In this document: one piece after another, positions 1 to 64,000 of the stretch
Layout of the letters: each line of letters opens with the position of its first letter
Position numbering within the stretch: the first letter of the stretch is position 1
Assembly: GCF_002304225.1 (NCBI RefSeq)
Contig: NZ_NSLB01000001.1
Location: 310,001 to 374,000, forward strand
Length of the DNA: 64,000 nucleotides
Reading direction: 5' to 3'
Source of the DNA: Pseudomonas sp. HAR-UPW-AIA-41
GTDB lineage: Bacteria > Pseudomonadota > Gammaproteobacteria > Pseudomonadales > Pseudomonadaceae
Translations under genes and position numbers: made by a program
The notes under the pieces: model-generated
What the model was told of the DNA's origin: nothing
Databases searched by the model: none
The model's input: the letters and a program-made list of their open reading frames with translations, nothing else

Positions 1-589
1 CGGGCAGGAAGAACTCGCGGTGCAGCACGGTCTGAACGAAGACGAAAATGCCCCACAGCACCAGCGAAACCACGGCGGCAAAGATCAGCTGGGCGCTGGA
101 ATAGGTCGGCCCGGCGCTGCTGGAGGTGAACACCGGCAGTACCAGCGTAAGGGTCGCCAGCGTGATCAGAACCGCCAGAGCCGGCGTGGTGCCTTCCATG
201 CGAAAACCGATAACCCGGTGACGGATGCTGCCCATGAGCAGGCACAGGCCGATCACCCCGTTGCACACGATCATCACGGTGGCATACACCGTGTCGCGGG
301 CGAGGCTGGCCGAATCCTCGCCACCGGCGAGCATCATCGACACGATCAGCGAGGCTTCGATCACCGTGACGGCCAGGGCCAGCACCAGAGCGCCGAAGGG
401 TTCGCCAACGCGATGGGCGATAACCTCGGCGTGGTGTACGGCGGCCAGCACCGAAGCCACGAGCACGGCGCCTGCCAGCATCACCAGCGGCCAGCTGGCC
501 GACTGGCCGAACAGAGCGGCGAGCAGGGCGCAGCCAGCCGGTGGCAGCAAGAGTGTCCAGAGAGGGAGGTGGTGGGTGAGTCGCGACAT
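1..589 (-). CDS. chaA: ChaA-type calcium/proton antiporter (N-terminal part, cut by window edge)
   Basis: Reading the minus strand from the ATG at 589 gives about 196 codons that remain open to base 1, so the C-terminal part lies outside the window. The protein is strongly hydrophobic with several predicted membrane helices. It contains HHAEVIAHRVGEPFG followed by LALAVTVIE, the acidic repeat typical of the CaCA-family ChaA antiporters, which exchange Ca2+ (or Na+/K+) for protons across the inner membrane. It is divergent from the CAP-domain gene at 781. The family call is firm; substrate specificity cannot be read from the sequence. Confidence 0.85.
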   Translation of the reverse strand, partial: MSRLTHHLPLWTLLLPPAGCALLAALFGQSASWPLVMLAGAVLVASVLAAVHHAEVIAHRVGEPFGALVLALAVTVIEASLIVSMMLAGGEDSASLARDTVYATVMIVCNGVIGLCLLMGSIRHRVIGFRMEGTTPALAVLITLATLTLVLPVFTSSSAGPTYSSAQLIFAAVVSLVLWGIFVFVQTVLHREFFLP

Positions 590-780
590 GAATCTATTCC
601 AGAACAGGCGACCGCTTCAGGCGGGCGCGTGAAAACCAGTTGACCGGGGCAGTATGACAGGCAGTGACTGTTTCGGTTCGTTTGCTCTGCAACTGCCTGT
701 TGTTGTCTGTTCGCTCTGCAGGTGCTGCCACAGTGGCGCGCAATCAAGCATCATGGCGGCATTCAACCGAGGAGGTGGTC

Positions 781-1632
781 ATGCGTGTGAGTTCTGTTGC
801 CGTTGCCTGGCTGGCGGGGCTGTTGGGGGGCGCGGCGGCCTGCAGTGCCAGTGCCACGGAAGAGGCGCAGCTGATTGCGGCGATCAATACCTACCGCAGC
901 CAGGTGCAGCTGTGCGCCGGTCAGGGCACTGGAGAGCTGCCGCCGTTGACCAGCGATACCCGTCTGGCCCTGCCGGTCGGTGCCGGCGGTGATCTGCAGG
1001 CGCAACTCAATGCCACGGCCTACCCGATGATGCGCGTGCAGTCGATCAACCTGTCCGGCCCGCGCGAGGCGCAAACGGCGCTCAAGGCGCTGAGCGAGAG
1101 TTTCTGCAAGGTGCTGCTTGACCCGCAGTTCGTCGATATCGGCGTCAGTCGGGTCGACCGCGACTGGCGCATCGTCCTGGCGCGGCCGCTGCTGGCCGGC
1201 AAGCTGGGCGACTGGCAGGCCGAAGGGCAGAAGCTGCTGGAGGCGGTCAACACGGCGCGGGCCCAGGCCCGTCAGTGCGGCAGCCAATCGTTCAATGCCA
1301 GCGCGCCATTGAGCTGGAATGCCACTCTGGGCAGCGTGGCCGAGGCCCATAGCCGCTCTATGGCCAACGGCAACTACTTCAGCCACAAGGACCGCGACGG
1401 CCGCACGCCGGGCGACCGGGCCGAACTGGGCGGCTACAGCGGCATGCAGATTGGCGAGAACATCGCCGCCGGCCTCGACACCCCGCGGCGCGTGGTTGAT
1501 GGCTGGCTGGCCAGCCCCGGCCACTGCGCCACCCTGATGAACCCGCAGTTCCGCGAGCTGGGCTCGGCCTATGCGACCGATCCCAAGAGTGACGCGGGTA
1601 TCTACTGGACGGCGCTGTTCGGCGCGCCCTGA
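781..1632 (+). CDS. Secreted CAP/SCP-domain protein
   Basis: The product is 283 aa. The start at 781 follows a GAGGAGG Shine-Dalgarno; the frame is open further upstream but the signal peptide (MRVSSVAVAWLAGLLGGAAA) begins here. The N-terminal half has no recognised domain. The C-terminal half, about residues 150-283, is a CAP (SCP/PR-1) domain: it shows AEAHSRSMANGNYFSHKDRDG, IGENIAAG and a W-SPGHC-LMNPQFRELG block. The conserved His and Glu of the CAP cavity are present. Bacterial CAP proteins are exported and mostly of unknown function. It stands alone between chaA and a lipoprotein gene. Confidence 0.85.
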   Translation: MRVSSVAVAWLAGLLGGAAACSASATEEAQLIAAINTYRSQVQLCAGQGTGELPPLTSDTRLALPVGAGGDLQAQLNATAYPMMRVQSINLSGPREAQTALKALSESFCKVLLDPQFVDIGVSRVDRDWRIVLARPLLAGKLGDWQAEGQKLLEAVNTARAQARQCGSQSFNASAPLSWNATLGSVAEAHSRSMANGNYFSHKDRDGRTPGDRAELGGYSGMQIGENIAAGLDTPRRVVDGWLASPGHCATLMNPQFRELGSAYATDPKSDAGIYWTALFGAP

Positions 1633-1745
1633 TACGTTGGCCTGACCGGCATCTGCGTTTCGTTCAGGGGTGATTCAGGTGCCGTTGATTATCGTGATGG
1701 CTGAACGCCGCCCATCGCCTGGGCGGCCTCTGTCGAGATGGCATC

Positions 1746-2411
1746 ATGATCACACGTACCTTTGCTCTTGGCGCACTGGCCTTATTGGCCGGATGCTCCG
1801 AACTTCAACGCCTGCATGAGGAACAGGTGGCACGCGACTGCCTGCCGGCTTTTTCTCAGCAGAGGGGGCAGCGCGATGGAGCCTATGGGCAGCCTGCCGA
1901 TGTCGGCTGGTTCAAAGCCTATTGTCCCCCACATCAGCAGGCCGCGGCGGTACAGGCCTATTCGGCCGGCTATAACGCCGGTCGGCCGCAAATTCAGCCG
2001 CCTTTGACGCGGCCGTCGGTCACGCCACAGATCCAGCCGCCGGCACAGCCTCAAACCCAACCGCCTGCCATTCGCCCGCAGGTTCAACCACCGGTTGTGA
2101 TTGTGGTGCCAGGCAGCACTGAGCGGCCTGGAACGGCGATAGTGGTTCCCGAAAAGGGGCGCCCGGAACAACCTCAGGTGGTTCCGGATTACGAGGATTT
2201 GGCTTGGAAGGAACTGCCCGTCGTGGTGCCCGATCATCAGGATCAGGTCGGTCAGGTGGTACCTGAACCACTGCCGGATTACGGCAACTGGGTGCAGCAG
2301 GAGCCGCAAACGCTGCAGGAGCTGCCACAAGTGCAGCCACCGATGCTGGAACCGGGGGCTGGTCATTTCGGGGCTGAACAACCCTGGGAGGGCAGGGCTG
2401 AGGAGTCCTGA
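1746..2411 (+). CDS. Proline/glutamine-rich lipoprotein
   Basis: The product is 221 aa. The N-terminus MITRTFALGALALLAGCSEL is a lipoprotein signal with the acceptor Cys at position 17. Residues about 30-80 contain RGQRDGAYG, Y-CPPHQ and YSAGYNAGR, reminiscent of the Gly-Tyr pattern in DUF2799-type lipoproteins, but the match is weak. From about residue 80 to the end it is low-complexity, with repeated PQIQPP/PQTQPP/PQVQPP and later VVPD-type units, as in wall- or envelope-spanning linkers. Function unknown. Confidence 0.75.
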   Translation: MITRTFALGALALLAGCSELQRLHEEQVARDCLPAFSQQRGQRDGAYGQPADVGWFKAYCPPHQQAAAVQAYSAGYNAGRPQIQPPLTRPSVTPQIQPPAQPQTQPPAIRPQVQPPVVIVVPGSTERPGTAIVVPEKGRPEQPQVVPDYEDLAWKELPVVVPDHQDQVGQVVPEPLPDYGNWVQQEPQTLQELPQVQPPMLEPGAGHFGAEQPWEGRAEES

Positions 2412-2464
2412 GCCAACGCCATGGCGCCGGCTCAGTTCGCGGTTCTGCCTTGAGGTTCTGTCCT

Positions 2465-2938
2465 CTAGCGAACACTTGCCGGCTGGCTGGCCCCGGCGGA
2501 CCAGAGCCGGTAGCGCACCTCAACGCCGGTTGGCGCGTAGATCACCACCGGTAGTTTGCTGTTGTAGCGCAGCAGCGGCACTTCACCTGCAACCGGCACG
2601 AAGGCTTGCCGACGCGTATCGTCCGGGCAGGCCATGAGCGTGCTCATACCGGGGCCCACCTGGTCGAGTTCGTAATAGTCGTAGCCCCAGCCTTGCACGG
2701 TTTTCTGTTGCCACTGTCCGGCGAGGCGCTGTTGGTTGCAGTCCACGGTCTGGGTTTTGCCGGCGATCAGCTCAACCTTCAGAGACTCTTCATCGGGCTG
2801 TTGTGGTAGCTCGATTACATGGCGCTCAAAGCCCTGCATGGCGGCTGGGTAGGGTTTGAGCAAATCGGATGATGCAGCCATTGCCTGCAGTGGCATGAGG
2901 CCGGCCATAGTGAGCAGGAGAACGGTTTGGGAGGTCAT
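2465..2938 (-). CDS. eco: Ecotin, periplasmic serine protease inhibitor
   Basis: The product is 157 aa with a signal peptide ending near QAMA. Family signatures include KVELIAGKTQTVDCN, EGWGYDYY-like VQGWGYDYYELD, STLMACPDD and LRYNSKLPVVIYAP. Ecotins are dimeric periplasmic inhibitors of trypsin-fold proteases. The two disulfide cysteines are Cys67 and Cys104. The reactive-site loop reads ST-L-M-ACP, so the residue aligned with the E. coli P1 Met84 is Leu101 here, which would favour chymotrypsin- or elastase-like targets. The gene is convergent with the upstream lipoprotein gene and monocistronic. Confidence 0.93.
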   Translation of the reverse strand: MTSQTVLLLTMAGLMPLQAMAASSDLLKPYPAAMQGFERHVIELPQQPDEESLKVELIAGKTQTVDCNQQRLAGQWQQKTVQGWGYDYYELDQVGPGMSTLMACPDDTRRQAFVPVAGEVPLLRYNSKLPVVIYAPTGVEVRYRLWSAGASQPASVR

Positions 2939-3032
2939 TGTCTGTCCTTGCGTGGGGCGTGCAAATCAACGCGAGAGTAGCTAGGACTGCAGGTCAGCCA
3001 AGTCGGTTCCGGCTGCGGTGCTGAAACAGTGA

Positions 3033-3063
3033 CTGCGGACGAAGCGATCAAACTCGTCCGCAG
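3033..3063 (-). terminator. Stem-loop downstream of the DUF2846 lipoprotein gene
   Basis: A perfect 10-bp inverted repeat (CTGCGGACGA at 3033-3042, TCGTCCGCAG at 3054-3063) has an 11-nt loop and sits 8 bp past the stop codon of the gene at 3072-3515. The T-tract on the minus strand is poor, so termination is plausible but not assured. Confidence 0.5.
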
Positions 3064-3071
3064 TGCCGCGC

Positions 3072-3515
3072 TTAACGCGCCAGTTCGGTTTCCGAGACGC
3101 CTTTGCGGCCTTCAGCCTCGGAAACTTGTTCCAGATTGGCGCCGCCAACGAACAGGCCGATCTTGATGTACTGGCGCACGAAGTGGTTCTTGCCCGCTTC
3201 GGCGTTCAGTACCAGGGTGTTATCGCCAAACTCGGACTCAGTGGCCAGCACGTGCTGTCCTGGAGTGATCTCGCGATAGAGGTAGGTGTTGATGGCGGTT
3301 TCGCCAATTGTCTGATCATCGATCTTGACGGTCTTCTTCAGCACGGGGCCAAGGGATGAGTCGCGGAAGATGTACAGACCGGCTTTGTCCTGCGCGGGCG
3401 CGGGGAAGGCCTTCAGAGCCTTGTCCTGCTCCGGGGATTCCATCGGCACTGAAGCGCAGCCGGAAAGCAGCGCGATAGTCAGGGCTGCCGAACACATCAT
3501 GAAGTTTTTAGACAT
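3072..3515 (-). CDS. DUF2846-type lipoprotein
   Basis: The product is 147 aa. MSKNFMMCSAALTIALLSGC is a lipoprotein signal with lipobox LLSGC. The mature part contains KAGLYIFRDSSLGPVLKKTVKIDD, TYLYREITPGQHVLATESE and FVRQYIKIGLF. This is the pattern of DUF2846 proteins, small envelope lipoproteins with a beta-sandwich-like fold. It is monocistronic with its own start region. The cellular role is unknown. Confidence 0.8.
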   Translation of the reverse strand: MSKNFMMCSAALTIALLSGCASVPMESPEQDKALKAFPAPAQDKAGLYIFRDSSLGPVLKKTVKIDDQTIGETAINTYLYREITPGQHVLATESEFGDNTLVLNAEAGKNHFVRQYIKIGLFVGGANLEQVSEAEGRKGVSETELAR

Positions 3516-3643
3516 GGGTTACTCGTTCCTGAGTGGTGTCTTCTAGAGCGGCAATCTCACTGATGCCGGCGCGCACCATATCCGATCAACCTACTAATGC
3601 AAGCGCCGCATTCGGGGCTCAGGCTTTGTACTGACGGGTCAGC

Positions 3644-4336
3644 TCAGTGCAAGCGTTTGGCACCGCGGCGTTCTTCAACCAGCGCCTCTGCCTGCCGTGC
3701 CAGCTGGTCGAGCAGGCGGTCGCGTTTGCGTTCCGCGTCGCGCATGGCTTTCTCGCCATGCTGTTTGACCAGATAGGTATGGATCTGCCGCACTTCCTTG
3801 GACTGGAAGATGGGCGCCAGATCCTGCACCGCCACTGCGCCGTCCGAGGCGCGGTTACGGGTGTTCATCAGCACCTGTGGCCCGCGTGCGCCGAGCACGG
3901 CAAAGCCCATGGCCTCGAATACCGGCACCTGACTGGCCACGCAGGCCAGCGCGGCATGGGGGTGCAGCAGGATCATCCGCTGCAGCATGGCGCGGGCGAT
4001 GCCCCGGCGGCGGTGGCCGGCCTGCACGGCCAGATAGAGCAGGGTGCAGGCCTCGGGGTCCTCCGGGCTGGGCAGGTAGAGGGCAAAACCCAGCACCTGC
4101 GACGGATCCTCGTCATCCAGGGCGAGGATCAGCCGGGCGCTGCCTGCGTCACTGCCCATGGCCTGCAGATACAGGTGCACCTCGAAGCCGATCACGTACT
4201 GATACAGCTGATAGAGCGGGTTGCTTGGCGTCAGCGGCGCGGGGCTGATGTCGCTGAAGTAGTCGACCACCATCTGCAGCACCTGGCTTTTCAGCGATTC
4301 GGGAGGCGGGCTGGTCAGCAGGGTGAGGGTGAACAT
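3644..4336 (-). CDS. GNAT-family N-acetyltransferase
   Basis: The product is 230 aa. The acetyl-CoA-binding motif A is visible as LAVQAGHRRRGIARAMLQRM (around residues 105-125), preceded by the beta-strand VLGFALYLP and followed by VPVFEAMGFAVLG. The C-terminal 60 residues form a charged helix (EKAMRDAERKRDRLLDQLAR) that is not part of the GNAT fold and could be a coiled coil. The substrate cannot be inferred. It diverges from the OsmC-YcaO gene. Confidence 0.85.
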   Translation of the reverse strand: MFTLTLLTSPPPESLKSQVLQMVVDYFSDISPAPLTPSNPLYQLYQYVIGFEVHLYLQAMGSDAGSARLILALDDEDPSQVLGFALYLPSPEDPEACTLLYLAVQAGHRRRGIARAMLQRMILLHPHAALACVASQVPVFEAMGFAVLGARGPQVLMNTRNRASDGAVAVQDLAPIFQSKEVRQIHTYLVKQHGEKAMRDAERKRDRLLDQLARQAEALVEERRGAKRLH

Positions 4337-4501
4337 CGGCAGGCAAACTCCGGGCAGGGCGGCGGTGGCCGGCCATTGTAAGCGAGCGCTGGCGGTTGCT
4401 CAGCGCCGTCGGGCCAGATTATCTGGTCGGGCGGACAAGACTTCCCGGCCAAAAGCCGGATAATGGCGGCCATTTTGTCTTGCCTGCGTCTGGTACCTCC
4501 C

Positions 4502-6706
4502 ATGGAAATCAAGGTCAACTTTCTCGACAACCTGCGTCTCGAAGCCAAGTTCGATGACTTCACGGTGATCGCCGACCAGCCCATCCGCTACAAGGGCGAT
4601 GGCTCGGCGCCGGGGCCGTTCGACTACTTTCTGGCGTCCTCGGCGCTGTGCGCGGCCTACTTCGTCAAGCTGTACTGCCAGACGCGCAACATCCCCACCG
4701 ACAACATTCGCCTGTCGCAGAACAACATCGTCGACCCGGAAGACCGCTACAAGCAGATCTTCAAGATCCAGGTCGAGCTGCCTGCGGATATCTCCGAGAA
4801 GGATCGTCTGGGCATCCTGCGCTCGATCGACCGCTGCACCGTGAAGAAGGTGGTGCAGACCGGCCCCGATTTCGTCATCGAGGAAGTGGCCAATCTGGAC
4901 GCCGACGCTCAGGCCCTGCTGATGCCGGCGCTGACCGAGGGCGAGGGCACGCGCATCCTCGGCAAGGACCTGCCGCTGGAAGAAACCATCGCCAACATGT
5001 CGGGCATCCTCGCCGGGCTGGGCATGAAGATCGAGATCGCCTCCTGGCGCAACATCGTGCCCAACGTCTGGTCGCTGCATATCCGCGACGCGCAGTCGCC
5101 GCTGTGCTTCACCAACGGCAAGGGCGCGAGCAAGGAGAGTGCGCTGGCCTCGGCGCTCGGCGAGTTCATCGAGCGGCTGAACTGCAACTTCTTCTACAAC
5201 GACCAGTTCTGGGGCGAGGAAATCGCCAATGCGCCCTTCGTGCATTACCCCAACGAGCGCTGGTTCAAGCCGGGCCCGCGCGACGCGCTGCCGGAAGAGA
5301 TCCTCGACGAGTACTGCCTGGCCATCTACAACCCGGACGGCGAACTGCGTGGCTCGCACCTGTACGACACCAACTCCGGCAACAAGGCGCGCGGCATCTG
5401 TTCGCTGCCCTTCGTACGACAGTCCGACGGCGAGGTGGTGTACTTCCCCTCCAACCTGATCGAGAACCTGTATCTCTCCAACGGCATGAGCGCCGGCAAT
5501 ACCCTGGCCGAGGCGCAGGTGCAGTGCCTGTCGGAAATCTTCGAGCGCGCGGTCAAGCGCGAGATTCTGGAGAACGAACTGGCCCTGCCGGATGTGCCGC
5601 AGGAGGTACTGGCCAAGTACCCGGGCATCGTCGCCGGCATCAAAGGGCTGGAGGAGCAGGGCTTCCCGGTGCTGGTCAAGGATGCCTCGCTCGGCGGCGA
5701 ATTCCCGGTGATGTGCGTGACCCTGATGAACCCGCGCACCGGCGGTGTGTTCGCCTCCTTCGGCGCGCACCCGAGCTTTGAGGTGGCGCTGGAGCGCAGC
5801 CTCACCGAACTACTGCAGGGGCGCAGTTTCGAGGGGCTGAATGACCTGCCTGCGCCGACCTTCGAAAGCCAGGCGCTGACCGAGCCGAACAACTTCGTCG
5901 AGCACTTCATCGATTCGAGCGGCGTGGTGTCCTGGCGCTTCTTCAGCGCCAGGGCGGACTACGAGTTCGTCGAGTGGGACTTCTCCGGCCACGGCGAAGA
6001 GTCCAACGCTCAGGAAGCCGCGACCCTGTTCGGCATCCTCGAGGACATGGGCAAGGAGGTGTACATGGCGGTGTACGACGACCTCGGCGCCAACGCCTGC
6101 CGCATCCTGGTGCCGGGCTATTCGGAAATCTATCCGGTCGAGGACCTGATCTGGGACAACACCAACAAGGCGCTGATCTTCCGTTCGGACATCCTCAACC
6201 TGCACAGCCTGAGTGACATGCGCCTGCGCAGCCTGCTCAAGAGCCTGGAGCAGTGCGAGGTGGATGACTACACCGACATCACCACGCTGATCGGCATCGA
6301 GTTCGACGACAACACCGTGTGGGGCCAACTGACCATCCTCGAACTGAAGCTGCTGATCTACCTCGCCCTGAAACAGTTCGAGCCGGCCAAGGAACTGACC
6401 GAGGCCTTCCTGCAGTACAACGACAACACCGTCGAGCGCGGCCTGTTCTATCAGGCGCTCAACGTGGTGCTGGAAGTGCAGCTGGACGACGAGCTGGAGC
6501 TGGCCGACTACGAGGCCAACTTCCGCCGCATGTTCGGCAACGAGCGGATGGATGCGGCCATCGGCTCGGTGGACGGCAGTGTGCGCTTCTATGGCCTGAC
6601 CCCCACCAGCCTGAAGCTGGAAGGGCTGGACAAGCACCTGCGCCTGATCGAGAGCTACCAGAAGCTGCACGCCGCACGCGCCAGGGCCGCCGGCCTCGCC
6701 GGTTGA
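4502..6706 (+). CDS. ycaO: OsmC-like/YcaO fusion protein
   Basis: The product is 734 aa, started at the ATG at 4502 (MEIKVNFLDNLRLEA); the frame extends 13 codons upstream but that stretch is not family-like. Residues 1-130 form an OsmC/Ohr-like domain (GSAPGPFDYFLASSALCAAYFVK). Residues about 150-560 are a YcaO ATP-binding domain with ESALASALGEFIERLNCN and AEAQVQCLSEIFERAVKRE, and a helical TPR-like tail follows. In E. coli, YcaO takes part in beta-methylthiolation of ribosomal protein S12 with RimO; other YcaO enzymes activate amide backbones with ATP for cyclisation or thioamidation. No RiPP precursor or partner gene is next to it, so a ribosomal role is favoured. rimO lies about 23 kb away at 29133. 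Confidence 0.88.
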   Translation: MEIKVNFLDNLRLEAKFDDFTVIADQPIRYKGDGSAPGPFDYFLASSALCAAYFVKLYCQTRNIPTDNIRLSQNNIVDPEDRYKQIFKIQVELPADISEKDRLGILRSIDRCTVKKVVQTGPDFVIEEVANLDADAQALLMPALTEGEGTRILGKDLPLEETIANMSGILAGLGMKIEIASWRNIVPNVWSLHIRDAQSPLCFTNGKGASKESALASALGEFIERLNCNFFYNDQFWGEEIANAPFVHYPNERWFKPGPRDALPEEILDEYCLAIYNPDGELRGSHLYDTNSGNKARGICSLPFVRQSDGEVVYFPSNLIENLYLSNGMSAGNTLAEAQVQCLSEIFERAVKREILENELALPDVPQEVLAKYPGIVAGIKGLEEQGFPVLVKDASLGGEFPVMCVTLMNPRTGGVFASFGAHPSFEVALERSLTELLQGRSFEGLNDLPAPTFESQALTEPNNFVEHFIDSSGVVSWRFFSARADYEFVEWDFSGHGEESNAQEAATLFGILEDMGKEVYMAVYDDLGANACRILVPGYSEIYPVEDLIWDNTNKALIFRSDILNLHSLSDMRLRSLLKSLEQCEVDDYTDITTLIGIEFDDNTVWGQLTILELKLLIYLALKQFEPAKELTEAFLQYNDNTVERGLFYQALNVVLEVQLDDELELADYEANFRRMFGNERMDAAIGSVDGSVRFYGLTPTSLKLEGLDKHLRLIESYQKLHAARARAAGLAG

Positions 6707-6838
6707 GTACGGTCTGACGGGCCCCGCCCGTCGGTGCGCTTACTGCACGCTGCTCAGGCGCTGAGCGGTGAAGCCACAGACCACCCCGGCGCGGCTTGGG
6801 CTATGATGCGCGCCCTTGTTCACGCCGGTTAGGTCCTC

Positions 6839-7582
6839 ATGTCTGCCAATGCGCTCTACAGCGACCTTTCCGGTTACTACGATCTGATGTGTGCCGACAT
6901 CGATTACCAGGCACAGAGTCATTGCATTCACCGGCTGCAGCAGCTGTTCGGCAATGGCGGCGCCCGCCATCTGGACATGGCCTGTGGCACCGGCCCGCAT
7001 ATCCGCCATTTCATCGATGCCGGCTATGCCAGCAGCGGCCTCGACATCAACCAGCCGATGCTCGATCTCGCGGCGGCCCGCTGCCCCGAGGCGCAGTTCT
7101 CCCAGCAGGACATGTGCGCGTTCAGCGTGGCCGAGCGCCTGGACCTGATCACCTGCTTTCTCTACTCCATCCACTACAGCGCCGGCATCGAGCGCCTGAA
7201 GGCCTGTCTGGCCAGCGTGCATGCCGCGCTCAACAGTCAGGGGGTGTTCTGCTTCAACGCGGTGGACCGCGAGCGGATTGATAACGCGCTGTCGGTGACG
7301 CACAGCGTGCAGCACGAGGGCAGCCATTTCACCTTCAGTTCCGGCTGGCATTACCCGGGTACGGGTGAGCGGCAGTCGCTACAGCTGTGTATTGAAAAGG
7401 CCTCGGCCGGGGAGACGCAGATCTGGCGCGACGAGCATCCCATGGTGGCGGTGAGCTTTGCCGAGTTGCAGGCGCTGCTGCAGCCTTACTTTGAGGTGCA
7501 TGTGTTTGCCCATGACTACCAGAAGATCATTCCCTGGGATCAGACCTCGGGCAATGCCATTTTTGTCTGCGTGAAGCTCTAG
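6839..7582 (+). CDS. Class I SAM-dependent methyltransferase
   Basis: The product is 247 aa. The SAM-binding motif I appears as HLDMACGTGPHIRHF (about residues 43-57), followed by the acidic residue of motif II in GLDIN and by DLITCFLYSIHY. The fold is that of small-molecule Rossmann methyltransferases of the Methyltransf_11/25 type. It is transcribed in the same direction as ycaO but 132 bp downstream, probably from its own start. The substrate is unknown. Confidence 0.85.
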   Translation: MSANALYSDLSGYYDLMCADIDYQAQSHCIHRLQQLFGNGGARHLDMACGTGPHIRHFIDAGYASSGLDINQPMLDLAAARCPEAQFSQQDMCAFSVAERLDLITCFLYSIHYSAGIERLKACLASVHAALNSQGVFCFNAVDRERIDNALSVTHSVQHEGSHFTFSSGWHYPGTGERQSLQLCIEKASAGETQIWRDEHPMVAVSFAELQALLQPYFEVHVFAHDYQKIIPWDQTSGNAIFVCVKL

Positions 7583-7729
7583 CCGGGCGCCACCTGCGCA
7601 GGCGCAAGCCTGACGTGTGGCTGCTCAAAGGGGGGTGGAAGAGGGGAGAAAGCGGTGAAGCCCCGGGGGAGAGGCTTCACCGAAACGACGGACCTGCCGA
7701 CCGTCGATCAGGAGCAAGCGATAACGCGA

Positions 7730-8470
7730 TCAGAATGTCTTGCTGACACCCAGTACGGCGGTGGCGCTGCAGTAGCTGTCTTTGCCCCAGAAGCCGGCGC
7801 AGTCTTCGTCATCGATATTGGTGTCGATGTAGCTGAGCGACCAGTCGATGCCGAGCATGGTCTTGCTGACTTTGACTTCCCAGTCGTTGTAGCTGTCGTC
7901 GCTGAAGTTGTCGAACAGCGGGTCTTTGTAATCGGCGTTGCCGTAATTGACGAACAGCGAGATGTCCTGCGGCAGGGCGAAGGTGTAGCCCAGGCTGTTG
8001 TACCAGAACACTTCTTCTTCGAAGACGTTGGTCGAGTAGTAGCTCTGCCACTTGGCGCCGTACGCATCCAGCACGGCGTAGCGCTCGCTGTAGTTGGCGC
8101 TGCTCTGACCCGGGTACATGTACTGGATGTAGCCGACGTTCAGCTTGAGGTCTTCGTTGAAGGTGTGCAGGTAGCCCACATAGGCGCGCTGCTCGGTGCC
8201 GGCTTCATTGGCCGGAACGCCGTAGTCACCGTCTTCGAAGTCGACGTTGGAAATCCAGCCGCCGGCATACAGTCCGCTGCTGTGGAACAGCGTGGCCTGG
8301 CCTTGAATGGCGGGGTTTTCCTTGGTCTGCGAGACACCGAACAGGCGGTAGTCGCTCAGTGCGCTGGCGGTGAGGTAGAGGCTGAAGTCTTCATTCAACT
8401 GAACGGCCTGGCTTGCACCCCAGGGTGCCAGCAACAGGCTGGTCAGTCCGACTTTCAGGACGTTTTTCAT
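7730..8470 (-). CDS. TorF-family putative outer-membrane porin
   Basis: The product is 246 aa. A signal peptide (MKNVLKVGLTSLLLAPWGASQA) is followed by alternating beta-strand sequence. The start LTASALSDYRLFGVSQTKENPAIQGQ and the segment LYAGGWISNVDFED are hallmarks of the TIGR02001 (TorF) family of putative porins. The protein ends in an aromatic (VSKTF), as outer-membrane barrels do. A motif matching the Crc/Hfq target overlaps the leader just upstream of the Shine-Dalgarno AAAGG. Monocistronic; the transported solute is unknown. Confidence 0.87.
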   Translation of the reverse strand: MKNVLKVGLTSLLLAPWGASQAVQLNEDFSLYLTASALSDYRLFGVSQTKENPAIQGQATLFHSSGLYAGGWISNVDFEDGDYGVPANEAGTEQRAYVGYLHTFNEDLKLNVGYIQYMYPGQSSANYSERYAVLDAYGAKWQSYYSTNVFEEEVFWYNSLGYTFALPQDISLFVNYGNADYKDPLFDNFSDDSYNDWEVKVSKTMLGIDWSLSYIDTNIDDEDCAGFWGKDSYCSATAVLGVSKTF

Positions 8471-9482
8471 AGCATTACCTTTTGTTGTTGTTAGAAACGC
8501 TATGCCCCGGGAGTGATTCGATCTTTGCCATGGCGCGGGTTGTGGCGTGCCGGTATTGGGCGTGATCTGGGGCTTTGGCGTTTTTATACAGAGCGGGCAG
8601 GCACCGCAGAACTAGTTAAAAATGAAGGTGCCGTTCGGTTTTGCCGAATGCTGTTTGGGGGTATTGGATGGGGGCATGCGCCGGTGCTGGTTGTTGAGCT
8701 GGCTGAGGCATGGGTCTGCCCCGTTGGCTATTTCATGTGCCTCTGCTGATTTTCGAGTTGGCTGAGGCATGGGTTCCGCGCTGCTGGGCGGGTTTCTTTT
8801 GGTATTGCACCAAGAGGAACCGAAAGGGCTTGGTTCTGGGTTTGCTGCGTGCCGCTGCTGATTATCGAGTTGGCTGAGGCATTGGTTCCGCCCTGCTGGG
8901 CGGGTTCCTTTTGGCATTGCCCCAAAAGGAACCAAAGGTCTAGCCCCACCATCCGGCCCTCCGCTGCGCTCCGGGTTCGTTCGCTCCATCATTGCTCCGA
9001 GGGTCGGCTTACAAGGGCCGTCCATGGCCCTTTAAGCCTTTCGCCGCATCCATGCGGCTCACCCCTCTACGCAACGATTCCGCTCACCCTCCTGAAGGGG
9101 CGTTTGGTGCCGCCTGAAGGTTCAGAGTGTGAATCCCTCTCCCGCTGGCGGGAGAGGGGGAGAAAAGCAAACGAACCTCAACAACCAAACCAACCGAACC
9201 ATCAAGCAACTCGGAGCCCGAGTCCCCGTCAGGAGGCCGAGTGGAGGTGTTGCGCAGGGGGACGAGCGGCCTGGATGGCCGCGAGAGGCATAACGGGCCA
9301 AGGATGGCCCGTGTATGCCGGCCCCCGGAGCGGCACCGGAGGGAGGGAAGTCGCGCGCAGCGCGACCCGGATGTCGGGGTGCCTTTCTCTTTGGTTACTT
9401 TCTCTTGGGCACGCAAGAGAAAGTAAATCGCCGTAAGGGCGAAATCGGAGGCTTTTTATGAGTGAGGCTCCTTTTATTTTGC
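8471..9482. repeat. 1-kb non-coding block of direct repeats and hairpins
   Basis: No convincing gene was seen. A core GTTGGCTGAGGCATGGGTTC-like sequence occurs at about 8691, 8749 and 8861; the last two copies are 112 bp apart and continue into CTGCTGGGCGGGTT. Three strong hairpins follow: a 12-bp stem at 8903-8914/8922-8933 (GGTTCCTTTTGG), an 11-bp stem with 2-nt loop at 9135-9145/9148-9158 (CCCTCTCCCGC), and a 13-bp stem at 9395-9407/9414-9426 (TTACTTTCTCTTG). These resemble dispersed intergenic repeats of pseudomonads. The region separates the porin gene from the acquired AIPR gene. Confidence 0.75.
8482..8492 (-). promoter_or_regulatory. Crc/Hfq-type catabolite-repression motif upstream of the TorF-type porin gene
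   Basis: On the minus strand the leader reads AACAACAACAA directly before AAAGG and about 12 nt before the start codon. This contains AAnAAnAA, the A-rich motif bound by Hfq-Crc in Pseudomonas translational repression. The match is exact, but function is inferred from position. Confidence 0.55.
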
Positions 9483-11195
9483 TTATGTAAAGTAAGTTTT
9501 TGAAAACTGATCTGCGAAACTGTCTGTTCGGATGTAGTCTCGAATTTGCTCTCTGTTCTTTGCAGGTGATTCTGCGATCATATCTTCGATGTGTTTTGAT
9601 ACTTTTTCTGTAAGTGTGATGAATTTTTCTGGATTTAATATTGTGGTAAGTGCTTCTTTGCAAAATTTTTTTTGGCTTTTGGGTGGGGCGCTTAATATTG
9701 TTGGTTGCTGCCAGAGGGATCGTGAAATTGCGAATAGTGCGTAGAATTTGTAGATAGATTTTGCTCTATCTATCTTTGATGTTCTTACTAAATAGTCGAA
9801 TTTGTAAAGTGCTAGTGCTGCGGTGTGGTAAAGTTCTACGCTATGATTTGCCAGGAAGATTTTGTCTGAAAACTCTTTCCTGATACCGCGGTGATCACGA
9901 GCTGCTCTGTGTGGTTGATGAAAAAACATTGCAGCAGCAACTTTCATTAGGTCGGATGGGCGCATTACTCTAGTGCGCTCTGCGGTTACATCCCTGTACT
10001 GGTTTTCCCGTCTTTCAATTAGGATCTTTGCATCGCCATCTTGCGAAGCACAATATATTTCAAGATCCTTCATGAAGGGTAGTAACGCCCAGAATTGATC
10101 GTCCCTGACCTCGTTCTGTTTATTGGTGCCAATGATGATACTGGCGACAAATTCCGCATCGGAACTGCCTATGATGCGAAACGGAACCATCACTGAGTTT
10201 GCTTTTTCTTTGGTGCTTGCAAGGATATTTGTTGTTTGGCAGCCGTTTACTATTTGGAAATCGCTTATGGTGAAAGAGTCTCCCTTCCTTGAGACCTCTT
10301 TGGCAACTACAGTTATCCCATTGTTTTTAAATACGAATGATGAATGGTCGCCAGATTGTAGTTCGGTAATTATAGACTTGTTGATGTCTGATTCTGGATT
10401 GAAATCACGGACGTTATCGTAGAATACGGACCTTATGATGTGTTGCTCGCCGTTGCTGTCGGGGTCGCTTAGTGCGATTTCAAGTATTTGGTCAGCAGAA
10501 ATATATCCGATGTATGCTTCGTCAACTTTTTCGTGTGGCGGCATTGTTATGGCTTTAGGGAAGCTTATGGTTGCCGTTCTTGAGTTTGTTGCTGATCTGA
10601 ATCCGGACTGAATATCTTTCGCTCCAAGGATTTCTATTGCAACTGCTGAGAAAATATTTAACTCTTCGATTCTTTTTTTGTTGCTTTCAATTAGCGTCTT
10701 TATTGGTTGCGATATTTGGCCTGAGCCGGTAGTGCAGTAATAACATCTGAGCTCTGGGTTTGATCGGGTTGCGGATTCAAATACTAGATCTTTGGCTGCT
10801 GCAAGATCGTCAATTTGAGCACCATTGAGTAGTTTAAGTTCTGTGAAGAAGTCGTAAGTTGCATCAAGGAACTTTGCTATGTCGCCATAGTCAAGACTTT
10901 CTGATGTTTTTGACTGAAAAAAGTGAAAGGCAGTACTGTGGTTTTTTCCTGATGATAATGCCGATGAGGCTTCGTCTGCGTCTGTGCAGACTGCGCCTTG
11001 CACTAATATGGCAATTCCATCGACGCCAAATTCGCTGCCGCTTAGATGAATTTTGAATGGATCTATATTTTCTCCTAGAACTCCATTTTCAACTGAGAAT
11101 ATTGACATTACTTCAAAGGCTTCGGCTTCATCGTTATACATTCCTGGGTTGGAGTGCATGAACTCTTTTAGTTGTGCTTTGATGATTGGATTCAT
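9483..11195 (-). CDS. AIPR-family (abortive infection phage resistance) protein
   Basis: The product is 570 aa. The central block matches AIPR (PF10592): YIGYISADQILEIAL, NVRDFNPESDINKSI, SFVFKNNGITVVAKEV and FQIVNGCQTTNILAST. Members occur as single-gene or restriction-linked phage-defence proteins, though their mechanism is poorly known. The gene is AT-rich (long A/T runs, NNA/NNT codons), unlike its GC-rich neighbours, so recent acquisition is likely. There is no clear Shine-Dalgarno before the ATG at 11195, and the nrd terminator lies only 32 bp upstream, so its promoter is obscure. No methylase or nuclease partner is adjacent. Confidence 0.85.
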   Translation of the reverse strand: MNPIIKAQLKEFMHSNPGMYNDEAEAFEVMSIFSVENGVLGENIDPFKIHLSGSEFGVDGIAILVQGAVCTDADEASSALSSGKNHSTAFHFFQSKTSESLDYGDIAKFLDATYDFFTELKLLNGAQIDDLAAAKDLVFESATRSNPELRCYYCTTGSGQISQPIKTLIESNKKRIEELNIFSAVAIEILGAKDIQSGFRSATNSRTATISFPKAITMPPHEKVDEAYIGYISADQILEIALSDPDSNGEQHIIRSVFYDNVRDFNPESDINKSIITELQSGDHSSFVFKNNGITVVAKEVSRKGDSFTISDFQIVNGCQTTNILASTKEKANSVMVPFRIIGSSDAEFVASIIIGTNKQNEVRDDQFWALLPFMKDLEIYCASQDGDAKILIERRENQYRDVTAERTRVMRPSDLMKVAAAMFFHQPHRAARDHRGIRKEFSDKIFLANHSVELYHTAALALYKFDYLVRTSKIDRAKSIYKFYALFAISRSLWQQPTILSAPPKSQKKFCKEALTTILNPEKFITLTEKVSKHIEDMIAESPAKNREQIRDYIRTDSFADQFSKTYFT

Positions 11196-11220
11196 TTTTA
11201 ATTTATTTCAGGTTTTAAAT

Positions 11221-11250
11221 AAAAAAGCCCCGCACAAGGCGGGGCTTTTA
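11221..11250 (-). terminator. Rho-independent terminator of nrdAB
   Basis: GCCCCGC (11227-11233) pairs with GCGGGGC (11239-11245) across a 5-nt loop, extended by A/T pairs, and is followed on the minus strand by a run of Ts. It lies 79 bp beyond the nrdB stop and 26 bp before the AIPR start. A 9-bp direct repeat ATTTCAGGT flanks it at 11205 and 11279. Confidence 0.9.
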
Positions 11251-11328
11251 GTCTTTCTAATCGCTGCCCCAAACTTCCATTTCAGGTAAAGCGTTTCTTA
11301 TGTATTGCCTAATGGTTTTGACCCAAAA

Positions 11329-12579
11329 TCAATCCCAGCTCAGCGCCCCACCAGTCTGATACTCGATCACACGGGTCTCGAAGAAGTTCTTCTCCTTCTT
11401 CAGGTCCATGATCTCGCTCATCCACGGGAACGGGTTGGTAGTACCCGGGTACTCTTCCTTCAGACCGATCTGGGTCAGACGACGGTTGGCGATGAACTTC
11501 AGGTAGTCCTCCATCATCGCCGCATTCATGCCCAGCACGCCGCGCGGCATGGTGTCACGCGCGTATTCGATCTCCAGCTGAGTGCCCTGCAGAATCATCT
11601 GGGTGGCTTCGTCCTTCATCTGGGCATCCCACAGGTGCGGGTTCTCGATCTTGATCTGGTTGATCACGTCGATGCCGAAGTTCAGGTGCATGGACTCGTC
11701 ACGCAGGATGTACTGGAACTGCTCGGCCACGCCGGTCATCTTGTTGCGGCGGCCCATGGAGAGGATCTGGGTGAAGCCGCAGTAGAAGAAGATGCCTTCC
11801 AGTACGCAGTAGTACGCGATCAGGTTGCGCAGCAGTTCCTTGTCGGTCTCCACGGTGCCGGTGGTGAAGGTCGGGTCGGAGATCGAGCGGGTGTACTTCA
11901 GACCCCAGGAGGCCTTTTTCGCCACCGACGGAATCTCGTGGTACATGTTGAAGATCTCGCCTTCATCCATGGCCAGGGATTCGATGCAGTACTGGTAGGC
12001 GTGGGTATGGATCGCTTCCTCGAAGGCCTGACGCAGGATGTACTGGCGGCACTCGGGGTTGGTGATCAGGCGGTACACGGCCAGCACCAGGTTGTTGGCG
12101 ACCAGGCTGTCGGCGGTGGAGAAGAAGCCGAGGTTGCGCTTGACGATGCGGCGCTCGTCTTCGGACAGGCCATCCTTGCTCTTCCACAGAGCAATGTCGG
12201 CGTTCATGTTCACTTCCTGCGGCATCCAGTGGTTGGCGCAACCATCCAGATACTTCTGCCAGGCCCAGTCGTACTTGAAGGGTACGAGCTGGTTGAGGTC
12301 GGCGCGGGCGTTGATCATCTGCTTGTCGCCGACCTGCACGCGGGCGCTGGCGCCTTCCAGTTCGTCCAGACCTTCCTGCACGTCGAGGGCGTCGAGGGCC
12401 TTCTTGGCGCGGGCGACGGCGTCGGAGTCGTTGGCGGAAACGGCGCGGGCATCTTCCACGGAGCCGGCGGCTTCGTTGTCGAGGCGGTCGAGGCTGGCCT
12501 CGATCACCGGTGCGGCAGGCTTGGCGGCGGCAAGCGCGTCGCCAGCGTCTTCTTTGTCAAATTCGTCCCAGCTCAGCAT
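11329..12579 (-). CDS. nrdB: Ribonucleotide reductase class Ia, beta subunit
   Basis: The product is 416 aa with start ATG at 12579 ([11 protein letters not shown]), preceded by GCAGGAG; an in-frame upstream extension is not conserved. NrdB carries the diferric-tyrosyl radical cofactor. Iron-ligand helices are visible as [18 protein letters not shown] and [16 protein letters not shown]. The N-terminal 80 residues are Ala/Asp-rich and variable. With NrdA it reduces ribonucleoside diphosphates aerobically in the cytoplasm. It follows nrdA after a long structured spacer and ends before a strong terminator. Confidence 0.97.
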
Positions 12580-12935
12580 GGTCAATCTCCTGCTTGATCG
12601 AGCGGGCCGGCAAGCGTTTCCGGCCTGTATGGATATCCAGTTTTCTAATTGTGTTCCGTTGCGTACAGCGCGCAAGGGGTAAAGCCGTTCCACCGGACCG
12701 GTGGTACCCCGGCCCGCAGGGCGGGCGAGGGTGGTATTCGTGGGGCGGTGCCCCTGTCCCCGAAGGGAAACCGAGTTGCCTGTCTTACCGACAGACCACT
12801 CGGTGCGAGCGCGTAGCTGGGCGAGTTCCCGCTAGGCGCCGGGTAGGTTCGAGCCCCTGAGCGTACTGATGTACGCGATGGGGGCGGACCTGCCCGGCAA
12901 CAACGCGGGGGCCGCTCAGATACGTGCGCCTTCCA
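12580..12935. other. Structured 356-bp nrdA-nrdB spacer, candidate regulatory or mobile RNA
   Basis: No ORF is credible here. The DNA is dense in inverted repeats: CCACCGG-A-CCGGTGG near 12690, GGGGC-GGT-GCCCC near 12755, ACCGAGT (12769-12775) pairing with ACTCGGT around an inner CTGTC/GACAG stem, and GCGTAC-TGAT-GTACGC at 12861-12876 inside a GCCCC/GGGGGC helix. The last is enclosed by GCCGGGTAGGTTC (from about 12837) and GGACCTGCCCGGC (from about 12886), which pair with two G-U wobbles only if the + strand is the RNA; on the nrd transcript these positions are mismatches. Confidence 0.55.
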
Positions 12936-15815
<2,880 letters not shown>

Positions 15816-16195
15816 GGGTGTCTCCATGTTCTCTATTTGTTGGTGTGGACACTTGGCGTGCCCGCCTTGCCTTGCTTCCCATTCCATTGCAATGCCGCCC
15901 GTGCGGCACAAATGCCGACGAACAGCTGACTTTGAAGGCAGGAGGAAACGACTCAAGCGCCTCCCTGGCTCAAAAGTCAGCGGGTTACGCAGACTGCGCG
16001 TAACCACTATCCCTAGTGGTGGCGATCTAACTGCCGCCAATCACTACCGGAGCACCGCGCACACATCGGAAGTGGCGGGCCGGACCAGGCGCAGGGCGCC
16101 TGGCGGGGGTTTAAAGAGCGGTGTGACGCACCGGTGGACGGCCACTGAAAGGGCCTTGGCATTTCATTCTGGTTGTGTCCGGTGGTCTGGCCTAA

Positions 16196-16242
16196 ACCCA
16201 ATATGTAGGGGTTTGGCGTTTCGTGGCTACAAGATAATGCGC
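16196..16242 (-). promoter_or_regulatory. Tandem NrdR boxes upstream of nrdA
   Basis: ACCCAATATGTAGGGG at 16196-16211 fits the ten-base core CwAtATaTwG of the NrdR consensus except for one position. A weaker box, core CAAGATAATG at 16230-16239, starts exactly 31 bp later. Paired NrdR boxes three helical turns apart are the usual arrangement, so repression of nrdAB by NrdR-(d)ATP is inferred. Confidence 0.65.
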
Positions 16243-16280
16243 TGTCTGCGCTAATGCAAGGCGGGCGGAAGTGAACAAGC

Positions 16281-16289
16281 TGTGGATAA
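16281..16289 (-). promoter_or_regulatory. DnaA box
   Basis: TGTGGATAA is the perfect complement of the DnaA consensus TTATCCACA. DnaA control of nrdA is known in enterobacteria; here it is inferred from location about 470 bp upstream of the nrdA start. Confidence 0.55.
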
Positions 16290-16418
16290 ATTGTGGGCGG
16301 TTTGTGGGTGACTGGCCGGGCATGGCGCAGAGCCGCAGGCAGACTGGGGTACACCGTTCGTCGGTGCCGGATGGCTGACTTCACGGTCGCTTTGCAGTCG
16401 CTGCTTCTGTGAAGGCTA

Positions 16419-16434
16419 CCACAATATCTAGTGT
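16419..16434. promoter_or_regulatory. Additional single NrdR-like box
   Basis: CCACAATATCTAGTGT matches the 16-base NrdR consensus at 14 positions. It lies closer to the two-component genes than to nrdA and has no partner 31 bp away on either side, so its target is uncertain. Confidence 0.5.
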
Positions 16435-16566
16435 TTCCGGACGGGCGGCGACCGCTGCCTGGACGGGCCGTGGCGTCATTGCCCCCGTGCCGTCGGCAAT
16501 CTCTGCCGGGGTGACGGCTGCGTTGCTACAATGCCGCGCGTTTGGCAGTCACGAGGGTGGTGGAAG

Positions 16567-17289
16567 GTGGAGCAAGCAGTCTCGCAGATTCTTATTGTCG
16601 AGGACGATCAGCGTCTGGCCGAGTTGACCCAGGAGTACCTGGAGAGCAATGGCCTGAAGGTCGCCATCGAGTCCGACGGCGCCCGCGCGGTGGCCCGCAT
16701 CCTCGCCGACAAGCCGGATCTGGTGGTGCTCGACCTGATGCTGCCGGGCGAGGATGGCCTGTCCATCTGCCGGCAGCTGCGCCCTCGTTACGAGGGGCCG
16801 ATCCTGATGCTCACCGCGCGCTCGGACGATATGGATCAGGTGCTCGGCCTGGAAATGGGCGCCGATGACTATGTATGCAAGCCGGTGCGTCCGCGCGTGC
16901 TGCTGGCGCGTATCCGCGCGCTGCTGCGGCGCAGTGAGCCGGGCGAGGTGGAGCCGCTGCCGGCCGGCGAGGTGCGCCGTCTGCAGTTCGGCCCGCTGCT
17001 GGTCGACAGTGCCCGGCGCGAAGCCTTCCTCGGCGGCGCGCTGATCGAACTGACCAGTGCCGAGTTCGATCTGCTCTGGCTGCTGGCGGCCAATGCCGGG
17101 CGCATTCTCTCGCGTGAGGAAATCTTCGCGTCATTGCGCGGCATCGAGTACGACGGCCAGGACCGTTCCATCGATGTGCGCATCTCGCGCATCCGTCCGA
17201 AGATCGGCGACGACCCCATGCACCCGCGCCTGATCAAGACCGTGCGCAGCAAGGGCTATCTGTTCGTCGGCGAAGCCTTCAGCGAGTAG
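16567..17289 (+). CDS. OmpR-family response regulator (RstA-like)
   Basis: The product is 240 aa, taken from the GTG at 16567 (VEQAVSQILIVEDDQ), because the receiver fold begins at once and a purine-rich GGTGGAAGG precedes it. The receiver domain shows the acidic pair ED, the phospho-acceptor Asp in LVVLDLMLPGEDG, the Thr in LMLTARSD and the Lys in YVCKPVRPRVLLARI. A C-terminal winged helix follows (RILSREEIFASLRG, RLIKTVRSKGYLF). It is 4 bp upstream of its sensor kinase. The pair divergent from nrdA is the same arrangement as in P. aeruginosa PA1157/PA1158. Confidence 0.93.
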   Translation: MEQAVSQILIVEDDQRLAELTQEYLESNGLKVAIESDGARAVARILADKPDLVVLDLMLPGEDGLSICRQLRPRYEGPILMLTARSDDMDQVLGLEMGADDYVCKPVRPRVLLARIRALLRRSEPGEVEPLPAGEVRRLQFGPLLVDSARREAFLGGALIELTSAEFDLLWLLAANAGRILSREEIFASLRGIEYDGQDRSIDVRISRIRPKIGDDPMHPRLIKTVRSKGYLFVGEAFSE

Positions 17290-17293
17290 CGCC

Positions 17294-18907
17294 GTGAACT
17301 CGATCTTCCTGCGCATCTACGGCGGCCTGCTGCTGTCGCTGGTGCTGGTTGGCGTGCTGGGCGTGGCCACGGTGCATGTGACCAATCAGGTGCGTAATGA
17401 CGAGTACCGCGAGAACCTGGCGCGCGGCACCTTCCGTCTGATGAGCGACAATCTGCAGTCGATGAGTGGGGTTGAGCGTCGACGCGCTCTGGTGGTTTGG
17501 AGTCGTCTGCTGGGAGTGAGCCTGAGCCTGCGCCCGCTGAGCGACCTGAAGCTGGACTCCGGGCAGATCGCCGGCCTGCGCAGCGGCCAGGTGCTGGTAG
17601 AGCAGACCGGACCGCATGCCGCGCAGGTCATCAGTATGCTGAGCCGGGATGAGCCGTTATTGCTGACCACCGAGGTGGAGCAGGTCAGTGAGCAGTTGGC
17701 GCGCGCCACCCTTTATCTGCTGATCGACGAGTTGCAGCGGCTGGAGCCGGGTGAGCAGCCAGGACGGTTGGCGCGTATTCACCGCGACAAGCAGTTCGGC
17801 TTCGACCTGCGTCTGGTCAAACTCGATGAGGCCGATCTGGACGATGACCAGCGCCGCCGGGTGGAGGAAGGCGACACGGTGATGGCCCTGACCAAGGGCG
17901 GCGACGGCATCCGTCTGGTGTCCGGCCTGCTCGACAGTCCCTGGGTGCTGGTGATGGGGCCGATCTACCGGATGGACGACTACCCGCCGGAGCTGCAGGC
18001 GCTGATCGCGCTGATGGGGCTGGGACTGGTCGGCCTGATCATTTATCTGCTGGTGCGCAATCTGGAGCATCGCCTGCTGGCGCTGTCGGATGTGGCCACC
18101 CTGATCGCCAGCGGCAAGCTCGGTGCCCGCGTGCCGGTGCGTGGCAGCGATGCGGTGGGGCGCCTGGCCACGGTGTTCAACGAGATGGCCGAGCAGCTGC
18201 AGCGCCTGCTGAATATCCAGCGCGAGATGGTGCGTGCCGTGTCCCACGAGCTGCGTACGCCGGTGGCGCGCTTGCGCTTCGGTCTGGAAATGATCGCCGA
18301 TGCGGAAAGCGACAGCGCCCGCCGCCGCTACATGGACGGCATGGACGGCGACATTCAGGAACTCGACAAACTGGTCGACGAGATGCTGACCTACGCGCGC
18401 CTGGAGCAGGGGGCGCCAGCGCTGAGCTATCAGGAAGTCGACCTCACCCGCCTGCTGGACAAGGTGGCCGGCGAGCTGGCGCCGCTGCGCGTTGGTGTGC
18501 ATATCGAGCGTGGTCCCTGCCAGCTGGCCGCCGACAGCGGCGACAGTTGCGTGCTGGCCGAGCCGCGCTATCTGCAGCGGGCGGTGCAGAATCTGGTGAG
18601 CAATGCCCTGCGCCACGCCGAGACGCAGGTGCGGCTGTCGTTCAGCATCGGTCTGGAACAGTGCCGCATCGATGTCGAGGATGACGGCCCGGGCGTGCCC
18701 GAGGCGGAGTGGGAGCGGGTGTTCACGCCCTTCCTGCGCCTGGACGACAGCCGCACCCGTGCCTCCGGTGGCCACGGGTTGGGGCTGTCCATCGTGCGGC
18801 GGATCATCTACTGGCACCACGGCCGTGCGCAGGTTGACCGCAGTCAGGTGCTGGGCGGGGCGCGCTTCAGCCTGATCTGGCCGCGCCAGCAGCCGTCGGA
18901 AGACTGA
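17294..18907 (+). CDS. Sensor histidine kinase (RstB-like)
   Basis: The product is 537 aa, with one membrane helix near the N-terminus and a second at about residues 232-252 flanking a periplasmic sensor domain. A HAMP linker follows, then the dimerisation domain with the phosphorylated His in VSHELRTPVARLRFGLE. The ATPase domain shows NLVSNALRHA (N box), DDGPGVPE (G1) and GGHGLGLSIVRRI (G2). It would phosphorylate the regulator encoded immediately upstream. The signal is unknown. Confidence 0.93.
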   Translation: MNSIFLRIYGGLLLSLVLVGVLGVATVHVTNQVRNDEYRENLARGTFRLMSDNLQSMSGVERRRALVVWSRLLGVSLSLRPLSDLKLDSGQIAGLRSGQVLVEQTGPHAAQVISMLSRDEPLLLTTEVEQVSEQLARATLYLLIDELQRLEPGEQPGRLARIHRDKQFGFDLRLVKLDEADLDDDQRRRVEEGDTVMALTKGGDGIRLVSGLLDSPWVLVMGPIYRMDDYPPELQALIALMGLGLVGLIIYLLVRNLEHRLLALSDVATLIASGKLGARVPVRGSDAVGRLATVFNEMAEQLQRLLNIQREMVRAVSHELRTPVARLRFGLEMIADAESDSARRRYMDGMDGDIQELDKLVDEMLTYARLEQGAPALSYQEVDLTRLLDKVAGELAPLRVGVHIERGPCQLAADSGDSCVLAEPRYLQRAVQNLVSNALRHAETQVRLSFSIGLEQCRIDVEDDGPGVPEAEWERVFTPFLRLDDSRTRASGGHGLGLSIVRRIIYWHHGRAQVDRSQVLGGARFSLIWPRQQPSED

Positions 18908-18910
18908 GCG

Positions 18911-19657
18911 CTACCCGGCTGCCACCGCCACCAGACTGAGCAGCTGGCCGTCGATCTCGGCATGGTGCGCCGGCAGTTCGCATCCGGCTGTCCACTCGGC
19001 GGAGAGGGTTTTCAGTAGGCGCAGTTGCGCGATGCCCCGATCGGCCATCAGCAGTTCGGCATCCTGAAAGTAGAAGCGCACCCCGGTCAGCGGGTAGAGC
19101 GCCTTGAACAGGCTTTCCTTGAGCGAGAAGGTCAGGCTCACCCGGGCGGCGTGCGCGTCGTCGGGCAGAGCCTGCAGACGTTGCTGCTCGGCGGGGGTGA
19201 GGATCTCGGCGCACAGGCGCCGGGCCCGGTCGTCACTCAGCTGGGCTTCCAGATCCAGGCCCAGACTGCGCCAGGCCGACTGCCGGCCGACCACGGCCAG
19301 GGCCACGCCCTGACTGTGGCTGATCGAACCGCAGAAGCCCGGTGGCCAGAGCGGGGCGCGGTCGTCGCCGCGGCCGGGCACGTTCAGGCAGCCGAAGCTG
19401 CGCAGGGCAATGGCGGCGCAGTAGCGCCCGGCCAGGTATTCCATCTGCCGCTTGGCGACGCCAGGGACGGTGCCGATCCTCAGGCGGGCAAAGTCGCTGC
19501 CGTCCAGAAGGGCCGGGTCGAACTGGCAGCGTTGCAGGCTCAGGCCATTGGCAGCAACGGACCAGGGCCAGTCGCTCAGCGCCTCGCTGCAGCCCCGTGG
19601 CGGGAGAAGAGTGTGGGTCATGCCGGCATTCTGCCCGGCGGCCTGGGCGCCTGTCAT
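18911..19657 (-). CDS. pcpS: 4'-phosphopantetheinyl transferase (PcpS/EntD type)
   Basis: The product is 248 aa if started at 19657, where the ATG overlaps the tetR stop (ATGA); an alternative ATG lies 12 codons in. The enzyme moves the phosphopantetheine arm from CoA to carrier proteins. Visible motifs are RAPLWPPGFCGSISHSQG, the Mg-binding GLDLEAQ and FSLKESLFKALYP. Spacing and wording resemble the broad-specificity PcpS of P. aeruginosa, which serves fatty acid and siderophore synthesis. Overlap with tetR implies co-transcription. Confidence 0.9.
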   Translation of the reverse strand: MTGAQAAGQNAGMTHTLLPPRGCSEALSDWPWSVAANGLSLQRCQFDPALLDGSDFARLRIGTVPGVAKRQMEYLAGRYCAAIALRSFGCLNVPGRGDDRAPLWPPGFCGSISHSQGVALAVVGRQSAWRSLGLDLEAQLSDDRARRLCAEILTPAEQQRLQALPDDAHAARVSLTFSLKESLFKALYPLTGVRFYFQDAELLMADRGIAQLRLLKTLSAEWTAGCELPAHHAEIDGQLLSLVAVAAG

Positions 19658-20241
19658 GTGCCGGGCGCCAGTACGGCCAGCAAGCCCGGGCGGGTCACGG
19701 CTTCGTAGAAGCTGGCGAGTTTTTCCGCAGGTTGTTGCAGGTCGTCACGCAGCCAGCGCATGAGAAAGGCAAGGGCCGTGGCGGCTATGCTGTCGATCAG
19801 GTAGGGCATCAGGCTGCTGTCATGCAGGACCAGCTGGCGCTGACTGAGAAAGCGCCCGACCAGGCGTGCGCCGTAATGACGAAAACGTTGCTGCATGGCG
19901 TTTTCCAGCCCCGCGTCGAGCAGGGCACGAAGCAACTGGTGGTGCTCCTGCCATTGGGCGAACAGCAGGCGGGTGATCGTCTGGGTGTTGAGCTCGGCCT
20001 GGGGCAGATGCGGTTCGATGGCGGCGAAGAACTGTTCGAACACCTCATCCATGAAGCCGAGCAGGGCCTCCTCCTTGCCGGAGAAGTGCAGGTAAAAGGT
20101 GGGGCGCGCCACGTCCGCGCGCTGGCAGATCTCCGCCACGGCGATGCGGCTGAACGGTTTATCCTGCAGCAGGCTGAGCATGGCGGCGAGGATGGCCTTG
20201 CGTGAGCGCTGGCTGCGGCGGTCATGGGGGTTGCTGGACAT
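19654..20241 (-). CDS. TetR-family regulator
   Basis: The product is 195 aa. The N-terminal helix-turn-helix is typical: AILAAMLSLLQDKPFSRIAVAEICQRADVARPTFYLHFSGKEE contains the family recognition segment. The C-terminal half is a ligand-binding helical domain without a recognisable specificity. It is divergent from the MpaB-type oxygenase gene, with a perfect palindrome between them, and overlaps pcpS by 4 bp, so it probably controls both sides. Confidence 0.92.
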   Translation of the reverse strand: MSSNPHDRRSQRSRKAILAAMLSLLQDKPFSRIAVAEICQRADVARPTFYLHFSGKEEALLGFMDEVFEQFFAAIEPHLPQAELNTQTITRLLFAQWQEHHQLLRALLDAGLENAMQQRFRHYGARLVGRFLSQRQLVLHDSSLMPYLIDSIAATALAFLMRWLRDDLQQPAEKLASFYEAVTRPGLLAVLAPGT

Positions 20242-20312
20242 GATCGTGCATCTGTCTGTTAGTGGACGCCGGGCGCTGCCTGTCGTCTGTGCAGGGCGGG
20301 GAGCAGGAGATA

Positions 20313-20330
20313 AATAGACAGCTGTCTATT
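20313..20330. promoter_or_regulatory. Perfect palindromic operator (AATAGACAGCTGTCTATT)
   Basis: This 18-bp perfect palindrome sits between the divergent tetR and oxygenase genes, 22 bp before the oxygenase start. A related half-site, CTGTCTGTTAG, lies near 20251 close to the tetR start. It is the likely binding site of the adjacent TetR regulator. Confidence 0.75.
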
Positions 20331-20351
20331 ATCTGTCAAAGGATTTCCCCC

Positions 20352-21239
20352 ATGCCCCTGCGTCGCCATGTTCATACCCGCCAACTGGCCGAGCTCGACC
20401 CGCAGCAGGATTACGCGCAGATGCTGCGTATTTTCGCCCGCCACGAATTCCCTCTGGACATGCTGTTGTCCGGCGAGCTGGCCCAGCTCAAGACCTTCGC
20501 CATTCCGCGCATGTCGGCGCTGCTGCACCGTACCGGGCAGTACGAGCAGCACAGCCTCAAGCGTCTGGACGACACCCGGGCGATCCTCACCGAGATTCTC
20601 CAGGACGGGGTCGATGGCCCGCACGGGGCGAAGATGGTGGAGCACCTCAACCGTATCCACGGGCATTACAAGATTGCCAATGACGACTACCTGTACACCC
20701 TCTCGCTGTTCATCTACGAGCCGATACGCTGGCTGCGGCGCTTCGGCTGGCGGGCGATGACAACGGCCGAAGAGCAGGGGCTGTTCATGGCGTTCCGCGC
20801 GCTGGGCGAGGCCATGCATATCCGTGACATACCGCCGACGCTGGCGGCCTTCGAGAGCTGGCGCGAGGACTACCGGGCGCGCATGGAGGTGTATGCGCCG
20901 AGCAACCAGCAGGTGTGCGACGGTGCCATCCATGGCCTGAGCCAGATGCTGCCACGCCCGCTGCGCGGGTTGGCCCGGCCGCTGGTTAAGGTGCTGCTGG
21001 ATGATCCGGCGCTGTTGGCGGCCCTGGGCCTGGGCAGACCATCGCGGCCTCTCGGTGTCGTTGTGTGGCTGGTTCTCAAGGGGCGGGCCTGGTGGCTGCG
21101 GCGCTTCAATCCCTGGGAGGTGGCGTCGTTTCAGGACAGCCCGCTGGCGCGGCACTACGCCAGCTATCCGCACGGCTACCAGCCGTTCCGCCTGGGGCCG
21201 GAGAAGATCATCCGCCTGCTGGAGCGTCAGGCGGCCTGA
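20352..21239 (+). CDS. MpaB-type oxygenase family protein (DUF2236)
   Basis: The product is 295 aa, with start ATG at 20352 preceded by AAAGGA; 30 upstream codons in frame overlap the operator and are rejected. The sequence shows HGHYKIANDDYLYTLSLFIYEPIRW and GWRAMTTAEEQGLFMAFRALGEAM, characteristic of the MpaB/latex-clearing-protein (DUF2236) heme-binding family. The invariant-looking His in RIHGHY may contribute to heme binding. Characterised relatives cleave isoprenoid double bonds; the substrate here is unknown. Probably controlled by the divergent TetR. Confidence 0.82.
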   Translation: MPLRRHVHTRQLAELDPQQDYAQMLRIFARHEFPLDMLLSGELAQLKTFAIPRMSALLHRTGQYEQHSLKRLDDTRAILTEILQDGVDGPHGAKMVEHLNRIHGHYKIANDDYLYTLSLFIYEPIRWLRRFGWRAMTTAEEQGLFMAFRALGEAMHIRDIPPTLAAFESWREDYRARMEVYAPSNQQVCDGAIHGLSQMLPRPLRGLARPLVKVLLDDPALLAALGLGRPSRPLGVVVWLVLKGRAWWLRRFNPWEVASFQDSPLARHYASYPHGYQPFRLGPEKIIRLLERQAA

Positions 21240-21543
21240 GGCCGTGAGTCCGATGGCGGGCGCGAGGCTGATTACAAAGCGTTACAAAGCAGTAACAAAG
21301 CTAAACGGATAGCGCCATGCACATTTGCAAAACTAAACGGGCGTTTCAATTTGAAGCGCAGGTGAGGTTGTAGTTGGAGTGGCGGCCGGATTTGGCCGGC
21401 TCTGACATTTCTCGATTGAGTACGGGAGCCCTAGGGCTCCCGTTTTTTTGCTTCCGCCGGGCTGCTGCCGGGTTGGCGACTGCTGCCAGCTGGCAGCTTT
21501 GTGCTGTTGATCTGGTGCCAAACCGCCGGTACTGCTTTTTCTG
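21240..21543. other. Intergenic region with short repeats
   Basis: No gene was seen. At about 21272-21301 there are three near-identical nonamers TTACAAAGC/TTACAAAGC/TAACAAAGC spaced by about 10-11 bp. The strong terminator at 21423 is listed separately. Confidence 0.5.
21423..21449 (+). terminator. Rho-independent terminator
   Basis: CGGGAGCCCTAGGGCTCCCG at 21423-21442 is a perfect 20-bp palindrome followed by seven Ts on the + strand, ending transcription that enters from the oxygenase gene. It also separates it from the convergent nap operon. Confidence 0.88.
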
Positions 21544-22143
21544 TCACTGCCAACCCGGCACGCCATGCATGTCCGGCAACTGGTGGGCGATGCCCTTGTG
21601 GCAGTCGATGCAGGTGGCCTGGCCGCTGGCCAGGGCTGTGGAGTGCATCTCCCTGGCTCGCGGGCTCTGCCGGGTGAAGTCCATGTAGTCGAAGTTGTGG
21701 CAGTTGCGGCACTCCAGCGAGTCGTTGGCCTTGAGCCTTGCCCACTCGTGCTCGGCCAGCTCGCGGCGTTTCTCGAGGAATTTCTCGCGGGTGCTGATGG
21801 TGCCGAAGATCTTGCCCCAGACCTCCTTGGAGGCCTGCATCTTGCGGGCGATCTTGTCTGTCCACTGGTGTGGCACGTGGCAATCCGGGCAGGTGGCACG
21901 CACCCCGGAGCGGTTGCTGTAGTGGATGGTGTCCTTGAGCTCGACGTACACGTTGTCGCGCATCTCGTGGCAGGAGATGCAGAACGTCTCGGTGTTGGTG
22001 GCCTCCAGCGCGGTGTTGAAACCGCCCCAGAAGATGATGCCTGCCACGAAGCCGCCGAGGGTGAGAAAGCCCAGGCTGTAATGCACGCTGGGCCTGCGCA
22101 GTACGCCCCAGTAAAGGCGCAGCCATTGGATCAGTCGCTTCAT
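21544..22143 (-). CDS. napC: NapC, tetraheme quinol-oxidising cytochrome c
   Basis: The product is 199 aa, from the ATG at 22143 ([13 protein letters not shown]). One N-terminal membrane anchor ([20 protein letters not shown]) is followed by four CxxCH heme sites: CISCH, CPDCH, CRNCH and CIDCH. This is the NapC/NirT family, which passes electrons from the quinol pool to the NapAB complex. It is the last gene of napEDABC, 7 bp after napB. Confidence 0.95.
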
Positions 22144-22150
22144 GCGTACC

Positions 22151-22630
22151 TCACGGAGTCTGGCCGGCCTGCTGCACGGCATCCTGCAGCACCTGGTCGA
22201 TGGTGCGGAACTGGTTTTCCACCAGAGGTTTCACATCCTTCTGCGGCACATGGCACTGGTTGCAGAAGTAGCGCCGTGGCGATACCGCGGCCAGGGCCTG
22301 GCCGTCACGATCCATGTAGTGGGTGATGCTGATCATCGGTGCCTGGCTTTTGGCACTGTTGGCGCGGCTGTGACAGGCCAGGCACTTGTTGCCGTTCTTG
22401 TCGACCTGATAGCCGCGGATGGCGTGGGGAATGGTCGGCGGTTGCTCGGGGTAGCTGCGTTCGCGTTTGATGTCCTTGTTTTCATCGTCCACCAGCGCCG
22501 GGGCTGGCAGCGTCTGAGTCAGGGTGCCTCCGGCACGCCGGCCATCCGGGGCCGGTGCGTCCAGCGGGTAGTCGGTGGCCTGCGCGGTGCAGGCCAGCAG
22601 GGTGAGCAGCAGGGGCAGGATTCTCATCAT
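22151..22630 (-). CDS. napB: NapB, diheme cytochrome c subunit
   Basis: The product is about 159 aa. Two ATGs in tandem (22630 and 22627) follow GAGGAG, and either could be used. A signal peptide ([16 protein letters not shown]) leads into the mature chain with two heme motifs, CLACH and CNQCH, and the family segment [10 protein letters not shown]. NapB receives electrons from NapC and feeds NapA in the periplasm. It starts 8 bp after napA. Confidence 0.95.
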
Positions 22631-22638
22631 CAGGCTCC

Positions 22639-25143
22639 TCAGGCCAGGCTGACCAGTTCGATGCGCACGGCGCATTTCTTGTAGTCGGTCTGCTTGGAGA
22701 TGGGATCGGTGGCGTCCAGCGTGACCTTGTTGATCAGCTTGTTGGCATCGAAGAAGGGCACGAACACCAGGCCACGTGGAGGCTTGTTGCGGCCGCGGGT
22801 TTCCACCCGGGCGCGAATCTCGCCACGCCGGCTGACCACCCTGACCTCGCTGCCACGGCGCAGCTTGAGTTCGCTGGCATCGTCCGGGTGCATGTACACC
22901 AGCGCATCGGGTACGGCCTTGTACAGTTCGTCGACGCGCTGGGTCATGCTGCCGGTGTGCCAGTGCTCAAGCACGCGGCCGGTGCTGAGCCAGAACGGGA
23001 AGTCCTTGTCCGGACTCTCGGCTGGCGGCTCGTAGGGCAGGGCGAAGATGATCGCCTTCTTGTCCGGGTAGCCGTAGAACTGCACACCGCTGCCTTTCTC
23101 CACATAGGGGTCCAGGCCCTCGCGGTAGCGCCAGCGGGTTTCCTGACCATCCACCACCGGCCAGCGCAGGCCGCGTTCGGCGTGGTAGGTGTCAAAGGGG
23201 GCCAGATCATGGCCGTGACCTCGGCCGAAAGCGGCGTATTCCTCGAACAGCCCCTTCTGCAGGTAGAAGCCGAAGGCCTCGGCTTCATCGTTGGCATAGC
23301 CCTTGGCCAGGTCGCTGGCCGGGAACTGGTCCACCTGGCCGTTCTTGAACAGTACCTCGAACAGGGTTTTACCCTTGAACTGCGGTGCCTTGGCCAGAAG
23401 CTCTGCCGGCCACACCTCGTCGGTGGTGAAGTGTTTGGAGAATTCCACCAGTTGCCACAGGTCGGATTTTGCCTCGCCCGGTGCCTTCACCAACTGGTGC
23501 CAGAACTGGGTGCGCCGCTCAGCGTTGCCGTAGGCGCCCTCCTTCTCCACCCACATGGCGCTGGGCAGGATCAGGTCGGCGGCCTGGGCTGAGACGGTGG
23601 GGTAAACGTCCGAAACGATGACGAAGGCCTCCGGGTTGCGCCAGCCGGGTAGGATTTCCTGCATCACGTTGGGCCCGGCCTGCATGTTGTTGGTGACCTG
23701 GGTCCAGTACACCTTGAGAACGCCGTCCTTGAGCATGCGGCTCTGCTGCACGGCGTGGAAGCCGGGCTTCTCCTGAATGGTGCCTTCGGGCAGCTTCCAG
23801 ATCTTCTCGGCGGTGGCGCGGTGCTTGGGGTTGGCCACCAGCATGTCGGCCGGCAGGCGGTGGGCGAAGGTGCCCACCTCGCGGGCGGTGCCGCAGGCCG
23901 AAGGCTGGCCGGTGAGCGAGAAGGGGCTGTTGCCTGGCTCGCTGATCTTTCCGGTGAGCAGGTGGATGTTGTAGATCAGGTTGTTGGCCCACACGCCGCG
24001 GGTGTGCTGGTTGAAGCCCATGGTCCAGAACGACATGACCTTGCGCTTGGGGTCGGCATACAGTTCGGCCAGGGCCTTGAGCCGCTCGGCCGGCACCCCG
24101 GATTCTTCGGCGGCGCGCTCCAGGGTGTAGGGTTTGACGAAGGCGGCGAACTGCTCGAAGGAGATGTCGCTCCAGGTATTGGCGGTGGCGGCGTTTTTCG
24201 CCTTCTGTTCCAGCGGGTCGGTGGGGCGCAGGCCGTAGCCGATGTCATCGGCGCCCTTGGCGAACTTGGTGTGGCGGCTGACGAAGTCCTGATTGACCGC
24301 GCCGCTTTCGATGATGTGGTTGGCGATGTAGTTGAGGATGATCAGGTCGGTCTGTGGCTTGAACACCATGGGGATGTCGGCCAGATCGAAGCTTCTGTGC
24401 TCGAAGGTCGACAGCACCGCTACCTTGACCTGCGGCGCGCTGAGACGGCGATCGGTGACCCGGGTCCAGAGCACCGGATGCATCTCGGCCATGTTCGAGC
24501 CCCAGAGCACGAAGGTGTCGGTGGCTTCGATGTCGTCGTAGCAGCCCATCGGCTCGTCCATGCCGAAGCTGCGCATGAAGCCCATTACCGCCGAGGCCAT
24601 GCAGTGGCGGGCATTGGGGTCGATGTTGTTGCAGCGCAGCCCGGCCTTCATCAGCTTGTTGGCCGCGTAGCCTTCCCACACCGTCCACTGGCCGGAGCCG
24701 AACATGCCGATGGCTTCGGGACCATGGGCCTTGAGTGCGGCCTTGGTCTTCTCGGCCATGATGGAAAACGCCTGCTCCCAGCTTACCGGCTGGAATTCGC
24801 CCTGCTTGTCGTAAACGCCGTTCTTCATGCGCAGCAGCGGCTGGGTCAGGCGGTCGCTGCCGTACATGATCTTGGACAGGAAGTAGCCCTTGACGCAGTT
24901 CAGGCCGCGGTTGACCTCGGCTTTGACGTCGCCGTGGGTGGCCACCACGCGGCCGTTCTTGGTCGCCACCATCACGCTGCAGCCGGTGCCGCAGAAGCGG
25001 CAGGGCGCCTTGTTCCAGTCCAGCGTGGTCTGCTCGGCGTCGGTGATCAGGTTGCTCGCCGTGCTGGCGATCGGCAGACCGGCGGCGGCCGCCGCAATGG
25101 CAGCGGCCTGGGCCTTGGCAAATTCTCGGCGGGTCAGACTCAT
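22639..25143 (-). CDS. napA: NapA, periplasmic nitrate reductase catalytic subunit
   Basis: The product is 834 aa, the usual length. The twin-arginine signal contains SLTRREFAK. The N-terminal [4Fe-4S] cluster ligands are Cys48, Cys51, Cys55 and Cys83 (CRFCGTGC then GLNCVKGYF). The rest is a molybdopterin-guanine-dinucleotide enzyme with [15 protein letters not shown]. It reduces nitrate to nitrite in the periplasm. Its ATG overlaps the napD stop by 4 bp, consistent with coupled translation of the chaperone and its client. Confidence 0.97.
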
Positions 25144-25400
25144 GCGGTGGCTCCTTCCGGGCTGAGGAGTTCGTGATAGATCAGCGCGACGTTGAGTACG
25201 CCAGGCAGTTGTTGCAGTTGCTCGATGCGTTCGAGGATCTGCTGTTCATGACGGGTCTCCAGTACCACGACCAGCTTGCCTTCCGGGCTGTGCTGGTACA
25301 GCTCCACGTCGGGCAGGCACTGCAGGTTGGTCAGCAGCGGCGGCAGCAGTTCGGGGCGGCAGTGCACCAGCAGGCTGGCGATATGCACGGTGTCATCCAT
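25140..25400 (-). CDS. napD: NapD, chaperone for the NapA Tat signal
   Basis: The product is 86 aa, starting at the ATG at 25400 ([16 protein letters not shown]); the longer open frame upstream runs through napE and is rejected. NapD is a small ferredoxin-like protein that binds the NapA signal peptide during cofactor loading. The pattern VHIASLLV...LPDVELY...GKLVVVLE...[13 protein letters not shown] fits the family. It lies between napE and napA. Confidence 0.93.
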
Positions 25401-25417
25401 GAGGGGATCCTTGGCGT

Positions 25418-25585
25418 TCAGAGCGGCGAGCCGGGCGGGCCCATGATTAGTTGCAGCATCCACACGATGAAGCCGAAGCCACCGACCAGCGCGATCGACA
25501 GCAGGGGAAAGAACAGCACGATGAGGAACAGGAACAGGCGGGTTTCCTTGTCCTTGTCGGCTGGCGGTAGAGGGGCTTGGGCCAT
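25418..25585 (-). CDS. napE: NapE, small membrane protein of the nap operon
   Basis: The product is 55 aa, with one long membrane helix (LFLFLIVLFFPLLSIALVGG) after a charged PPADKDKETR segment. The ATG at 25585 is preferred; the open frame has 15 more codons upstream. NapE is the first gene of nap operons of the napEDABC type in pseudomonads and rhizobia; its role is not established. No napF, napG or napH is present. I found no clear ANR box in the 158 bp upstream. Confidence 0.9.
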   Translation of the reverse strand: MAQAPLPPADKDKETRLFLFLIVLFFPLLSIALVGGFGFIVWMLQLIMGPPGSPL

Positions 25586-25743
25586 GACCGGTGACTCCGC
25601 AGGCAATTCCCAGCAAGCGTAGACGTTCACTGCGGCTGTGCCAGACCTCTATCGGGTGAGTCAGGTATTTATCTTCGCTTCGGTGACTGGGCTGGCTATA
25701 GTCCAAAGAGGACGTTCATTCGTGCAGGAGGCTTCCCCTCGCC

Positions 25744-28700
25744 ATGCCAGCTCCGATCGCCACTGCTATCAGTCAGGCACTGTGCAGCGTTGTACGCACG
25801 CAGCTGCCGGACGCTCTGCGCGAACTGTTGCAGGCATTGGAGTTGGCGCTGGGTGAGCAGAGTCTGCAGGCGTTTTCCAATCGGGATGCCGAAGCTTGCA
25901 ATGAGCTGCGGCGAGTCTGTCGTACCCATGGTCGTCAGGCCATCGAGCAAGTAGTGGCACGTCTCTGTCAGTACTTGCCGCTGGGCGAGGGTCCACAGGT
26001 CGAGGAGGAAGACAACAGCAATCAGTGGAGCCTGGTGGATGACGCCGAGGTAGATGATTTGCTGGAGGCCAAGCGTCTCGTACGTAGTTTGCGCGAAACC
26101 CTCGGCCCACTGGAGTGGCGCGTCTGTTCCTGTCTCAATCGTCTGAGCAACCTGCAGCCCCGTGAGGGTGATCATCCACTTGGTCTGGAGTTTCTATTGC
26201 GTCAGCTACAGGAGGCCTTGCAGTTACGTCAACAGGCTCCTCTGGCGCGTCTCGTGTTTCAGAACACGGTTCAGCGCGTGCTCTCGACAAGCCTGATGGG
26301 CTACCTGCAGGCACTTATGCAGGTACTCAACCAGCATCATGTGGAGCCTCTTGAGCCGAGTCCAAGCCCTCAATCATCACTGAGGCAGACAGTGGTTCCG
26401 CAGCGTCAGGCTGCTCTGGCTAAGCCCTATCAGGCGTTTCATGAGTTGCGACAGGCGCAGGATGGACGTCAGGCGCGGCGGCCGGTTGGTCATGCCATAG
26501 GACAGGGTGCGGTTGGTTCGCCGTATTCAACGAGTGCAGACCTGCCATCGGGTAGCGAGGCAGGTCTACCGCTGGCAGAGGGCTTTGCCGGCGTGCAGCG
26601 ACCGCCTGCCGGTGAGCATTGGGCGGCTTCCAAGTGGTTGCACGAGTTGGAATCGCAGGGTTGCATGATCAGCCCCCGGCAACGCGAAGATGCTCTGCTG
26701 GTGGGCGAACTGTTTGATGCGCTGGACCAGGAGGAGCGTTTGGCCGCCGGGCTTAAACCGGCGCTGCGCAGCCTTCTGCCCACGGTGCTGCAGGCTGCTC
26801 TGACCAATCCGGCTGCTTTTGCCGATCCGGCTCACCCCCTGCGCGCCACGTTGGACAAGGTGCTGCGGTTGGCTGATGCCTGTGATCCTCCCAATCGTGC
26901 CCTGGAGGCTCGGCTGCAGAGCGTGATCGAAACGCTCAATGCCAGCTATCAGGGCGATGTACAGGTGTTAAGTGCCCAGGCGTCGGCTCTGGACGAGCTG
27001 TTGGCTCTGCAGCAGCGTGCCTACCGCAACAGTGCTGAGCGGGTAATGCAGGCACATCGTGGTCGCGACACACTCGAGGGCGCGCGCCGGCAGGTCGATG
27101 CGGCCATGTATGGGTTGCATGGTGGTCGGGCCGCGCAGGTCCTGCTGGACTGGTTGGCCGCTGGCTGGAAGGAACTGTTGGTTCATGAGCTGATCCGCAA
27201 CGGCGAAGACAGCGTTGGTTGGCGTGGTGATCTGGCCCTGACATCGTTGCTTAATCGTTGGCTAGAACGCAGTGAGGATTTGTCGGCGCTTGATCATGAT
27301 GATGTAGAGCGCGCCTACGAAGTGGAGCATCTGCTGGATATCCTGCGTCGGCGCATGGAGAGCTTTCTGGTTGGCCAATACCAGTACCTGACGGTACTGA
27401 CGAGCCTGCGCAGGCAGTTGCTGGGCGAGGAGCCCATCGAGTTTGTCACGGTTGCGCCGCAGATCAGTGCTCAGCCACTGGTACTGGACTCCACCGAGCA
27501 GCGCTGGCGCGAGCGCCGCGATGCCCTGCAGGCCGGCGACTGGTTGCGTGATGCCCAAGGGCAGGCCTTGCAACTGATCTGGTGCAATCCGTCGATGGAT
27601 CACTATGTTCTGGTCGACACCCAGGGGCGTGAGGCCGGCAATCTCAACGGAGATCAACTGCTAGCTGCGCTGGCCAGCGGTAGCCTGTTGCTCAGTGATG
27701 CTGAGGCTGCTGGCGAGGGACTTATCCAGAACACCTTGCAGGATATCGTTGGTCGTCTCTATCACGAGATCACCCATGCGCGCAGCCATGATGAGCTGAC
27801 GGGGCTACTGAATCGGCGCAGCTTCGAGGTGTCGGTAGCGCAATGCCTTGCAGGTCCGCTGCCGCAAAGCTTCCTGTTGGCACATATCGATTTGTTCATT
27901 CTGCTCAATCAGCATGCTGGTCCTGTGGCGGGGGATGCCTGTCTGCGTGAACTGGCTGAGCGCCTGCTTAGGCTGCTGCCCGCCAATGCCAGTTTGGCGC
28001 GGGTGGGTGGCGTCGACTTTGCCATAGCTCTGCCTGGGCATGACGAGGCGCAGGCGCTGGGGCTGGCCGAGCGTCTGCGTAGTGAGGTCGAAAGTCAGGG
28101 CTTTGTCTGGGAAGAGCGCCGCCACAGCTTGACTGTGAGCATCGGTGTGGTTGAGGCCAGCAGCCGCCATGACGTGGCGAATGTCATCGGCGATTTGCAG
28201 AGTGCTGCTAACTCGGCGAAACAGAGTGGCCGTAATCGTGTGCATTGCTATCGCGAGGAGCAGGATGGCGAGCACAACGGCCTGCTGGCTATCGCTGCGC
28301 GGGTTGACGATATTGTCGAGCGCGAAGAGCTGAGTCTGCGTTTGCAGCAGATTGCGCCGGTGGCCGAGGACAGCGATGAGCTGCCACATTACGAGCTGTT
28401 GCTGGTGATGGAGAACGACCTGCAACTGGTCGACTTCATTGCCGCCGCTGAACGTTACCAGCGCATGCCCAAGGTTGATCGCTGGGTGCTCAAACGAATT
28501 TTCTACGAGCTGGAACGGCACCCACACGTGTGGCAGCACAGCAGTTCGATTTCCATCAACCTGTCCGGCAGCAGCCTCAATGACGACAAGCTGCTGGGCT
28601 TTATCGAGAGTCTGTTTGAACAGCATGCGGTCGAGCCGTCACGCATCTGCTTCGAGCTGACCGAAACTGCTGCGGTGGCCAATCTGGCCAAGACCGCCGA

Positions 28701-29031
28701 TCTGGTACGTCACCTGCAACTGGCGGGCTGCAGCTTCTCGATTGACGACTTCGGTGTCGGTTTTTCCTCCTTCGATTACCTCAAGCGTCTGCCGGTGGAT
28801 TACGTGAAGATCGACGGCAGCTTCGTCAAGGAAATCGAGCGTTCGCCCAGCGACCTGGCCATGGTTCGCTCGATCAATGAAATCGCCCATGCGCTAGGGC
28901 GCAAGACCATCGCCGAGTATGTCGAGACGGCGAGCATCCGTGCGCGTCTGCTCGAACTGGGTGTCGATTATGTGCAGGGCTATGGTGTGGAAAAACCGAA
29001 GCCGCTGGAGCAGTGGCTAAGGTTGGGCTGA
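25744..29031 (+). CDS. DUF1631 protein with degenerate GGDEF and EAL domains
   Basis: The product is 1095 aa. Residues 1-650 resemble DUF1631 proteins, largely helical, with a Pro/Gln-rich linker near 210-290. A GGDEF-like domain begins at DELTGLLNRRSF (about residue 683), but its signature reads RVGGVDF instead of RxGGDEF and the metal-binding segment LLAHIDLFILLN is altered, so cyclase activity is unlikely. An EAL domain (about residues 860-1095) keeps the Glu of the E-x-L motif, SINLSG, ELTET, the DD pair in IDDFGVG, VKIDGSF and IAEYVE, so c-di-GMP hydrolysis is possible. No signal peptide or membrane helix; probably cytoplasmic. Confidence 0.88.
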   Translation: MPAPIATAISQALCSVVRTQLPDALRELLQALELALGEQSLQAFSNRDAEACNELRRVCRTHGRQAIEQVVARLCQYLPLGEGPQVEEEDNSNQWSLVDDAEVDDLLEAKRLVRSLRETLGPLEWRVCSCLNRLSNLQPREGDHPLGLEFLLRQLQEALQLRQQAPLARLVFQNTVQRVLSTSLMGYLQALMQVLNQHHVEPLEPSPSPQSSLRQTVVPQRQAALAKPYQAFHELRQAQDGRQARRPVGHAIGQGAVGSPYSTSADLPSGSEAGLPLAEGFAGVQRPPAGEHWAASKWLHELESQGCMISPRQREDALLVGELFDALDQEERLAAGLKPALRSLLPTVLQAALTNPAAFADPAHPLRATLDKVLRLADACDPPNRALEARLQSVIETLNASYQGDVQVLSAQASALDELLALQQRAYRNSAERVMQAHRGRDTLEGARRQVDAAMYGLHGGRAAQVLLDWLAAGWKELLVHELIRNGEDSVGWRGDLALTSLLNRWLERSEDLSALDHDDVERAYEVEHLLDILRRRMESFLVGQYQYLTVLTSLRRQLLGEEPIEFVTVAPQISAQPLVLDSTEQRWRERRDALQAGDWLRDAQGQALQLIWCNPSMDHYVLVDTQGREAGNLNGDQLLAALASGSLLLSDAEAAGEGLIQNTLQDIVGRLYHEITHARSHDELTGLLNRRSFEVSVAQCLAGPLPQSFLLAHIDLFILLNQHAGPVAGDACLRELAERLLRLLPANASLARVGGVDFAIALPGHDEAQALGLAERLRSEVESQGFVWEERRHSLTVSIGVVEASSRHDVANVIGDLQSAANSAKQSGRNRVHCYREEQDGEHNGLLAIAARVDDIVEREELSLRLQQIAPVAEDSDELPHYELLLVMENDLQLVDFIAAAERYQRMPKVDRWVLKRIFYELERHPHVWQHSSSISINLSGSSLNDDKLLGFIESLFEQHAVEPSRICFELTETAAVANLAKTADLVRHLQLAGCSFSIDDFGVGFSSFDYLKRLPVDYVKIDGSFVKEIERSPSDLAMVRSINEIAHALGRKTIAEYVETASIRARLLELGVDYVQGYGVEKPKPLEQWLRLG

Positions 29032-29067
29032 TGTAATCAGCCATTAGCCCAGACAGCGGCATAAACG

Positions 29068-29106
29068 AAAACGCCGCGACTCGAAGGTGAGGGGTCGCGG
29101 CGTTTT
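29068..29106. terminator. Bidirectional Rho-independent terminator
   Basis: AAAACGCCGCGAC (29068-29080) pairs perfectly with GTCGCGGCGTTTT (29094-29106), giving a 13-bp stem with A and T tracts on both sides. It separates the convergent EAL-protein gene and rimO. Confidence 0.92.
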
Positions 29107-29132
29107 AATTGAGGCGTTTGTTCAGCTTCGTG

Positions 29133-30458
29133 TCAGACCGGTTCGGCCCACAGGTCGTACTCGTCGGCATCGATGATGCGCACGCGGATCTTGTCGCCCG
29201 GCTTGACCGCAGTGGTCTCGATATAGACGTTGCCGTCGATTTCCGGGGCGTCGGCCCAGCCGCGGCCGACCGCGCCTTCATCGTCCACTTCGTCGATCAG
29301 CACTTCGATTTCCTTGCCGATCTTCTGTTGCAGGCGCGCGGCGCTGATGGCCTGCTGGTGCGCCATGAAGCGCTCCCAGCGCTCCTGCTTGATCTCGTCC
29401 GGCACCGGTTCCAGATCCATGTCGTTGGCCGGAGCGCCGTCCACTGGGCTGTACTGGAAGCAGCCGACGCGGTCGAGCTGGGCTTCGGTCAGCCAGTCGA
29501 GCAGGTACTGGAAGTCTTCCTCGGTCTCGCCGGGGAAGCCGACGATGAAGGTCGAGCGGATGGTCAGTTCCGGGCAGATCTCGCGCCAGGCCTTGATGCG
29601 GGCCAGGGTCTTGTCCTCGAAGGCCGGGCGCTTCATGGCCTTGAGCACTTTCGGGCTGGCGTGCTGGAAGGGAATGTCGAGGTAGGGCAGCAGCTTGCCG
29701 GCGGCCATCAGCGGGATCACGTCATCCACGTTCGGGTACGGGTAGACATAGTGCAGACGCACCCAGACGCCCATCCCGGCCAGGGCCTGGCAGAGCTCGA
29801 GCATGCGCGTCTTGACCGGCTGGCCGTTCCAGAAGTCGGTCTTGTACTTGGTGTCCACGCCGTAGGCGCTGGTGTCCTGGCTGATCACCAGCAGTTCCTG
29901 TACGCCGGCCTTGACCAGACGTTCGGCTTCGCCCAGCACCTCGCCGACCGGGCGGCTGACCAGCTTGCCGCGCATCGACGGGATGATGCAGAAGCTGCAG
30001 CTGTGGTTGCAGCCTTCGGAAATCTTCAGGTAGGCGTAGTGGCGCGGGGTCAGCTTGACGCCCTGCGGCGGCACCAGGTCGATCAGCGGGTTGTGCTCGG
30101 TTTTCGGCGGCACGACTTCGTGCACGGCGTTGACCACCTGCTCGTACTGCTGCGGGCCGGTCACGGCCAGCACGCTGGGGTGCACATCGCGGATCGCCGA
30201 CTGGTCGACGCCCATGCAGCCGGTGACGATGACCTTGCCGTTCTCGGCAATCGCCTCGCCAATGGCATCCAGCGACTCGGCCTTGGCGGTGTCGATGAAG
30301 CCACAGGTGTTGACCACCACCACATCGGCGTCCTGATAGGTCGGCACGACCTCATAGCCCTCCATGCGCAGCTGGGTGAGGATGCGCTCGGAGTCGACCA
30401 GAGCCTTGGGGCAGCCCAGGGAAACGAAACCGACTTTGGGAGTGGTGTTGGACGACAT
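29133..30458 (-). CDS. rimO: RimO, ribosomal protein S12 methylthiotransferase
   Basis: The product is 441 aa. The N-terminal MTTase domain has the auxiliary cluster cysteines Cys16, Cys52 and Cys81 ([27 protein letters not shown]). The radical-SAM cluster is CNHSCSFC at residues 150-157, and a TRAM domain ends the protein. RimO adds a methylthio group to Asp89 of S12; in E. coli YcaO assists, and a YcaO homologue is encoded at 4502. It is monocistronic and convergent with the EAL-protein gene. Confidence 0.97.
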
Positions 30459-30639
30459 GGAAAACCTCAGAGAGCCGTGCGCAGGGCTGCGCTGATCAAA
30501 AAGTGCGCAATTCTAGCGGCGTCATCGCGCCTTGGCCAGAGGAAAGCCAAGCTGGATGACGGCAATGCGGCTGTCAGCCTCAGCGTATTTTCAGCGGATT
30601 GGTGATAGAACACGGAATCGATCCTGGCCGGGAGTGGCT

Positions 30640-31452
30640 ATGAACTTTAGTGAGTATGGAAACCCTTCGGGTAAGCCCGTTGTGTATTTCCATGGGGTAC
30701 CCGGTTCGCCCATTGAGGCTTCAGTGTTCGAGAGCAGCGCGCGAGCACTGGGGTTGCGCGTGCTCTGTTTCGATCGATTCTCGATCGATCCATCCGTCAG
30801 TGGTGCCCTCTACTACCAGCGCATCGCGCAGGCTATTGATGAGGCGGTTCGCGGAACTCCGGTCGACTTCATCGGTTTTTCCATCGGCAGTCACGTTGCA
30901 TTGGAGGTCTTCCGGCAGATGCCGGGTAGGGTGAAAAGTCTGCATCTGGTTTCGGCGGTGGCGCCGCTCGATGAGGGCGACTTTCTCAACGAGATGGCCG
31001 GCAAGGGCGTTTTTTCTCTGGCCAGGAACCGGCCCGTGCTGTTCAGCGGGCTGGCAAAGTCGCAGGCATTCCTGGCTTCGCTGCTGCCTGGCGTATTGGC
31101 TCGTTTACTGTTTGCCAGTGCGGCAGGGCAGGACAAGGCTCTTGCCAGTCAGCCGGCGTTCAGGACGCTGATGAAGGATGTCCTGCAGTCGTGCTTTACC
31201 CAGGGCGCCAGTGGCTACATGAGAGACATCAATCAGTTTCTTGCGCCGTGGTCGGCCGGCATCTTCGAGTGTGAGGCGAGTGTTCATCTATGGCACGGCA
31301 CGCACGACAACTGGTCACCGGTCGCTATGGCCGATTATCTGGCCCGGACTTTTCCGGGCGGGGTGACCATGGAGCGACTGCAGGGAGGCTCTCATTACTC
31401 GTGTCTCCTCGATGCGGCAGCGAAGATATGCCTGCAGTTGTCCAGCGCCTGA
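30640..31452 (+). CDS. Alpha/beta-hydrolase
   Basis: The product is 270 aa, with the start at ATG 30640 (MNFSEYGNPSG) 5 nt after GGAG. The catalytic triad is visible: nucleophile Ser81 in GFSIGS, an Asp in HGTHDNWSP and a His in GGSHYS. The oxyanion region reads YFHGVPGSP. No signal peptide, so cytoplasmic. Hydrolases of this form include esterases and lactonases; the substrate is unknown. The gene stands alone, divergent from rimO. Confidence 0.85.
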   Translation: MNFSEYGNPSGKPVVYFHGVPGSPIEASVFESSARALGLRVLCFDRFSIDPSVSGALYYQRIAQAIDEAVRGTPVDFIGFSIGSHVALEVFRQMPGRVKSLHLVSAVAPLDEGDFLNEMAGKGVFSLARNRPVLFSGLAKSQAFLASLLPGVLARLLFASAAGQDKALASQPAFRTLMKDVLQSCFTQGASGYMRDINQFLAPWSAGIFECEASVHLWHGTHDNWSPVAMADYLARTFPGGVTMERLQGGSHYSCLLDAAAKICLQLSSA

Positions 31453-31500
31453 TCGTTGCTCTGCGTCTGCTGTTCAGCCGGCCCGCCGGCCTGCCGTCGG

Positions 31501-32259
31501 TTAGGGCTCAGGCTCGCCCGGCAGCCAGCGCTGGTAGATGCGGCTGAAACTGCCGTCGGCTTTCATCGCGTCCAGTTCGCGCTGCCAGCGCTGGATCACG
31601 GCCGGATCGGTGCCGTGCCAGAAGGTGATGTAGCCCAGTGAGGCGCGGTAGGGCAGGGCGACCTCGACATCCTTGGCCGTCAGGTAGTCGACCTGCTGCG
31701 CGGCGTCACCGGTGCTGTAGAAACTCAGGTTGTCGGCCACGATCAGCTTGACCCGGCCACGCTTGAGCATCTTGAACATCTGTTCGGGTTCGGTGACGCC
31801 CAGCAGGTTTGTCAGACCAAGATTGCGCAGTTCCTGATAGCTGAACCAGTCGCGGGGCACGGCGACCGGACCGGCCTTGGCTACATCCGCCAGATCGTGC
31901 AGCTGGATGCCTGAATTCTTCAGGGCGTAGAAGCTGTCCTGCGCCAGCAGGATGGGGCCGACCCAGCGGAACAGCGGTTCGCGTTCGGCATTGCGGATGG
32001 TGGCGAACAAGGCGGTATTGGGCGTCTGCTGCACGGTGTGATAACCCCTTGCCCAGGGCACCACACTGATTTCCCCGGATTCACCAAGGCGTTTGAGCAG
32101 TTCGCGCACCAGCTCGTTGGCCATGCCTTCGGCACGACCTTTTACAGAGAAGGATACCGGCGGGTATTCCTCGGTATACAGCTGCAGTGGCTCTGCCTGA
32201 CTCAGCAGCACCGACAGACTGAGGGCCAGAACACTGCAGCGAGAAAGCCAATGGGGCAT
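31501..32259 (-). CDS. Periplasmic solute-binding protein (SBP_bac_3 type)
   Basis: The product is 252 aa. A signal peptide (LSRCSVLALSLSVLLSQA) precedes LYTEEYPPVSFSVKGRAEGMANELVRELLKRLG, the start of family-3 substrate-binding domains. Further family features are PWARGYHTVQQTPN and the C-terminal RWQRELDAMKADGSFSRIYQRW. Such proteins bind polar amino acids, but no ABC permease genes adjoin, so it may be an orphan receptor or a sensor-like protein. Confidence 0.85.
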   Translation of the reverse strand: MPHWLSRCSVLALSLSVLLSQAEPLQLYTEEYPPVSFSVKGRAEGMANELVRELLKRLGESGEISVVPWARGYHTVQQTPNTALFATIRNAEREPLFRWVGPILLAQDSFYALKNSGIQLHDLADVAKAGPVAVPRDWFSYQELRNLGLTNLLGVTEPEQMFKMLKRGRVKLIVADNLSFYSTGDAAQQVDYLTAKDVEVALPYRASLGYITFWHGTDPAVIQRWQRELDAMKADGSFSRIYQRWLPGEPEP

Positions 32260-32331
32260 GGCAGAGGCTCGTGCGATAACAGTTGCAGGTTACGCCAGTA
32301 TGACCGCCCCGGCCACGCTTTTGCCCAGGCG

Positions 32332-33300
32332 TTAAGGCTTGCGTGCGATCAGTACGGCGCGGGTCGGCGCCGGCAGGTTCTCGACGGTGCGGCTGTGATC
32401 ATTGGGGGCGAGGAAGTCGGGCAGCGACTGAAAGCGCATCCACTCGGTGGCGCGCTGCTCCGCCACGCTGGTCACCGAGACATCCACGCAGCGCACGTCA
32501 ACAAAGCCGGCACGGCGCAGCCACAGCTCCAGGGCCGGTACCGACGGCAGAAACCAGACATTGCGCATCATCGCGTAACGGTCCTCGGGCATCAGCACCT
32601 GCTGCGCATCGCCTTCGACCACCAGCGTTTCCAGTACCAATTCGCCGCCCTTGCGCAGGCAGTCCTTGAGTTCCAGCAGGTGATCGATGGGTGAGCGACG
32701 GTGATAGAGCACGCCCATGGAAAACACGGTATCGAAACCCTGCAGCTTGGCCGGCAGTTCCTCGGAGGCCAGTGGCAGGTGCCAGGCAGGCAGGTCCGGC
32801 AGGTAGCGCTTGGCCGCGAGGAACTGGCAGAGGAACAGCCAGTTGGGGTCGACGCCGATCACACTGCCGGCGCCGGCCCCGAGCATGCGCCACATGTAGT
32901 AGCCATTGCCGCAGCCGACGTCCAGCACGCGCTTGCCTTTGAGGTCGAGATGCGGAGATACGCGCGCCCATTTCCAGTCCGAGCGCCATTCGGTATCGAC
33001 ATGCACGCCAAACAGCTGGAACGGCCCCTTGCGCCAGGGAATCAGCCCCTGCAGGGCATGCAGCAACTGCTCGCGGGTGGCCTCATCGAGCGGTGCGTCC
33101 AGACGAAATTCATTGACCAGCTCGGTCTGGCTTGGCGTGATCGCCGGCAGAGCGGCCAGTGCGGCCTGCCAGCGCTCCAGGTCGCCGTGGCCGACGGCCA
33201 GCTTGGCACCGATCTGCGCCGGCAGGTCGTCAGCCCATTCGGCCAGCGGGCTGCCGGCCAGGCTCTGTTGCAGGCGGGCGAGGTCCAGTTGTTCGATCAT
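32332..33300 (-). CDS. cmoB: CmoB, tRNA U34 carboxymethyltransferase
   Basis: The product is 322 aa, started at the ATG at 33300 ([10 protein letters not shown]), which overlaps the cmoA stop by 4 bp (ATGA). Motifs are [26 protein letters not shown] and the Rossmann loop [15 protein letters not shown]. CmoB transfers the carboxymethyl group of carboxy-SAM, made by CmoA, to 5-hydroxyuridine at the tRNA wobble position. Translation is probably coupled to cmoA. Confidence 0.96.
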
Positions 33301-34040
33301 GGCAGGGCCACCAGCGAGGCGAAGTTGAGGCACTGGAACCAGGGCGTGACCTGACGGAAACCGGCGGCCAGCAGGCGCTCGCGGTGCTGCTGCAGGCTGT
33401 CGGGTTTCATCACGTTTTCCAGAGCGCTGCGCTTTTGCGCGATCTCCAGCTCGCTGTAGCCATTGGCGCGCTTGAAGGCGATATGCAGGTCGGTGAGCAG
33501 CGTCTGCTCGGCTTCATCTTCGAAACGCAGCTTCTCCGAGAGAATCAGCGCGCCACCCGGCAACAGGCTCTGGCGGATGCGCGTAAGCAGTTCCAGACGG
33601 CGCTCGGGTGCAATGAACTGCAGGGTGAAGTTCAGCGCCACCACCGAGGCTGGCTGGAAATCGAGGGCGAGGATGTCGCCTTCGATCAGCTCATAAGGCA
33701 GCAGTTCCTGAAACATCGAGTCCTGAGCGTGCAGGTATTCGTGGCAACGCGCGACCATCGCCGCCGAGTTGTCCACGCCGATCACCCGGCAACCTTCGCT
33801 CTTCACATGACGGCGCATGGCCTGGGTCACCGCGCCCAGCGAACAGCCCAGGTCATACAGCGCGCTGCCCGGCTGGGCGAACTGCGCGGCGAGCACACCG
33901 AGGTTCTCGACAATGGTCGGATAGCCCGGCACCGAGCGTTTGATCATGTCCGGGAACACGCGCACCACGTCTTCGTTGAAGGCGAAGTCGCTCACTTGGG
34001 CCTGCGGGGTGGCGTAGATGCGGTCGGGGCTGTCGGTCAC
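33297..34040 (-). CDS. cmoA: CmoA, carboxy-SAM synthase
   Basis: The product is 247 aa. It opens [28 protein letters not shown], diagnostic of CmoA, and has a SAM-binding [15 protein letters not shown]. It converts SAM and prephenate into carboxy-SAM for CmoB. The genes overlap and form a two-gene operon with cmoA first. Confidence 0.96.
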
Positions 34041-34196
34041 GGTGAAGCTACCAGGGGGAAACGGGCCGGCATTTTACCCAAGCCCGGTGCCCTGCGTCAC
34101 AGCAGATCCATGAGCAGGCGTCAGCCATGCTTACGCTTGTGCGGAAAATGAATGGTGCCCAGAGGTTCATGCCCCCTCTGCGCTGGATTGGCGCCT

Positions 34197-34766
34197 TCAG
34201 AGCTGGTCGGCGATGAACTCGCCGGCGCCCTGCAGCGGGCCGAGCGGGTTCTTCTTCGACTCGACCCGGCGCACATTGGGCTCGCCGCTGCTGACCTTGT
34301 GCACCAGCTTGTCATCGATCAGCACAAATACCGGACGGAACGACCAGCTGTGGATCTCGCGCTTCTTGCGGAAATTGAACAGGTCGGCCCAGAAGCTGCC
34401 AACCCGCTCGGTGTTGGTCTTGGTGAACTCGAAGGAGTAGCCCACACAGCGGTCCTTGGCCTCCAGGCATTCCACCAGACCGCTGGGCAGGTAGTCGATG
34501 GGCACATTGGGCTGGACGAACATCAGGCGCACGTCGATGAACGACAGCATGCGACCGTTGCCTTCGGCCAGCGGATCGAAGCCCAGATGTGCCAGTTCGG
34601 CGCGTGTGGTGCGGCCGGGCTTGGCCTGGGCAAAGCTGATCTCGGCGTCCAGGTAGTCGCTGAAGGGCGATTTCACCTCGTTGCGCTCGCTGGGCAGCAG
34701 GCTGCCACAACCGCCGAGAACCAGGGTAGAGAGCAGGGCTGCAACCGGGAGATGAATGCTGGACAT
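34197..34766 (-). CDS. Lipoprotein of unknown function
   Basis: The product is 189 aa, from the ATG at 34766 after AGGAGG. The signal (MSSIHLPVAALLSTLVLGGC) has lipobox LGGC. The mature part contains FAQAKPGRTTRAELAHLGFDP, resembling SmpA/OmlA-type small-lipoprotein openings, then IDVRLMFVQPNVPIDYLPSGLVECL and FVLIDDKLVHK. Likely anchored in the outer membrane. Function unknown. Confidence 0.78.
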   Translation of the reverse strand: MSSIHLPVAALLSTLVLGGCGSLLPSERNEVKSPFSDYLDAEISFAQAKPGRTTRAELAHLGFDPLAEGNGRMLSFIDVRLMFVQPNVPIDYLPSGLVECLEAKDRCVGYSFEFTKTNTERVGSFWADLFNFRKKREIHSWSFRPVFVLIDDKLVHKVSSGEPNVRRVESKKNPLGPLQGAGEFIADQL

Positions 34767-34836
34767 AGGGCCTCCTGCGCAAGTGGAGTTATGTCTATAG
34801 CTCATGCGCAGGTGGCCTGCCGTGCTTCACTCCGAT

Positions 34837-35472
34837 TTATCCGCGGCGTTGGAAGGCCGAAGCGGCGATACCGAACTGGCCGAGCCAGTAAGTCACGATG
34901 ATCGCGTAGCGGGCAGCGTCGAACGGGGCCACGAAGCGGTTGATGCCGATCAGGCTGTCGGAGATGACGAACAGCACCGCACCGACTGCCGCGAGCCAGG
35001 CCGAGGCGCGCGCGATGTTCGGCTCACCAATCCGGGCCAGAGCGCGCCAGAGCATGGCGCTTATGGTCAGGGCGTAGAACGCCACCGGAATCAGCAGTGG
35101 GCCCAACGGCCGGCTGGCCAGCACGGCGAACATGCCGCCGCCTGCCGCGAGCGCCAGCAGCAGCGCCAGCGGGGCAAAACGCCGGCTGTCACTCAGGTAG
35201 GCCACCAGGTAGCACAGGTGACCGATGAGGAAGGCGCCCAGGCCGAAGACGAACAGATCGGCCGGCCAGTCGAGGATGATGTCACCCGCCAGGGAGAACA
35301 GCAGGCCGAGACTGATCCAGCGCCGGTAGGGCCCCTCGGGTGCGCTGCGCAGCCAGAAGATCAGCGCCAGCACGGGCAGGCCCTTGGTCAGCAGGCGCAA
35401 CTCGGTTGAGTCGATTGCCAGGCCATAGATGAACAGCAGGGCAGAACACAGGGCGAAAATCAGCCAGCGCAT
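34837..35472 (-). CDS. Lysoplasmalogenase (YhhN family)
   Basis: The product is 211 aa, with about eight membrane helices and almost no loops. Family marks are LLTKGLPVLALIFWL, SLAGDIILDW and GAVLFVISDSLIGINRF. The conserved Lys and Asp residues in these stretches are those seen in YhhN enzymes. Eukaryotic relatives hydrolyse lysoplasmalogen; the bacterial substrate is less certain. Its own start lies after GGACGCCC. Confidence 0.87.
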   Translation of the reverse strand: MRWLIFALCSALLFIYGLAIDSTELRLLTKGLPVLALIFWLRSAPEGPYRRWISLGLLFSLAGDIILDWPADLFVFGLGAFLIGHLCYLVAYLSDSRRFAPLALLLALAAGGGMFAVLASRPLGPLLIPVAFYALTISAMLWRALARIGEPNIARASAWLAAVGAVLFVISDSLIGINRFVAPFDAARYAIIVTYWLGQFGIAASAFQRRG

Positions 35473-35560
35473 GGGCGTCCTCCGTTGATGAAGGCGCCAC
35501 TATGCCGGGTACGTTCGTGCAAACACAGGCCGCAGGCGACAAAACCCCCGGCGATTGGCG

Positions 35561-35989
35561 TCAGTCCACCTGCACCGCGCAGTCGTAGATCAGTGCCGGC
35601 GCCACCCCCTGTTCCCAGGGGCGCTGGTACTGCAGCAGCAGGCGGCCCTGACCGGGTTGAACTGACTGGAAGCGCCAGGTGGAGACCCCGGCACTGCCGA
35701 CGATGCCGGCCTCTTCGGGCACGCGGTAGACCTCGGGGCCGAGGGTTTTCAGCACGCTGGGCGCGGCATCGAACAGCTGCCAGCGAAAGCCGGTGGTGGG
35801 GTTGCTCGGCAGGCTTAGGATCAGCGTCTGCCCCTGCTGGAGCTCGATGGGTTTGCAGCGTGCCGACTGACCGGGGCTGACCTGCAGCGCCTTTGCCGAG
35901 GGTTCGATGCTGACGGTGGCGGGTTGGGTGGCGCAGCCGGCGAGGGTGGCCAGGGCCAGCAGCAGACTGGTGGGGCGCAGCAGAGACAT
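35561..35989 (-). CDS. Chagasin-like cysteine protease inhibitor lipoprotein
   Basis: The product is 142 aa. The ATG at 35989 follows AGGAG, with a lipoprotein signal MSLLRPTSLLLALATLAGC. The inhibitor motifs are loop 1 PSNPTTGFRW and loop 3 QYQRPWEQG, with VGSAGVSTWRFQ in between, matching the chagasin/ICP fold (I42). Such proteins block papain-family proteases. A much longer open frame upstream lacks support and is rejected. Confidence 0.85.
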   Translation of the reverse strand: MSLLRPTSLLLALATLAGCATQPATVSIEPSAKALQVSPGQSARCKPIELQQGQTLILSLPSNPTTGFRWQLFDAAPSVLKTLGPEVYRVPEEAGIVGSAGVSTWRFQSVQPGQGRLLLQYQRPWEQGVAPALIYDCAVQVD

Positions 35990-36069
35990 CGGGCGACTCC
36001 TGTCACAAGGGCGAAAGCGGATGCTCAGGATAGAGGCCCGCTGCGCCCAGGGCAAAAAGTCTGGCGGTT

Positions 36070-36765
36070 TCAGCCAAGGCTCATGTGGATCTCGCGCAGA
36101 CGGCCATCGATCAGCGGGGTGAGCAGCGCGAAGCAGTCGCCGGGGCGGATGCGTACCTGCGGCGCGTCGATCAGCTCGTGCTGCAGTCTCTGCAGGGGCA
36201 GGTACCACTGCGGGTGGCGGGCGTCGGCGTTCAGGCGCTGGCACAGGTAGCGCATCTGTACCTGCAGGGGCAGCGGGCAGTGCGCATGCTGGGCGCCGCG
36301 CACGGCCAGGCCGCGAAGCTGGGCCAGGTCTTCCAGTTCGCGGCAGGCCTGGGCCAGGCCACTGACCCGGCGCTGGCGTGTGGCCAGGCGCAGCTCCAGC
36401 TGTTCGAGGGCGTTGAGCAGTTGCTCGATCAGCCGGCAATGCCCGGCGAAGTCGGCCGGCGTCTGACGCAGCGCGCGCCATTGACCATCCAGCTCGGCCA
36501 GCCCGCTGTCGTCCTGCGGGCAGCGTCGCCACAGATTTCCGATTTCTTCACCAAGCTGGCGGCATTTTTCTGCTGCCTCAGCGCTGTTCTGGCCACCCAG
36601 CCCGCGGTGCTGCTGCAGGCGCTGCAGCAATTCAAGGGTGACATGCAGGGTGTTCAGCCAGGCCGCGGTCTGGCGGCGCAGGGCCTGCTGACGCAGGCGG
36701 GCGGCGAGCAGCGCCGGAATCAGCAGGCCGGCGAGCAGGAGCAGGGCGCTCAGGGGAGTGGTCAT
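36070..36765 (-). CDS. Membrane-anchored helical protein, partner of a chemoreceptor-like gene
   Basis: The product is 231 aa. A short N-terminal hydrophobic helix ([17 protein letters not shown]) is followed by a long all-helical Leu/Arg/Gln-rich region. [14 protein letters not shown] near residue 50 recalls the NIT-domain opening (nitrate/nitrite sensing), but the similarity is slight. Its ATG overlaps the stop of the upstream methyl-accepting protein gene by 4 bp, so the two are almost certainly co-translated and may work together. Function unknown. Confidence 0.72.
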
Positions 36766-37904
36766 GGGCGGGCCTCCAGAGCTTTCTCCCGTTGTGGCTG
36801 TGCCGCAACGGGAGCGGAACCGAGAATGAGGGTCATCTGGGTCAGGTACAGGGTCAGCTGATGCAGGCGCTGGTTGTCGCTGCTCTGCCGGTTCAGTACA
36901 TCGCTGATCTGCTGCAACTGTTGGTTTAGTGACTGGTTGGCCTGGCTGTGTTCGCCGAGGGCCTGGCGCATGCTCGCCAGCTGTTCGAGATTGCTGCGGC
37001 TGTCGCTGGCCAGGGCGTCGAGATTGCTGGCCAGATGCAGGCTCTGCTGGTTGCCGGCAACCAGCAGATGGCGGTGCTCATCGACCTGATGGCGCACTTC
37101 GGCCACGGCCTGGGCGATCGCGCCGACCACCTGGGTGATGTCGCTGGCGGCCTGGCTGGTGGACAGGGCAAGGTGGCGCACTTCGTCGGCAACCACGGCA
37201 AAGCCGCGGCCCTGCTCGCCGGCGCGGGCCGCCTCGATGGAGGCATTCAGCGCCAGCAGCTGGGTCTGCTTGGCCAGACCCTGGATGCTGCCGACGGCTT
37301 TCTCGACGGCGGCGGTGCAGCTGAGCAGTTCACCGACCGCGCCGCTGGTGCGGCCCAGGCTCTGTTCGATATCGAAGAGTGCGCTGCCCACTTTATGGGC
37401 ATCCTGGCAGCCGTCTTCACTTCTTTGGTGCGTTTGGCCGAACGCCTGCATGGCGTGCTCGGCATGCTCGCGGATCTGCAGCAGGGTCTGACTGATCTGT
37501 TCGCTGGCCGCCGCGATCATCGCGACCCGCTGGCTCTGCTGGCTGGCCTGGGTCTCGGTGTGCTCGGCCATCTGCTCCAGCGCCTGGCTGGCGAACTGCA
37601 CCTCGCTGCGCAGGCGCTCGGCCATCCGCTGCTGCTCGCGGCAACGCACCAGCAGTGCTTCGCCCTGGGGAGGGCTGGCCAGGCTTTCACCTAGCAGAGT
37701 GAGTGTGTGCTGCAGGGGTCGCAGATGGCGCTGCCAGCGTTGCTGCAGCGCCGCCAGCAGATACAGCGCCAGGCCCAGCAAGGCCACGGCAGCTCCCGCC
37801 TGTTGCCGCCAGGCCAGTAACACGGCGAGGCAGGCTAGCAGGGCGGGCAGCCAGGCGCGCAGGGCGCCGCAGCGGTTGAGAATGAAAATGCCGAACTCCA
37901 GCAT
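36762..37904 (-). CDS. Methyl-accepting chemotaxis-like signalling protein
   Basis: The product is 380 aa. Two adjacent N-terminal helices (residues about 17-55) give no real periplasmic domain. A long coiled coil leads into the receptor hairpin tip [34 protein letters not shown], the CheA/CheW-binding signature. Only the signalling module and membrane anchor are present, so sensing may occur in the membrane or through the co-encoded 231-aa partner. No che genes are nearby. Confidence 0.9.
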
Positions 37905-38058
37905 GGCAGTCTTCCTTGTGACCAGTCACTACAACAGGGTTCAGCAGGGTGATAGCAAGATACTGGCCAGCCTCTGATCTATCCGTTAGTCGCAGTGATG
38001 GCGCATGGCCGGGCTCCAGTGGTTACAGTAGGGCCCGAATCTGCCTGTGTGTCCGCCC

Positions 38059-38811
38059 ATGTACAACGCCCGCCTGCTGCGCCTGGATGATCAGGCCCAC
38101 GAACATGCCCATGATCACCACCAACTGGTGCTGTCGCTGTCCGGGCGTGCCGAGTTCGAAGTCGGTGGTCGCGGCGGCGAGGTCTGCCAGATGCGCGCCT
38201 GTCTGGTGCCGGGTGATGCCGGTCACCAGTTCGCCGGGGTGGGCGACAACCGCATGCTGATTCTCGATCTGGCCGAGCCGGTGAGCGCGGACGAGGATGG
38301 CGCACTGCTCGCCCAGCTGTTCGAGGTGCCGCGCTACCCGACCCTGGATGCCGACTTCCATCACCTGCTCAGCTATGCCGGCGCCGAGCTGGCCCGCTAT
38401 GGCAGCGACCCGCAACTGGCCCGTGCGCTGGGTGGCGTGCTGCTGCGCGCCCTGCACCTGCGCCTGTTCGGCGAGCAGCCGCGACGGGCGCCGAGCGCGC
38501 TGGATTTGCAGCGTCTGGATGCCTACATCAACAGTCACCTGGCACGGCGCATCAGCGTGGCCGAACTGGCCGGCGTGGTGTGCCTGAGCCCGAGCCATTT
38601 CCACGCGCAGTTCAAGGATGATGTCGGCCTCACGCCGCACCAGTACCTGCTCAAGACCCGCCTCGACCATGCCAGCCGTCTGCTGCGGGAAACACCGCTG
38701 CCGCTGGTGCGCATCGCCGAGGAGTGCGGCTTTTCCAGCCAGAGCGCGCTGACCACAGCCATGCGCCGCTACCTCGGTCTGACCCCCAGACGCCTGCGCC
38801 GGGCCGAGTGA
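38059..38811 (+). CDS. pruR: PruR-like AraC-family activator of proline catabolism
   Basis: The product is 250 aa, from ATG 38059 (MYNARLLRLDDQAHEHAHDHHQ); a GTG four codons upstream is less likely. An N-terminal cupin-like domain carries HEHAHDHH. The C-terminal half holds two helix-turn-helices: RRISVAELAGVVCLSPSHFHAQFK and RIAEECGFSSQSALTTAMRRYLGLTP. In P. aeruginosa, PruR next to putA activates putA and putP with proline. The same order here supports the name. Confidence 0.85.
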   Translation: MYNARLLRLDDQAHEHAHDHHQLVLSLSGRAEFEVGGRGGEVCQMRACLVPGDAGHQFAGVGDNRMLILDLAEPVSADEDGALLAQLFEVPRYPTLDADFHHLLSYAGAELARYGSDPQLARALGGVLLRALHLRLFGEQPRRAPSALDLQRLDAYINSHLARRISVAELAGVVCLSPSHFHAQFKDDVGLTPHQYLLKTRLDHASRLLRETPLPLVRIAEECGFSSQSALTTAMRRYLGLTPRRLRRAE

Positions 38812-38839
38812 CGGCCGCCGTTCAAACGGTCGTTTTGCC

Positions 38840-38868
38840 CTGCGGAGTTTTCTGCAAAAACTCCGCAG
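38840..38868. terminator. 12-bp stem-loop between pruR and putA
   Basis: CTGCGGAGTTTT (38840-38851) and AAAACTCCGCAG (38857-38868) are perfectly complementary around a 5-nt loop. It begins 29 bp after the pruR stop and could terminate pruR; the following T run is short (TTT), so a regulatory role is equally possible. Confidence 0.55.
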
Positions 38869-38976
38869 TTTCCTGCAAGAAGCTGTCATCACCCTGCCAC
38901 TACATTCGCTTATCCCGCCCGGGACTGGTGCTGATCGCCTGTTGATCTGACGCTGGCCGGGCAATGGGCTAGACCG

Positions 38977-38984
38977 AATAACAA
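38977..38984 (+). promoter_or_regulatory. Crc/Hfq-type motif upstream of putA
   Basis: AATAACAA fits AAnAAnAA and continues as CAACA; it lies about 16 nt before the AGGAGG of putA. Inferred target for catabolite repression. Confidence 0.5.
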
Positions 38985-39012
38985 CAGTTCTCCACAAGAG
39001 AGGAGGGGCGTG

Positions 39013-42000
39013 ATGTTCACAGCCAGTCACGTCTTGCAGGGCGACTTTCTCAAAAAGACAGCCGCCGAGTTCTTCCCCGCCATCAGCGCCAATTACGCCG
39101 TCGACGAGGAAGCTTACCTGTATGAGCTCCTGCAGCTCGCCGACCCCGGCCCTGCCGGTATCGAGGCTATCCGCCGCGATGCCCGCGCCCTGATCGAACA
39201 GGTGCGCAGCCGGGACAATGCCGTCGATACCCTCGACGCACTGCTACGCCAGTACAGCCTCGATACCCAGGAAGGGCTCATGCTCATGTGCCTGGCCGAG
39301 GCTTTGCTGCGCGTGCCGGACGCCGCGACCGCCGACGCGCTGATCCGTGACAAGTTGAATGCCGCCGAATGGGAACGGCATGTCGGCAAGAGTGACAACG
39401 TGCTGGTCAACTTCGCTGCCTGGGGCCTGGTCATGACCGGCAAGGTGGTCAACCTGGAGAGCCCGCAGGGCAAGGCCGGCAGCGTGCTGGGCAAGCTGAT
39501 CCAGCGCTCCGGCGAACCGGTGATCCGCGCGGCGATGAACCAGGCCATGAAGCTGATGGGCAAACAGTTCGTGCTGGGCCGCAGCATCGGGGAGGCACTG
39601 AAGAACGGCCGGCCGTGCCGCGAACAGGGCTACACCTATTCCTTCGACATGCTCGGCGAGGCGGCCCTGACCCAGGCCGACGCCGAGAAGTACATGGCCG
39701 ACTATCGTCAGGCCATCGATACCGTGGGCGCTGAACCACAGGTTGGACCAGGCCCGCGTCCGTCGATCTCGATCAAGCTGTCGGCGCTGCACCCGCGTTA
39801 CGAAGTGGCGCAGCGCGAGCGCGTGCTCACCGAGCTGTTCGCCAATGTGCGCGAGCTGGCCATCCGCGCGCGCAAGCTGAATGTCGGCATCTCCGTGGAC
39901 GCGGAGGAGGCCGACCGCCTGGAGCTGTCCCTCGAACTCTACGAGAAGCTGATGCGCGACCCGGCCATTGCCGGCTGGGGCGAGTTCGGCCTGGTGGTTC
40001 AGGCCTATTCCAAACGCTGCCTGCCGGTGCTGGTGTGGCTGACCCTGCTGGGCAGGGAACTCGGCGCGAAGATGCCGCTGCGCCTGGTCAAGGGCGCCTA
40101 CTGGGACAGCGAGATCAAGCAGTGCCAGATGCAGGGCGCGCCGGGCTACCCGGTCTTTACCCGCAAGGAAGGCACCGACACCTCGTACCTGGCCTGTGCC
40201 CGCTTCCTGCTCAGCGAACACACCCGCGGCATCATCTACCCGCAGTTCGCCAGCCACAACGCGCACACTGTCAGCTGCATTCTGGCGATGGCCGCCGAGC
40301 AGAAGCAGCCGCGCGAATTCGAGTTTCAGCGCCTGCACGGCATGGGCGACGCGCTGTACGACACGGTGCTGGAGCAGCACCGCAAGACCGTGCGCATCTA
40401 TGCCCCGGTCGGCGCACACAAGGACCTGCTGCCGTACCTGGTGCGACGCCTGCTGGAAAACGGCGCCAACTCCTCCTTCGTTCACCAGCTGGTCGATCCG
40501 GCCGTGCCGGTGGACTCGCTGATCGAGCACCCGGCCAGCCAGCTGCGCCAGTTCCGCACCTTGCACAACGACCGCATTCCCCTGCCGCTGGCGCTGTTTG
40601 GTAGCGCGCGGCAAAACTCTCAGGGCATCAACATGAATATCCTCAGTCAGTGGGCCGGTCTGGAGGCCGACTTCAACGCCCAGTTGGGCAAGACCTGGCA
40701 GGCCGCACCGGTGATCAATGGCGAAAGCCTCGCCGGAACCGCACAGGATGTGCGCTGCCCCTACGACCTCAACCGACTGGTCGGCACCGCCCGGTGGGCC
40801 AGCGCCGCCCAGGCTGCCCAGGCCATGGACGTGCTGGCCGGCGCCTGGCCGCGCTGGAATGCCACGCCGGTGGACGAGCGCGCGGGCATCCTCGAACGCC
40901 TGGCCGACCTGCTGGAAATCCACCGCGCCGAGCTGATGGCACTGTGCACCCTGGAAGCCGGCAAGAGCCTGCAGGACGGCATCGACGAGGTACGCGAAGC
41001 AGTCGACTTCTGCCGCTACTACGCCCAGCAGGCCCGCCTGCGCCTGGGCCGCGAGGAACTGCAGGGGCCGACCGGCGAGCGCAACGAGCTGTTCCATGAA
41101 GGCCGTGGCGTGTTTGCCTGCATCAGCCCGTGGAACTTCCCGCTGGCCATCTTCCTCGGCCAGATCAGCGCCGCGCTGGTCGCCGGCAACTGCGTGCTGG
41201 CCAAGCCGGCCGAGCAGACCAGCCTGATCGCCGCGCGCGCCACCCAGCTGCTGTTCGAGGCCGGTCTGCCTAAGGACGTGTTCGCCCTGCTGCCGGGCGA
41301 TGGCGCCACCCTGGGCGGCGTGTTCTGCCGCGATGCGCGCACCGCCGGGGTGTGCTTCACCGGCTCCACCGAGGTGGCCCGCCTGATCAACCGCCAGCTG
41401 GCCGACAAGCCGGGGCCGATCGCCGCGCTGATCGCCGAAACCGGCGGGCAGAACGCCATGATCGTCGACTCCACCGCACTGCCCGAGCAGGTGATCAAGG
41501 ATGCCGTGGCGTCCGCCTTCACCAGCGCCGGCCAGCGCTGCTCGGCCCTGCGCGTGCTCTATGTGCAGAGCGACATCGCCGAGCGGGTCATCGACCTGCT
41601 CAAGGGCGCCATGGCTGAGCTGACCGTGGGCCCGACCCACCGGCGCGAGAGTGACGTGGGCCCGGTGATCGACGGCGAGGCCAAGGCCGGTCTGGACGCT
41701 CACATCCAGCAGCTCAAGGCGGCCGGCAAGCTGATTGCCGAAGCCAGGCTGCCGGCTGGTCTGAATGGCCACTTCGTCGCGCCAGTGGCGTTCGAAATCG
41801 GCGGCATCCACGAGCTGGGCAAGGAGCACTTCGGCCCCATCCTGCACGTGGTGCGCTTTGCCGCCAGCGAGCTGGAACAGGTGGTGGCGGCGATCAATGC
41901 CACCGGCTACGGCCTGACCCTCGGCGTGCACAGCCGCAACGAGGAAACCGCCCGGCGCATCGAGCAACTGGCGCGGGTGGGCAACCTCTACGTCAACCGC

Positions 42001-42180
42001 AACCAGATCGGTGCGGTGGTCGGCGTGCAACCCTTCGGCGGCTGCGGGCTGTCCGGTACCGGGCCCAAGGCCGGCGGGCCGAGCTACCTGCTGCGCTTTG
42101 CCAACGAGCGCACCACCTCGGTCAACACCACCGCGGTGGGCGGCAATGCCTCGCTGCTGTCGCTGGGCGACAGCCACTGA
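39013..42180 (+). CDS. putA: PutA, bifunctional proline dehydrogenase / pyrroline-5-carboxylate dehydrogenase
   Basis: The product is 1055 aa, from ATG 39013, seven nt after AGGAG; a GTG one codon earlier is also possible. The proline dehydrogenase barrel spans about residues 90-500 (SIKLSALHPRYE, SVDAEEADRLE, RLVKGAYWDSEIK). The aldehyde dehydrogenase domain (about 560-1030) has SPWNFPLAIFLGQISAAL, catalytic Glu in AETGGQNAMIVD and catalytic Cys near residue 843 in SAGQRCSALRV. The N-terminal ribbon-helix-helix repressor domain of longer PutAs is missing, matching use of a separate activator, PruR. Proline is oxidised to glutamate. Confidence 0.97.
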   Translation: MFTASHVLQGDFLKKTAAEFFPAISANYAVDEEAYLYELLQLADPGPAGIEAIRRDARALIEQVRSRDNAVDTLDALLRQYSLDTQEGLMLMCLAEALLRVPDAATADALIRDKLNAAEWERHVGKSDNVLVNFAAWGLVMTGKVVNLESPQGKAGSVLGKLIQRSGEPVIRAAMNQAMKLMGKQFVLGRSIGEALKNGRPCREQGYTYSFDMLGEAALTQADAEKYMADYRQAIDTVGAEPQVGPGPRPSISIKLSALHPRYEVAQRERVLTELFANVRELAIRARKLNVGISVDAEEADRLELSLELYEKLMRDPAIAGWGEFGLVVQAYSKRCLPVLVWLTLLGRELGAKMPLRLVKGAYWDSEIKQCQMQGAPGYPVFTRKEGTDTSYLACARFLLSEHTRGIIYPQFASHNAHTVSCILAMAAEQKQPREFEFQRLHGMGDALYDTVLEQHRKTVRIYAPVGAHKDLLPYLVRRLLENGANSSFVHQLVDPAVPVDSLIEHPASQLRQFRTLHNDRIPLPLALFGSARQNSQGINMNILSQWAGLEADFNAQLGKTWQAAPVINGESLAGTAQDVRCPYDLNRLVGTARWASAAQAAQAMDVLAGAWPRWNATPVDERAGILERLADLLEIHRAELMALCTLEAGKSLQDGIDEVREAVDFCRYYAQQARLRLGREELQGPTGERNELFHEGRGVFACISPWNFPLAIFLGQISAALVAGNCVLAKPAEQTSLIAARATQLLFEAGLPKDVFALLPGDGATLGGVFCRDARTAGVCFTGSTEVARLINRQLADKPGPIAALIAETGGQNAMIVDSTALPEQVIKDAVASAFTSAGQRCSALRVLYVQSDIAERVIDLLKGAMAELTVGPTHRRESDVGPVIDGEAKAGLDAHIQQLKAAGKLIAEARLPAGLNGHFVAPVAFEIGGIHELGKEHFGPILHVVRFAASELEQVVAAINATGYGLTLGVHSRNEETARRIEQLARVGNLYVNRNQIGAVVGVQPFGGCGLSGTGPKAGGPSYLLRFANERTTSVNTTAVGGNASLLSLGDSH

Positions 42181-42376
42181 TCCAGGCATCACGCGACTGT
42201 GCTCCGGCACCGTCGCCGTTGTTTTATCCACTTCAGGAGGGAGTGGCGTGATGCGCCGCCGGTGAGCGGCGTCAATCAGAGACATCTGTCGGCAGATCGC
42301 CGCAGATCGACACCGAGGCCCGTTATCCGCGGGCAACTTGCCAGCCAATCGCCGCGCGCTACCCGTCGCGGCGCAT

Positions 42377-42384
42377 AACAACAA
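42377..42384 (+). promoter_or_regulatory. Crc/Hfq-type motif upstream of putP
   Basis: AACAACAA is an exact AAnAAnAA match 4 bp before AGAGGG and 18 bp before the putP start. Inferred catabolite-repression site. Confidence 0.55.
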
Positions 42385-42402
42385 CCAAGAGGGTATCCCC
42401 CG

Positions 42403-43890
42403 ATGACTGCTAGTACTCCCATGCTGATCACTTTCGTGGTGTATATCGCCGCGATGGTCCTGATCGGCCTTGTTGCCTACCTGCGAACCAAGAACCTCTC
42501 CGACTACATTCTCGGTGGCCGCAGCATCGGCAGTTTTGTCACCGCCCTGTCGGCCGGCGCTTCGGACATGAGCGGCTGGTTGCTGATGGGCCTGCCGGGC
42601 GCCATCTTCATCGCCGGCATCTCCGAGAGCTGGATCGCCATCGGCCTGATCGCCGGTGCCTACCTCAACTGGCTGTTCGTCGCCGGTCGCCTGCGCGTGC
42701 AGACCGAGCACAACGGCAATGCCCTGACCCTGCCGGATTACTTCACCACCCGCTTCGAGGACAACAGCCGCATCCTGCGCATCTTCTCGGCGCTGGTGAT
42801 TCTGGTGTTCTTCACCATCTACTGCGCCTCCGGCGTGGTGGCCGGTGCCCGTCTGTTCGAGAGCACCTTCGGCATGAGCTACGAGACCGCCCTGTGGGCC
42901 GGCGCCGCGGCGACCATCGCCTACACCTTCATCGGCGGCTTCCTCGCGGTGAGCTGGACCGACACCGTGCAGGCCACCCTGATGATCTTCGCCCTGATCC
43001 TCACCCCGGTGGTGGTGATGCTGGCCACCGGCGGCGTCGATCCGACCTTCATGGCCATCGAGGCGGTCGACCCGAGCCACTTCGACATGCTCAAGGGCGC
43101 CACCTTCGTCGGCGTGATCTCGCTGATGGCCTGGGGCCTGGGCTACTTCGGCCAGCCGCACATCCTGGCGCGCTTCATGGCCGCCGAGTCGGTCAAGGCC
43201 ATTCCGGCTGCCCGCCGCATCTCCATGACCTGGATGATCCTCTGCCTGGGCGGCGCCGTGGCCGTGGGCTTCTTCGGCATCGCCTACTTCTCCGCCCATC
43301 CAGAGCTGGCCGGCGCGGTCAAGGAAAACCCCGAGCGCGTGTTCATCGAACTGGCCAAGCTGCTGTTCAACCCGTGGATCGCCGGTGTGCTGCTGTCGGC
43401 CATTCTGGCAGCGGTGATGTCGACCCTGAGCTGCCAGCTGCTGGTGTGCTCCAGCGCCCTGACCGAGGACTTCTACAAGGCCTTCCTGCGCAAGAACGCC
43501 AGCCAGAACGAGCTGGTGTGGGTCGGCCGCGCCATGGTGCTGCTGGTGGCCGTGGTGGCCATCGCTCTGGCTTCCAACCCGGAAAACCGCGTGCTGGGTC
43601 TGGTGTCCTACGCCTGGGCCGGTTTCGGCGCGGCCTTCGGTCCGGTGGTGATTCTCTCCGTGCTGTGGAAGGGCATGACCCGCAACGGCGCCCTGGCCGG
43701 CATGGTGGTCGGTGCGGTGACCGTGGTGGTGTGGAAGAACTGGATCGGTCTGGGCCTGTACGAAATCATCCCGGGCTTCATCCTCGCCACTCTGGCCATT
43801 GTGCTGTTCAGTCGCATCGGTAGTGGCCCGAGCCAGGGCATGGCTCAGCGCTTCGACAAGGCCGAGCAGGAATACCGCGACGCTCAGTAA
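42403..43890 (+). CDS. putP: PutP, sodium/proline symporter
   Basis: The product is 495 aa, with about 13 membrane helices of the sodium:solute symporter family. Signatures are YILGGRSIGSFVTALSAGASDMSGWLLMGLPGA near the N-terminus and the sodium-site helix SCQLLVCSSALTEDFY. It imports proline for PutA. A 222-bp gap with its own A-rich leader separates it from putA, so it may have a separate promoter or be differentially translated. Confidence 0.96.
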   Translation: MTASTPMLITFVVYIAAMVLIGLVAYLRTKNLSDYILGGRSIGSFVTALSAGASDMSGWLLMGLPGAIFIAGISESWIAIGLIAGAYLNWLFVAGRLRVQTEHNGNALTLPDYFTTRFEDNSRILRIFSALVILVFFTIYCASGVVAGARLFESTFGMSYETALWAGAAATIAYTFIGGFLAVSWTDTVQATLMIFALILTPVVVMLATGGVDPTFMAIEAVDPSHFDMLKGATFVGVISLMAWGLGYFGQPHILARFMAAESVKAIPAARRISMTWMILCLGGAVAVGFFGIAYFSAHPELAGAVKENPERVFIELAKLLFNPWIAGVLLSAILAAVMSTLSCQLLVCSSALTEDFYKAFLRKNASQNELVWVGRAMVLLVAVVAIALASNPENRVLGLVSYAWAGFGAAFGPVVILSVLWKGMTRNGALAGMVVGAVTVVVWKNWIGLGLYEIIPGFILATLAIVLFSRIGSGPSQGMAQRFDKAEQEYRDAQ

Positions 43891-43903
43891 AACGCGCTGC
43901 AAT

Positions 43904-43943
43904 AAAAAACGCCCGCGCTCCGAGAGGAGGCGGGCCGTTTTTA
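43904..43943 (+). terminator. Rho-independent terminator after putP
   Basis: An A-run and CGCCCGC on the left pair with GCGGG-C-CG and a T-run on the right (one bulge), beginning 14 bp after the putP stop. It may work in both directions. Confidence 0.82.
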
Positions 43944-43954
43944 ATGGGTGATGC

Positions 43955-43987
43955 CGTAGGTTGGGTTGAGCGCAGCGAAGCCCAACA
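43955..43987. repeat. REP-like repeat copy 1
   Basis: CGTAGGTTGGGTTGAGCGCA continues into GCGAAGCCCAACAA. The same sequence occurs twice more, inverted relative to one another, at 45331-45413. This is a frequent type of pseudomonad intergenic repeat. Confidence 0.75.
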
Positions 43988-44000
43988 ACGGGAGTGTGCT

Positions 44001-45242
<1,242 letters not shown>

Positions 45243-45274
45243 TGAAAACTCCGGGGATTCGGGATGACGGTGTG

Positions 45275-45305
45275 ATCCTAAGATTAAAGTCAACTTTAAG
45301 GTCAA
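45275..45305 (-). promoter_or_regulatory. MerR-type promoter of the old-yellow-enzyme gene
   Basis: On the minus strand TTGACC (45300-45305) and TAGGAT (45275-45280) are separated by exactly 19 bp, filled by the perfect palindrome TTAAAGTTGACTTTAA (45284-45299). A 19-bp spacer with a central palindrome is characteristic of promoters activated by MerR-family regulators that twist DNA. Confidence 0.75.
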
Positions 45306-45330
45306 GTCCGGATCGCAGTTTCCGGCTGGC

Positions 45331-45413
45331 CGTAGGTTGGCGTTGAGCGAAGCCCAACCGCTGGTGCTGCAGCTCGTTGGGCTTCGCCGCAGGGCGACTC
45401 AACCCAACCTACG
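45331..45413. repeat. REP-like repeats, inverted pair
   Basis: A copy starting CGTAGGTTGG...AGCGAAGCCCAACC (45331-45359) faces an inverted copy GTTGGGCTTCGCCG...AACCCAACCTACG (45376-45413). The pair can form a long hairpin upstream of the HD-GYP gene, and matches the single copy at 43955. Confidence 0.78.
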
Positions 45414-45467
45414 CGAGGCTGGATCGCAGTGACTAGACTGTGTTAATCGACCAGCCAAGGAGTGCTC

Positions 45468-46583
45468 ATGTCCCATCTGCATGATCTTCAGGAACCGGGC
45501 CCTCTTCAGGCCAAACTTCGCTACCTGCTGGCAACTCTGCAGAGCAAGTACCCCGAGGTGCAGCGCCTGGCGGTGGCGCTGTATGACCACGGCAGCGATT
45601 GGGTGAAGACCTTTGTGGCGGTGGAGGACCGTGATAACGCGCTGCCGCATTATCACGCGCTGTTGCAGGAAACCACCTGGCTCAAGGCGGTGGCAGACAG
45701 CCAGGCACCGCGGGTGATTGCCGATTTCAGTGTGCTGCAGGACAGTCAGAAGGTGCATGTGCAGGCGCTGCTGGAGGCGGGTTACCGCTCCAGCTACACC
45801 TTGCCGATGTGCGTCAATGGCTACTTCTTCGGTTTCATCTTTTTCAACGCCCGACAGATCGGGGTATTTGAAGGGGCGCTGCTCAGTGAACTGGATGTAC
45901 TGGGCCACCTGGCCAGCCTCATGGTTTACAACGAGCGCGCCAACGTGCGCACTCTGCTGGCCACGCTCAAGTCTGCGACCAGCTTGACCCATGCCCGTGA
46001 TCCGGAAACCGGCAACCATCTTGAGCGCATGTCGCGTTATGCACGGCTGATTGCTCAGGATCTGGCGGATGAGCAAGGGCTGGATGACAGCTTTGTCGAG
46101 CATGTCTACCTGTTCGCTCCGCTGCATGACCTGGGCAAAATCACCATTCCCGACCGCGTGCTGCTCAAACCTGGACTGCTGACAGAGGATGAGCAGGTGA
46201 TCATGCGTGAGCATGCCCGTGCTGGCCTGCAACTGGTTGACCAGCTACTGGAGAACTTCGGCCTGGGGGGCGTCGGGCAGGTCAGCCTGCTGCGCAACAT
46301 CATCCTTCATCACCATGAGCTGGTGGATGGCAGCGGCTACCCGGATGGCTTGGTTGGTGATGCTATTCCGCTGGAGTCGCGCATCGTCACCGTGGCGGAT
46401 GTGTTCGATGCGCTGACCAGCGAGCGGCCCTACAAGCAGGCCTGGAGCAATGAGAAAGCTTTTAGCTGGTTGCTCGAACAGGCCGGGCTGAAGTTTGACC
46501 GGCGCTGCGTGGAAAGTCTGCTTGGGCGCGCCGGTGAGGTCGAGCATATCCAGCGCTGCTTCTGCGAAAACGCCTACGGTTGA
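45468..46583 (+). CDS. GAF-like plus HD-GYP phosphodiesterase
   Basis: The product is 371 aa, from the ATG at 45468 after AAGGAG. The N-terminal 155 residues look like a GAF sensor (GYRSSYTLPMCVNGYFFGFIFFNARQ). The HD-GYP domain has HDLGKITIPDRVLLKPG (about residue 220), HHHELVDGSGYPDGL and VADVFDALTSERPYK. The metal-binding His/Asp and GYP motifs are intact, so c-di-GMP hydrolysis is expected. Single gene, cytoplasmic. Confidence 0.92.
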   Translation: MSHLHDLQEPGPLQAKLRYLLATLQSKYPEVQRLAVALYDHGSDWVKTFVAVEDRDNALPHYHALLQETTWLKAVADSQAPRVIADFSVLQDSQKVHVQALLEAGYRSSYTLPMCVNGYFFGFIFFNARQIGVFEGALLSELDVLGHLASLMVYNERANVRTLLATLKSATSLTHARDPETGNHLERMSRYARLIAQDLADEQGLDDSFVEHVYLFAPLHDLGKITIPDRVLLKPGLLTEDEQVIMREHARAGLQLVDQLLENFGLGGVGQVSLLRNIILHHHELVDGSGYPDGLVGDAIPLESRIVTVADVFDALTSERPYKQAWSNEKAFSWLLEQAGLKFDRRCVESLLGRAGEVEHIQRCFCENAYG

Positions 46584-46621
46584 AACTGGCTGCCACGCCC
46601 CTTCACAGGTGTGGCAGTGGT

Positions 46622-49600
46622 TCAGAGGGCGGTCTGTTTGTCGCTACGCGGTAGTGGCAGTTTCTCCAGCAGGTGTTCCGGCAGATCGAGCAGGTCGTCC
46701 TCGCTGGTCTCCAGCGGCGGCGGGTGCTTCTCGAAGCGTGAGCCGAGCAACAGCAGACAGGGCGTCAGCAGTTGGGTCAGCACCGTGGCGAACATCATGC
46801 CGCCGGCAATGGCGCTGGACATCTGCGTCCACCACTGGGTTGAGGGCGCACCGATGCCCAGGCTCGGGCCGAGCAGATCGACGTTGACCCCCAGCACCAT
46901 CGGCACCAGACCGAGGGCGGCGGTGACCGCGGTGAGTACCACCGGACGCAGGCGCAGGCAGGCACTTTCCAGCGCCGCTTCGTAGGGCGGGAGGCCCTGA
47001 CGGCGCAGCTGGTTGTAGCAGTCGATCAGCACGATGTTGTTGCCCACCACCACGCCGGACAGGGCGATCAGGCCCATGCCGACCATGACGATGCCGAATG
47101 ACTGGCCGGCGAACAGCAGGCCCAGCAGTACCCCGGCGGTGGACAGGACGATGGCCGAAAGCACCAGAAAGCTCTGGAACAGGCTGTTGAACTCGATCAC
47201 CAGGATCAAGAGCATGAGGAAGATGGCCACGCCGAAGGCGGTGCTGAGGAAACTGGCCGCCTCCTGCTGGTCTTCCTGCTCGCCGCCGAACTTCATCTGC
47301 ACCCCGGCCGGTGGTTCGCCGGCGGCCGCCAGCAGTGCCGGCAGGCGTTCATCCAGACGGAAGCCCTCGGCCAGATCGGCCTGCAGGGTCAGGGTGCGTT
47401 TGCCATCGACCCGACGCAGGGTGCCGACCTTGGGTGCCGGCGCCAGCGAGACGAAGTTGCCCAGCGGCACCTGGCCCTTGGCGGTGGACAGGGTCAGGCG
47501 GTTGAACTGATCCAGCGAGCGCCAGCTCTCCGGCAGGCGCACGCGGATATCCACTTCGTCTGTGGCGTCCTCGGGGCGGTAGGTGGCCACCTTGAGGCCG
47601 TTGGTGACCATCTGCACGGCGTTGCCCACGCTCAGCACATCGGCGCCGAAACGCGCGGCGGCTTCACGGTCCACGGTCAGGCGCCATTCGATGCCGGGCA
47701 GCGCGCGGTCATCTTCCACGTCGGTAAAGCCGCCGAGCCGCTCCATTTCCGCGCGCAGCCGGTCGGCCCAGGCCAGCGCCTGAGCCGGGTCGCTGGCACT
47801 GATCTTGAGGTTCACCGGCTTGCCGTCGTTGGGGCCGTGCTCCTGCTTGCGGAACTCCAGAATCACCCCGGGGATGTCCTGGGTGCGCTGGCGCATGTCG
47901 GCCAGAATCGCGCTGGCCGGGCGGCGCTGGTGCCACTCGATGAACTGGAACTGCAGGGTGCCGATCACGTCTTCGCCCAGACGGTTTTCCGCCTGACTGC
48001 TGGCAAAGGAGCGGGCATAGATGGCCTTGAGTTCTGGCATGCCGAGCAGGCGTTTCTCCACGCCCTGCAGCAGCTGATCCTTCTCCACCACCGACAGATC
48101 GCCACGGGCACGCACCAGTACCTGAGCGCTGTCGGGCTCGACCTCGGGGAAGAATTCCACGCCGTGGTTGAACTGGGCATAGGCCAGATAGATCAGCCCG
48201 ATCAGGCCGAGCATGCCGAACAGGGTCATCGCCGGGCGGCGCAGCAGCCGGCTGAGTACCTGCCGGTACAGCCGGCTGCCCTGGTGAGGGCGGGGCTTGT
48301 CGCGCAGCTGCGGGTTGCCGCCGGCGACGGCGCCAAGCACCGGCATGAACACCAGGGCCATGATCAGCGAGGCGGCCAGACAGAGGATCACCGTGGCCGG
48401 CAGGTACTTCATGAATTCGCCGACCACACCGGGCCAGAACAGCAGGGGGATGAACACCACCATGGTGGTGGCCGTGGAGGAGAACACCGGCCAGGCCATC
48501 CGTGTCGCCGCGTTGACCCACGCCTGGCGCGGCGTCTGGCCCTGGCCCAGATAGCGGTCGGCCAGCTCGGACACCACGATGGCGCCGTCCACCAGCATGC
48601 CGGCCACCAGAATCAGGCTGAACAGCACCACGATGTTGAGGGTAAAACCCAGCAGCCAGATCAGCAGAATGCCGGTGAAGAAAGCGCCGGGGATGGTCAG
48701 CCCGACCAGCAGCGCCGGGCGCACGCCCATGGTGGCGACGATGATGATCAGCACCAGCACGATGGCGGTGAGGACGTTGTTCAGCAGGTCGCTGAGCATG
48801 TCCTGCACTTCCTTGGACTGGTCCATGATGTAGCTGACGCGCAGGCCGTCGGGCAATTGCGGCTGGGCCTTGGCCAGCAGCGCCTTGACCTTCTCGATGG
48901 TGGCGATGATGTTGGCGCCGCTGCGCTTGGAGATTTCCAGCACCACGGCCGGCTGGCCGTTGATCCGGGCAAAGCCCAGCGGGTCCTTGAAGGTGCGGCG
49001 GATAGTGGCCACGTCGGCGAAGGTCACCACACTGTTGCCCTGCACCTTGATCGGCAGGGACATGACATCTTCCAGGTCCTCGATCACCCCGGGCACTTTC
49101 ATGGCCAGACGGCCTGCACCGGTGTCCAGGCTGCCGGCGGCGACCAGCCGGTTGTTGCGGGTGACGAAGTTGAACAGGTCGTTGTAGTCGATGCCGTAGC
49201 TGTCGAGCACCTGCGGGTCGACCAGAATCTCCAGCAGGTCCTCGCGGTCGCCGCCGATCTCCACCGAGAGCACCTCGGGAATGCCCTCGATGTGCTCCTT
49301 CAGCTCGCGCGCGGTGTACACCAGCTGTTCTTCGGTCAGCGGGCCGGACAGGCCCACCGACAGCACCGGGAACAGCGCCACGTTGATCTCGTGCACCTCC
49401 GGCTCGTCGGCTTCCTCGGGCAGCTTGCTGCGCGCGGTGTCGACCTTTTCCCGCACATCGGCCAGCGCCTGCTTGGCATTGAAACCGGCGTCGAACTCCA
49501 GGGTGACCGAGGCATGGCCTTCGCTGGCCATGGAGGTCATTTCCTTGATGCCTTCCAGACTGCGCAGCTCCTGCTCCATGGGCCGCACCAGCAGGCGCTC

Positions 49601-49780
49601 GGCATCTTCCGGGGCGATGCCTTCCAGGCTCATGGACACGTAGATCACCGGGATGCTGACATCCGGGTTGGATTCCTTGGGCATGGCCACATACGCAGTC
49701 AGCCCGCCGATGATCAGAAAGGCCAGCAGCAACAGGCTGGCGCGGCTGCGCTCCAGTGCGGCGGCGATCAGGGCACCCAT
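46622..49780 (-). CDS. RND efflux transporter permease
   Basis: The product is 1052 aa, with 12 membrane helices and two large periplasmic loops in the RND pattern. It opens ALERSRASLLLLAFLIIGGL and has PKESNPDVSIPVIYVSM and SKRSGANIIATIEKVKALL. The proton-relay helix TM4 reads GMLVDGAIVVSELADRY: one Asp is kept and the second, found in AcrB-type pumps, is Gly. It is encoded directly after its periplasmic adaptor and a TetR regulator. No outer-membrane channel gene is present, so a shared TolC/OprM-like channel would be required. Substrate unknown. Confidence 0.93.
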   Translation of the reverse strand: MGALIAAALERSRASLLLLAFLIIGGLTAYVAMPKESNPDVSIPVIYVSMSLEGIAPEDAERLLVRPMEQELRSLEGIKEMTSMASEGHASVTLEFDAGFNAKQALADVREKVDTARSKLPEEADEPEVHEINVALFPVLSVGLSGPLTEEQLVYTARELKEHIEGIPEVLSVEIGGDREDLLEILVDPQVLDSYGIDYNDLFNFVTRNNRLVAAGSLDTGAGRLAMKVPGVIEDLEDVMSLPIKVQGNSVVTFADVATIRRTFKDPLGFARINGQPAVVLEISKRSGANIIATIEKVKALLAKAQPQLPDGLRVSYIMDQSKEVQDMLSDLLNNVLTAIVLVLIIIVATMGVRPALLVGLTIPGAFFTGILLIWLLGFTLNIVVLFSLILVAGMLVDGAIVVSELADRYLGQGQTPRQAWVNAATRMAWPVFSSTATTMVVFIPLLFWPGVVGEFMKYLPATVILCLAASLIMALVFMPVLGAVAGGNPQLRDKPRPHQGSRLYRQVLSRLLRRPAMTLFGMLGLIGLIYLAYAQFNHGVEFFPEVEPDSAQVLVRARGDLSVVEKDQLLQGVEKRLLGMPELKAIYARSFASSQAENRLGEDVIGTLQFQFIEWHQRRPASAILADMRQRTQDIPGVILEFRKQEHGPNDGKPVNLKISASDPAQALAWADRLRAEMERLGGFTDVEDDRALPGIEWRLTVDREAAARFGADVLSVGNAVQMVTNGLKVATYRPEDATDEVDIRVRLPESWRSLDQFNRLTLSTAKGQVPLGNFVSLAPAPKVGTLRRVDGKRTLTLQADLAEGFRLDERLPALLAAAGEPPAGVQMKFGGEQEDQQEAASFLSTAFGVAIFLMLLILVIEFNSLFQSFLVLSAIVLSTAGVLLGLLFAGQSFGIVMVGMGLIALSGVVVGNNIVLIDCYNQLRRQGLPPYEAALESACLRLRPVVLTAVTAALGLVPMVLGVNVDLLGPSLGIGAPSTQWWTQMSSAIAGGMMFATVLTQLLTPCLLLLGSRFEKHPPPLETSEDDLLDLPEHLLEKLPLPRSDKQTAL

Positions 49781-49781
49781 C

Positions 49782-50867
49782 TCAGTTCACCCGCCCGGCT
49801 TCACGGGCCACGACCTGCTGGCCGGCTTCGACAAAGCCCTGGCCGGCGGTGATCAGCGCCACCCGCTTGGGCAGACCGGCGACCCAAGCGGTCTGGTTGC
49901 TGACGCTGATCAGCTGCACGGGCGTGAACTGCACCACCTGCTGCTCGTTGAGCCACTTGACCCCCGGCCGGCCGTCCTTATCCAGACTGAGCAGGGCTGG
50001 CGAAACCGCGTGGGCGAGGGCTTCGCCGGTATCGATCAGCAGGGTGGCGCTGGCACCGGCCAGACGCAGGTGCTGCGGATTGGCCACCGCCACTTCGATG
50101 CGGAAGCTGCGTGTGCCGGGCTCGGCGGCGGCGGCGATGAAGTGCAGGGCACCTTCCAGTTGCGCGCCATCGAGCAGTTGCACGCGGACCGGCTGGCCGA
50201 TGGCCAGGCGCGCCACATCCTGCTGGGGAATCTGCGCGCTGACCTTGAGTCGGCCGATCTCGACCACGCTGAGCAGGCTCTGGCCGGGCTCGACATAGTC
50301 GCCCAGTTCGACGCGGCGTTCGTCATACACACCGTCGAACGGCGCCCTGATGCGCGTGCGGCTCAGGGCCAGGCGGGTAGCGTCGAGCCGCGCGCGGGCG
50401 CTGGCCAGCTCGCTCTCGACCTTGAGCAGGTCATTGTTGGACAACAGCTTCTGCCCATACAGGCGCCGGGCGGCGGCCGCGGCGGCTTCCTGCTGGCGCA
50501 CATCGGCTTCATCGCGCGCCAGTTCGGCCGGGCGGCTGTCACCCGAGAGGGTCAGCAGTACGTCACCGGCGGCCACGCTGCTGCCCTTGTCGCGATCCAG
50601 CGCGACAACGCTGGCGTTGATCTGCGCGCGCAGATCGACCCGACGCCAGGCCTCCAGCTGGCCCTGTACCAGGTGCTGGCGCTGCATCGGCTTGGCCTCG
50701 CGCCACTCGAACTGCACCTGCGCCAGAGCATTCTGCTGGGCCGGTGGCTGATCGGCCGGCGCCTGCTCGCTGGCCTTGAACCAGTTGCCGGTGACCAGCC
50801 AGAGCAGCAGGGCGACGCTCAGGACAATGGCCAGCAGCCAGGGACGTTGAAAGAAAGCACGCAGCAT
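49782..50867 (-). CDS. RND periplasmic adaptor (membrane fusion protein)
   Basis: The product is 361 aa. One N-terminal membrane anchor (LLAIVLSVALLLWLVTGNWF) is followed by the lipoyl half-motifs RRVDLRAQINASVVALDRDKG and TRIRAPFDGVYDERRVELGDYV flanking a helical hairpin with LLSNNDLLKVESEL. It links the RND pump to an outer-membrane channel. It sits 2 bp after the tetR stop and 1 bp before the pump gene, so all three form one operon. Confidence 0.93.
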   Translation of the reverse strand: MLRAFFQRPWLLAIVLSVALLLWLVTGNWFKASEQAPADQPPAQQNALAQVQFEWREAKPMQRQHLVQGQLEAWRRVDLRAQINASVVALDRDKGSSVAAGDVLLTLSGDSRPAELARDEADVRQQEAAAAAARRLYGQKLLSNNDLLKVESELASARARLDATRLALSRTRIRAPFDGVYDERRVELGDYVEPGQSLLSVVEIGRLKVSAQIPQQDVARLAIGQPVRVQLLDGAQLEGALHFIAAAAEPGTRSFRIEVAVANPQHLRLAGASATLLIDTGEALAHAVSPALLSLDKDGRPGVKWLNEQQVVQFTPVQLISVSNQTAWVAGLPKRVALITAGQGFVEAGQQVVAREAGRVN

Positions 50868-50869
50868 GA

Positions 50870-51529
50870 TCAGTTCCCTTGCAGCCGTGGCTGAGCGAGT
50901 AGGCGCGCGGCCTGGCCGTGCAGGCCGGCAATGATGAAATCGGTGATCTGGTCGAGGTAGGCGTCCATGGCGGTATCACCCAGCCAGTCGCCCAGGCGGC
51001 CGCTGGTGATGCGCAGCATGGCGCCGGAGAAGCAGGCATCCATGGCAGCCAGCAGGAGCAGGCAGTCCCTGGCTGGCAGCGCCAGATCCCCAAGCGCCTG
51101 ACTGACCAGCGTGCTGAAGTGCTCGGCAAAGGCCGCCTCCATGGCGGCGAAGCGCTGGCGGTACTCGGGGCTCAGGCGCTCCTTGAATTCCGGGCGCTCG
51201 CAGTGCATGCACAGCTGCGCCATCAGCGGGTCGCGCTGGCAGTCGGTCAGCCCCTGACGAATGCTCTGGCGCAGGCGCTCGTCGGGCGTTGTGCCGGCCG
51301 GCAACCGGCGGTAGCCCTCCAGGCAACGCTGGGAGAAATCCAGCACCAGTTCGGCGAACAGCGCCTCCTTGCTGGGGAAGTGCTTGTACACCGTGCCCTT
51401 GCCGATGCCGGCGGCTTCGGCCACTTCGGCGATGGTCACGGTTTCCCAGCTGTGCTGGCGAAACAGCACCAGGGCACTGTGCAGAATGGCCTGTTCGCGG
51501 TGCTGAAACTGTTGATCCTGATAACGCAT
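50870..51529 (-). CDS. TetR-family regulator of the RND operon
   Basis: The product is 219 aa from the ATG at 51529 (MRYQDQQFQHREQ). An upstream ATG would place the start inside the operator, so the shorter form is preferred. The HTH reads WETVTIAEVAEAAGIGKGTVYKHFPSKEALFAEL. The C-terminal domain is helical. Being first in the operon with the pump, it is probably an autoregulated local repressor. Confidence 0.9.
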   Translation of the reverse strand: MRYQDQQFQHREQAILHSALVLFRQHSWETVTIAEVAEAAGIGKGTVYKHFPSKEALFAELVLDFSQRCLEGYRRLPAGTTPDERLRQSIRQGLTDCQRDPLMAQLCMHCERPEFKERLSPEYRQRFAAMEAAFAEHFSTLVSQALGDLALPARDCLLLLAAMDACFSGAMLRITSGRLGDWLGDTAMDAYLDQITDFIIAGLHGQAARLLAQPRLQGN

Positions 51530-51550
51530 GGCAGGCTTCAATGAATGGTT

Positions 51551-51583
51551 GTGACCGGCGGTCATGCTATGACTGTTGGTCAC
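51551..51583. promoter_or_regulatory. Tandem operator for the RND-operon TetR
   Basis: TGACCGGCGGTCA (51552-51564) and TGACTGTTGGTCA (51570-51582) are two near-identical palindromes 18 bp apart, and the whole is bounded by GTGACC/GGTCAC. It lies 22 bp upstream of the chosen tetR start, where an autoregulatory repressor would bind. Confidence 0.75.
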
Positions 51584-51705
51584 GTCCTGGCAATCTTCTG
51601 GTCGTCGTCAGGTTGCGACAAGGTGTTTCTCGGGCATGTTGCGCTACGCTGTTCGGCGCATGCCCGGGTTATTCCCAGACTGCCCAGGCAATCCGGAGGT
51701 GTGAG

Positions 51706-52464
51706 ATGAATGAGGGATTCAGTGATCACTTCGCCCGCGTGGCCGGTCACTACGCCAGCAGCCGGCCGGGTTACCCGGCGGAGCTGTTTCTCTGGCTGGC
51801 CGAGCAGTGCAATGGCCATGCGCTGTGCTGGGACTGTGCGACAGGCAGCGGGCAGGCGGCGCTGGATCTGGTCGGTTATTTCCGTCAGGTGGTGGCCACC
51901 GATGCCAGTGCCGCGCAACTGGCCGAGGCCGCCGAGCATCCCCGGATCAGCTTTCGTCAGGCGCCGGCCGAGAACAGTGGTCTGGCCGATGCCAGTGTTG
52001 ACCTCGTCGTGGTGGCTCAGGCCCTGCACTGGTTCGATGTGCCGGCCTTCCATGCTGAAGCGCGACGCGTGCTCAAGCCCGGCGGGCTGATTGCCGAATG
52101 GTGCTACGGCGTGCAGGCGCTGGAAGGCGACGGGCCCAACCACCTGCTGCAGCACTTCTATCACGAGGTGGTGGGGCCTTACTGGCCGGCCGAGCGGCGC
52201 CATGTGGAGAACGGCTATGCCGAACTGGCGTTTCCGTTTCCGCTCATCGAGGTGCCGCCCTTTGCCATGCGCCAGCACTGGAATCTGGCGCAGTTGCTCG
52301 GCTATCTGCGCAGCTGGTCGGCCAGCGGACGTTGTCTGCAGGCCAGCGGGACCGATCCGGTCGCTGCGCTGGAGACAGAACTGGCTACGCTCTGGGGCCA
52401 GCCTGAGCAGACCCGTGAGGTGGTCTGGCCGCTGACCGTGCGGGTGGGGCGTAAGGAATCCTGA
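51706..52464 (+). CDS. Class I SAM-dependent methyltransferase
   Basis: The product is 252 aa. The ATG at 51706 follows GGAGG; a much longer open frame upstream runs through tetR and is rejected. The sequence FSDHFARVAGHYASSRPGYPAELF and ALCWDCATGSGQAALDL, then VVVAQALHWFD, mark the Methyltransf_11 group found widely in bacteria and related to yeast trans-aconitate-type enzymes. Substrate unknown. Confidence 0.87.
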   Translation: MNEGFSDHFARVAGHYASSRPGYPAELFLWLAEQCNGHALCWDCATGSGQAALDLVGYFRQVVATDASAAQLAEAAEHPRISFRQAPAENSGLADASVDLVVVAQALHWFDVPAFHAEARRVLKPGGLIAEWCYGVQALEGDGPNHLLQHFYHEVVGPYWPAERRHVENGYAELAFPFPLIEVPPFAMRQHWNLAQLLGYLRSWSASGRCLQASGTDPVAALETELATLWGQPEQTREVVWPLTVRVGRKES

Positions 52465-52550
52465 ACGTAATGTTCAATAAAGGCTTGCTTGCGTGAATTT
52501 TTAATGGCTAATATTCATGAAATTGGATTCTAATAATTTCATGGTGTGCC

Positions 52551-53840
52551 ATGTTCAAACAGTCCGCCCAGCACGTTGCCAGTTACTACGCCGCCACCTT
52601 CCCCGGCAGCATTCCCCTGCGCAGCACCCTGCAGGAAACCCTGCAGGCCGATGTGCTGATCATTGGATGCGGTTTCAGCGGGCTGCACACGGCGCTGCGC
52701 CTGACCGCCGCCGGCAAGAAGGTGGTTGTGCTGGAGGCCAGCCGACTGGCCTGGGCGGCTTCCGGGCGTAACGGTGGTCAGGCGCTGCTGGGCTGGTCGT
52801 GCGACATGCCGCCGCTGGAGAAGGCGCTCGGCGTGGACCGCACCCGTCGTCTGTGGGACAGCATGGTCTGGGCTGCCGAGGAAATCCGCCAGCTGCCGCA
52901 GCGCCATGGTTTCGATATCGACTACCGCCCGGGCAGCCTGTGGACGGCCGTGCTGCCGCGCCGCGTCGGCATGCTGGCCGAGGCGCTGGAAGAGGCGCAG
53001 CACAAGTGGGGCTATGACCAGCTGCGCCTGATCGGCCGCGACGAGCTGCCCGAGTGGATCGGCAGCGAGCGTTACCAGGCCGCGTTGTACGACCCGCAGG
53101 CCGGTCATCTCAATCCGCTGAAGCTGGCCCAGGGCCTGGCGGCGGCCATCGAGCAGGGCGGCGGCCGGCTGTTCGAACAGAGCCGCGTGCTCAGCTACGG
53201 CGAGCAGGGCGAGGGTTATGTGGCCCGTACCGAGCGGGGTGAAGTGCGCGCCGACCAGATCGTGCTGGCCTGCAACGCCTACATCGACCGTCTCGACAGC
53301 GACCTGTCCAGCCGTCTGCTGCCGGTGGGCTCCTATCAGGTGGCCACCGCGCCGCTCGACCCGCAACTGGCGGCGTCGCTGCTGCCGAAGAACAGCTGCG
53401 TGATCGACAACCAGTTCGTCCCCGATTATTTCCGCCTGACCCCGGACCACCGCCTGCTGTTCGGCGGCGGCTGCACCTACCTGGGCGGCATCCCGGCGGA
53501 TGTCGCGGCGGCCACGCGGCCCTATCTGGAGCGGGTGTACCCGCAACTGGCCGGTGTGGCCATCGATTACGCCTGGGGCGGCCATATCGACGTGAGCATG
53601 AAACGCACCCCGGATGTCGGGCGCGAAGGCGGCCGCTACTGGCTGCAGGGTTTCTCCGGGCATGGCGTGTTGCCGACCCTGGCCGCGGCCAGGGCGGTCA
53701 GCGATGCCATCCTCGGCGATACGGAACTGCTGGAGCTGTACCAGGGCCTCGACAACCCGCGCTTCCCCGGCGGCAGTCTGCTGGCCGCCCCGCTGGAAGC
53801 CGCCGGCAAGGCCTGGTACCGGTTGCGCGATTTCTTTTAA
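52551..53840 (+). CDS. FAD-dependent amine oxidase, gamma-glutamylputrescine oxidase-like (PuuB/PauB)
   Basis: The product is 429 aa. A dinucleotide-binding loop reads VLIIGCGFSGLHTALRL, followed by WAASGRNGGQALLGWSCD and the C-terminal GFSGHGVLPTLAAA that closes the FAD site (DAO family). PuuB/PauB oxidises glutamylated polyamines. The neighbouring XRE-cupin regulator and gamma-glutamyl ligase support this over a sarcosine or glycine oxidase, but not decisively. Confidence 0.88.
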   Translation: MFKQSAQHVASYYAATFPGSIPLRSTLQETLQADVLIIGCGFSGLHTALRLTAAGKKVVVLEASRLAWAASGRNGGQALLGWSCDMPPLEKALGVDRTRRLWDSMVWAAEEIRQLPQRHGFDIDYRPGSLWTAVLPRRVGMLAEALEEAQHKWGYDQLRLIGRDELPEWIGSERYQAALYDPQAGHLNPLKLAQGLAAAIEQGGGRLFEQSRVLSYGEQGEGYVARTERGEVRADQIVLACNAYIDRLDSDLSSRLLPVGSYQVATAPLDPQLAASLLPKNSCVIDNQFVPDYFRLTPDHRLLFGGGCTYLGGIPADVAAATRPYLERVYPQLAGVAIDYAWGGHIDVSMKRTPDVGREGGRYWLQGFSGHGVLPTLAAARAVSDAILGDTELLELYQGLDNPRFPGGSLLAAPLEAAGKAWYRLRDFF

Positions 53841-53879
53841 TGATCCGGCCCACGGTTGGGCCGGTGCTGGAGACACACT

Positions 53880-54437
53880 ATGGATATGCAGGATGAAGTC
53901 GAAGGTCTGGCGATCCTGATTCGCGACCTGCGCAAGCACAAGGGCGTGACCCTCAACGAGCTGGCCGAGCAGATCGGCCGCTCGGTGGGGTTCCTGTCCC
54001 AGGTCGAGCGCGGCAAGTCACGCCCGACCGTGGCCGATCTCACCGCCATCAGCGAGACGCTGGGCGTGCCGACCACCTATTTCTACAGCCTGAGCAAGCC
54101 CCGCGAAGTGCGCTGGGTGACCCGTCCGGGCGAGCGTCGCACCCTCTACTACGCCGGCGGCATTACCGACGTACTGGTTTCACCGACCATGAGCGGCGGC
54201 TTCTCCATGCTCGAAAGCCATCTGGCGCCGGGCGCCAGCAGTGGCGACAAACACGTCAATGACAGCTCGGAGCAGGGCGGTTTCGTCCTTGAAGGCGAGC
54301 TGTCGATCTGGCTCAACGATGCAATCGAGCCGGTGGTGCTGTACGCCAACGACAGCTTCCAGCTGCCGCCCTTTGCCCAGTTCCGTTACGCCAACCAGAG
54401 CGAGCAGCCCACCCGCGTGCTCTGGGTATTCACCTAG
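53880..54437 (+). CDS. XRE-cupin transcriptional regulator (PauR-like)
   Basis: The product is 185 aa, from ATG 53880 seven nt after GGAG. The HTH spans KGVTLNELAEQIGRSVGFLSQVERGKSRPTV. The cupin domain contains GDKHVNDSSEQGGFVLEGELSIW and FQLPPFAQFRY. Regulators of this build, such as PauR and PuuR, control polyamine catabolism in response to a metabolite. The stop TAG overlaps the terminal repeat of the small element at 54436, so the C-terminus may have been altered by its insertion. Confidence 0.88.
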   Translation: MDMQDEVEGLAILIRDLRKHKGVTLNELAEQIGRSVGFLSQVERGKSRPTVADLTAISETLGVPTTYFYSLSKPREVRWVTRPGERRTLYYAGGITDVLVSPTMSGGFSMLESHLAPGASSGDKHVNDSSEQGGFVLEGELSIWLNDAIEPVVLYANDSFQLPPFAQFRYANQSEQPTRVLWVFT

Positions 54438-54578
54438 GTTCTGTACGAAAAGTGCCTGCGCTCGGTGATGCGTCGTTAAAAACCGGTTCGGACTGCTCAT
54501 TTACCATTCGTAAACTCCGCTTCCTCACCGATTTTTGCCTAGCCTCGCCTTCGCTCGACGACTCCTCGTACAGAACCT
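54436..54578. mobile_element. MITE-like element, about 143 bp with 13-bp terminal inverted repeats
   Basis: AGGTTCTGTACGA (54436-54448) is perfectly inverted as TCGTACAGAACCT (54566-54578). The interior (about 117 bp) has no ORF. This is the size and form of a non-autonomous element mobilised in trans. No target-site duplication is evident. It separates the XRE-cupin gene and the glutamine-synthetase-like gene. Confidence 0.7.
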
Positions 54579-54606
54579 GAACACTTCTGTTACAGACCCG
54601 TAGGAC

Positions 54607-54614
54607 AATAACAA
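54607..54614 (+). promoter_or_regulatory. Crc/Hfq-type motif at the polyamine synthetase start
   Basis: AATAACAA is an exact AAnAAnAA match whose last A is the first base of the ATG at 54614, overlapping the ribosome-binding region TAGGACAATAACAATG. Repression of translation by Hfq-Crc is inferred. Confidence 0.5.
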
Positions 54615-55966
54615 TGACAACCTCCACCACCTTCCCCGATCTGCTCAGCGAAGTCCGCGCCTTCCGCGCGGCCAACCCTGAGGTGCGTTATGTCGACCTG
54701 ATCTGTCTGGACATCCCCGGGCATTTCTACGGCAAGCGCTACCCGCTGGACATGCTGGAGAAGGTTGCCGCCGGCAGCCCGCTCAAGCTGCCGCAGAACT
54801 GCGTGCTGCTCGGCGTTCAGGGCGGCCTGTACCCGATCGGTGACTACTGCTTCCACGACGGTGACCCGGATGCACCGCGTCGTCTGGTGCCCGGCACCCT
54901 CAAGCCGGTGCGCTGGGAAGGCCAGCCGCTGGGGCAGATGCTGATCACCTCCGACGGCACCGAGGCGCCCATTGAGTTCGAGCCGCGGGAAGTGCTGGCT
55001 CAGGTGCTCAATCGCCTGGAAAAGCGCGGCATCCGCCCGGTGGTGGCCTTCGAGCTGGAGTTCTACCTGTTCGACCGCAAGCTCGACGCCGGCCTGCCGC
55101 AGTTCCCGCGTGATCCGCTGACCGATGACGAAGACGACCAGCCGAACATGCACATCGAGCGCCTGTCGCGCTTCTCCGGCGTGCTGCATGAGATCGTCGA
55201 GGCGGCCCGCGAGCAGGGCGTGGATGCCAACGTCATCACCGCCGAACTCGGCCCCGGCCAGTTCGAGATCAACTTTGCCCACAACCGCGACCCGCTGCAG
55301 GCGGCCGACTGGTCGGCACTGTTCTGCCGCAGCACCCGCGGTGTGGCCATGCAGCACGGCTACCGCGCCAGCTTCATGAGCAAGCCGTATCTGGATGCGC
55401 CGGGCAGCGGCATGCACGTGCATGTCAGCCTCTACGACAGGGACGGCAACAACATCCTCGACGCTGACCAGCAGCGTCCGCTGCGCCATGCCGTGGCCGG
55501 CTGCCTGGAGCTGCTGCCGCGCTGCATGCCGATCTTCGCCGCCAACCACAATGCCTTCCGCCGCTACGGCGCCATGGTCAATGCCGCGAGCAAGGCCAGC
55601 TGGGGCTTCGAGGACCGCGATGCGTGCATCCGCATTCCCGAGTCCGATGGCAAGAACCTGCGTATCGAGCACCGTCTGGCCGGTGCCGACGCCAACCCCT
55701 ATCTGGTGCTGGCGGCGATTCTCTCGGGCATGGAACACGGCCTCGACGCACAGCGCGAGCCGATCGCTTCGCTCAACGAAGACCGCTCCAGCGGCATCGA
55801 CTTCCCCAAGGACATGCTGACTGCCGTGGCCGCGATGGAGTCCCATCCGGTGGTCAAGGACAAGCTCGGCAGCGAGTTCGTCTACGTCTACTGTGAGAAC
55901 AAGCGCCAGGATCATCTGGCCTTCATGCACGACATCAGCGCCCGCGAATACCGCTGGTTCCTCTGA
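54614..55966 (+). CDS. Glutamine synthetase family gamma-glutamylpolyamine synthetase (PuuA/PauA-like)
   Basis: The product is 450 aa. The catalytic fold of GlnA-type ligases is visible: VVAFELEFYLFD, AELGPGQFEINFAH, APGSGMHVHVSLYD, NHNAFRRYGAMVNAASKASWG and the C-terminal RIEHRLAGADANPYL. The length, slightly below 470 aa GlnA, and the adjacent FAD oxidase and XRE-cupin gene point to gamma-glutamylation of a polyamine or ethanolamine rather than glutamine synthesis. It is the first step of the glutamylated route. Confidence 0.9.
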   Translation: MTTSTTFPDLLSEVRAFRAANPEVRYVDLICLDIPGHFYGKRYPLDMLEKVAAGSPLKLPQNCVLLGVQGGLYPIGDYCFHDGDPDAPRRLVPGTLKPVRWEGQPLGQMLITSDGTEAPIEFEPREVLAQVLNRLEKRGIRPVVAFELEFYLFDRKLDAGLPQFPRDPLTDDEDDQPNMHIERLSRFSGVLHEIVEAAREQGVDANVITAELGPGQFEINFAHNRDPLQAADWSALFCRSTRGVAMQHGYRASFMSKPYLDAPGSGMHVHVSLYDRDGNNILDADQQRPLRHAVAGCLELLPRCMPIFAANHNAFRRYGAMVNAASKASWGFEDRDACIRIPESDGKNLRIEHRLAGADANPYLVLAAILSGMEHGLDAQREPIASLNEDRSSGIDFPKDMLTAVAAMESHPVVKDKLGSEFVYVYCENKRQDHLAFMHDISAREYRWFL

Positions 55967-56016
55967 GACACGAACGGCAACGGCCTGCGGGCGGGTGCCG
56001 GACGCAAGGAGTGGTC

Positions 56017-56394
56017 ATGTATATCGGTGAACTGGCCCGGCGCAGCGGCGCCACCCCCAAGGCCATCCGTCTGTATGAACAGCTGGGCCTGCTCGGGCAG
56101 ATTGCCCGCGAGGGCAGCTACCGGGTGTACGACGCGGCACAACTGCAGCAGGTGCAACTGATCCGTCAGGCCCAGCGTCTGGGTTTCAGCCTGGCCGAAC
56201 TGGCGCAGGCGCTGGGTAGCGACCCGGCGCAGCCGGACTGGCGCACGCTGCTCGACCGTATCGAAGCCAAGCGCCATCAGGTGCTGGCGGAGATCGCCCG
56301 TCTGCGCCAGCTGGAACATGACCTGGGCGTGGTCGGCGAGGAAATCGCCGGCTGCCTGCACGGCCAGCCGGCCTGCGAAATCGACGGCGCTTGA
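56017..56394 (+). CDS. MerR-family regulator
   Basis: The product is 125 aa, from ATG 56017 after AAGGAG. The winged helix is YIGELARRSGATPKAIRLYEQLGLLG followed by GSYRVYDAAQLQQVQLIRQAQRLGFSLAEL, then a dimerisation coil. The C-terminus (CLHGQPACEIDGA) has two cysteines but no clear metal site. It is 54 bp upstream of a quinone reductase gene whose promoter has MerR geometry, so it most likely activates that gene. Confidence 0.92.
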   Translation: MYIGELARRSGATPKAIRLYEQLGLLGQIAREGSYRVYDAAQLQQVQLIRQAQRLGFSLAELAQALGSDPAQPDWRTLLDRIEAKRHQVLAEIARLRQLEHDLGVVGEEIAGCLHGQPACEIDGA

Positions 56395-56422
56395 CTCTGC
56401 CCCTAGGGGCAGACCTTAGCCT
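56391..56422 (+). promoter_or_regulatory. MerR-type promoter of the quinone reductase gene
   Basis: TTGACT (56391-56396) and a TTAGCC/TAGCCT -10 (about 56416-56422) are 19-20 bp apart. The spacer carries the perfect 18-bp palindrome TCTGCCCCTAGGGGCAGA (56396-56413). This matches promoters that are repressed and activated by MerR regulators; the upstream gene encodes one. Confidence 0.72.
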
Positions 56423-56448
56423 GTACCGCCACCTGCCAGGAGACGGTC

Positions 56449-57027
56449 ATGGGCAAACGCATCTTGCTGATTCAGGGTCACCCGGCGCCGGACAGTTACT
56501 GTCAGGCGCTGGCCAGCCGTTATGCCAGTGCCGCACGGGCGGAAGGGCATGAGCTGCGCGAGCTGACACTAGCGCAACTCGTTTTTGACCCGTTGCTGCA
56601 TCAGGGCTACCGCGGCGAACAGCCACTGGAGGCGGATCTGCTCGCTGCCCAGGCGGACATTCTCTGGGCCGAGCATCTGGTGTTAGTCTACCCGATCTGG
56701 TGGGGCAGTGTGCCGGCGCTGCTCAAGGGCTTTCTCGACCGCGTGCTGCTGCCGGGCTTTGCCTTCCGTTATCACAAGGGCAAGGCCTTTCCCGAGGGGC
56801 TGCTCAAGGGCCGCAGCGCCGACCTGCTGGTGAGCATGGATACCCCGCCATGGTACTTCCGCTGGTTCTACCGCCAGCCGGGCATCTGGCAAATGAAGAC
56901 CACCACTCTGGAGTTCTGCGGCGTCAGGCCGGTACGGGTACTGCGCTGCGGGCCGCTGATCGGCTCGACACCTGTCCGGCGTGAACGCTGGTTGGCGCAG
57001 GCCGAAGCGCTTGCCCGGCGTTTATAA
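56449..57027 (+). CDS. Flavodoxin-fold NAD(P)H:quinone oxidoreductase
   Basis: The product is 192 aa. The FMN-binding loops appear as ILLIQGHPAPDSYCQALA near the N-terminus and YPIWWGSVPALLKGFLDRVLLPGFAF, typical of the KefF/MdaB/NQO1-like family. It reduces quinones by two electrons, avoiding radical formation. The MerR gene just upstream suggests induction by an electrophile or metal. The stop is 8 bp from the end of the convergent membrane-protein gene. Confidence 0.92.
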   Translation: MGKRILLIQGHPAPDSYCQALASRYASAARAEGHELRELTLAQLVFDPLLHQGYRGEQPLEADLLAAQADILWAEHLVLVYPIWWGSVPALLKGFLDRVLLPGFAFRYHKGKAFPEGLLKGRSADLLVSMDTPPWYFRWFYRQPGIWQMKTTTLEFCGVRPVRVLRCGPLIGSTPVRRERWLAQAEALARRL

Positions 57028-57035
57028 GACGCAGC

Positions 57036-57515
57036 TCAGGCTGCCTTGGCATCGGCCCGGGCCAGGCGCCAGTCACGCCACAGCACCCAGACCATCAGGC
57101 CCACGGCGAACAGCCGAAGCCACAGGGCCAGTGTGGTATCCCAGTGCAACAGGCCCCACTGACCGAGGATGAAGCCCCAGTCGTGATCCCCTCCGCCGAC
57201 CAGAGGCAGTTCCTGGCGCCGGGCATCGGCCATGTAGCGCGCCACGTTCAGCAGGTTTTCCGCCAGCCACAGCAGGCACAGGTGATAACCCCCGAACTTG
57301 CCCTGCCGGCGCAACTGCCAGGCTGCCGCCGCCGGCATCAGCAGCTGCATCAGCGTGCCGCCATACACCATCAGTCCCGGAGCCAGCAGACCGAACAGCG
57401 GGTGCCCGGCTTCATGAAACGCCAGATTGGCCGAGTCCAGAATCGGCACCCAGCCCCAGTGGGCATGACACAGCAGAAAGAGGGCGGCTACGGCGGTGAG
57501 GGCGAGTGTGCGCAT
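57036..57515 (-). CDS. Membrane protein with HEAGH metalloprotease-like motif
   Basis: The product is 159 aa, with about four membrane helices. After the first helix it has FHEAGHPLFGLL, the HExxH form seen in M50-type intramembrane zinc proteases, but a second zinc-ligand motif such as NxxPxxxxDG is not evident (only ENLLNVARYMADARRQE). A zinc site is possible; proteolysis is not established. It borders the integron. Confidence 0.7.
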   Translation of the reverse strand: MRTLALTAVAALFLLCHAHWGWVPILDSANLAFHEAGHPLFGLLAPGLMVYGGTLMQLLMPAAAAWQLRRQGKFGGYHLCLLWLAENLLNVARYMADARRQELPLVGGGDHDWGFILGQWGLLHWDTTLALWLRLFAVGLMVWVLWRDWRLARADAKAA

Positions 57516-57545
57516 GAGGAGTCGGAGAAGGGGGGGGGGCTTTCT

Positions 57546-57630
57546 GAAGATTAAGCTAACGGGCGGTCAAAAGCGTAGCTTTTGGAAACCCTGCCAGCGA
57601 AGTGAGCGGCAATTGAACGCACAGTAAGAG
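57546..57630 (-). repeat. attC of cassette 12, degenerate distal end
   Basis: It matches the common 89-bp type (GATTAAGCTAACGGGCGG, AAAAGCGTAGCTTTT) but both core sites are damaged: GTAAGAG stands for GTTAGAG, and the outer AAC is lost (GAAGATTAAG). It marks the distal end of the array. Confidence 0.8.
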
Positions 57631-57636
57631 GTGCTC

Positions 57637-57981
57637 CTACGGTGCCTGAATGTGCTTAATCCAGAATGGTGCGGTGTAGCCAAGAATCACACCTACGATG
57701 ACGGCTAGAGCATAGCCTTCTGGACCAGCATGAATATAAAGAGCAACTAAAAGACAGCCTATGACAGAGCAACATACCTGCCACGTAATGGGGTATTTAA
57801 AGGCCTTAGGCTCAATGTAAGGAGCTGCAATAGAACCAAGAGTGGCACCGAATGCTGCAAACCCAGCAACGCTTTGTAGCGTGAAGCCATGACTCAGCCC
57901 ACCGAAAATGGCGAAGACAACTGCACAGGCTGCGGCCACTAAAAGGGCAATAGCGAAAGCAGGGCGAGTACTCCGAGCCAT
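57637..57981 (-). CDS. Cassette 12: small membrane protein
   Basis: The product is 114 aa, with four predicted membrane helices (IALLVAAACAVVFAIFGG, VAGFAAFGATLGSIAA, VCCSVIGCLLVALYIHA, ALAVIVGVILGYTAPFW). It has no domain I recognise. It is the last cassette, bounded by the divergent 64-bp attC and the degenerate distal attC, so it is probably immobile. Function unknown. Confidence 0.75.
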   Translation of the reverse strand: MARSTRPAFAIALLVAAACAVVFAIFGGLSHGFTLQSVAGFAAFGATLGSIAAPYIEPKAFKYPITWQVCCSVIGCLLVALYIHAGPEGYALAVIVGVILGYTAPFWIKHIQAP

Positions 57982-57987
57982 TGAAAC

Positions 57988-58051
57988 CTCTAACTTTTGA
58001 GCTAAGGCCGCGGCCCGTCAGGGCCGTCGCGCCTGCAGCGAATTGTTGGGC
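57988..58051 (-). repeat. attC of cassette 11
   Basis: A short 64-bp site with cores CTCTAAC and GTTGGGC and a compact stem (GGCCGCGGCCCGTCAGGGCC). It is unrelated to the other types in the array, so this cassette came from elsewhere. Confidence 0.82.
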
Positions 58052-58054
58052 ACC

Positions 58055-58591
58055 TTACTTGCCTGATTTGCACTCTCCAGACGCATAAAATCGAAGATCA
58101 TTCTCTGGCCCTTCCTCCAAGAAGCGAACCACCTTGCTAATTGGCAAGGTCATGGCTCCTGTTGTCGACGCCAACACGAACTGCGTTCCAAACGAATAAG
58201 GGATTAGATTTCTAAGGCTCGGCTTCTGCGTTTTCATGTACTCCTCGTAAGGAAGCCACACGTAAGGCGTTTTTGCGCAACGCTTTATGACTTCACCAAC
58301 ATAGGCACCAGACCAAATTATTGTTTCGGCAGCCTCCTCTGAGTCGGCATGAACCCCATGCTTTCGCAGAACTGAAAGCCATGCGCTAACTATATCTAGA
58401 CTGTCAAGTGAGTAGTTGAGCCGATTTCGATCTAGCTTTTCAGGGAACAAAACATCAGTTTCTCCGCGAAGGCTTCCAGAAAAGAATTCGGCCACCTCCG
58501 CTATTTGAGAATCGAGTTCATTGGAAGATGACATTGCGACTCCAGGAGACAGAAACATCAACACGGAGAAAATTGCCTTCATTAAATTCAC
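58055..58591 (-). CDS. Cassette 11: exported protein of unknown function
   Basis: The product is 178 aa if started at the GTG at 58591, which follows AAGGAGG by 6 nt; the ATG three codons on is the alternative. A signal peptide (MKAIFSVLMFLSPGVAMSSS) is present. The mature chain has EVAEFFSGSLRGETDV, RLNYSLDSLDIVSAWLSVLRKHG and VIKRCAKTPYVWLPYEEYM. No domain was identified; two cysteines could pair. Confidence 0.75.
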   Translation of the reverse strand: MNLMKAIFSVLMFLSPGVAMSSSNELDSQIAEVAEFFSGSLRGETDVLFPEKLDRNRLNYSLDSLDIVSAWLSVLRKHGVHADSEEAAETIIWSGAYVGEVIKRCAKTPYVWLPYEEYMKTQKPSLRNLIPYSFGTQFVLASTTGAMTLPISKVVRFLEEGPENDLRFYASGECKSGK

Positions 58592-58609
58592 GCACAACCT
58601 CCTTAAGGT

Positions 58610-58691
58610 GCCCAACGATTAAGCTAAGCTCAGGGGCCGGCTTTAGCCTGTCCCAGTGAGCGAAGCGAACGATTTGAGCGCATTGTTAGGT
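58610..58691 (-). repeat. attC of cassette 10
   Basis: 82 bp, with cores GCCCAAC and GTTAGGT. The central stem reads AGGGGCCGGCTTTAGCCTGT, a variant of the GGCCGGCTTTAGCC type. Confidence 0.88.
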
Positions 58692-58702
58692 GCGATCGCG
58701 AT

Positions 58703-59038
58703 TTAATACTTGACTGATAATTCAATATTGTTACTTTCAAAATTGAACTCCACTGTGCAACTTGACCAGGGATTTTCGGCTGTGCAGTAGTTGTTATGGA
58801 TAAAAAATTTTCTTAGCTCAACAAAAAGATCGAGTAATTCCGAGTCTGCGCTGGCAGTTGCAGGGATGAACCAGTCTTTTACTCCGGAGTTGTCGATATA
58901 GTCATAAGATATTTTAGCGTGATCATTATTTACGGATAATTCTGCTGTGCAGACTGTTTGGGTTGAATTGCTGGGTGTAATTTCTTTTAAGATAACTGCA
59001 ATTCTATTGTAGATATCGTTTTCGGATGTATTGCTCAT
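58703..59038 (-). CDS. Cassette 10: YezG/DUF600-like putative immunity protein
   Basis: The product is 111 aa. The layout resembles DUF600/YezG immunity proteins: an N-terminal helix (ENDIYNRIAVILKEITPS), a strand with an acidic-aromatic pattern (AKISYDYIDNSGVKDWF), a helix LLDLFVELRKFFI, then NPWSSCTVEFNFESNNIELSVKY. Such proteins neutralise LXG or other polymorphic toxins. No toxin gene is present, so it would be an orphan immunity gene. Low-GC codon use contrasts with the chromosome. Similarity is by eye only. Confidence 0.65.
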   Translation of the reverse strand: MSNTSENDIYNRIAVILKEITPSNSTQTVCTAELSVNNDHAKISYDYIDNSGVKDWFIPATASADSELLDLFVELRKFFIHNNYCTAENPWSSCTVEFNFESNNIELSVKY

Positions 59039-59047
59039 CTGTAAGAC

Positions 59048-59143
59048 ACCTAACGTGGAAGTGAGGGGCAGCCGGAGCGCGTAGCGCGGAGGGAGCCAAC
59101 AAGCGCAGCTTGTTGGCTGTCCCGCTCGACTGCAGGGTTAGGT
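59048..59143 (-). repeat. attC of cassette 9
   Basis: The longest site, 96 bp, with cores ACCTAAC and GTTAGGT. The central hairpin is CAACAAGCGCAGCTTGTTG. The GCGCGTAGCGCG stem and flank differ from all other sites. Confidence 0.85.
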
Positions 59144-59150
59144 GACTCGT

Positions 59151-59462
59151 TCAACCTGGCAGGTTTTTTTCTTCCCATAGTTCAATTGCATCCAGTATGG
59201 CTTCTTCGTATTTGGATTGACTATTTCGGCTCTTGTACTCGGAAGTACTGGCCCTAGCGATTGGTGCCGAATAATTTATGGCTTCGGCTAGTTCATTAAG
59301 GTAAGACCTGCCGCTTTCTTTGAATCTTCGCGTTTCTTCTTCTGAAAGAAGCAGAGTGAAGTCATAGCCAACAAAGCTATGCTCACAGCTAACGTTGAGA
59401 ATGAGTTGTTCATTCTCTGTAAGCAGACACCAAAACTTTGGCTCACAATCGATAACGTGCAT
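59151..59462 (-). CDS. Cassette 9: small acidic protein of unknown function
   Basis: The product is 103 aa from the ATG at 59462 (MHVIDCEPKFWCLL); the ORF is open two codons further to a GTG within the attC core, which is less likely. It is rich in Glu and hydrophilic, with no membrane segment. FRYDFTLL-like VGYDFTLLLSEEETRRFKESG and YEEAILDAIELWEEKNLPG suggest a small alpha/beta fold. No family recognised. No clear ribosome-binding site, so translation may be inefficient. Confidence 0.65.
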   Translation of the reverse strand: MHVIDCEPKFWCLLTENEQLILNVSCEHSFVGYDFTLLLSEEETRRFKESGRSYLNELAEAINYSAPIARASTSEYKSRNSQSKYEEAILDAIELWEEKNLPG

Positions 59463-59466
59463 AGTC

Positions 59467-59542
59467 ACCTAACGTTTGGTTAAGGGGCGGGCTTTAGCCC
59501 GTCCCAGTGAGCGAAGCGAACGATTTAAACCAGTTGTTAGGC
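59467..59542 (-). repeat. attC of cassette 8
   Basis: 76 bp, with cores ACCTAAC and GTTAGGC; GTTTGGTTAAGGGGCGGGC then TTTAGCCCGTCCC forms the central stem. Belongs to the shorter type shared with the attC sites of cassettes 6 and 7. Confidence 0.9.
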
Positions 59543-59545
59543 GAC

Positions 59546-60085
59546 TTAGAATTTAAATTCGCCTTCAAAAACCTGATGATTATCGAGCGCGACGCTACAC
59601 TTCCTTGCAGTCTCTACTGGGTATACCTTGCCTAGCATAGGTGCTAAATATTTATAAAATACTTGGTCGCAATTGGTGTCTTTTTTGAAGGGCAATGAGT
59701 TGCCGGCTGTGTCTGTTTGTATATTGCAGCCCGATACAAGCTCTGCGGGTAAAGAGTTAACTTTTATTAAATTTTTAGTAGATGCGTCTTTAATTTCTAC
59801 GACGCTATCGCAGGATCCATTAACTACTCCATCCTGTGTTTTCTTTTCAAAAGCTACTCTTGTGTAGTCAGTACCTATAAATACTGGTTGCTCGTTCACT
59901 GTTACTAAATATTTTGAGGGTTTGAACATTATTTTTTTGATGCAGAAACTTGTGTTGACTGCTTTATTGTTGATGGTGGCTTGACCTGACTTGCAACCAG
60001 GAATTGCGCCTGTAAATTCCGATTTTTGTGTGCTCATGCATCCTGAGATAGATACGAAGCAGATGATTGCGATAAGCTTTTTCAT
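59546..60085 (-). CDS. Cassette 8: lipoprotein of unknown function
   Basis: The product is 179 aa from ATG 60085 preceded by AAGGAAGG; upstream codons in frame cover the attC and are rejected. The signal MKKLIAIICFVSISGC has a lipobox ending in Cys16. The mature chain has five to six cysteines (IPGCKSG, SFCIKK, GSCDSV, SGCNIQ, TNCDQV, RKCSVAL), probably disulfide-bonded, and Lys/Asn-rich composition typical of low-GC cassettes. No known domain. Confidence 0.8.
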   Translation of the reverse strand: MKKLIAIICFVSISGCMSTQKSEFTGAIPGCKSGQATINNKAVNTSFCIKKIMFKPSKYLVTVNEQPVFIGTDYTRVAFEKKTQDGVVNGSCDSVVEIKDASTKNLIKVNSLPAELVSGCNIQTDTAGNSLPFKKDTNCDQVFYKYLAPMLGKVYPVETARKCSVALDNHQVFEGEFKF

Positions 60086-60118
60086 AACCTTCCTTGATTG
60101 TGGATTTAACAGAGTGTT

Positions 60119-60196
60119 GCCTAACGTTTGGTTAAGGGGCGGGCTGTAGCCCGTCCCGAGTGAGCGGAGCGAACGACCTTGAACCACTAGTTAGGT
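60119..60196 (-). repeat. attC of cassette 7
   Basis: 78 bp, with cores GCCTAAC and GTTAGGT; nearly identical to the cassette 8 site in its arms and in the GGGGCGGGCTGTAGCCCGTCCC stem. Confidence 0.9.
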
Positions 60197-60198
60197 GA

Positions 60199-60513
60199 TT
60201 ATTGCGAGTGATAAGTCTCCAGCACCTCGCCAGTTGTAGCGCATACCTCGCTTTCAGGCGTACCGCCAAGCATCTCTGGTAGGAGAGTTCCATGAACATG
60301 CCAAATATTATTGGTTTTTTCTGCCGCAAATGGCTCGAAGCCTGCCAGGTATTCGGGTTCGTATATTTTTAGCATCGCGCTTTTGGCAATTTTAATGGCG
60401 TGTATAGATGATGTTACAGCCATGGCTTGGCTGGCCTGAGTTTCAGGACATGTGCTGTCTGCATTTGCAGCTCCGACTATGAAGGGAATAAGGAGCAGCG
60501 CTGATTTAGACAT
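60199..60513 (-). CDS. Cassette 7: NTF2-fold immunity-like exported protein
   Basis: The product is 104 aa, with a signal peptide (MSKSALLLIPFIVGAANA). The rest fits the NTF2-fold immunity pattern: HAIKIAKSAMLKIYEPEYLAGFEPFAAEK, then NIWHVHGTLLPEMLGGTPESEVCATTGEVLETYHSQ, as in PF15631-type proteins. These protect against cognate toxins; here it stands alone in a cassette. A periplasmic site would suit protection against an incoming toxin acting there. Confidence 0.75.
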   Translation of the reverse strand: MSKSALLLIPFIVGAANADSTCPETQASQAMAVTSSIHAIKIAKSAMLKIYEPEYLAGFEPFAAEKTNNIWHVHGTLLPEMLGGTPESEVCATTGEVLETYHSQ

Positions 60514-60517
60514 AATT

Positions 60518-60606
60518 ACCTAACGATTAAGCTAACGGGCGAGCAAAAGCGTAGCTTTTGCGAGTCCAGCGAACGAAGTGAGCGATAGTTGAGCGCATTG
60601 TTATGT
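60518..60606 (-). repeat. attC of cassette 6
   Basis: 89 bp, with cores ACCTAAC and GTTATGT; central hairpin GCAAAAGCGTAGCTTTTGC. One of four near-identical 89-bp sites. Confidence 0.92.
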
Positions 60607-60615
60607 AGCAACACA

Positions 60616-61110
60616 CTATTGCCATGATGCCCAAAGACTAGCGGCTTGATCATGAGTGGATACTCCTCGATAGAGGGCGTCGAAGAGCGGTTCTGATTGT
60701 TCCGGGCTTAGTATTGAGCCTGAAACTACGGGAGCTGCCGGCCCCAAGAGCTTGAATGTTCCAGTGGCGAATGGCTGGAAGGGTTGAATATATGTAATTG
60801 GTTCACTCATTCCCTCTGCCCACGCCTCAACAACAAGTACATCAATCTTGCCTGTGCTTGTGCTTATTTGGCCTTCTCGTGCCAAGGCCCAGGCTGAAGC
60901 CGTAGGCTGTTGCTCCGATACAAATGCTTTTCCAGCGTCTATTGCTTGTTCTTGAGTTTCAGCTTCGAAGCGAGTGAGTTTTCGACCTGCTTCAGTCTCA
61001 ACTATGGCTAATGGCACTAGAAGATCACCTTCGGGAAGGTCAGAGACACTCCAGGCTGCGTGAGCAAGAACGAACCCGGCGAGTAAACTTGCTGTTTCAG
61101 GTATGGCCAC
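60616..61110 (-). CDS. Cassette 6: protein of unknown function
   Basis: The product is 164 aa, moderately acidic, with repeated helical segments. It reads LAHAAWSVSDLPEGDLLVPLAIVETEAGRKLTRFEAETQEQAIDAGK, resembling a domain with two beta-hairpins and a helix, then DVLVVEAWAEGMSEPITYIQPFQPF. I recognise no family. No signal peptide. GC content is nearer to that of the chromosome than for cassettes 8-10. Confidence 0.7.
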   Translation of the reverse strand: MAIPETASLLAGFVLAHAAWSVSDLPEGDLLVPLAIVETEAGRKLTRFEAETQEQAIDAGKAFVSEQQPTASAWALAREGQISTSTGKIDVLVVEAWAEGMSEPITYIQPFQPFATGTFKLLGPAAPVVSGSILSPEQSEPLFDALYRGVSTHDQAASLWASWQ

Positions 61111-61124
61111 GATCTATCCTTGAT

Positions 61125-61201
61125 ACATAACAATTGGTTAAGGGGCCGGCTTTAGCCGGTCCCGAGTGAGCGAAGCGAACGACTTGAACCAGTTGTTAGA
61201 G
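61125..61201 (-). repeat. attC of cassette 5
   Basis: 77 bp, with cores ACATAAC and GTTAGAG; TTGGTTAAGGGGCCGGCTTTAGCC marks it as related to the sites of cassettes 7 and 8. Confidence 0.9.
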
Positions 61202-61206
61202 GGCGC

Positions 61207-61626
61207 TCACTCCAAGGGCTCTGAGCACTGGGTCGACTCACCTGGGTATAAAACGAGTACGGGTTCTTTTTGAAACTCGTCGCTACCCGTGTAGTAGGTT
61301 TGAAGTGTCGCATATCCACTCTTGCTAACGCACCAGTTCCAAAAGAAAACCTCTACGCCATGCAGCATAAGAGGCATTTCAATTCGCCACTCATTGATTT
61401 TTGCAAACTCAGCTTCTCCGACAGAATTTGTGCGCCGAATGACACGGAATCTTTCTGAGCCGTATGGATAAGAGCTGATTATTAGCTCTACTTTGGCATC
61501 ATCAATTGGTTCGCCGGCGCGGTCTGTTACTTTTGCGGTAGTGCTCGGCTGAAGTGTTTTGTATGTTGGGAAAGGAACGCATCCAGATATTAGTGTCAGG
61601 ATTAATGTGCCAAGTAGGAGCCTCAT
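61207..61626 (-). CDS. Cassette 5: lipoprotein with carboxypeptidase-regulatory-like fold
   Basis: The product is 139 aa from ATG 61626. The ribosome-binding AGAGGG lies in the recombination core itself. The signal MRLLLGTLILTLISGC is a lipoprotein signal. The mature chain, TAKVTDRAGEPIDDAKVELIISSYP, resembles CarboxypepD-type beta-sandwich domains. The stop is close to the attC. Function unknown. Confidence 0.78.
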   Translation of the reverse strand: MRLLLGTLILTLISGCVPFPTYKTLQPSTTAKVTDRAGEPIDDAKVELIISSYPYGSERFRVIRRTNSVGEAEFAKINEWRIEMPLMLHGVEVFFWNWCVSKSGYATLQTYYTGSDEFQKEPVLVLYPGESTQCSEPLE

Positions 61627-61634
61627 GAGTAGCC

Positions 61635-61723
61635 CTCTAACGATTAAGCTAACGGGCGAACAAAAGCGTAGCTTTTGGACGTCCAGCGAACGAAGTGAGC
61701 GATAGTTGAGCGCATTGTTAGGC
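61635..61723 (-). repeat. attC of cassette 4
   Basis: 89 bp, with cores CTCTAAC and GTTAGGC; CAAAAGCGTAGCTTTTG central hairpin. The core also supplies the stop codon of the cassette 4 ORF. Confidence 0.92.
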
Positions 61724-62020
61724 GCGATACCACTCACTGCTTTTGTATTTTTCAGGTATTTCTTGCTCAAACGGGTCGTCATATCCGAGCTTTTCTAGCT
61801 CATCGAACCATTGGTCACGTTTTGATTCAGGTAGCCTTGAACCGCACCAAGGGCAAAAATGGATCGTGATTGAAGACGTACCGCCGTCATGAATAATTAT
61901 TCCGTACTCATTGAATTTATCAGAGTACTTGATTAGGTGGTCTGGGCATTCAAATGCATCAGCATGAAGATCACACCTGTGATTTGCCTGGCCTCTCATT
62001 TGCTCGCAGCAGTGATTCAT
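61718..62020 (-). CDS. Cassette 4: DUF6980-like zinc-ribbon protein
   Basis: The product is 100 aa. It has MNHCCEQM, FECPDHLIKYSDKFNEYGIIIHDGG, FCPWCGSRLPESKRDQWFDELEKLGYDDP. The paired cysteines (C4/C5 and FCPWC) and the CPWCG knuckle suggest zinc binding. I recall this layout from DUF6980, common in integron cassettes and plasmids; that assignment is from memory. The stop codon TAA overlaps the attC core. Function unknown. Confidence 0.75.
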   Translation of the reverse strand: MNHCCEQMRGQANHRCDLHADAFECPDHLIKYSDKFNEYGIIIHDGGTSSITIHFCPWCGSRLPESKRDQWFDELEKLGYDDPFEQEIPEKYKSSEWYRA

Positions 62021-62025
62021 GTAGT

Positions 62026-62114
62026 GCCTAACGATTAAGCTAACGGGCGGCCAAAAGCGTAGCTTTTGGACGTCCAGCGAACGGAGTGAGCGGCAGTTGA
62101 GCGCATTGTTAGGG
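62026..62114 (-). repeat. attC of cassette 3
   Basis: 89 bp, with cores GCCTAAC and GTTAGGG; CAAAAGCGTAGCTTTTG stem. Confidence 0.92.
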
Positions 62115-62117
62115 GAT

Positions 62118-62411
62118 TCACCCTAGTAGCCCTGCTATTAGGAAGCCCAGTATCGCGGGGGTAATGAATATATTAAATAATGTTATGCAAAGGCAGTAGA
62201 GGTGGAAGTTTTCTTTGCTCTCGACTGGGAGATGGAAAATTGCAAGCTGGAAAATAATGAGATAGGTGGAGATTATTAAAAATATTGCGCCACCTGCTAG
62301 GCTTGCTGACCAAGAGTTTGATAGTGCTGCCAGTGCAAAGATAATTAGTATTGGGGAAAGGGTGTACGGAAGATACCCTTTCTTGAATTTGTAGGCTGCT
62401 GGAGATTCCAT
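62118..62411 (-). CDS. Cassette 3: small membrane protein
   Basis: The product is 97 aa from ATG 62411, with the ribosome-binding AGGGGA supplied by the adjacent attC core. It has three predicted membrane helices (LSPILIIFALAALSN, LAGGAIFLIISTYLIIFQLAIF, LYCLCITLFNIFITPAILGFLIAG). No known family. Codons upstream that stay in frame run through attC and are discarded. Confidence 0.7.
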   Translation of the reverse strand: MESPAAYKFKKGYLPYTLSPILIIFALAALSNSWSASLAGGAIFLIISTYLIIFQLAIFHLPVESKENFHLYCLCITLFNIFITPAILGFLIAGLLG

Positions 62412-62416
62412 TTTTC

Positions 62417-62505
62417 CCCTAACGATTAAGCTAACGGGCGGCCAAAAGCGCAGCTTTTGGACGTCCAGCGAACGGAGTGAGCGGCAGTTGAGCGCATTGT
62501 TATGT
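62417..62505 (-). repeat. attC of cassette 2
   Basis: 89 bp, with cores CCCTAAC and GTTATGT; the central stem reads CAAAAGCGCAGCTTTTG, one base different from its neighbours. It overlaps the last codons of the cassette 2 ORF. Confidence 0.92.
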
Positions 62506-62826
62506 TGCAGCCTTGCAGGCATTTTCAACCTCAGTATTGAAGTTGACCGCGCTTGCAATGTGCTGCCGAACATCTGCACCCATTATTGGGTCAGGATCAA
62601 GCCACGATAGCTTGGCTAGCTTGATGAGCTGGTCAGCGCTAGGTGTTCGGTGTAGCCACCAATGGAACGCCCCACATCTTTCATGCTCTGAACCGGCTTC
62701 GTTGCCAGGTTTATAGCCGCTGAGCTGGATTTTAAATAGCTCATCAGGATACATGCCAAAGGTTTCCCATTCGGCAGGGAAGTTGAGTATGTGTAGTAAC
62801 TCGCTTTTGGTCATCGGCTGATACAT
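62500..62826 (-). CDS. Cassette 2: protein of unknown function
   Basis: The product is 108 aa. Its ATG lies in the GTTATGT core that joins it to the first cassette; a second ATG four codons later (MTKSELLHIL) is possible. The text LLHILNFPAEWETFGMYPDELFKIQLSGYKPGNEAGSEHERCGAFHWWLHRTP is distinctive but I cannot place it. The last codons overlap its own attC. Confidence 0.7.
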   Translation of the reverse strand: MYQPMTKSELLHILNFPAEWETFGMYPDELFKIQLSGYKPGNEAGSEHERCGAFHWWLHRTPSADQLIKLAKLSWLDPDPIMGADVRQHIASAVNFNTEVENACKAAT

Positions 62827-62899
62827 AACGATTAAGCTAAGGGGCCGGCTTTAGCCGGTCCCAGCGAACGGAGTGAGCGCTTTGAGCGCATTGTTAGAA
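62823..62899 (-). repeat. attC of cassette 1
   Basis: 77 bp, with cores ACATAAC and GTTAGAA; GGGGCCGGCTTTAGCCGGTCCC stem, close to the cassette 10 type. Confidence 0.92.
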
Positions 62900-62906
62900 G
62901 GCAGCT

Positions 62907-63119
62907 TCATAGTAGATAACCGCTCTTTATCCATGAAGCAACCACGACCTTGACCGTTTCAACAACTGTGTCCCAGTTATTTGGATTGAGGCCGTGTGAT
63001 TCAATACCGTTAAGTGCGGCGACTGCTAAGCGCTGAGCACGTTCTTCGGGCACATGAAAGTGTCGCTGAATTAGCGCGGTAGTTTTGTGCTCGATTTCTG
63101 GCGTGTAGTACGCAGCCAT
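62907..63119 (-). CDS. Cassette 1: small protein, attI-proximal
   Basis: The product is 70 aa. It reads EIEHKTTALIQRHFHVPEERAQRLAVAALNGIESHGLNPNNWDTVVETVKVVVASWIKSG: an amphipathic all-helical protein with no signal peptide. It is the newest or most strongly expressed cassette by position. Its ATG is 6 bp from the recombination core. No family recognised. Confidence 0.72.
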   Translation of the reverse strand: MAAYYTPEIEHKTTALIQRHFHVPEERAQRLAVAALNGIESHGLNPNNWDTVVETVKVVVASWIKSGYLL

Positions 63120-63261
63120 GGTGCCTTCTAACTATAAGTAGACACCAAATGGTGTGTTTAAACGCACCATTTGGTGGATAACGTTCCTTGTCGTCACTGG
63201 CTTTCCCTGTCTAGTCTGAGCTGTGCAGCGCATCGTGCGCATTAAGGGAGCGGTATACACC
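63120..63261. promoter_or_regulatory. attI region with intI promoter and a long near-palindrome
   Basis: The recombination core TTCTAAC (63126-63132) matches the end of cassette 1. Beside it is a perfect 12-bp inverted repeat, CACCAAATGGTG (63143-63154) and CACCATTTGGTG (63165-63176), around a loop containing GTTTAAAC. A possible intI promoter is TTGTCG (63188-63193) and TAGTCT (63212-63217). No convincing LexA box was seen. Confidence 0.75.
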
Positions 63262-64000
63262 ATGGACGGCAAGCCTAAGCTGCTGGATCAACTGCGTGAG
63301 CAGATCCGGGTTCGACACTATTCGATTCGCACAGAACATGTCTACGCCAAGTGGGTGCGGGACTTTATCCGCTTTCACGGTTTGCGCCACCCTGCCGAAT
63401 TAGGGGCGGTGGAAGTTGAGCAGTTTCTTTCGTATCTGGCCGTGCAGCAGAATGTCTCGGCTTCCACTCAGAATCAGGCGCTGTCTGCGCTGCTGTTTTT
63501 GTACAAGCATGTGCTGCATATCGATTTGCCCTGGCTGGACGATATCGTTCGTGCCAAGCGACCGGCCCGGTTGCCTGTTGTGTTATCCAGAGAGGAGACA
63601 CAGCAGGTTCTGGAGCATTTTGAGGGGCAGATGGCATTGGTCACGGGGCTGTTGTACGGGGCCGGCTTAAGGCTGATGGAAGCCTTGCGGTTGCGGGTCA
63701 AGGATGTGGATTTCGCGTTGCGTGAAATTCTGGTGCGCGATGGCAAGGGGATGAAGGATCGGGTCACGGTGCTGCCTCAGTCTCTGGTGCTTCCCCTCCA
63801 GCAGCATTTGCTGTGGGTGAGGGCTCAGCATGAGCTGGACCTTCAGTCTGGTTTCGGCTCTGTCTATCTGCCGTTTGCCTTGGCGCGCAAATACCCTGGC
63901 GCGGCGCGTGAGTGGGGTTGGCAGTATGTGTTTCCTGCCTCGGGCATTAGCCGTGATACGCGTTCGGATGAGCGCCGTCGTCACCATCTGGATGAGAAGC
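63262..64000 (+). CDS. intI: Integron integrase IntI (N-terminal 246 residues, cut by window edge)
   Basis: Tyrosine recombinase of the IntI family; the reading frame remains open at the window end, so about 75 residues and the catalytic Tyr lie outside. It has the N-terminal core-binding domain (LLDQLREQIRVRHYSIRTEHVYAKWV), the first catalytic Arg near residue 137 in LLYGAGLRLMEALRLRVKD and the Lys of DGKGMKD. The IntI-specific segment is present (YPGAAREWGWQYVFPASG...SDERRRHHLDEK). It recombines cassettes at attI and attC. Confidence 0.96.
   Translation, partial: MDGKPKLLDQLREQIRVRHYSIRTEHVYAKWVRDFIRFHGLRHPAELGAVEVEQFLSYLAVQQNVSASTQNQALSALLFLYKHVLHIDLPWLDDIVRAKRPARLPVVLSREETQQVLEHFEGQMALVTGLLYGAGLRLMEALRLRVKDVDFALREILVRDGKGMKDRVTVLPQSLVLPLQQHLLWVRAQHELDLQSGFGSVYLPFALARKYPGAAREWGWQYVFPASGISRDTRSDERRRHHLDEK

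Follow-up and report, generated by a model that had tools for sequence, protein, structure and literature searches.

A complete chromosomal integron in Pseudomonas sp. HAR-UPW-AIA-41 and a second, attI-headed array without intI that its integrase likely serves in trans

In the usual picture an integron comprises one integrase and one adjoining attI, and integrase-less arrays are regarded as probable debris. Chromosomal integrons of pseudomonads have reportedly been described in P. stutzeri and P. alcaligenes (by Vaisvila in 2001 and Holmes in 2003). In excerpts of the more recent literature, attC clusters without integron-integrase are termed CALINs, which a Xanthomonas paper describes as mobilisable in trans and located at conserved loci (PMC9024848, PMC12444791). 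Since IntegronFinder 2, according to the excerpted description, detects attI for class 1 only, arrays headed by an orphan attI would be classed as plain CALINs. The Shewanella prophage M16-3 (PMC9892861) represents one prophage case, presented in the excerpt without a survey or a test of maintenance and turnover.

The window, i.e. the whole analysed stretch of 64,000 nucleotides, contains a complete chromosomal integron with an intact intI, an attI and twelve cassettes which all point away from intI (Table 1). The intI gene, attI and twelve tandem cassettes proposed by the initial annotation were borne out by the TIGR02249 profile, the attI core and the 12 attC sites. The coordinates of the integron are better given as 57543 to 64227. 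Similar to the chromosomal integrons of pseudomonads, the locus combines an intI facing away from the array with an attI and tandem cassettes, and it has attC sites of the 76-79 nt and 89 nt repeat families, which occur in many relatives among the matches listed. It differs from the known pseudomonad integrons in that the attI extends to the start of intI and that the genome holds a second, attI-headed array lacking intI.

The attC sites are distributed over positions 57543 to 62899 of the plus strand (bottom strand), and 12 of 12 cassette ORFs are encoded on the minus strand. Across the array the GC content drops from about 0.65 to 0.40-0.53. The contig carrying the array comprises 906 kb; the right flank is syntenic in four of the six relatives read, the left flank is not syntenic. 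As claimed initially, cassettes 1-11 match the core of their own attC, with at least the first 7 nt identical and runs of 7-13 nt, and at the attI junction cassette 1 equals its own attC core over 11 nt. Cassette 12 matches its attC core over 2 nt only, both the cassette and its attC being degenerate. The L-box was matched 6/6 together with one extrahelical base at eight of the 12 sites, the background being 0.65 matches per shuffle of the 5.7-kb array. This loose test also gave seven matches on the plus strand outside the array and seven on the minus strand of the whole window.

When the attC sites of the window were aligned with each other by MAFFT the arms were misaligned, and the covariance models were therefore trained on other genomes only. 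The better model recognised ten of the twelve sites (s1-s8, s10 and s12) at E ≤5e-12, and no match at E ≤10 was obtained outside the array in the window. Sites s9 and s11 reached E values of only 0.86 and 1.3 and are assigned by core match and anatomy due to these weak scores, so that the models account for the proposed set of twelve in part. At gathering scores Rfam detected none of the attC sites, the sole result being a TwoAYGGAY RNA elsewhere.

The lack of a resistance gene was confirmed, since no Pfam or NCBIfam match above cut-off named a resistance family among the 12 cassette proteins. Their description as uncharacterised likewise holds: matches worth naming were obtained for the proteins of cassettes 4, 7 and 10, and the other nine have no family match in Pfam and NCBIfam or one below the cut-off. 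The immunity-like proteins proposed initially are represented by cassette 7, the assignment of cassette 10 being weak. A relative of the cassette 7 protein with 70% identity is encoded in an integron locus of another genome (L047 in G166), and cassette 7 is the only window cassette for which a relative was found in a comparison with 118 other integron loci. Possible phage-defence cassettes were not recovered in the window array, where PADLOC matched 0 of 12 proteins; apart from this, the overall interpretation as a pseudomonad chromosomal integron carrying uncharacterised cassettes stands.

Table 1. Coordinates of the integron features in the window
Feature	Position	Strand	Evidence or remark
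Cassette 1 gene, 70 aa	62907..63119	-	cassette also in C22 array
attC s1 of cassette 1	62823..62899	+	covariance model
Cassette 2 gene, 108 aa	62500..62826	-	no family
attC s2	62417..62505	+	covariance model
Cassette 3 gene, 97 aa, probable membrane protein	62118..62411	-	by eye
attC s3	62026..62114	+	covariance model
Cassette 4 gene, DUF6980	61718..62020	-	PF22400, 1.6e-53
attC s4	61635..61723	+	covariance model
Cassette 5 gene, 139 aa, lipoprotein-like	61207..61626	-	by eye
attC s5	61125..61201	+	covariance model
Cassette 6 gene, 164 aa	60616..61110	-	no family
attC s6	60518..60606	+	covariance model
Cassette 7 gene, NTF2-fold immunity-like (Imm-NTF2-2)	60199..60513	-	PF15631, 1.7e-9
attC s7	60119..60196	+	covariance model
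Cassette 8 gene, 179 aa, lipoprotein-like	59546..60085	-	by eye
attC s8	59467..59542	+	covariance model
Cassette 9 gene, 105 aa	59151..59468	-	ORF
attC s9, other attC family	59048..59143	+	L-box with extrahelical G; covariance model E 0.86
Cassette 10 gene, weakly YezG-like (TIGR01741)	58703..59038	-	below both cut-offs
attC s10	58610..58691	+	covariance model
Cassette 11 gene, 175 aa	58055..58582	-	ORF
attC s11, other attC family	57988..58051	+	13-nt core match; covariance model E 1.3
Cassette 12 gene, 114 aa, membrane protein-like	57637..57981	-	by eye; MFS_1 below cut-off
attC s12, array end, both cores degenerate	57543..57630	+	covariance model, 3e-14
Extended attI	63125..63261	+	core, palindrome, intI promoter, last word
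attI palindrome CACCAAATGGTG-N10-CACCATTTGGTG	63143..63176		in C22 orphan attI minus one base
Predicted intI promoter (TTGTCG, TAGTCT)	63188..63217	+	34/39 intI-linked vs 3/40 orphan loci
intI, integron integrase	63262..64227 (window ends at 64000)	+	321 aa from ATG

In total 36 attC sites were found in the genome, of which the window holds 12. A second array of 23 attC sites without intI is located on another contig (C22:42445-54402). It is headed by an orphan attI (C22:42141-42202) which is identical to the window attI at 60 of 63 nt and next to which a short relic of the beginning of intI persists. With at least two attC sites and no intI the C22 array agrees with the definition of a CALIN, but it keeps an attI with repeats, unlike the platform-less remnant that is the usual reading of a CALIN, though outside the formal definition. 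The C22 array and the extended attI were out of reach for the initial annotation, which was based on the letters of the window. The C22 array also contains the entire cassette 1 of the window (99.0% identity over 310 bp), the copies showing two differences in 303 bp and the shared stretch stopping at the recombination cores. Only one intI scored above the TIGR02249 cut-off in the whole genome, on contig C11. It seems likely that the integrase of the window serves the C22 array in trans. Against a transfer in trans it may be argued that cassette 1 could have been acquired twice from outside. Furthermore, the C22 array may be idle, since it looks older, with exact core matches in 15 of 23 cassettes and a first junction of 5/7 nt.

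PADLOC models matched three of the ten C22 array proteins tested: an FRG protein (PDC-S15, 3e-99), a second protein (PD-Lambda-3_A, 2e-7) and an ankyrin protein (4e-13). One protein of the array contains an Mrr-type nuclease domain. A predicted role in phage defence is supported for the C22 array, unlike the window array.

A survey of 398 genomes of the family revealed 150 attI-type sites in 83 of them, the reversed-pattern control giving 0. While 38 sites lie beside an intI, 112 lack it and are spread over 73 genomes; 40 of these orphan sites were read closely. At 36 of the 40, attC sites were present on the cassette side and on the expected strand. L249 is weak and L252 is cut by a contig end. 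At 26 of 35 sites the first recognised cassette agrees with the junction at 7/7 nt (permuted mean 4.9), the nearest recognised attC being taken as the first and one of the 36 sites with attC being cut by a contig end. Over the leading 1.5 kb of cassettes, orthologous intI-less sites share at least 150 nt in three of 64 pairs, the nearby cassettes thus differing in 61; the pair G154/G506 has none in common in this stretch despite 99.4% identity across 2350 bp of the other flank. In the pair L250/L256 the cassettes agree at 99.9% and the flank at 94.9%, as if the whole array had been exchanged, and homologous exchange of whole arrays is an alternative explanation for cassette change at orthologous sites.

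The window intI matched TIGR02249 with 478.8 bits (cut-off 265) in a profile search of the genome contigs, has an open, stop-free frame and matched 2a3v at 5.8e-86. R137, H268, R271, H294 and Y303, which we take to be the catalytic residues, were all found. The possibility raised initially that the catalytic tyrosine is lacking beyond the window is settled by Y303 and by the frame, which is intact to 64227. A LexA box with at most one mismatch was detected in one of 71 upstream regions of the lineage (about 2.7 expected by shuffling), compared with 27 of 27 integrases of less than 60% identity in the comparison set. Judged from these upstream sequences, this lineage lacks SOS/LexA control of intI. 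A promoter scan yielded nine promoter-like sites, and Pc is not claimed inside attI since this is barely above the 7.2 expected; in P. stutzeri Q, a review locates Pc within intI (PMC8876359).

The attI crossover core (63125-63132) is accompanied by a 34-bp palindrome (63143-63176) with four CACC/GGTG words, and a last word, GTATACACC, a variant of the common GTTATACACC, adjoins the intI ATG at 63253-63261. The attI of this lineage would span about 140 bp up to the intI start codon, which would place the intI promoter inside the recombination site. The bound integrase may thereby shut off its own gene, standing in for the missing LexA control. PMC3108266 states that, in integrons without LexA control, “additional adaptations” to an unregulated integrase are still to be identified. 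The array of attI words is a concrete candidate for such an adaptation. As putative accessory repeats for integrase binding next to the crossover, the words resemble the direct repeats DR1 and DR2 in attI1 of class 1 integrons (PMC8946536), but there are at least four words here, partly palindromic and with the last at the intI start codon, and the word type differs between IntI clades.

Alternatively, the word at the start codon may be an operator for autorepression by the integrase and not a part of attI. This would agree with its position, which adjoins the start codon and overlaps the translation start region, with the switch of its 4-mer along with attI (types CACC, CGAC and CGTC), and with the LexA counts given above. 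However, the last word is kept at 32 of the 40 sites without intI, where an operator would have no target gene, compared with 31 of 39 intI-linked sites (39 of the 40 CACC-type regions; the window site, carrying GTATACACC, misses the exact pattern). An operator role alone was dropped for this reason, and an operator outside attI appears somewhat unlikely. The operator and attI roles of the word are compatible.

The second alternative, an ordinary chromosomal integron beside degraded integrons (CALINs) in which attI persists by inertia, is considered unlikely. It would be in line with the intI remnants detected by tblastn at five of the 40 orphan sites, a few further sites with some intI start codons by eye, the decaying cores of C22 and the 31 of 73 orphan-bearing genomes without an integron integrase match at E 1e-60. 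However, the promoter (Table 1) and the Shine-Dalgarno sequence (9/32 orphan vs 31/32 intI-linked sites) are mostly lost while words a few bases off persist, and orthologous intI-less sites carry different cassettes. With one locus per flank cluster the last word is kept in 16 of 23 and the promoter in three of 23; all three promoter-bearing clusters belong to the five with intI remnants. Since the words outlast the promoter and the cassettes differ at orthologous sites, we suggest that attI platforms are kept and used in trans. Taking into account the 31 genomes without a match and four with an integrase fragment or an integrase of the other lineage only (G566, G008, G064 and G501), service in trans is now impossible in many orphan genomes unless integrases come and go.

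For the word types, 114 intI loci gave 99 distinct upstream regions, of which 70 were kept (at least 60% identity to ours and long enough); the IntI tree comprises 67 of these and four of the other lineage. That the words bind a host regulator instead of IntI, as 12-bp palindromes spaced 22 bp apart like repressor operators might suggest, is improbable, since the word type tracks the IntI tree (three changes, the minimum possible, vs a shuffled mean of 26.4; CGAC clade support only 91/61), both CACC and CGAC types occur within one host genus (g36) and the same attC families accompany both. CACC-type orphans were detected in at least five genomes with a CGAC-type integrase (G612, G266, G561, G526 and G028). 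The search pattern for the CGAC type covers one subtype only. In other genera (65 loci) a CCTAA core-like word lies near the intI start in 25 of 60 usable loci, compared with an expectation of 4.5. The extension of this word fails to track attI (22 vs 26.2 permuted), and the word switch is therefore claimed for Pseudomonadaceae only.

Under the proposed service in trans, an IntI from one locus would insert and excise cassettes at those attI sites of the cell that bear its word. We regard it as evenly balanced whether Pseudomonadaceae have distributed integrons, in which one intI would drive many intI-less attI sites at conserved loci across the chromosome, all of them live landing pads, with the clade-specific word as address tag and intI controlling itself in place of LexA. 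If attI platforms lacking intI are indeed kept up and filled in trans, pseudomonads would have a capture capacity above that counted by current software, and phage-defence cassettes would sit outside the places that are searched for integrons.

The integrase gene at the right end of the window is intact, its reading frame running without an internal stop past the window's end (the remainder was read from the same contig) and matching TIGR02249 with 478.8 bits in a profile search. As proposed in the initial annotation, it adjoins an attI site and twelve tandem cassettes, numbered from intI with attC sites s1 to s12. The match between a cassette and the core of its own attC spans 7 to 13 nt in cassettes 1-11 but only 2 nt in cassette 12. 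Using two covariance models built from attC sites of other genomes only, ten of the twelve sites were found on the plus strand, each with E ≤5e-12 in the better model, and no match at E ≤10 was obtained in the window outside the array. The sites s9 and s11, for which the models gave only E 0.86 and 1.3, are members of other attC families. Since intI is intact, the cores of cassettes 1-11 are matched and ten attC sites are recognised, the earlier observation holds, and a complete chromosomal integron is confirmed. Four of six relatives (loci L167, L168, L171 and L172) share synteny with the right flank (AraC regulator, CaiB, SprT, TtcA). The left flank is not syntenic, its genes being absent from 19 kb around AraC in all six; the integron therefore lies at a synteny break.

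Coordinates of the features in the window and on other contigs (C22, C55) of the source genome; L234 and L235 are the C22 array locus and the C55 locus
Feature	Position	Strand or orientation	Remark
intI	63262-64227		extends past the window
attI and twelve cassettes	left of intI, down to 57543	cassettes on minus strand	
TwoAYGGAY RNA match	9259-9325		46 bits, cut-off 43
Second array	C22:42445-54402	single orientation	23 attC
Related cassette pair in second array	L234:5093-5320 and 9836-10066		76 and 77 aa, similar by eye
Defence-like cassettes at end of second array	L234:12745-15680		PD-Lambda-3_A-like, Mrr-type nuclease, S21-like protein, FRG/PDC-S15
Lone attC	C55:48240-48315 (L235:8240-8315)		inside short GC-poor patch

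Searches of the twelve cassette proteins against Pfam, NCBIfam and PADLOC assigned cassette 4 to DUF6980 and cassette 7 to an NTF2-fold immunity family, and cassette 10 weakly matched a YezG-like family; the remaining nine yielded nothing above cut-off, and PADLOC matched none of the twelve. Among the ten proteins run against PHROGs the sole match, a weak one, was cassette 4. Only cassette 7 has a relative among 118 other integron loci.

The integron of the window is probably one part of a split system. Applied to the whole genome, the same covariance models revealed the second array on C22, where no integrase was found, and the lone attC on C55. An attI copy adjoins the first attC of the C22 array, being identical to the attI of the window in 60 of 63 nt, retaining the palindrome save one deletion and accompanied by a short relic of the beginning of intI. 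Window cassette 1 recurs there as cassette 10 (310 bp at 99.0%, two differences in the 303-bp cassette), the copy being bounded by recombination cores. The C22 array looks older, because an exact core match is kept by only 15 of its 23 cassettes and its first junction fits in 5/7 nt. It also carries defence-like cassettes (10 of 23 tested).

Searching 398 genomes of the family with the attI pattern AACTATNANTAGACACCANNTGGTG (≤2 mismatches) returned 150 matches in 83 genomes, and the reversed pattern returned none in the same 398. Thirty-eight matches lay within 600 bp of an integrase match in the right orientation and were counted as linked; the other 112, termed orphans, occur in 73 genomes, of which 31 lack an integrase match at E 1e-60 in the family integrase survey and four more have only an integrase fragment or an integrase of the other lineage. 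We read 40 orphan sites (32 of the 35 from the own genus and eight others), which group into 23 flank clusters. Of the 40 sites, 36 have at least one attC in the expected strand on the side of the cassettes, although one of these is weak and another is truncated where its contig ends; one full attC match was found on the opposite side. Five sites hold an intI remnant by tblastn, and some intI start codons were seen by eye at a few more. Two orphans with unrelated flanks (L237 and L241) have in common a 156-nt module (89.7%) ending about 25 nt beyond the last of the repeated attI motifs, here called words; judging from this, the orphan attI itself may be copied.

Compared with 39 intI-linked sites of the CACC word type, the 40 orphans have mostly lost the intI promoter (3/40 vs 34/39) and the Shine-Dalgarno sequence (9/32 vs 31/32), whereas the second word (36/40 vs 36/39) and the last word, which abuts the intI start (32/40 vs 31/39), are retained. 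Counted by flank cluster, the last word is kept in 16/23 and the promoter in 3/23, all three belonging to the five loci with intI remnants. A column profile (24 orphans, 39 linked) gave the same picture, yet the promoter TCTA stays conserved. Because the last word stays while promoter and Shine-Dalgarno sequence are mostly lost, this word is most likely part of attI.

Across 70 upstream regions of the own integrase lineage, the 4-mer directly preceding the start of intI shows a 4.8-fold enrichment in the own attI and the 5-mer a 9.9-fold one, exceeding all 27 other offsets. Three word types occur, CACC (40), CGAC (28) and CGTC (2). They track the phylogeny of IntI, on which they require three changes, the minimum possible (shuffled mean 26.4), the support of the CGAC clade being only 91/61. 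One of the CGTC pair retains CACC at the start codon and is an intermediate. Both main types are associated with the same attC families among the matches listed. A CGAC-type attI pattern gave 15 matches in 9 of the 398 genomes, seven of them (six genomes) without an adjoining intI when compared with the intI positions from the family integrase survey. The own lineage lacks a LexA box upstream of intI (1/71 within one mismatch), but one is present in 27/27 upstream regions of integrases of <60% identity, partly in the same genomes. In other genera (loci L088-L154) a core-like word CCTAA stands near the intI start in 25 of 60 integrons (4.5 expected).

Only 3 of 64 pairs of orthologous orphan sites have a stretch of ≥150 nt in common within 1.5 kb of the cassette side. 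The sister genomes G154 and G506 have none there and one at 74.5% further out, their other flank being 99.4% identical over 2350 bp. The first recognised cassette matches the junction in 7/7 nt at 26 of 35 sites (permutation 4.9). Homologous recombination swapping arrays can contribute to the cassette differences; the differing cassettes and the junction fit at sites without intI both agree with integrase-made insertion. The loci L250 and L256 of two species have 1.5 kb of cassettes at 99.9% identity next to a flank at 94.9%, which probably reflects recent transfer of an entire intI-less array.

Outside class 1, attI sites go undetected by IntegronFinder 2 (PMC9024848); a study of Xanthomonas states mobilisation of CALINs (attC clusters lacking an integron integrase) in trans as possible and describes CALIN loci as conserved (PMC12444791). 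Our literature search found no account of maintained intI-less attI platforms, which is weak evidence, subscription literature being outside its scope. The integron of the window alone is ordinary in kind; the intI-less attI platforms are new as a variant.
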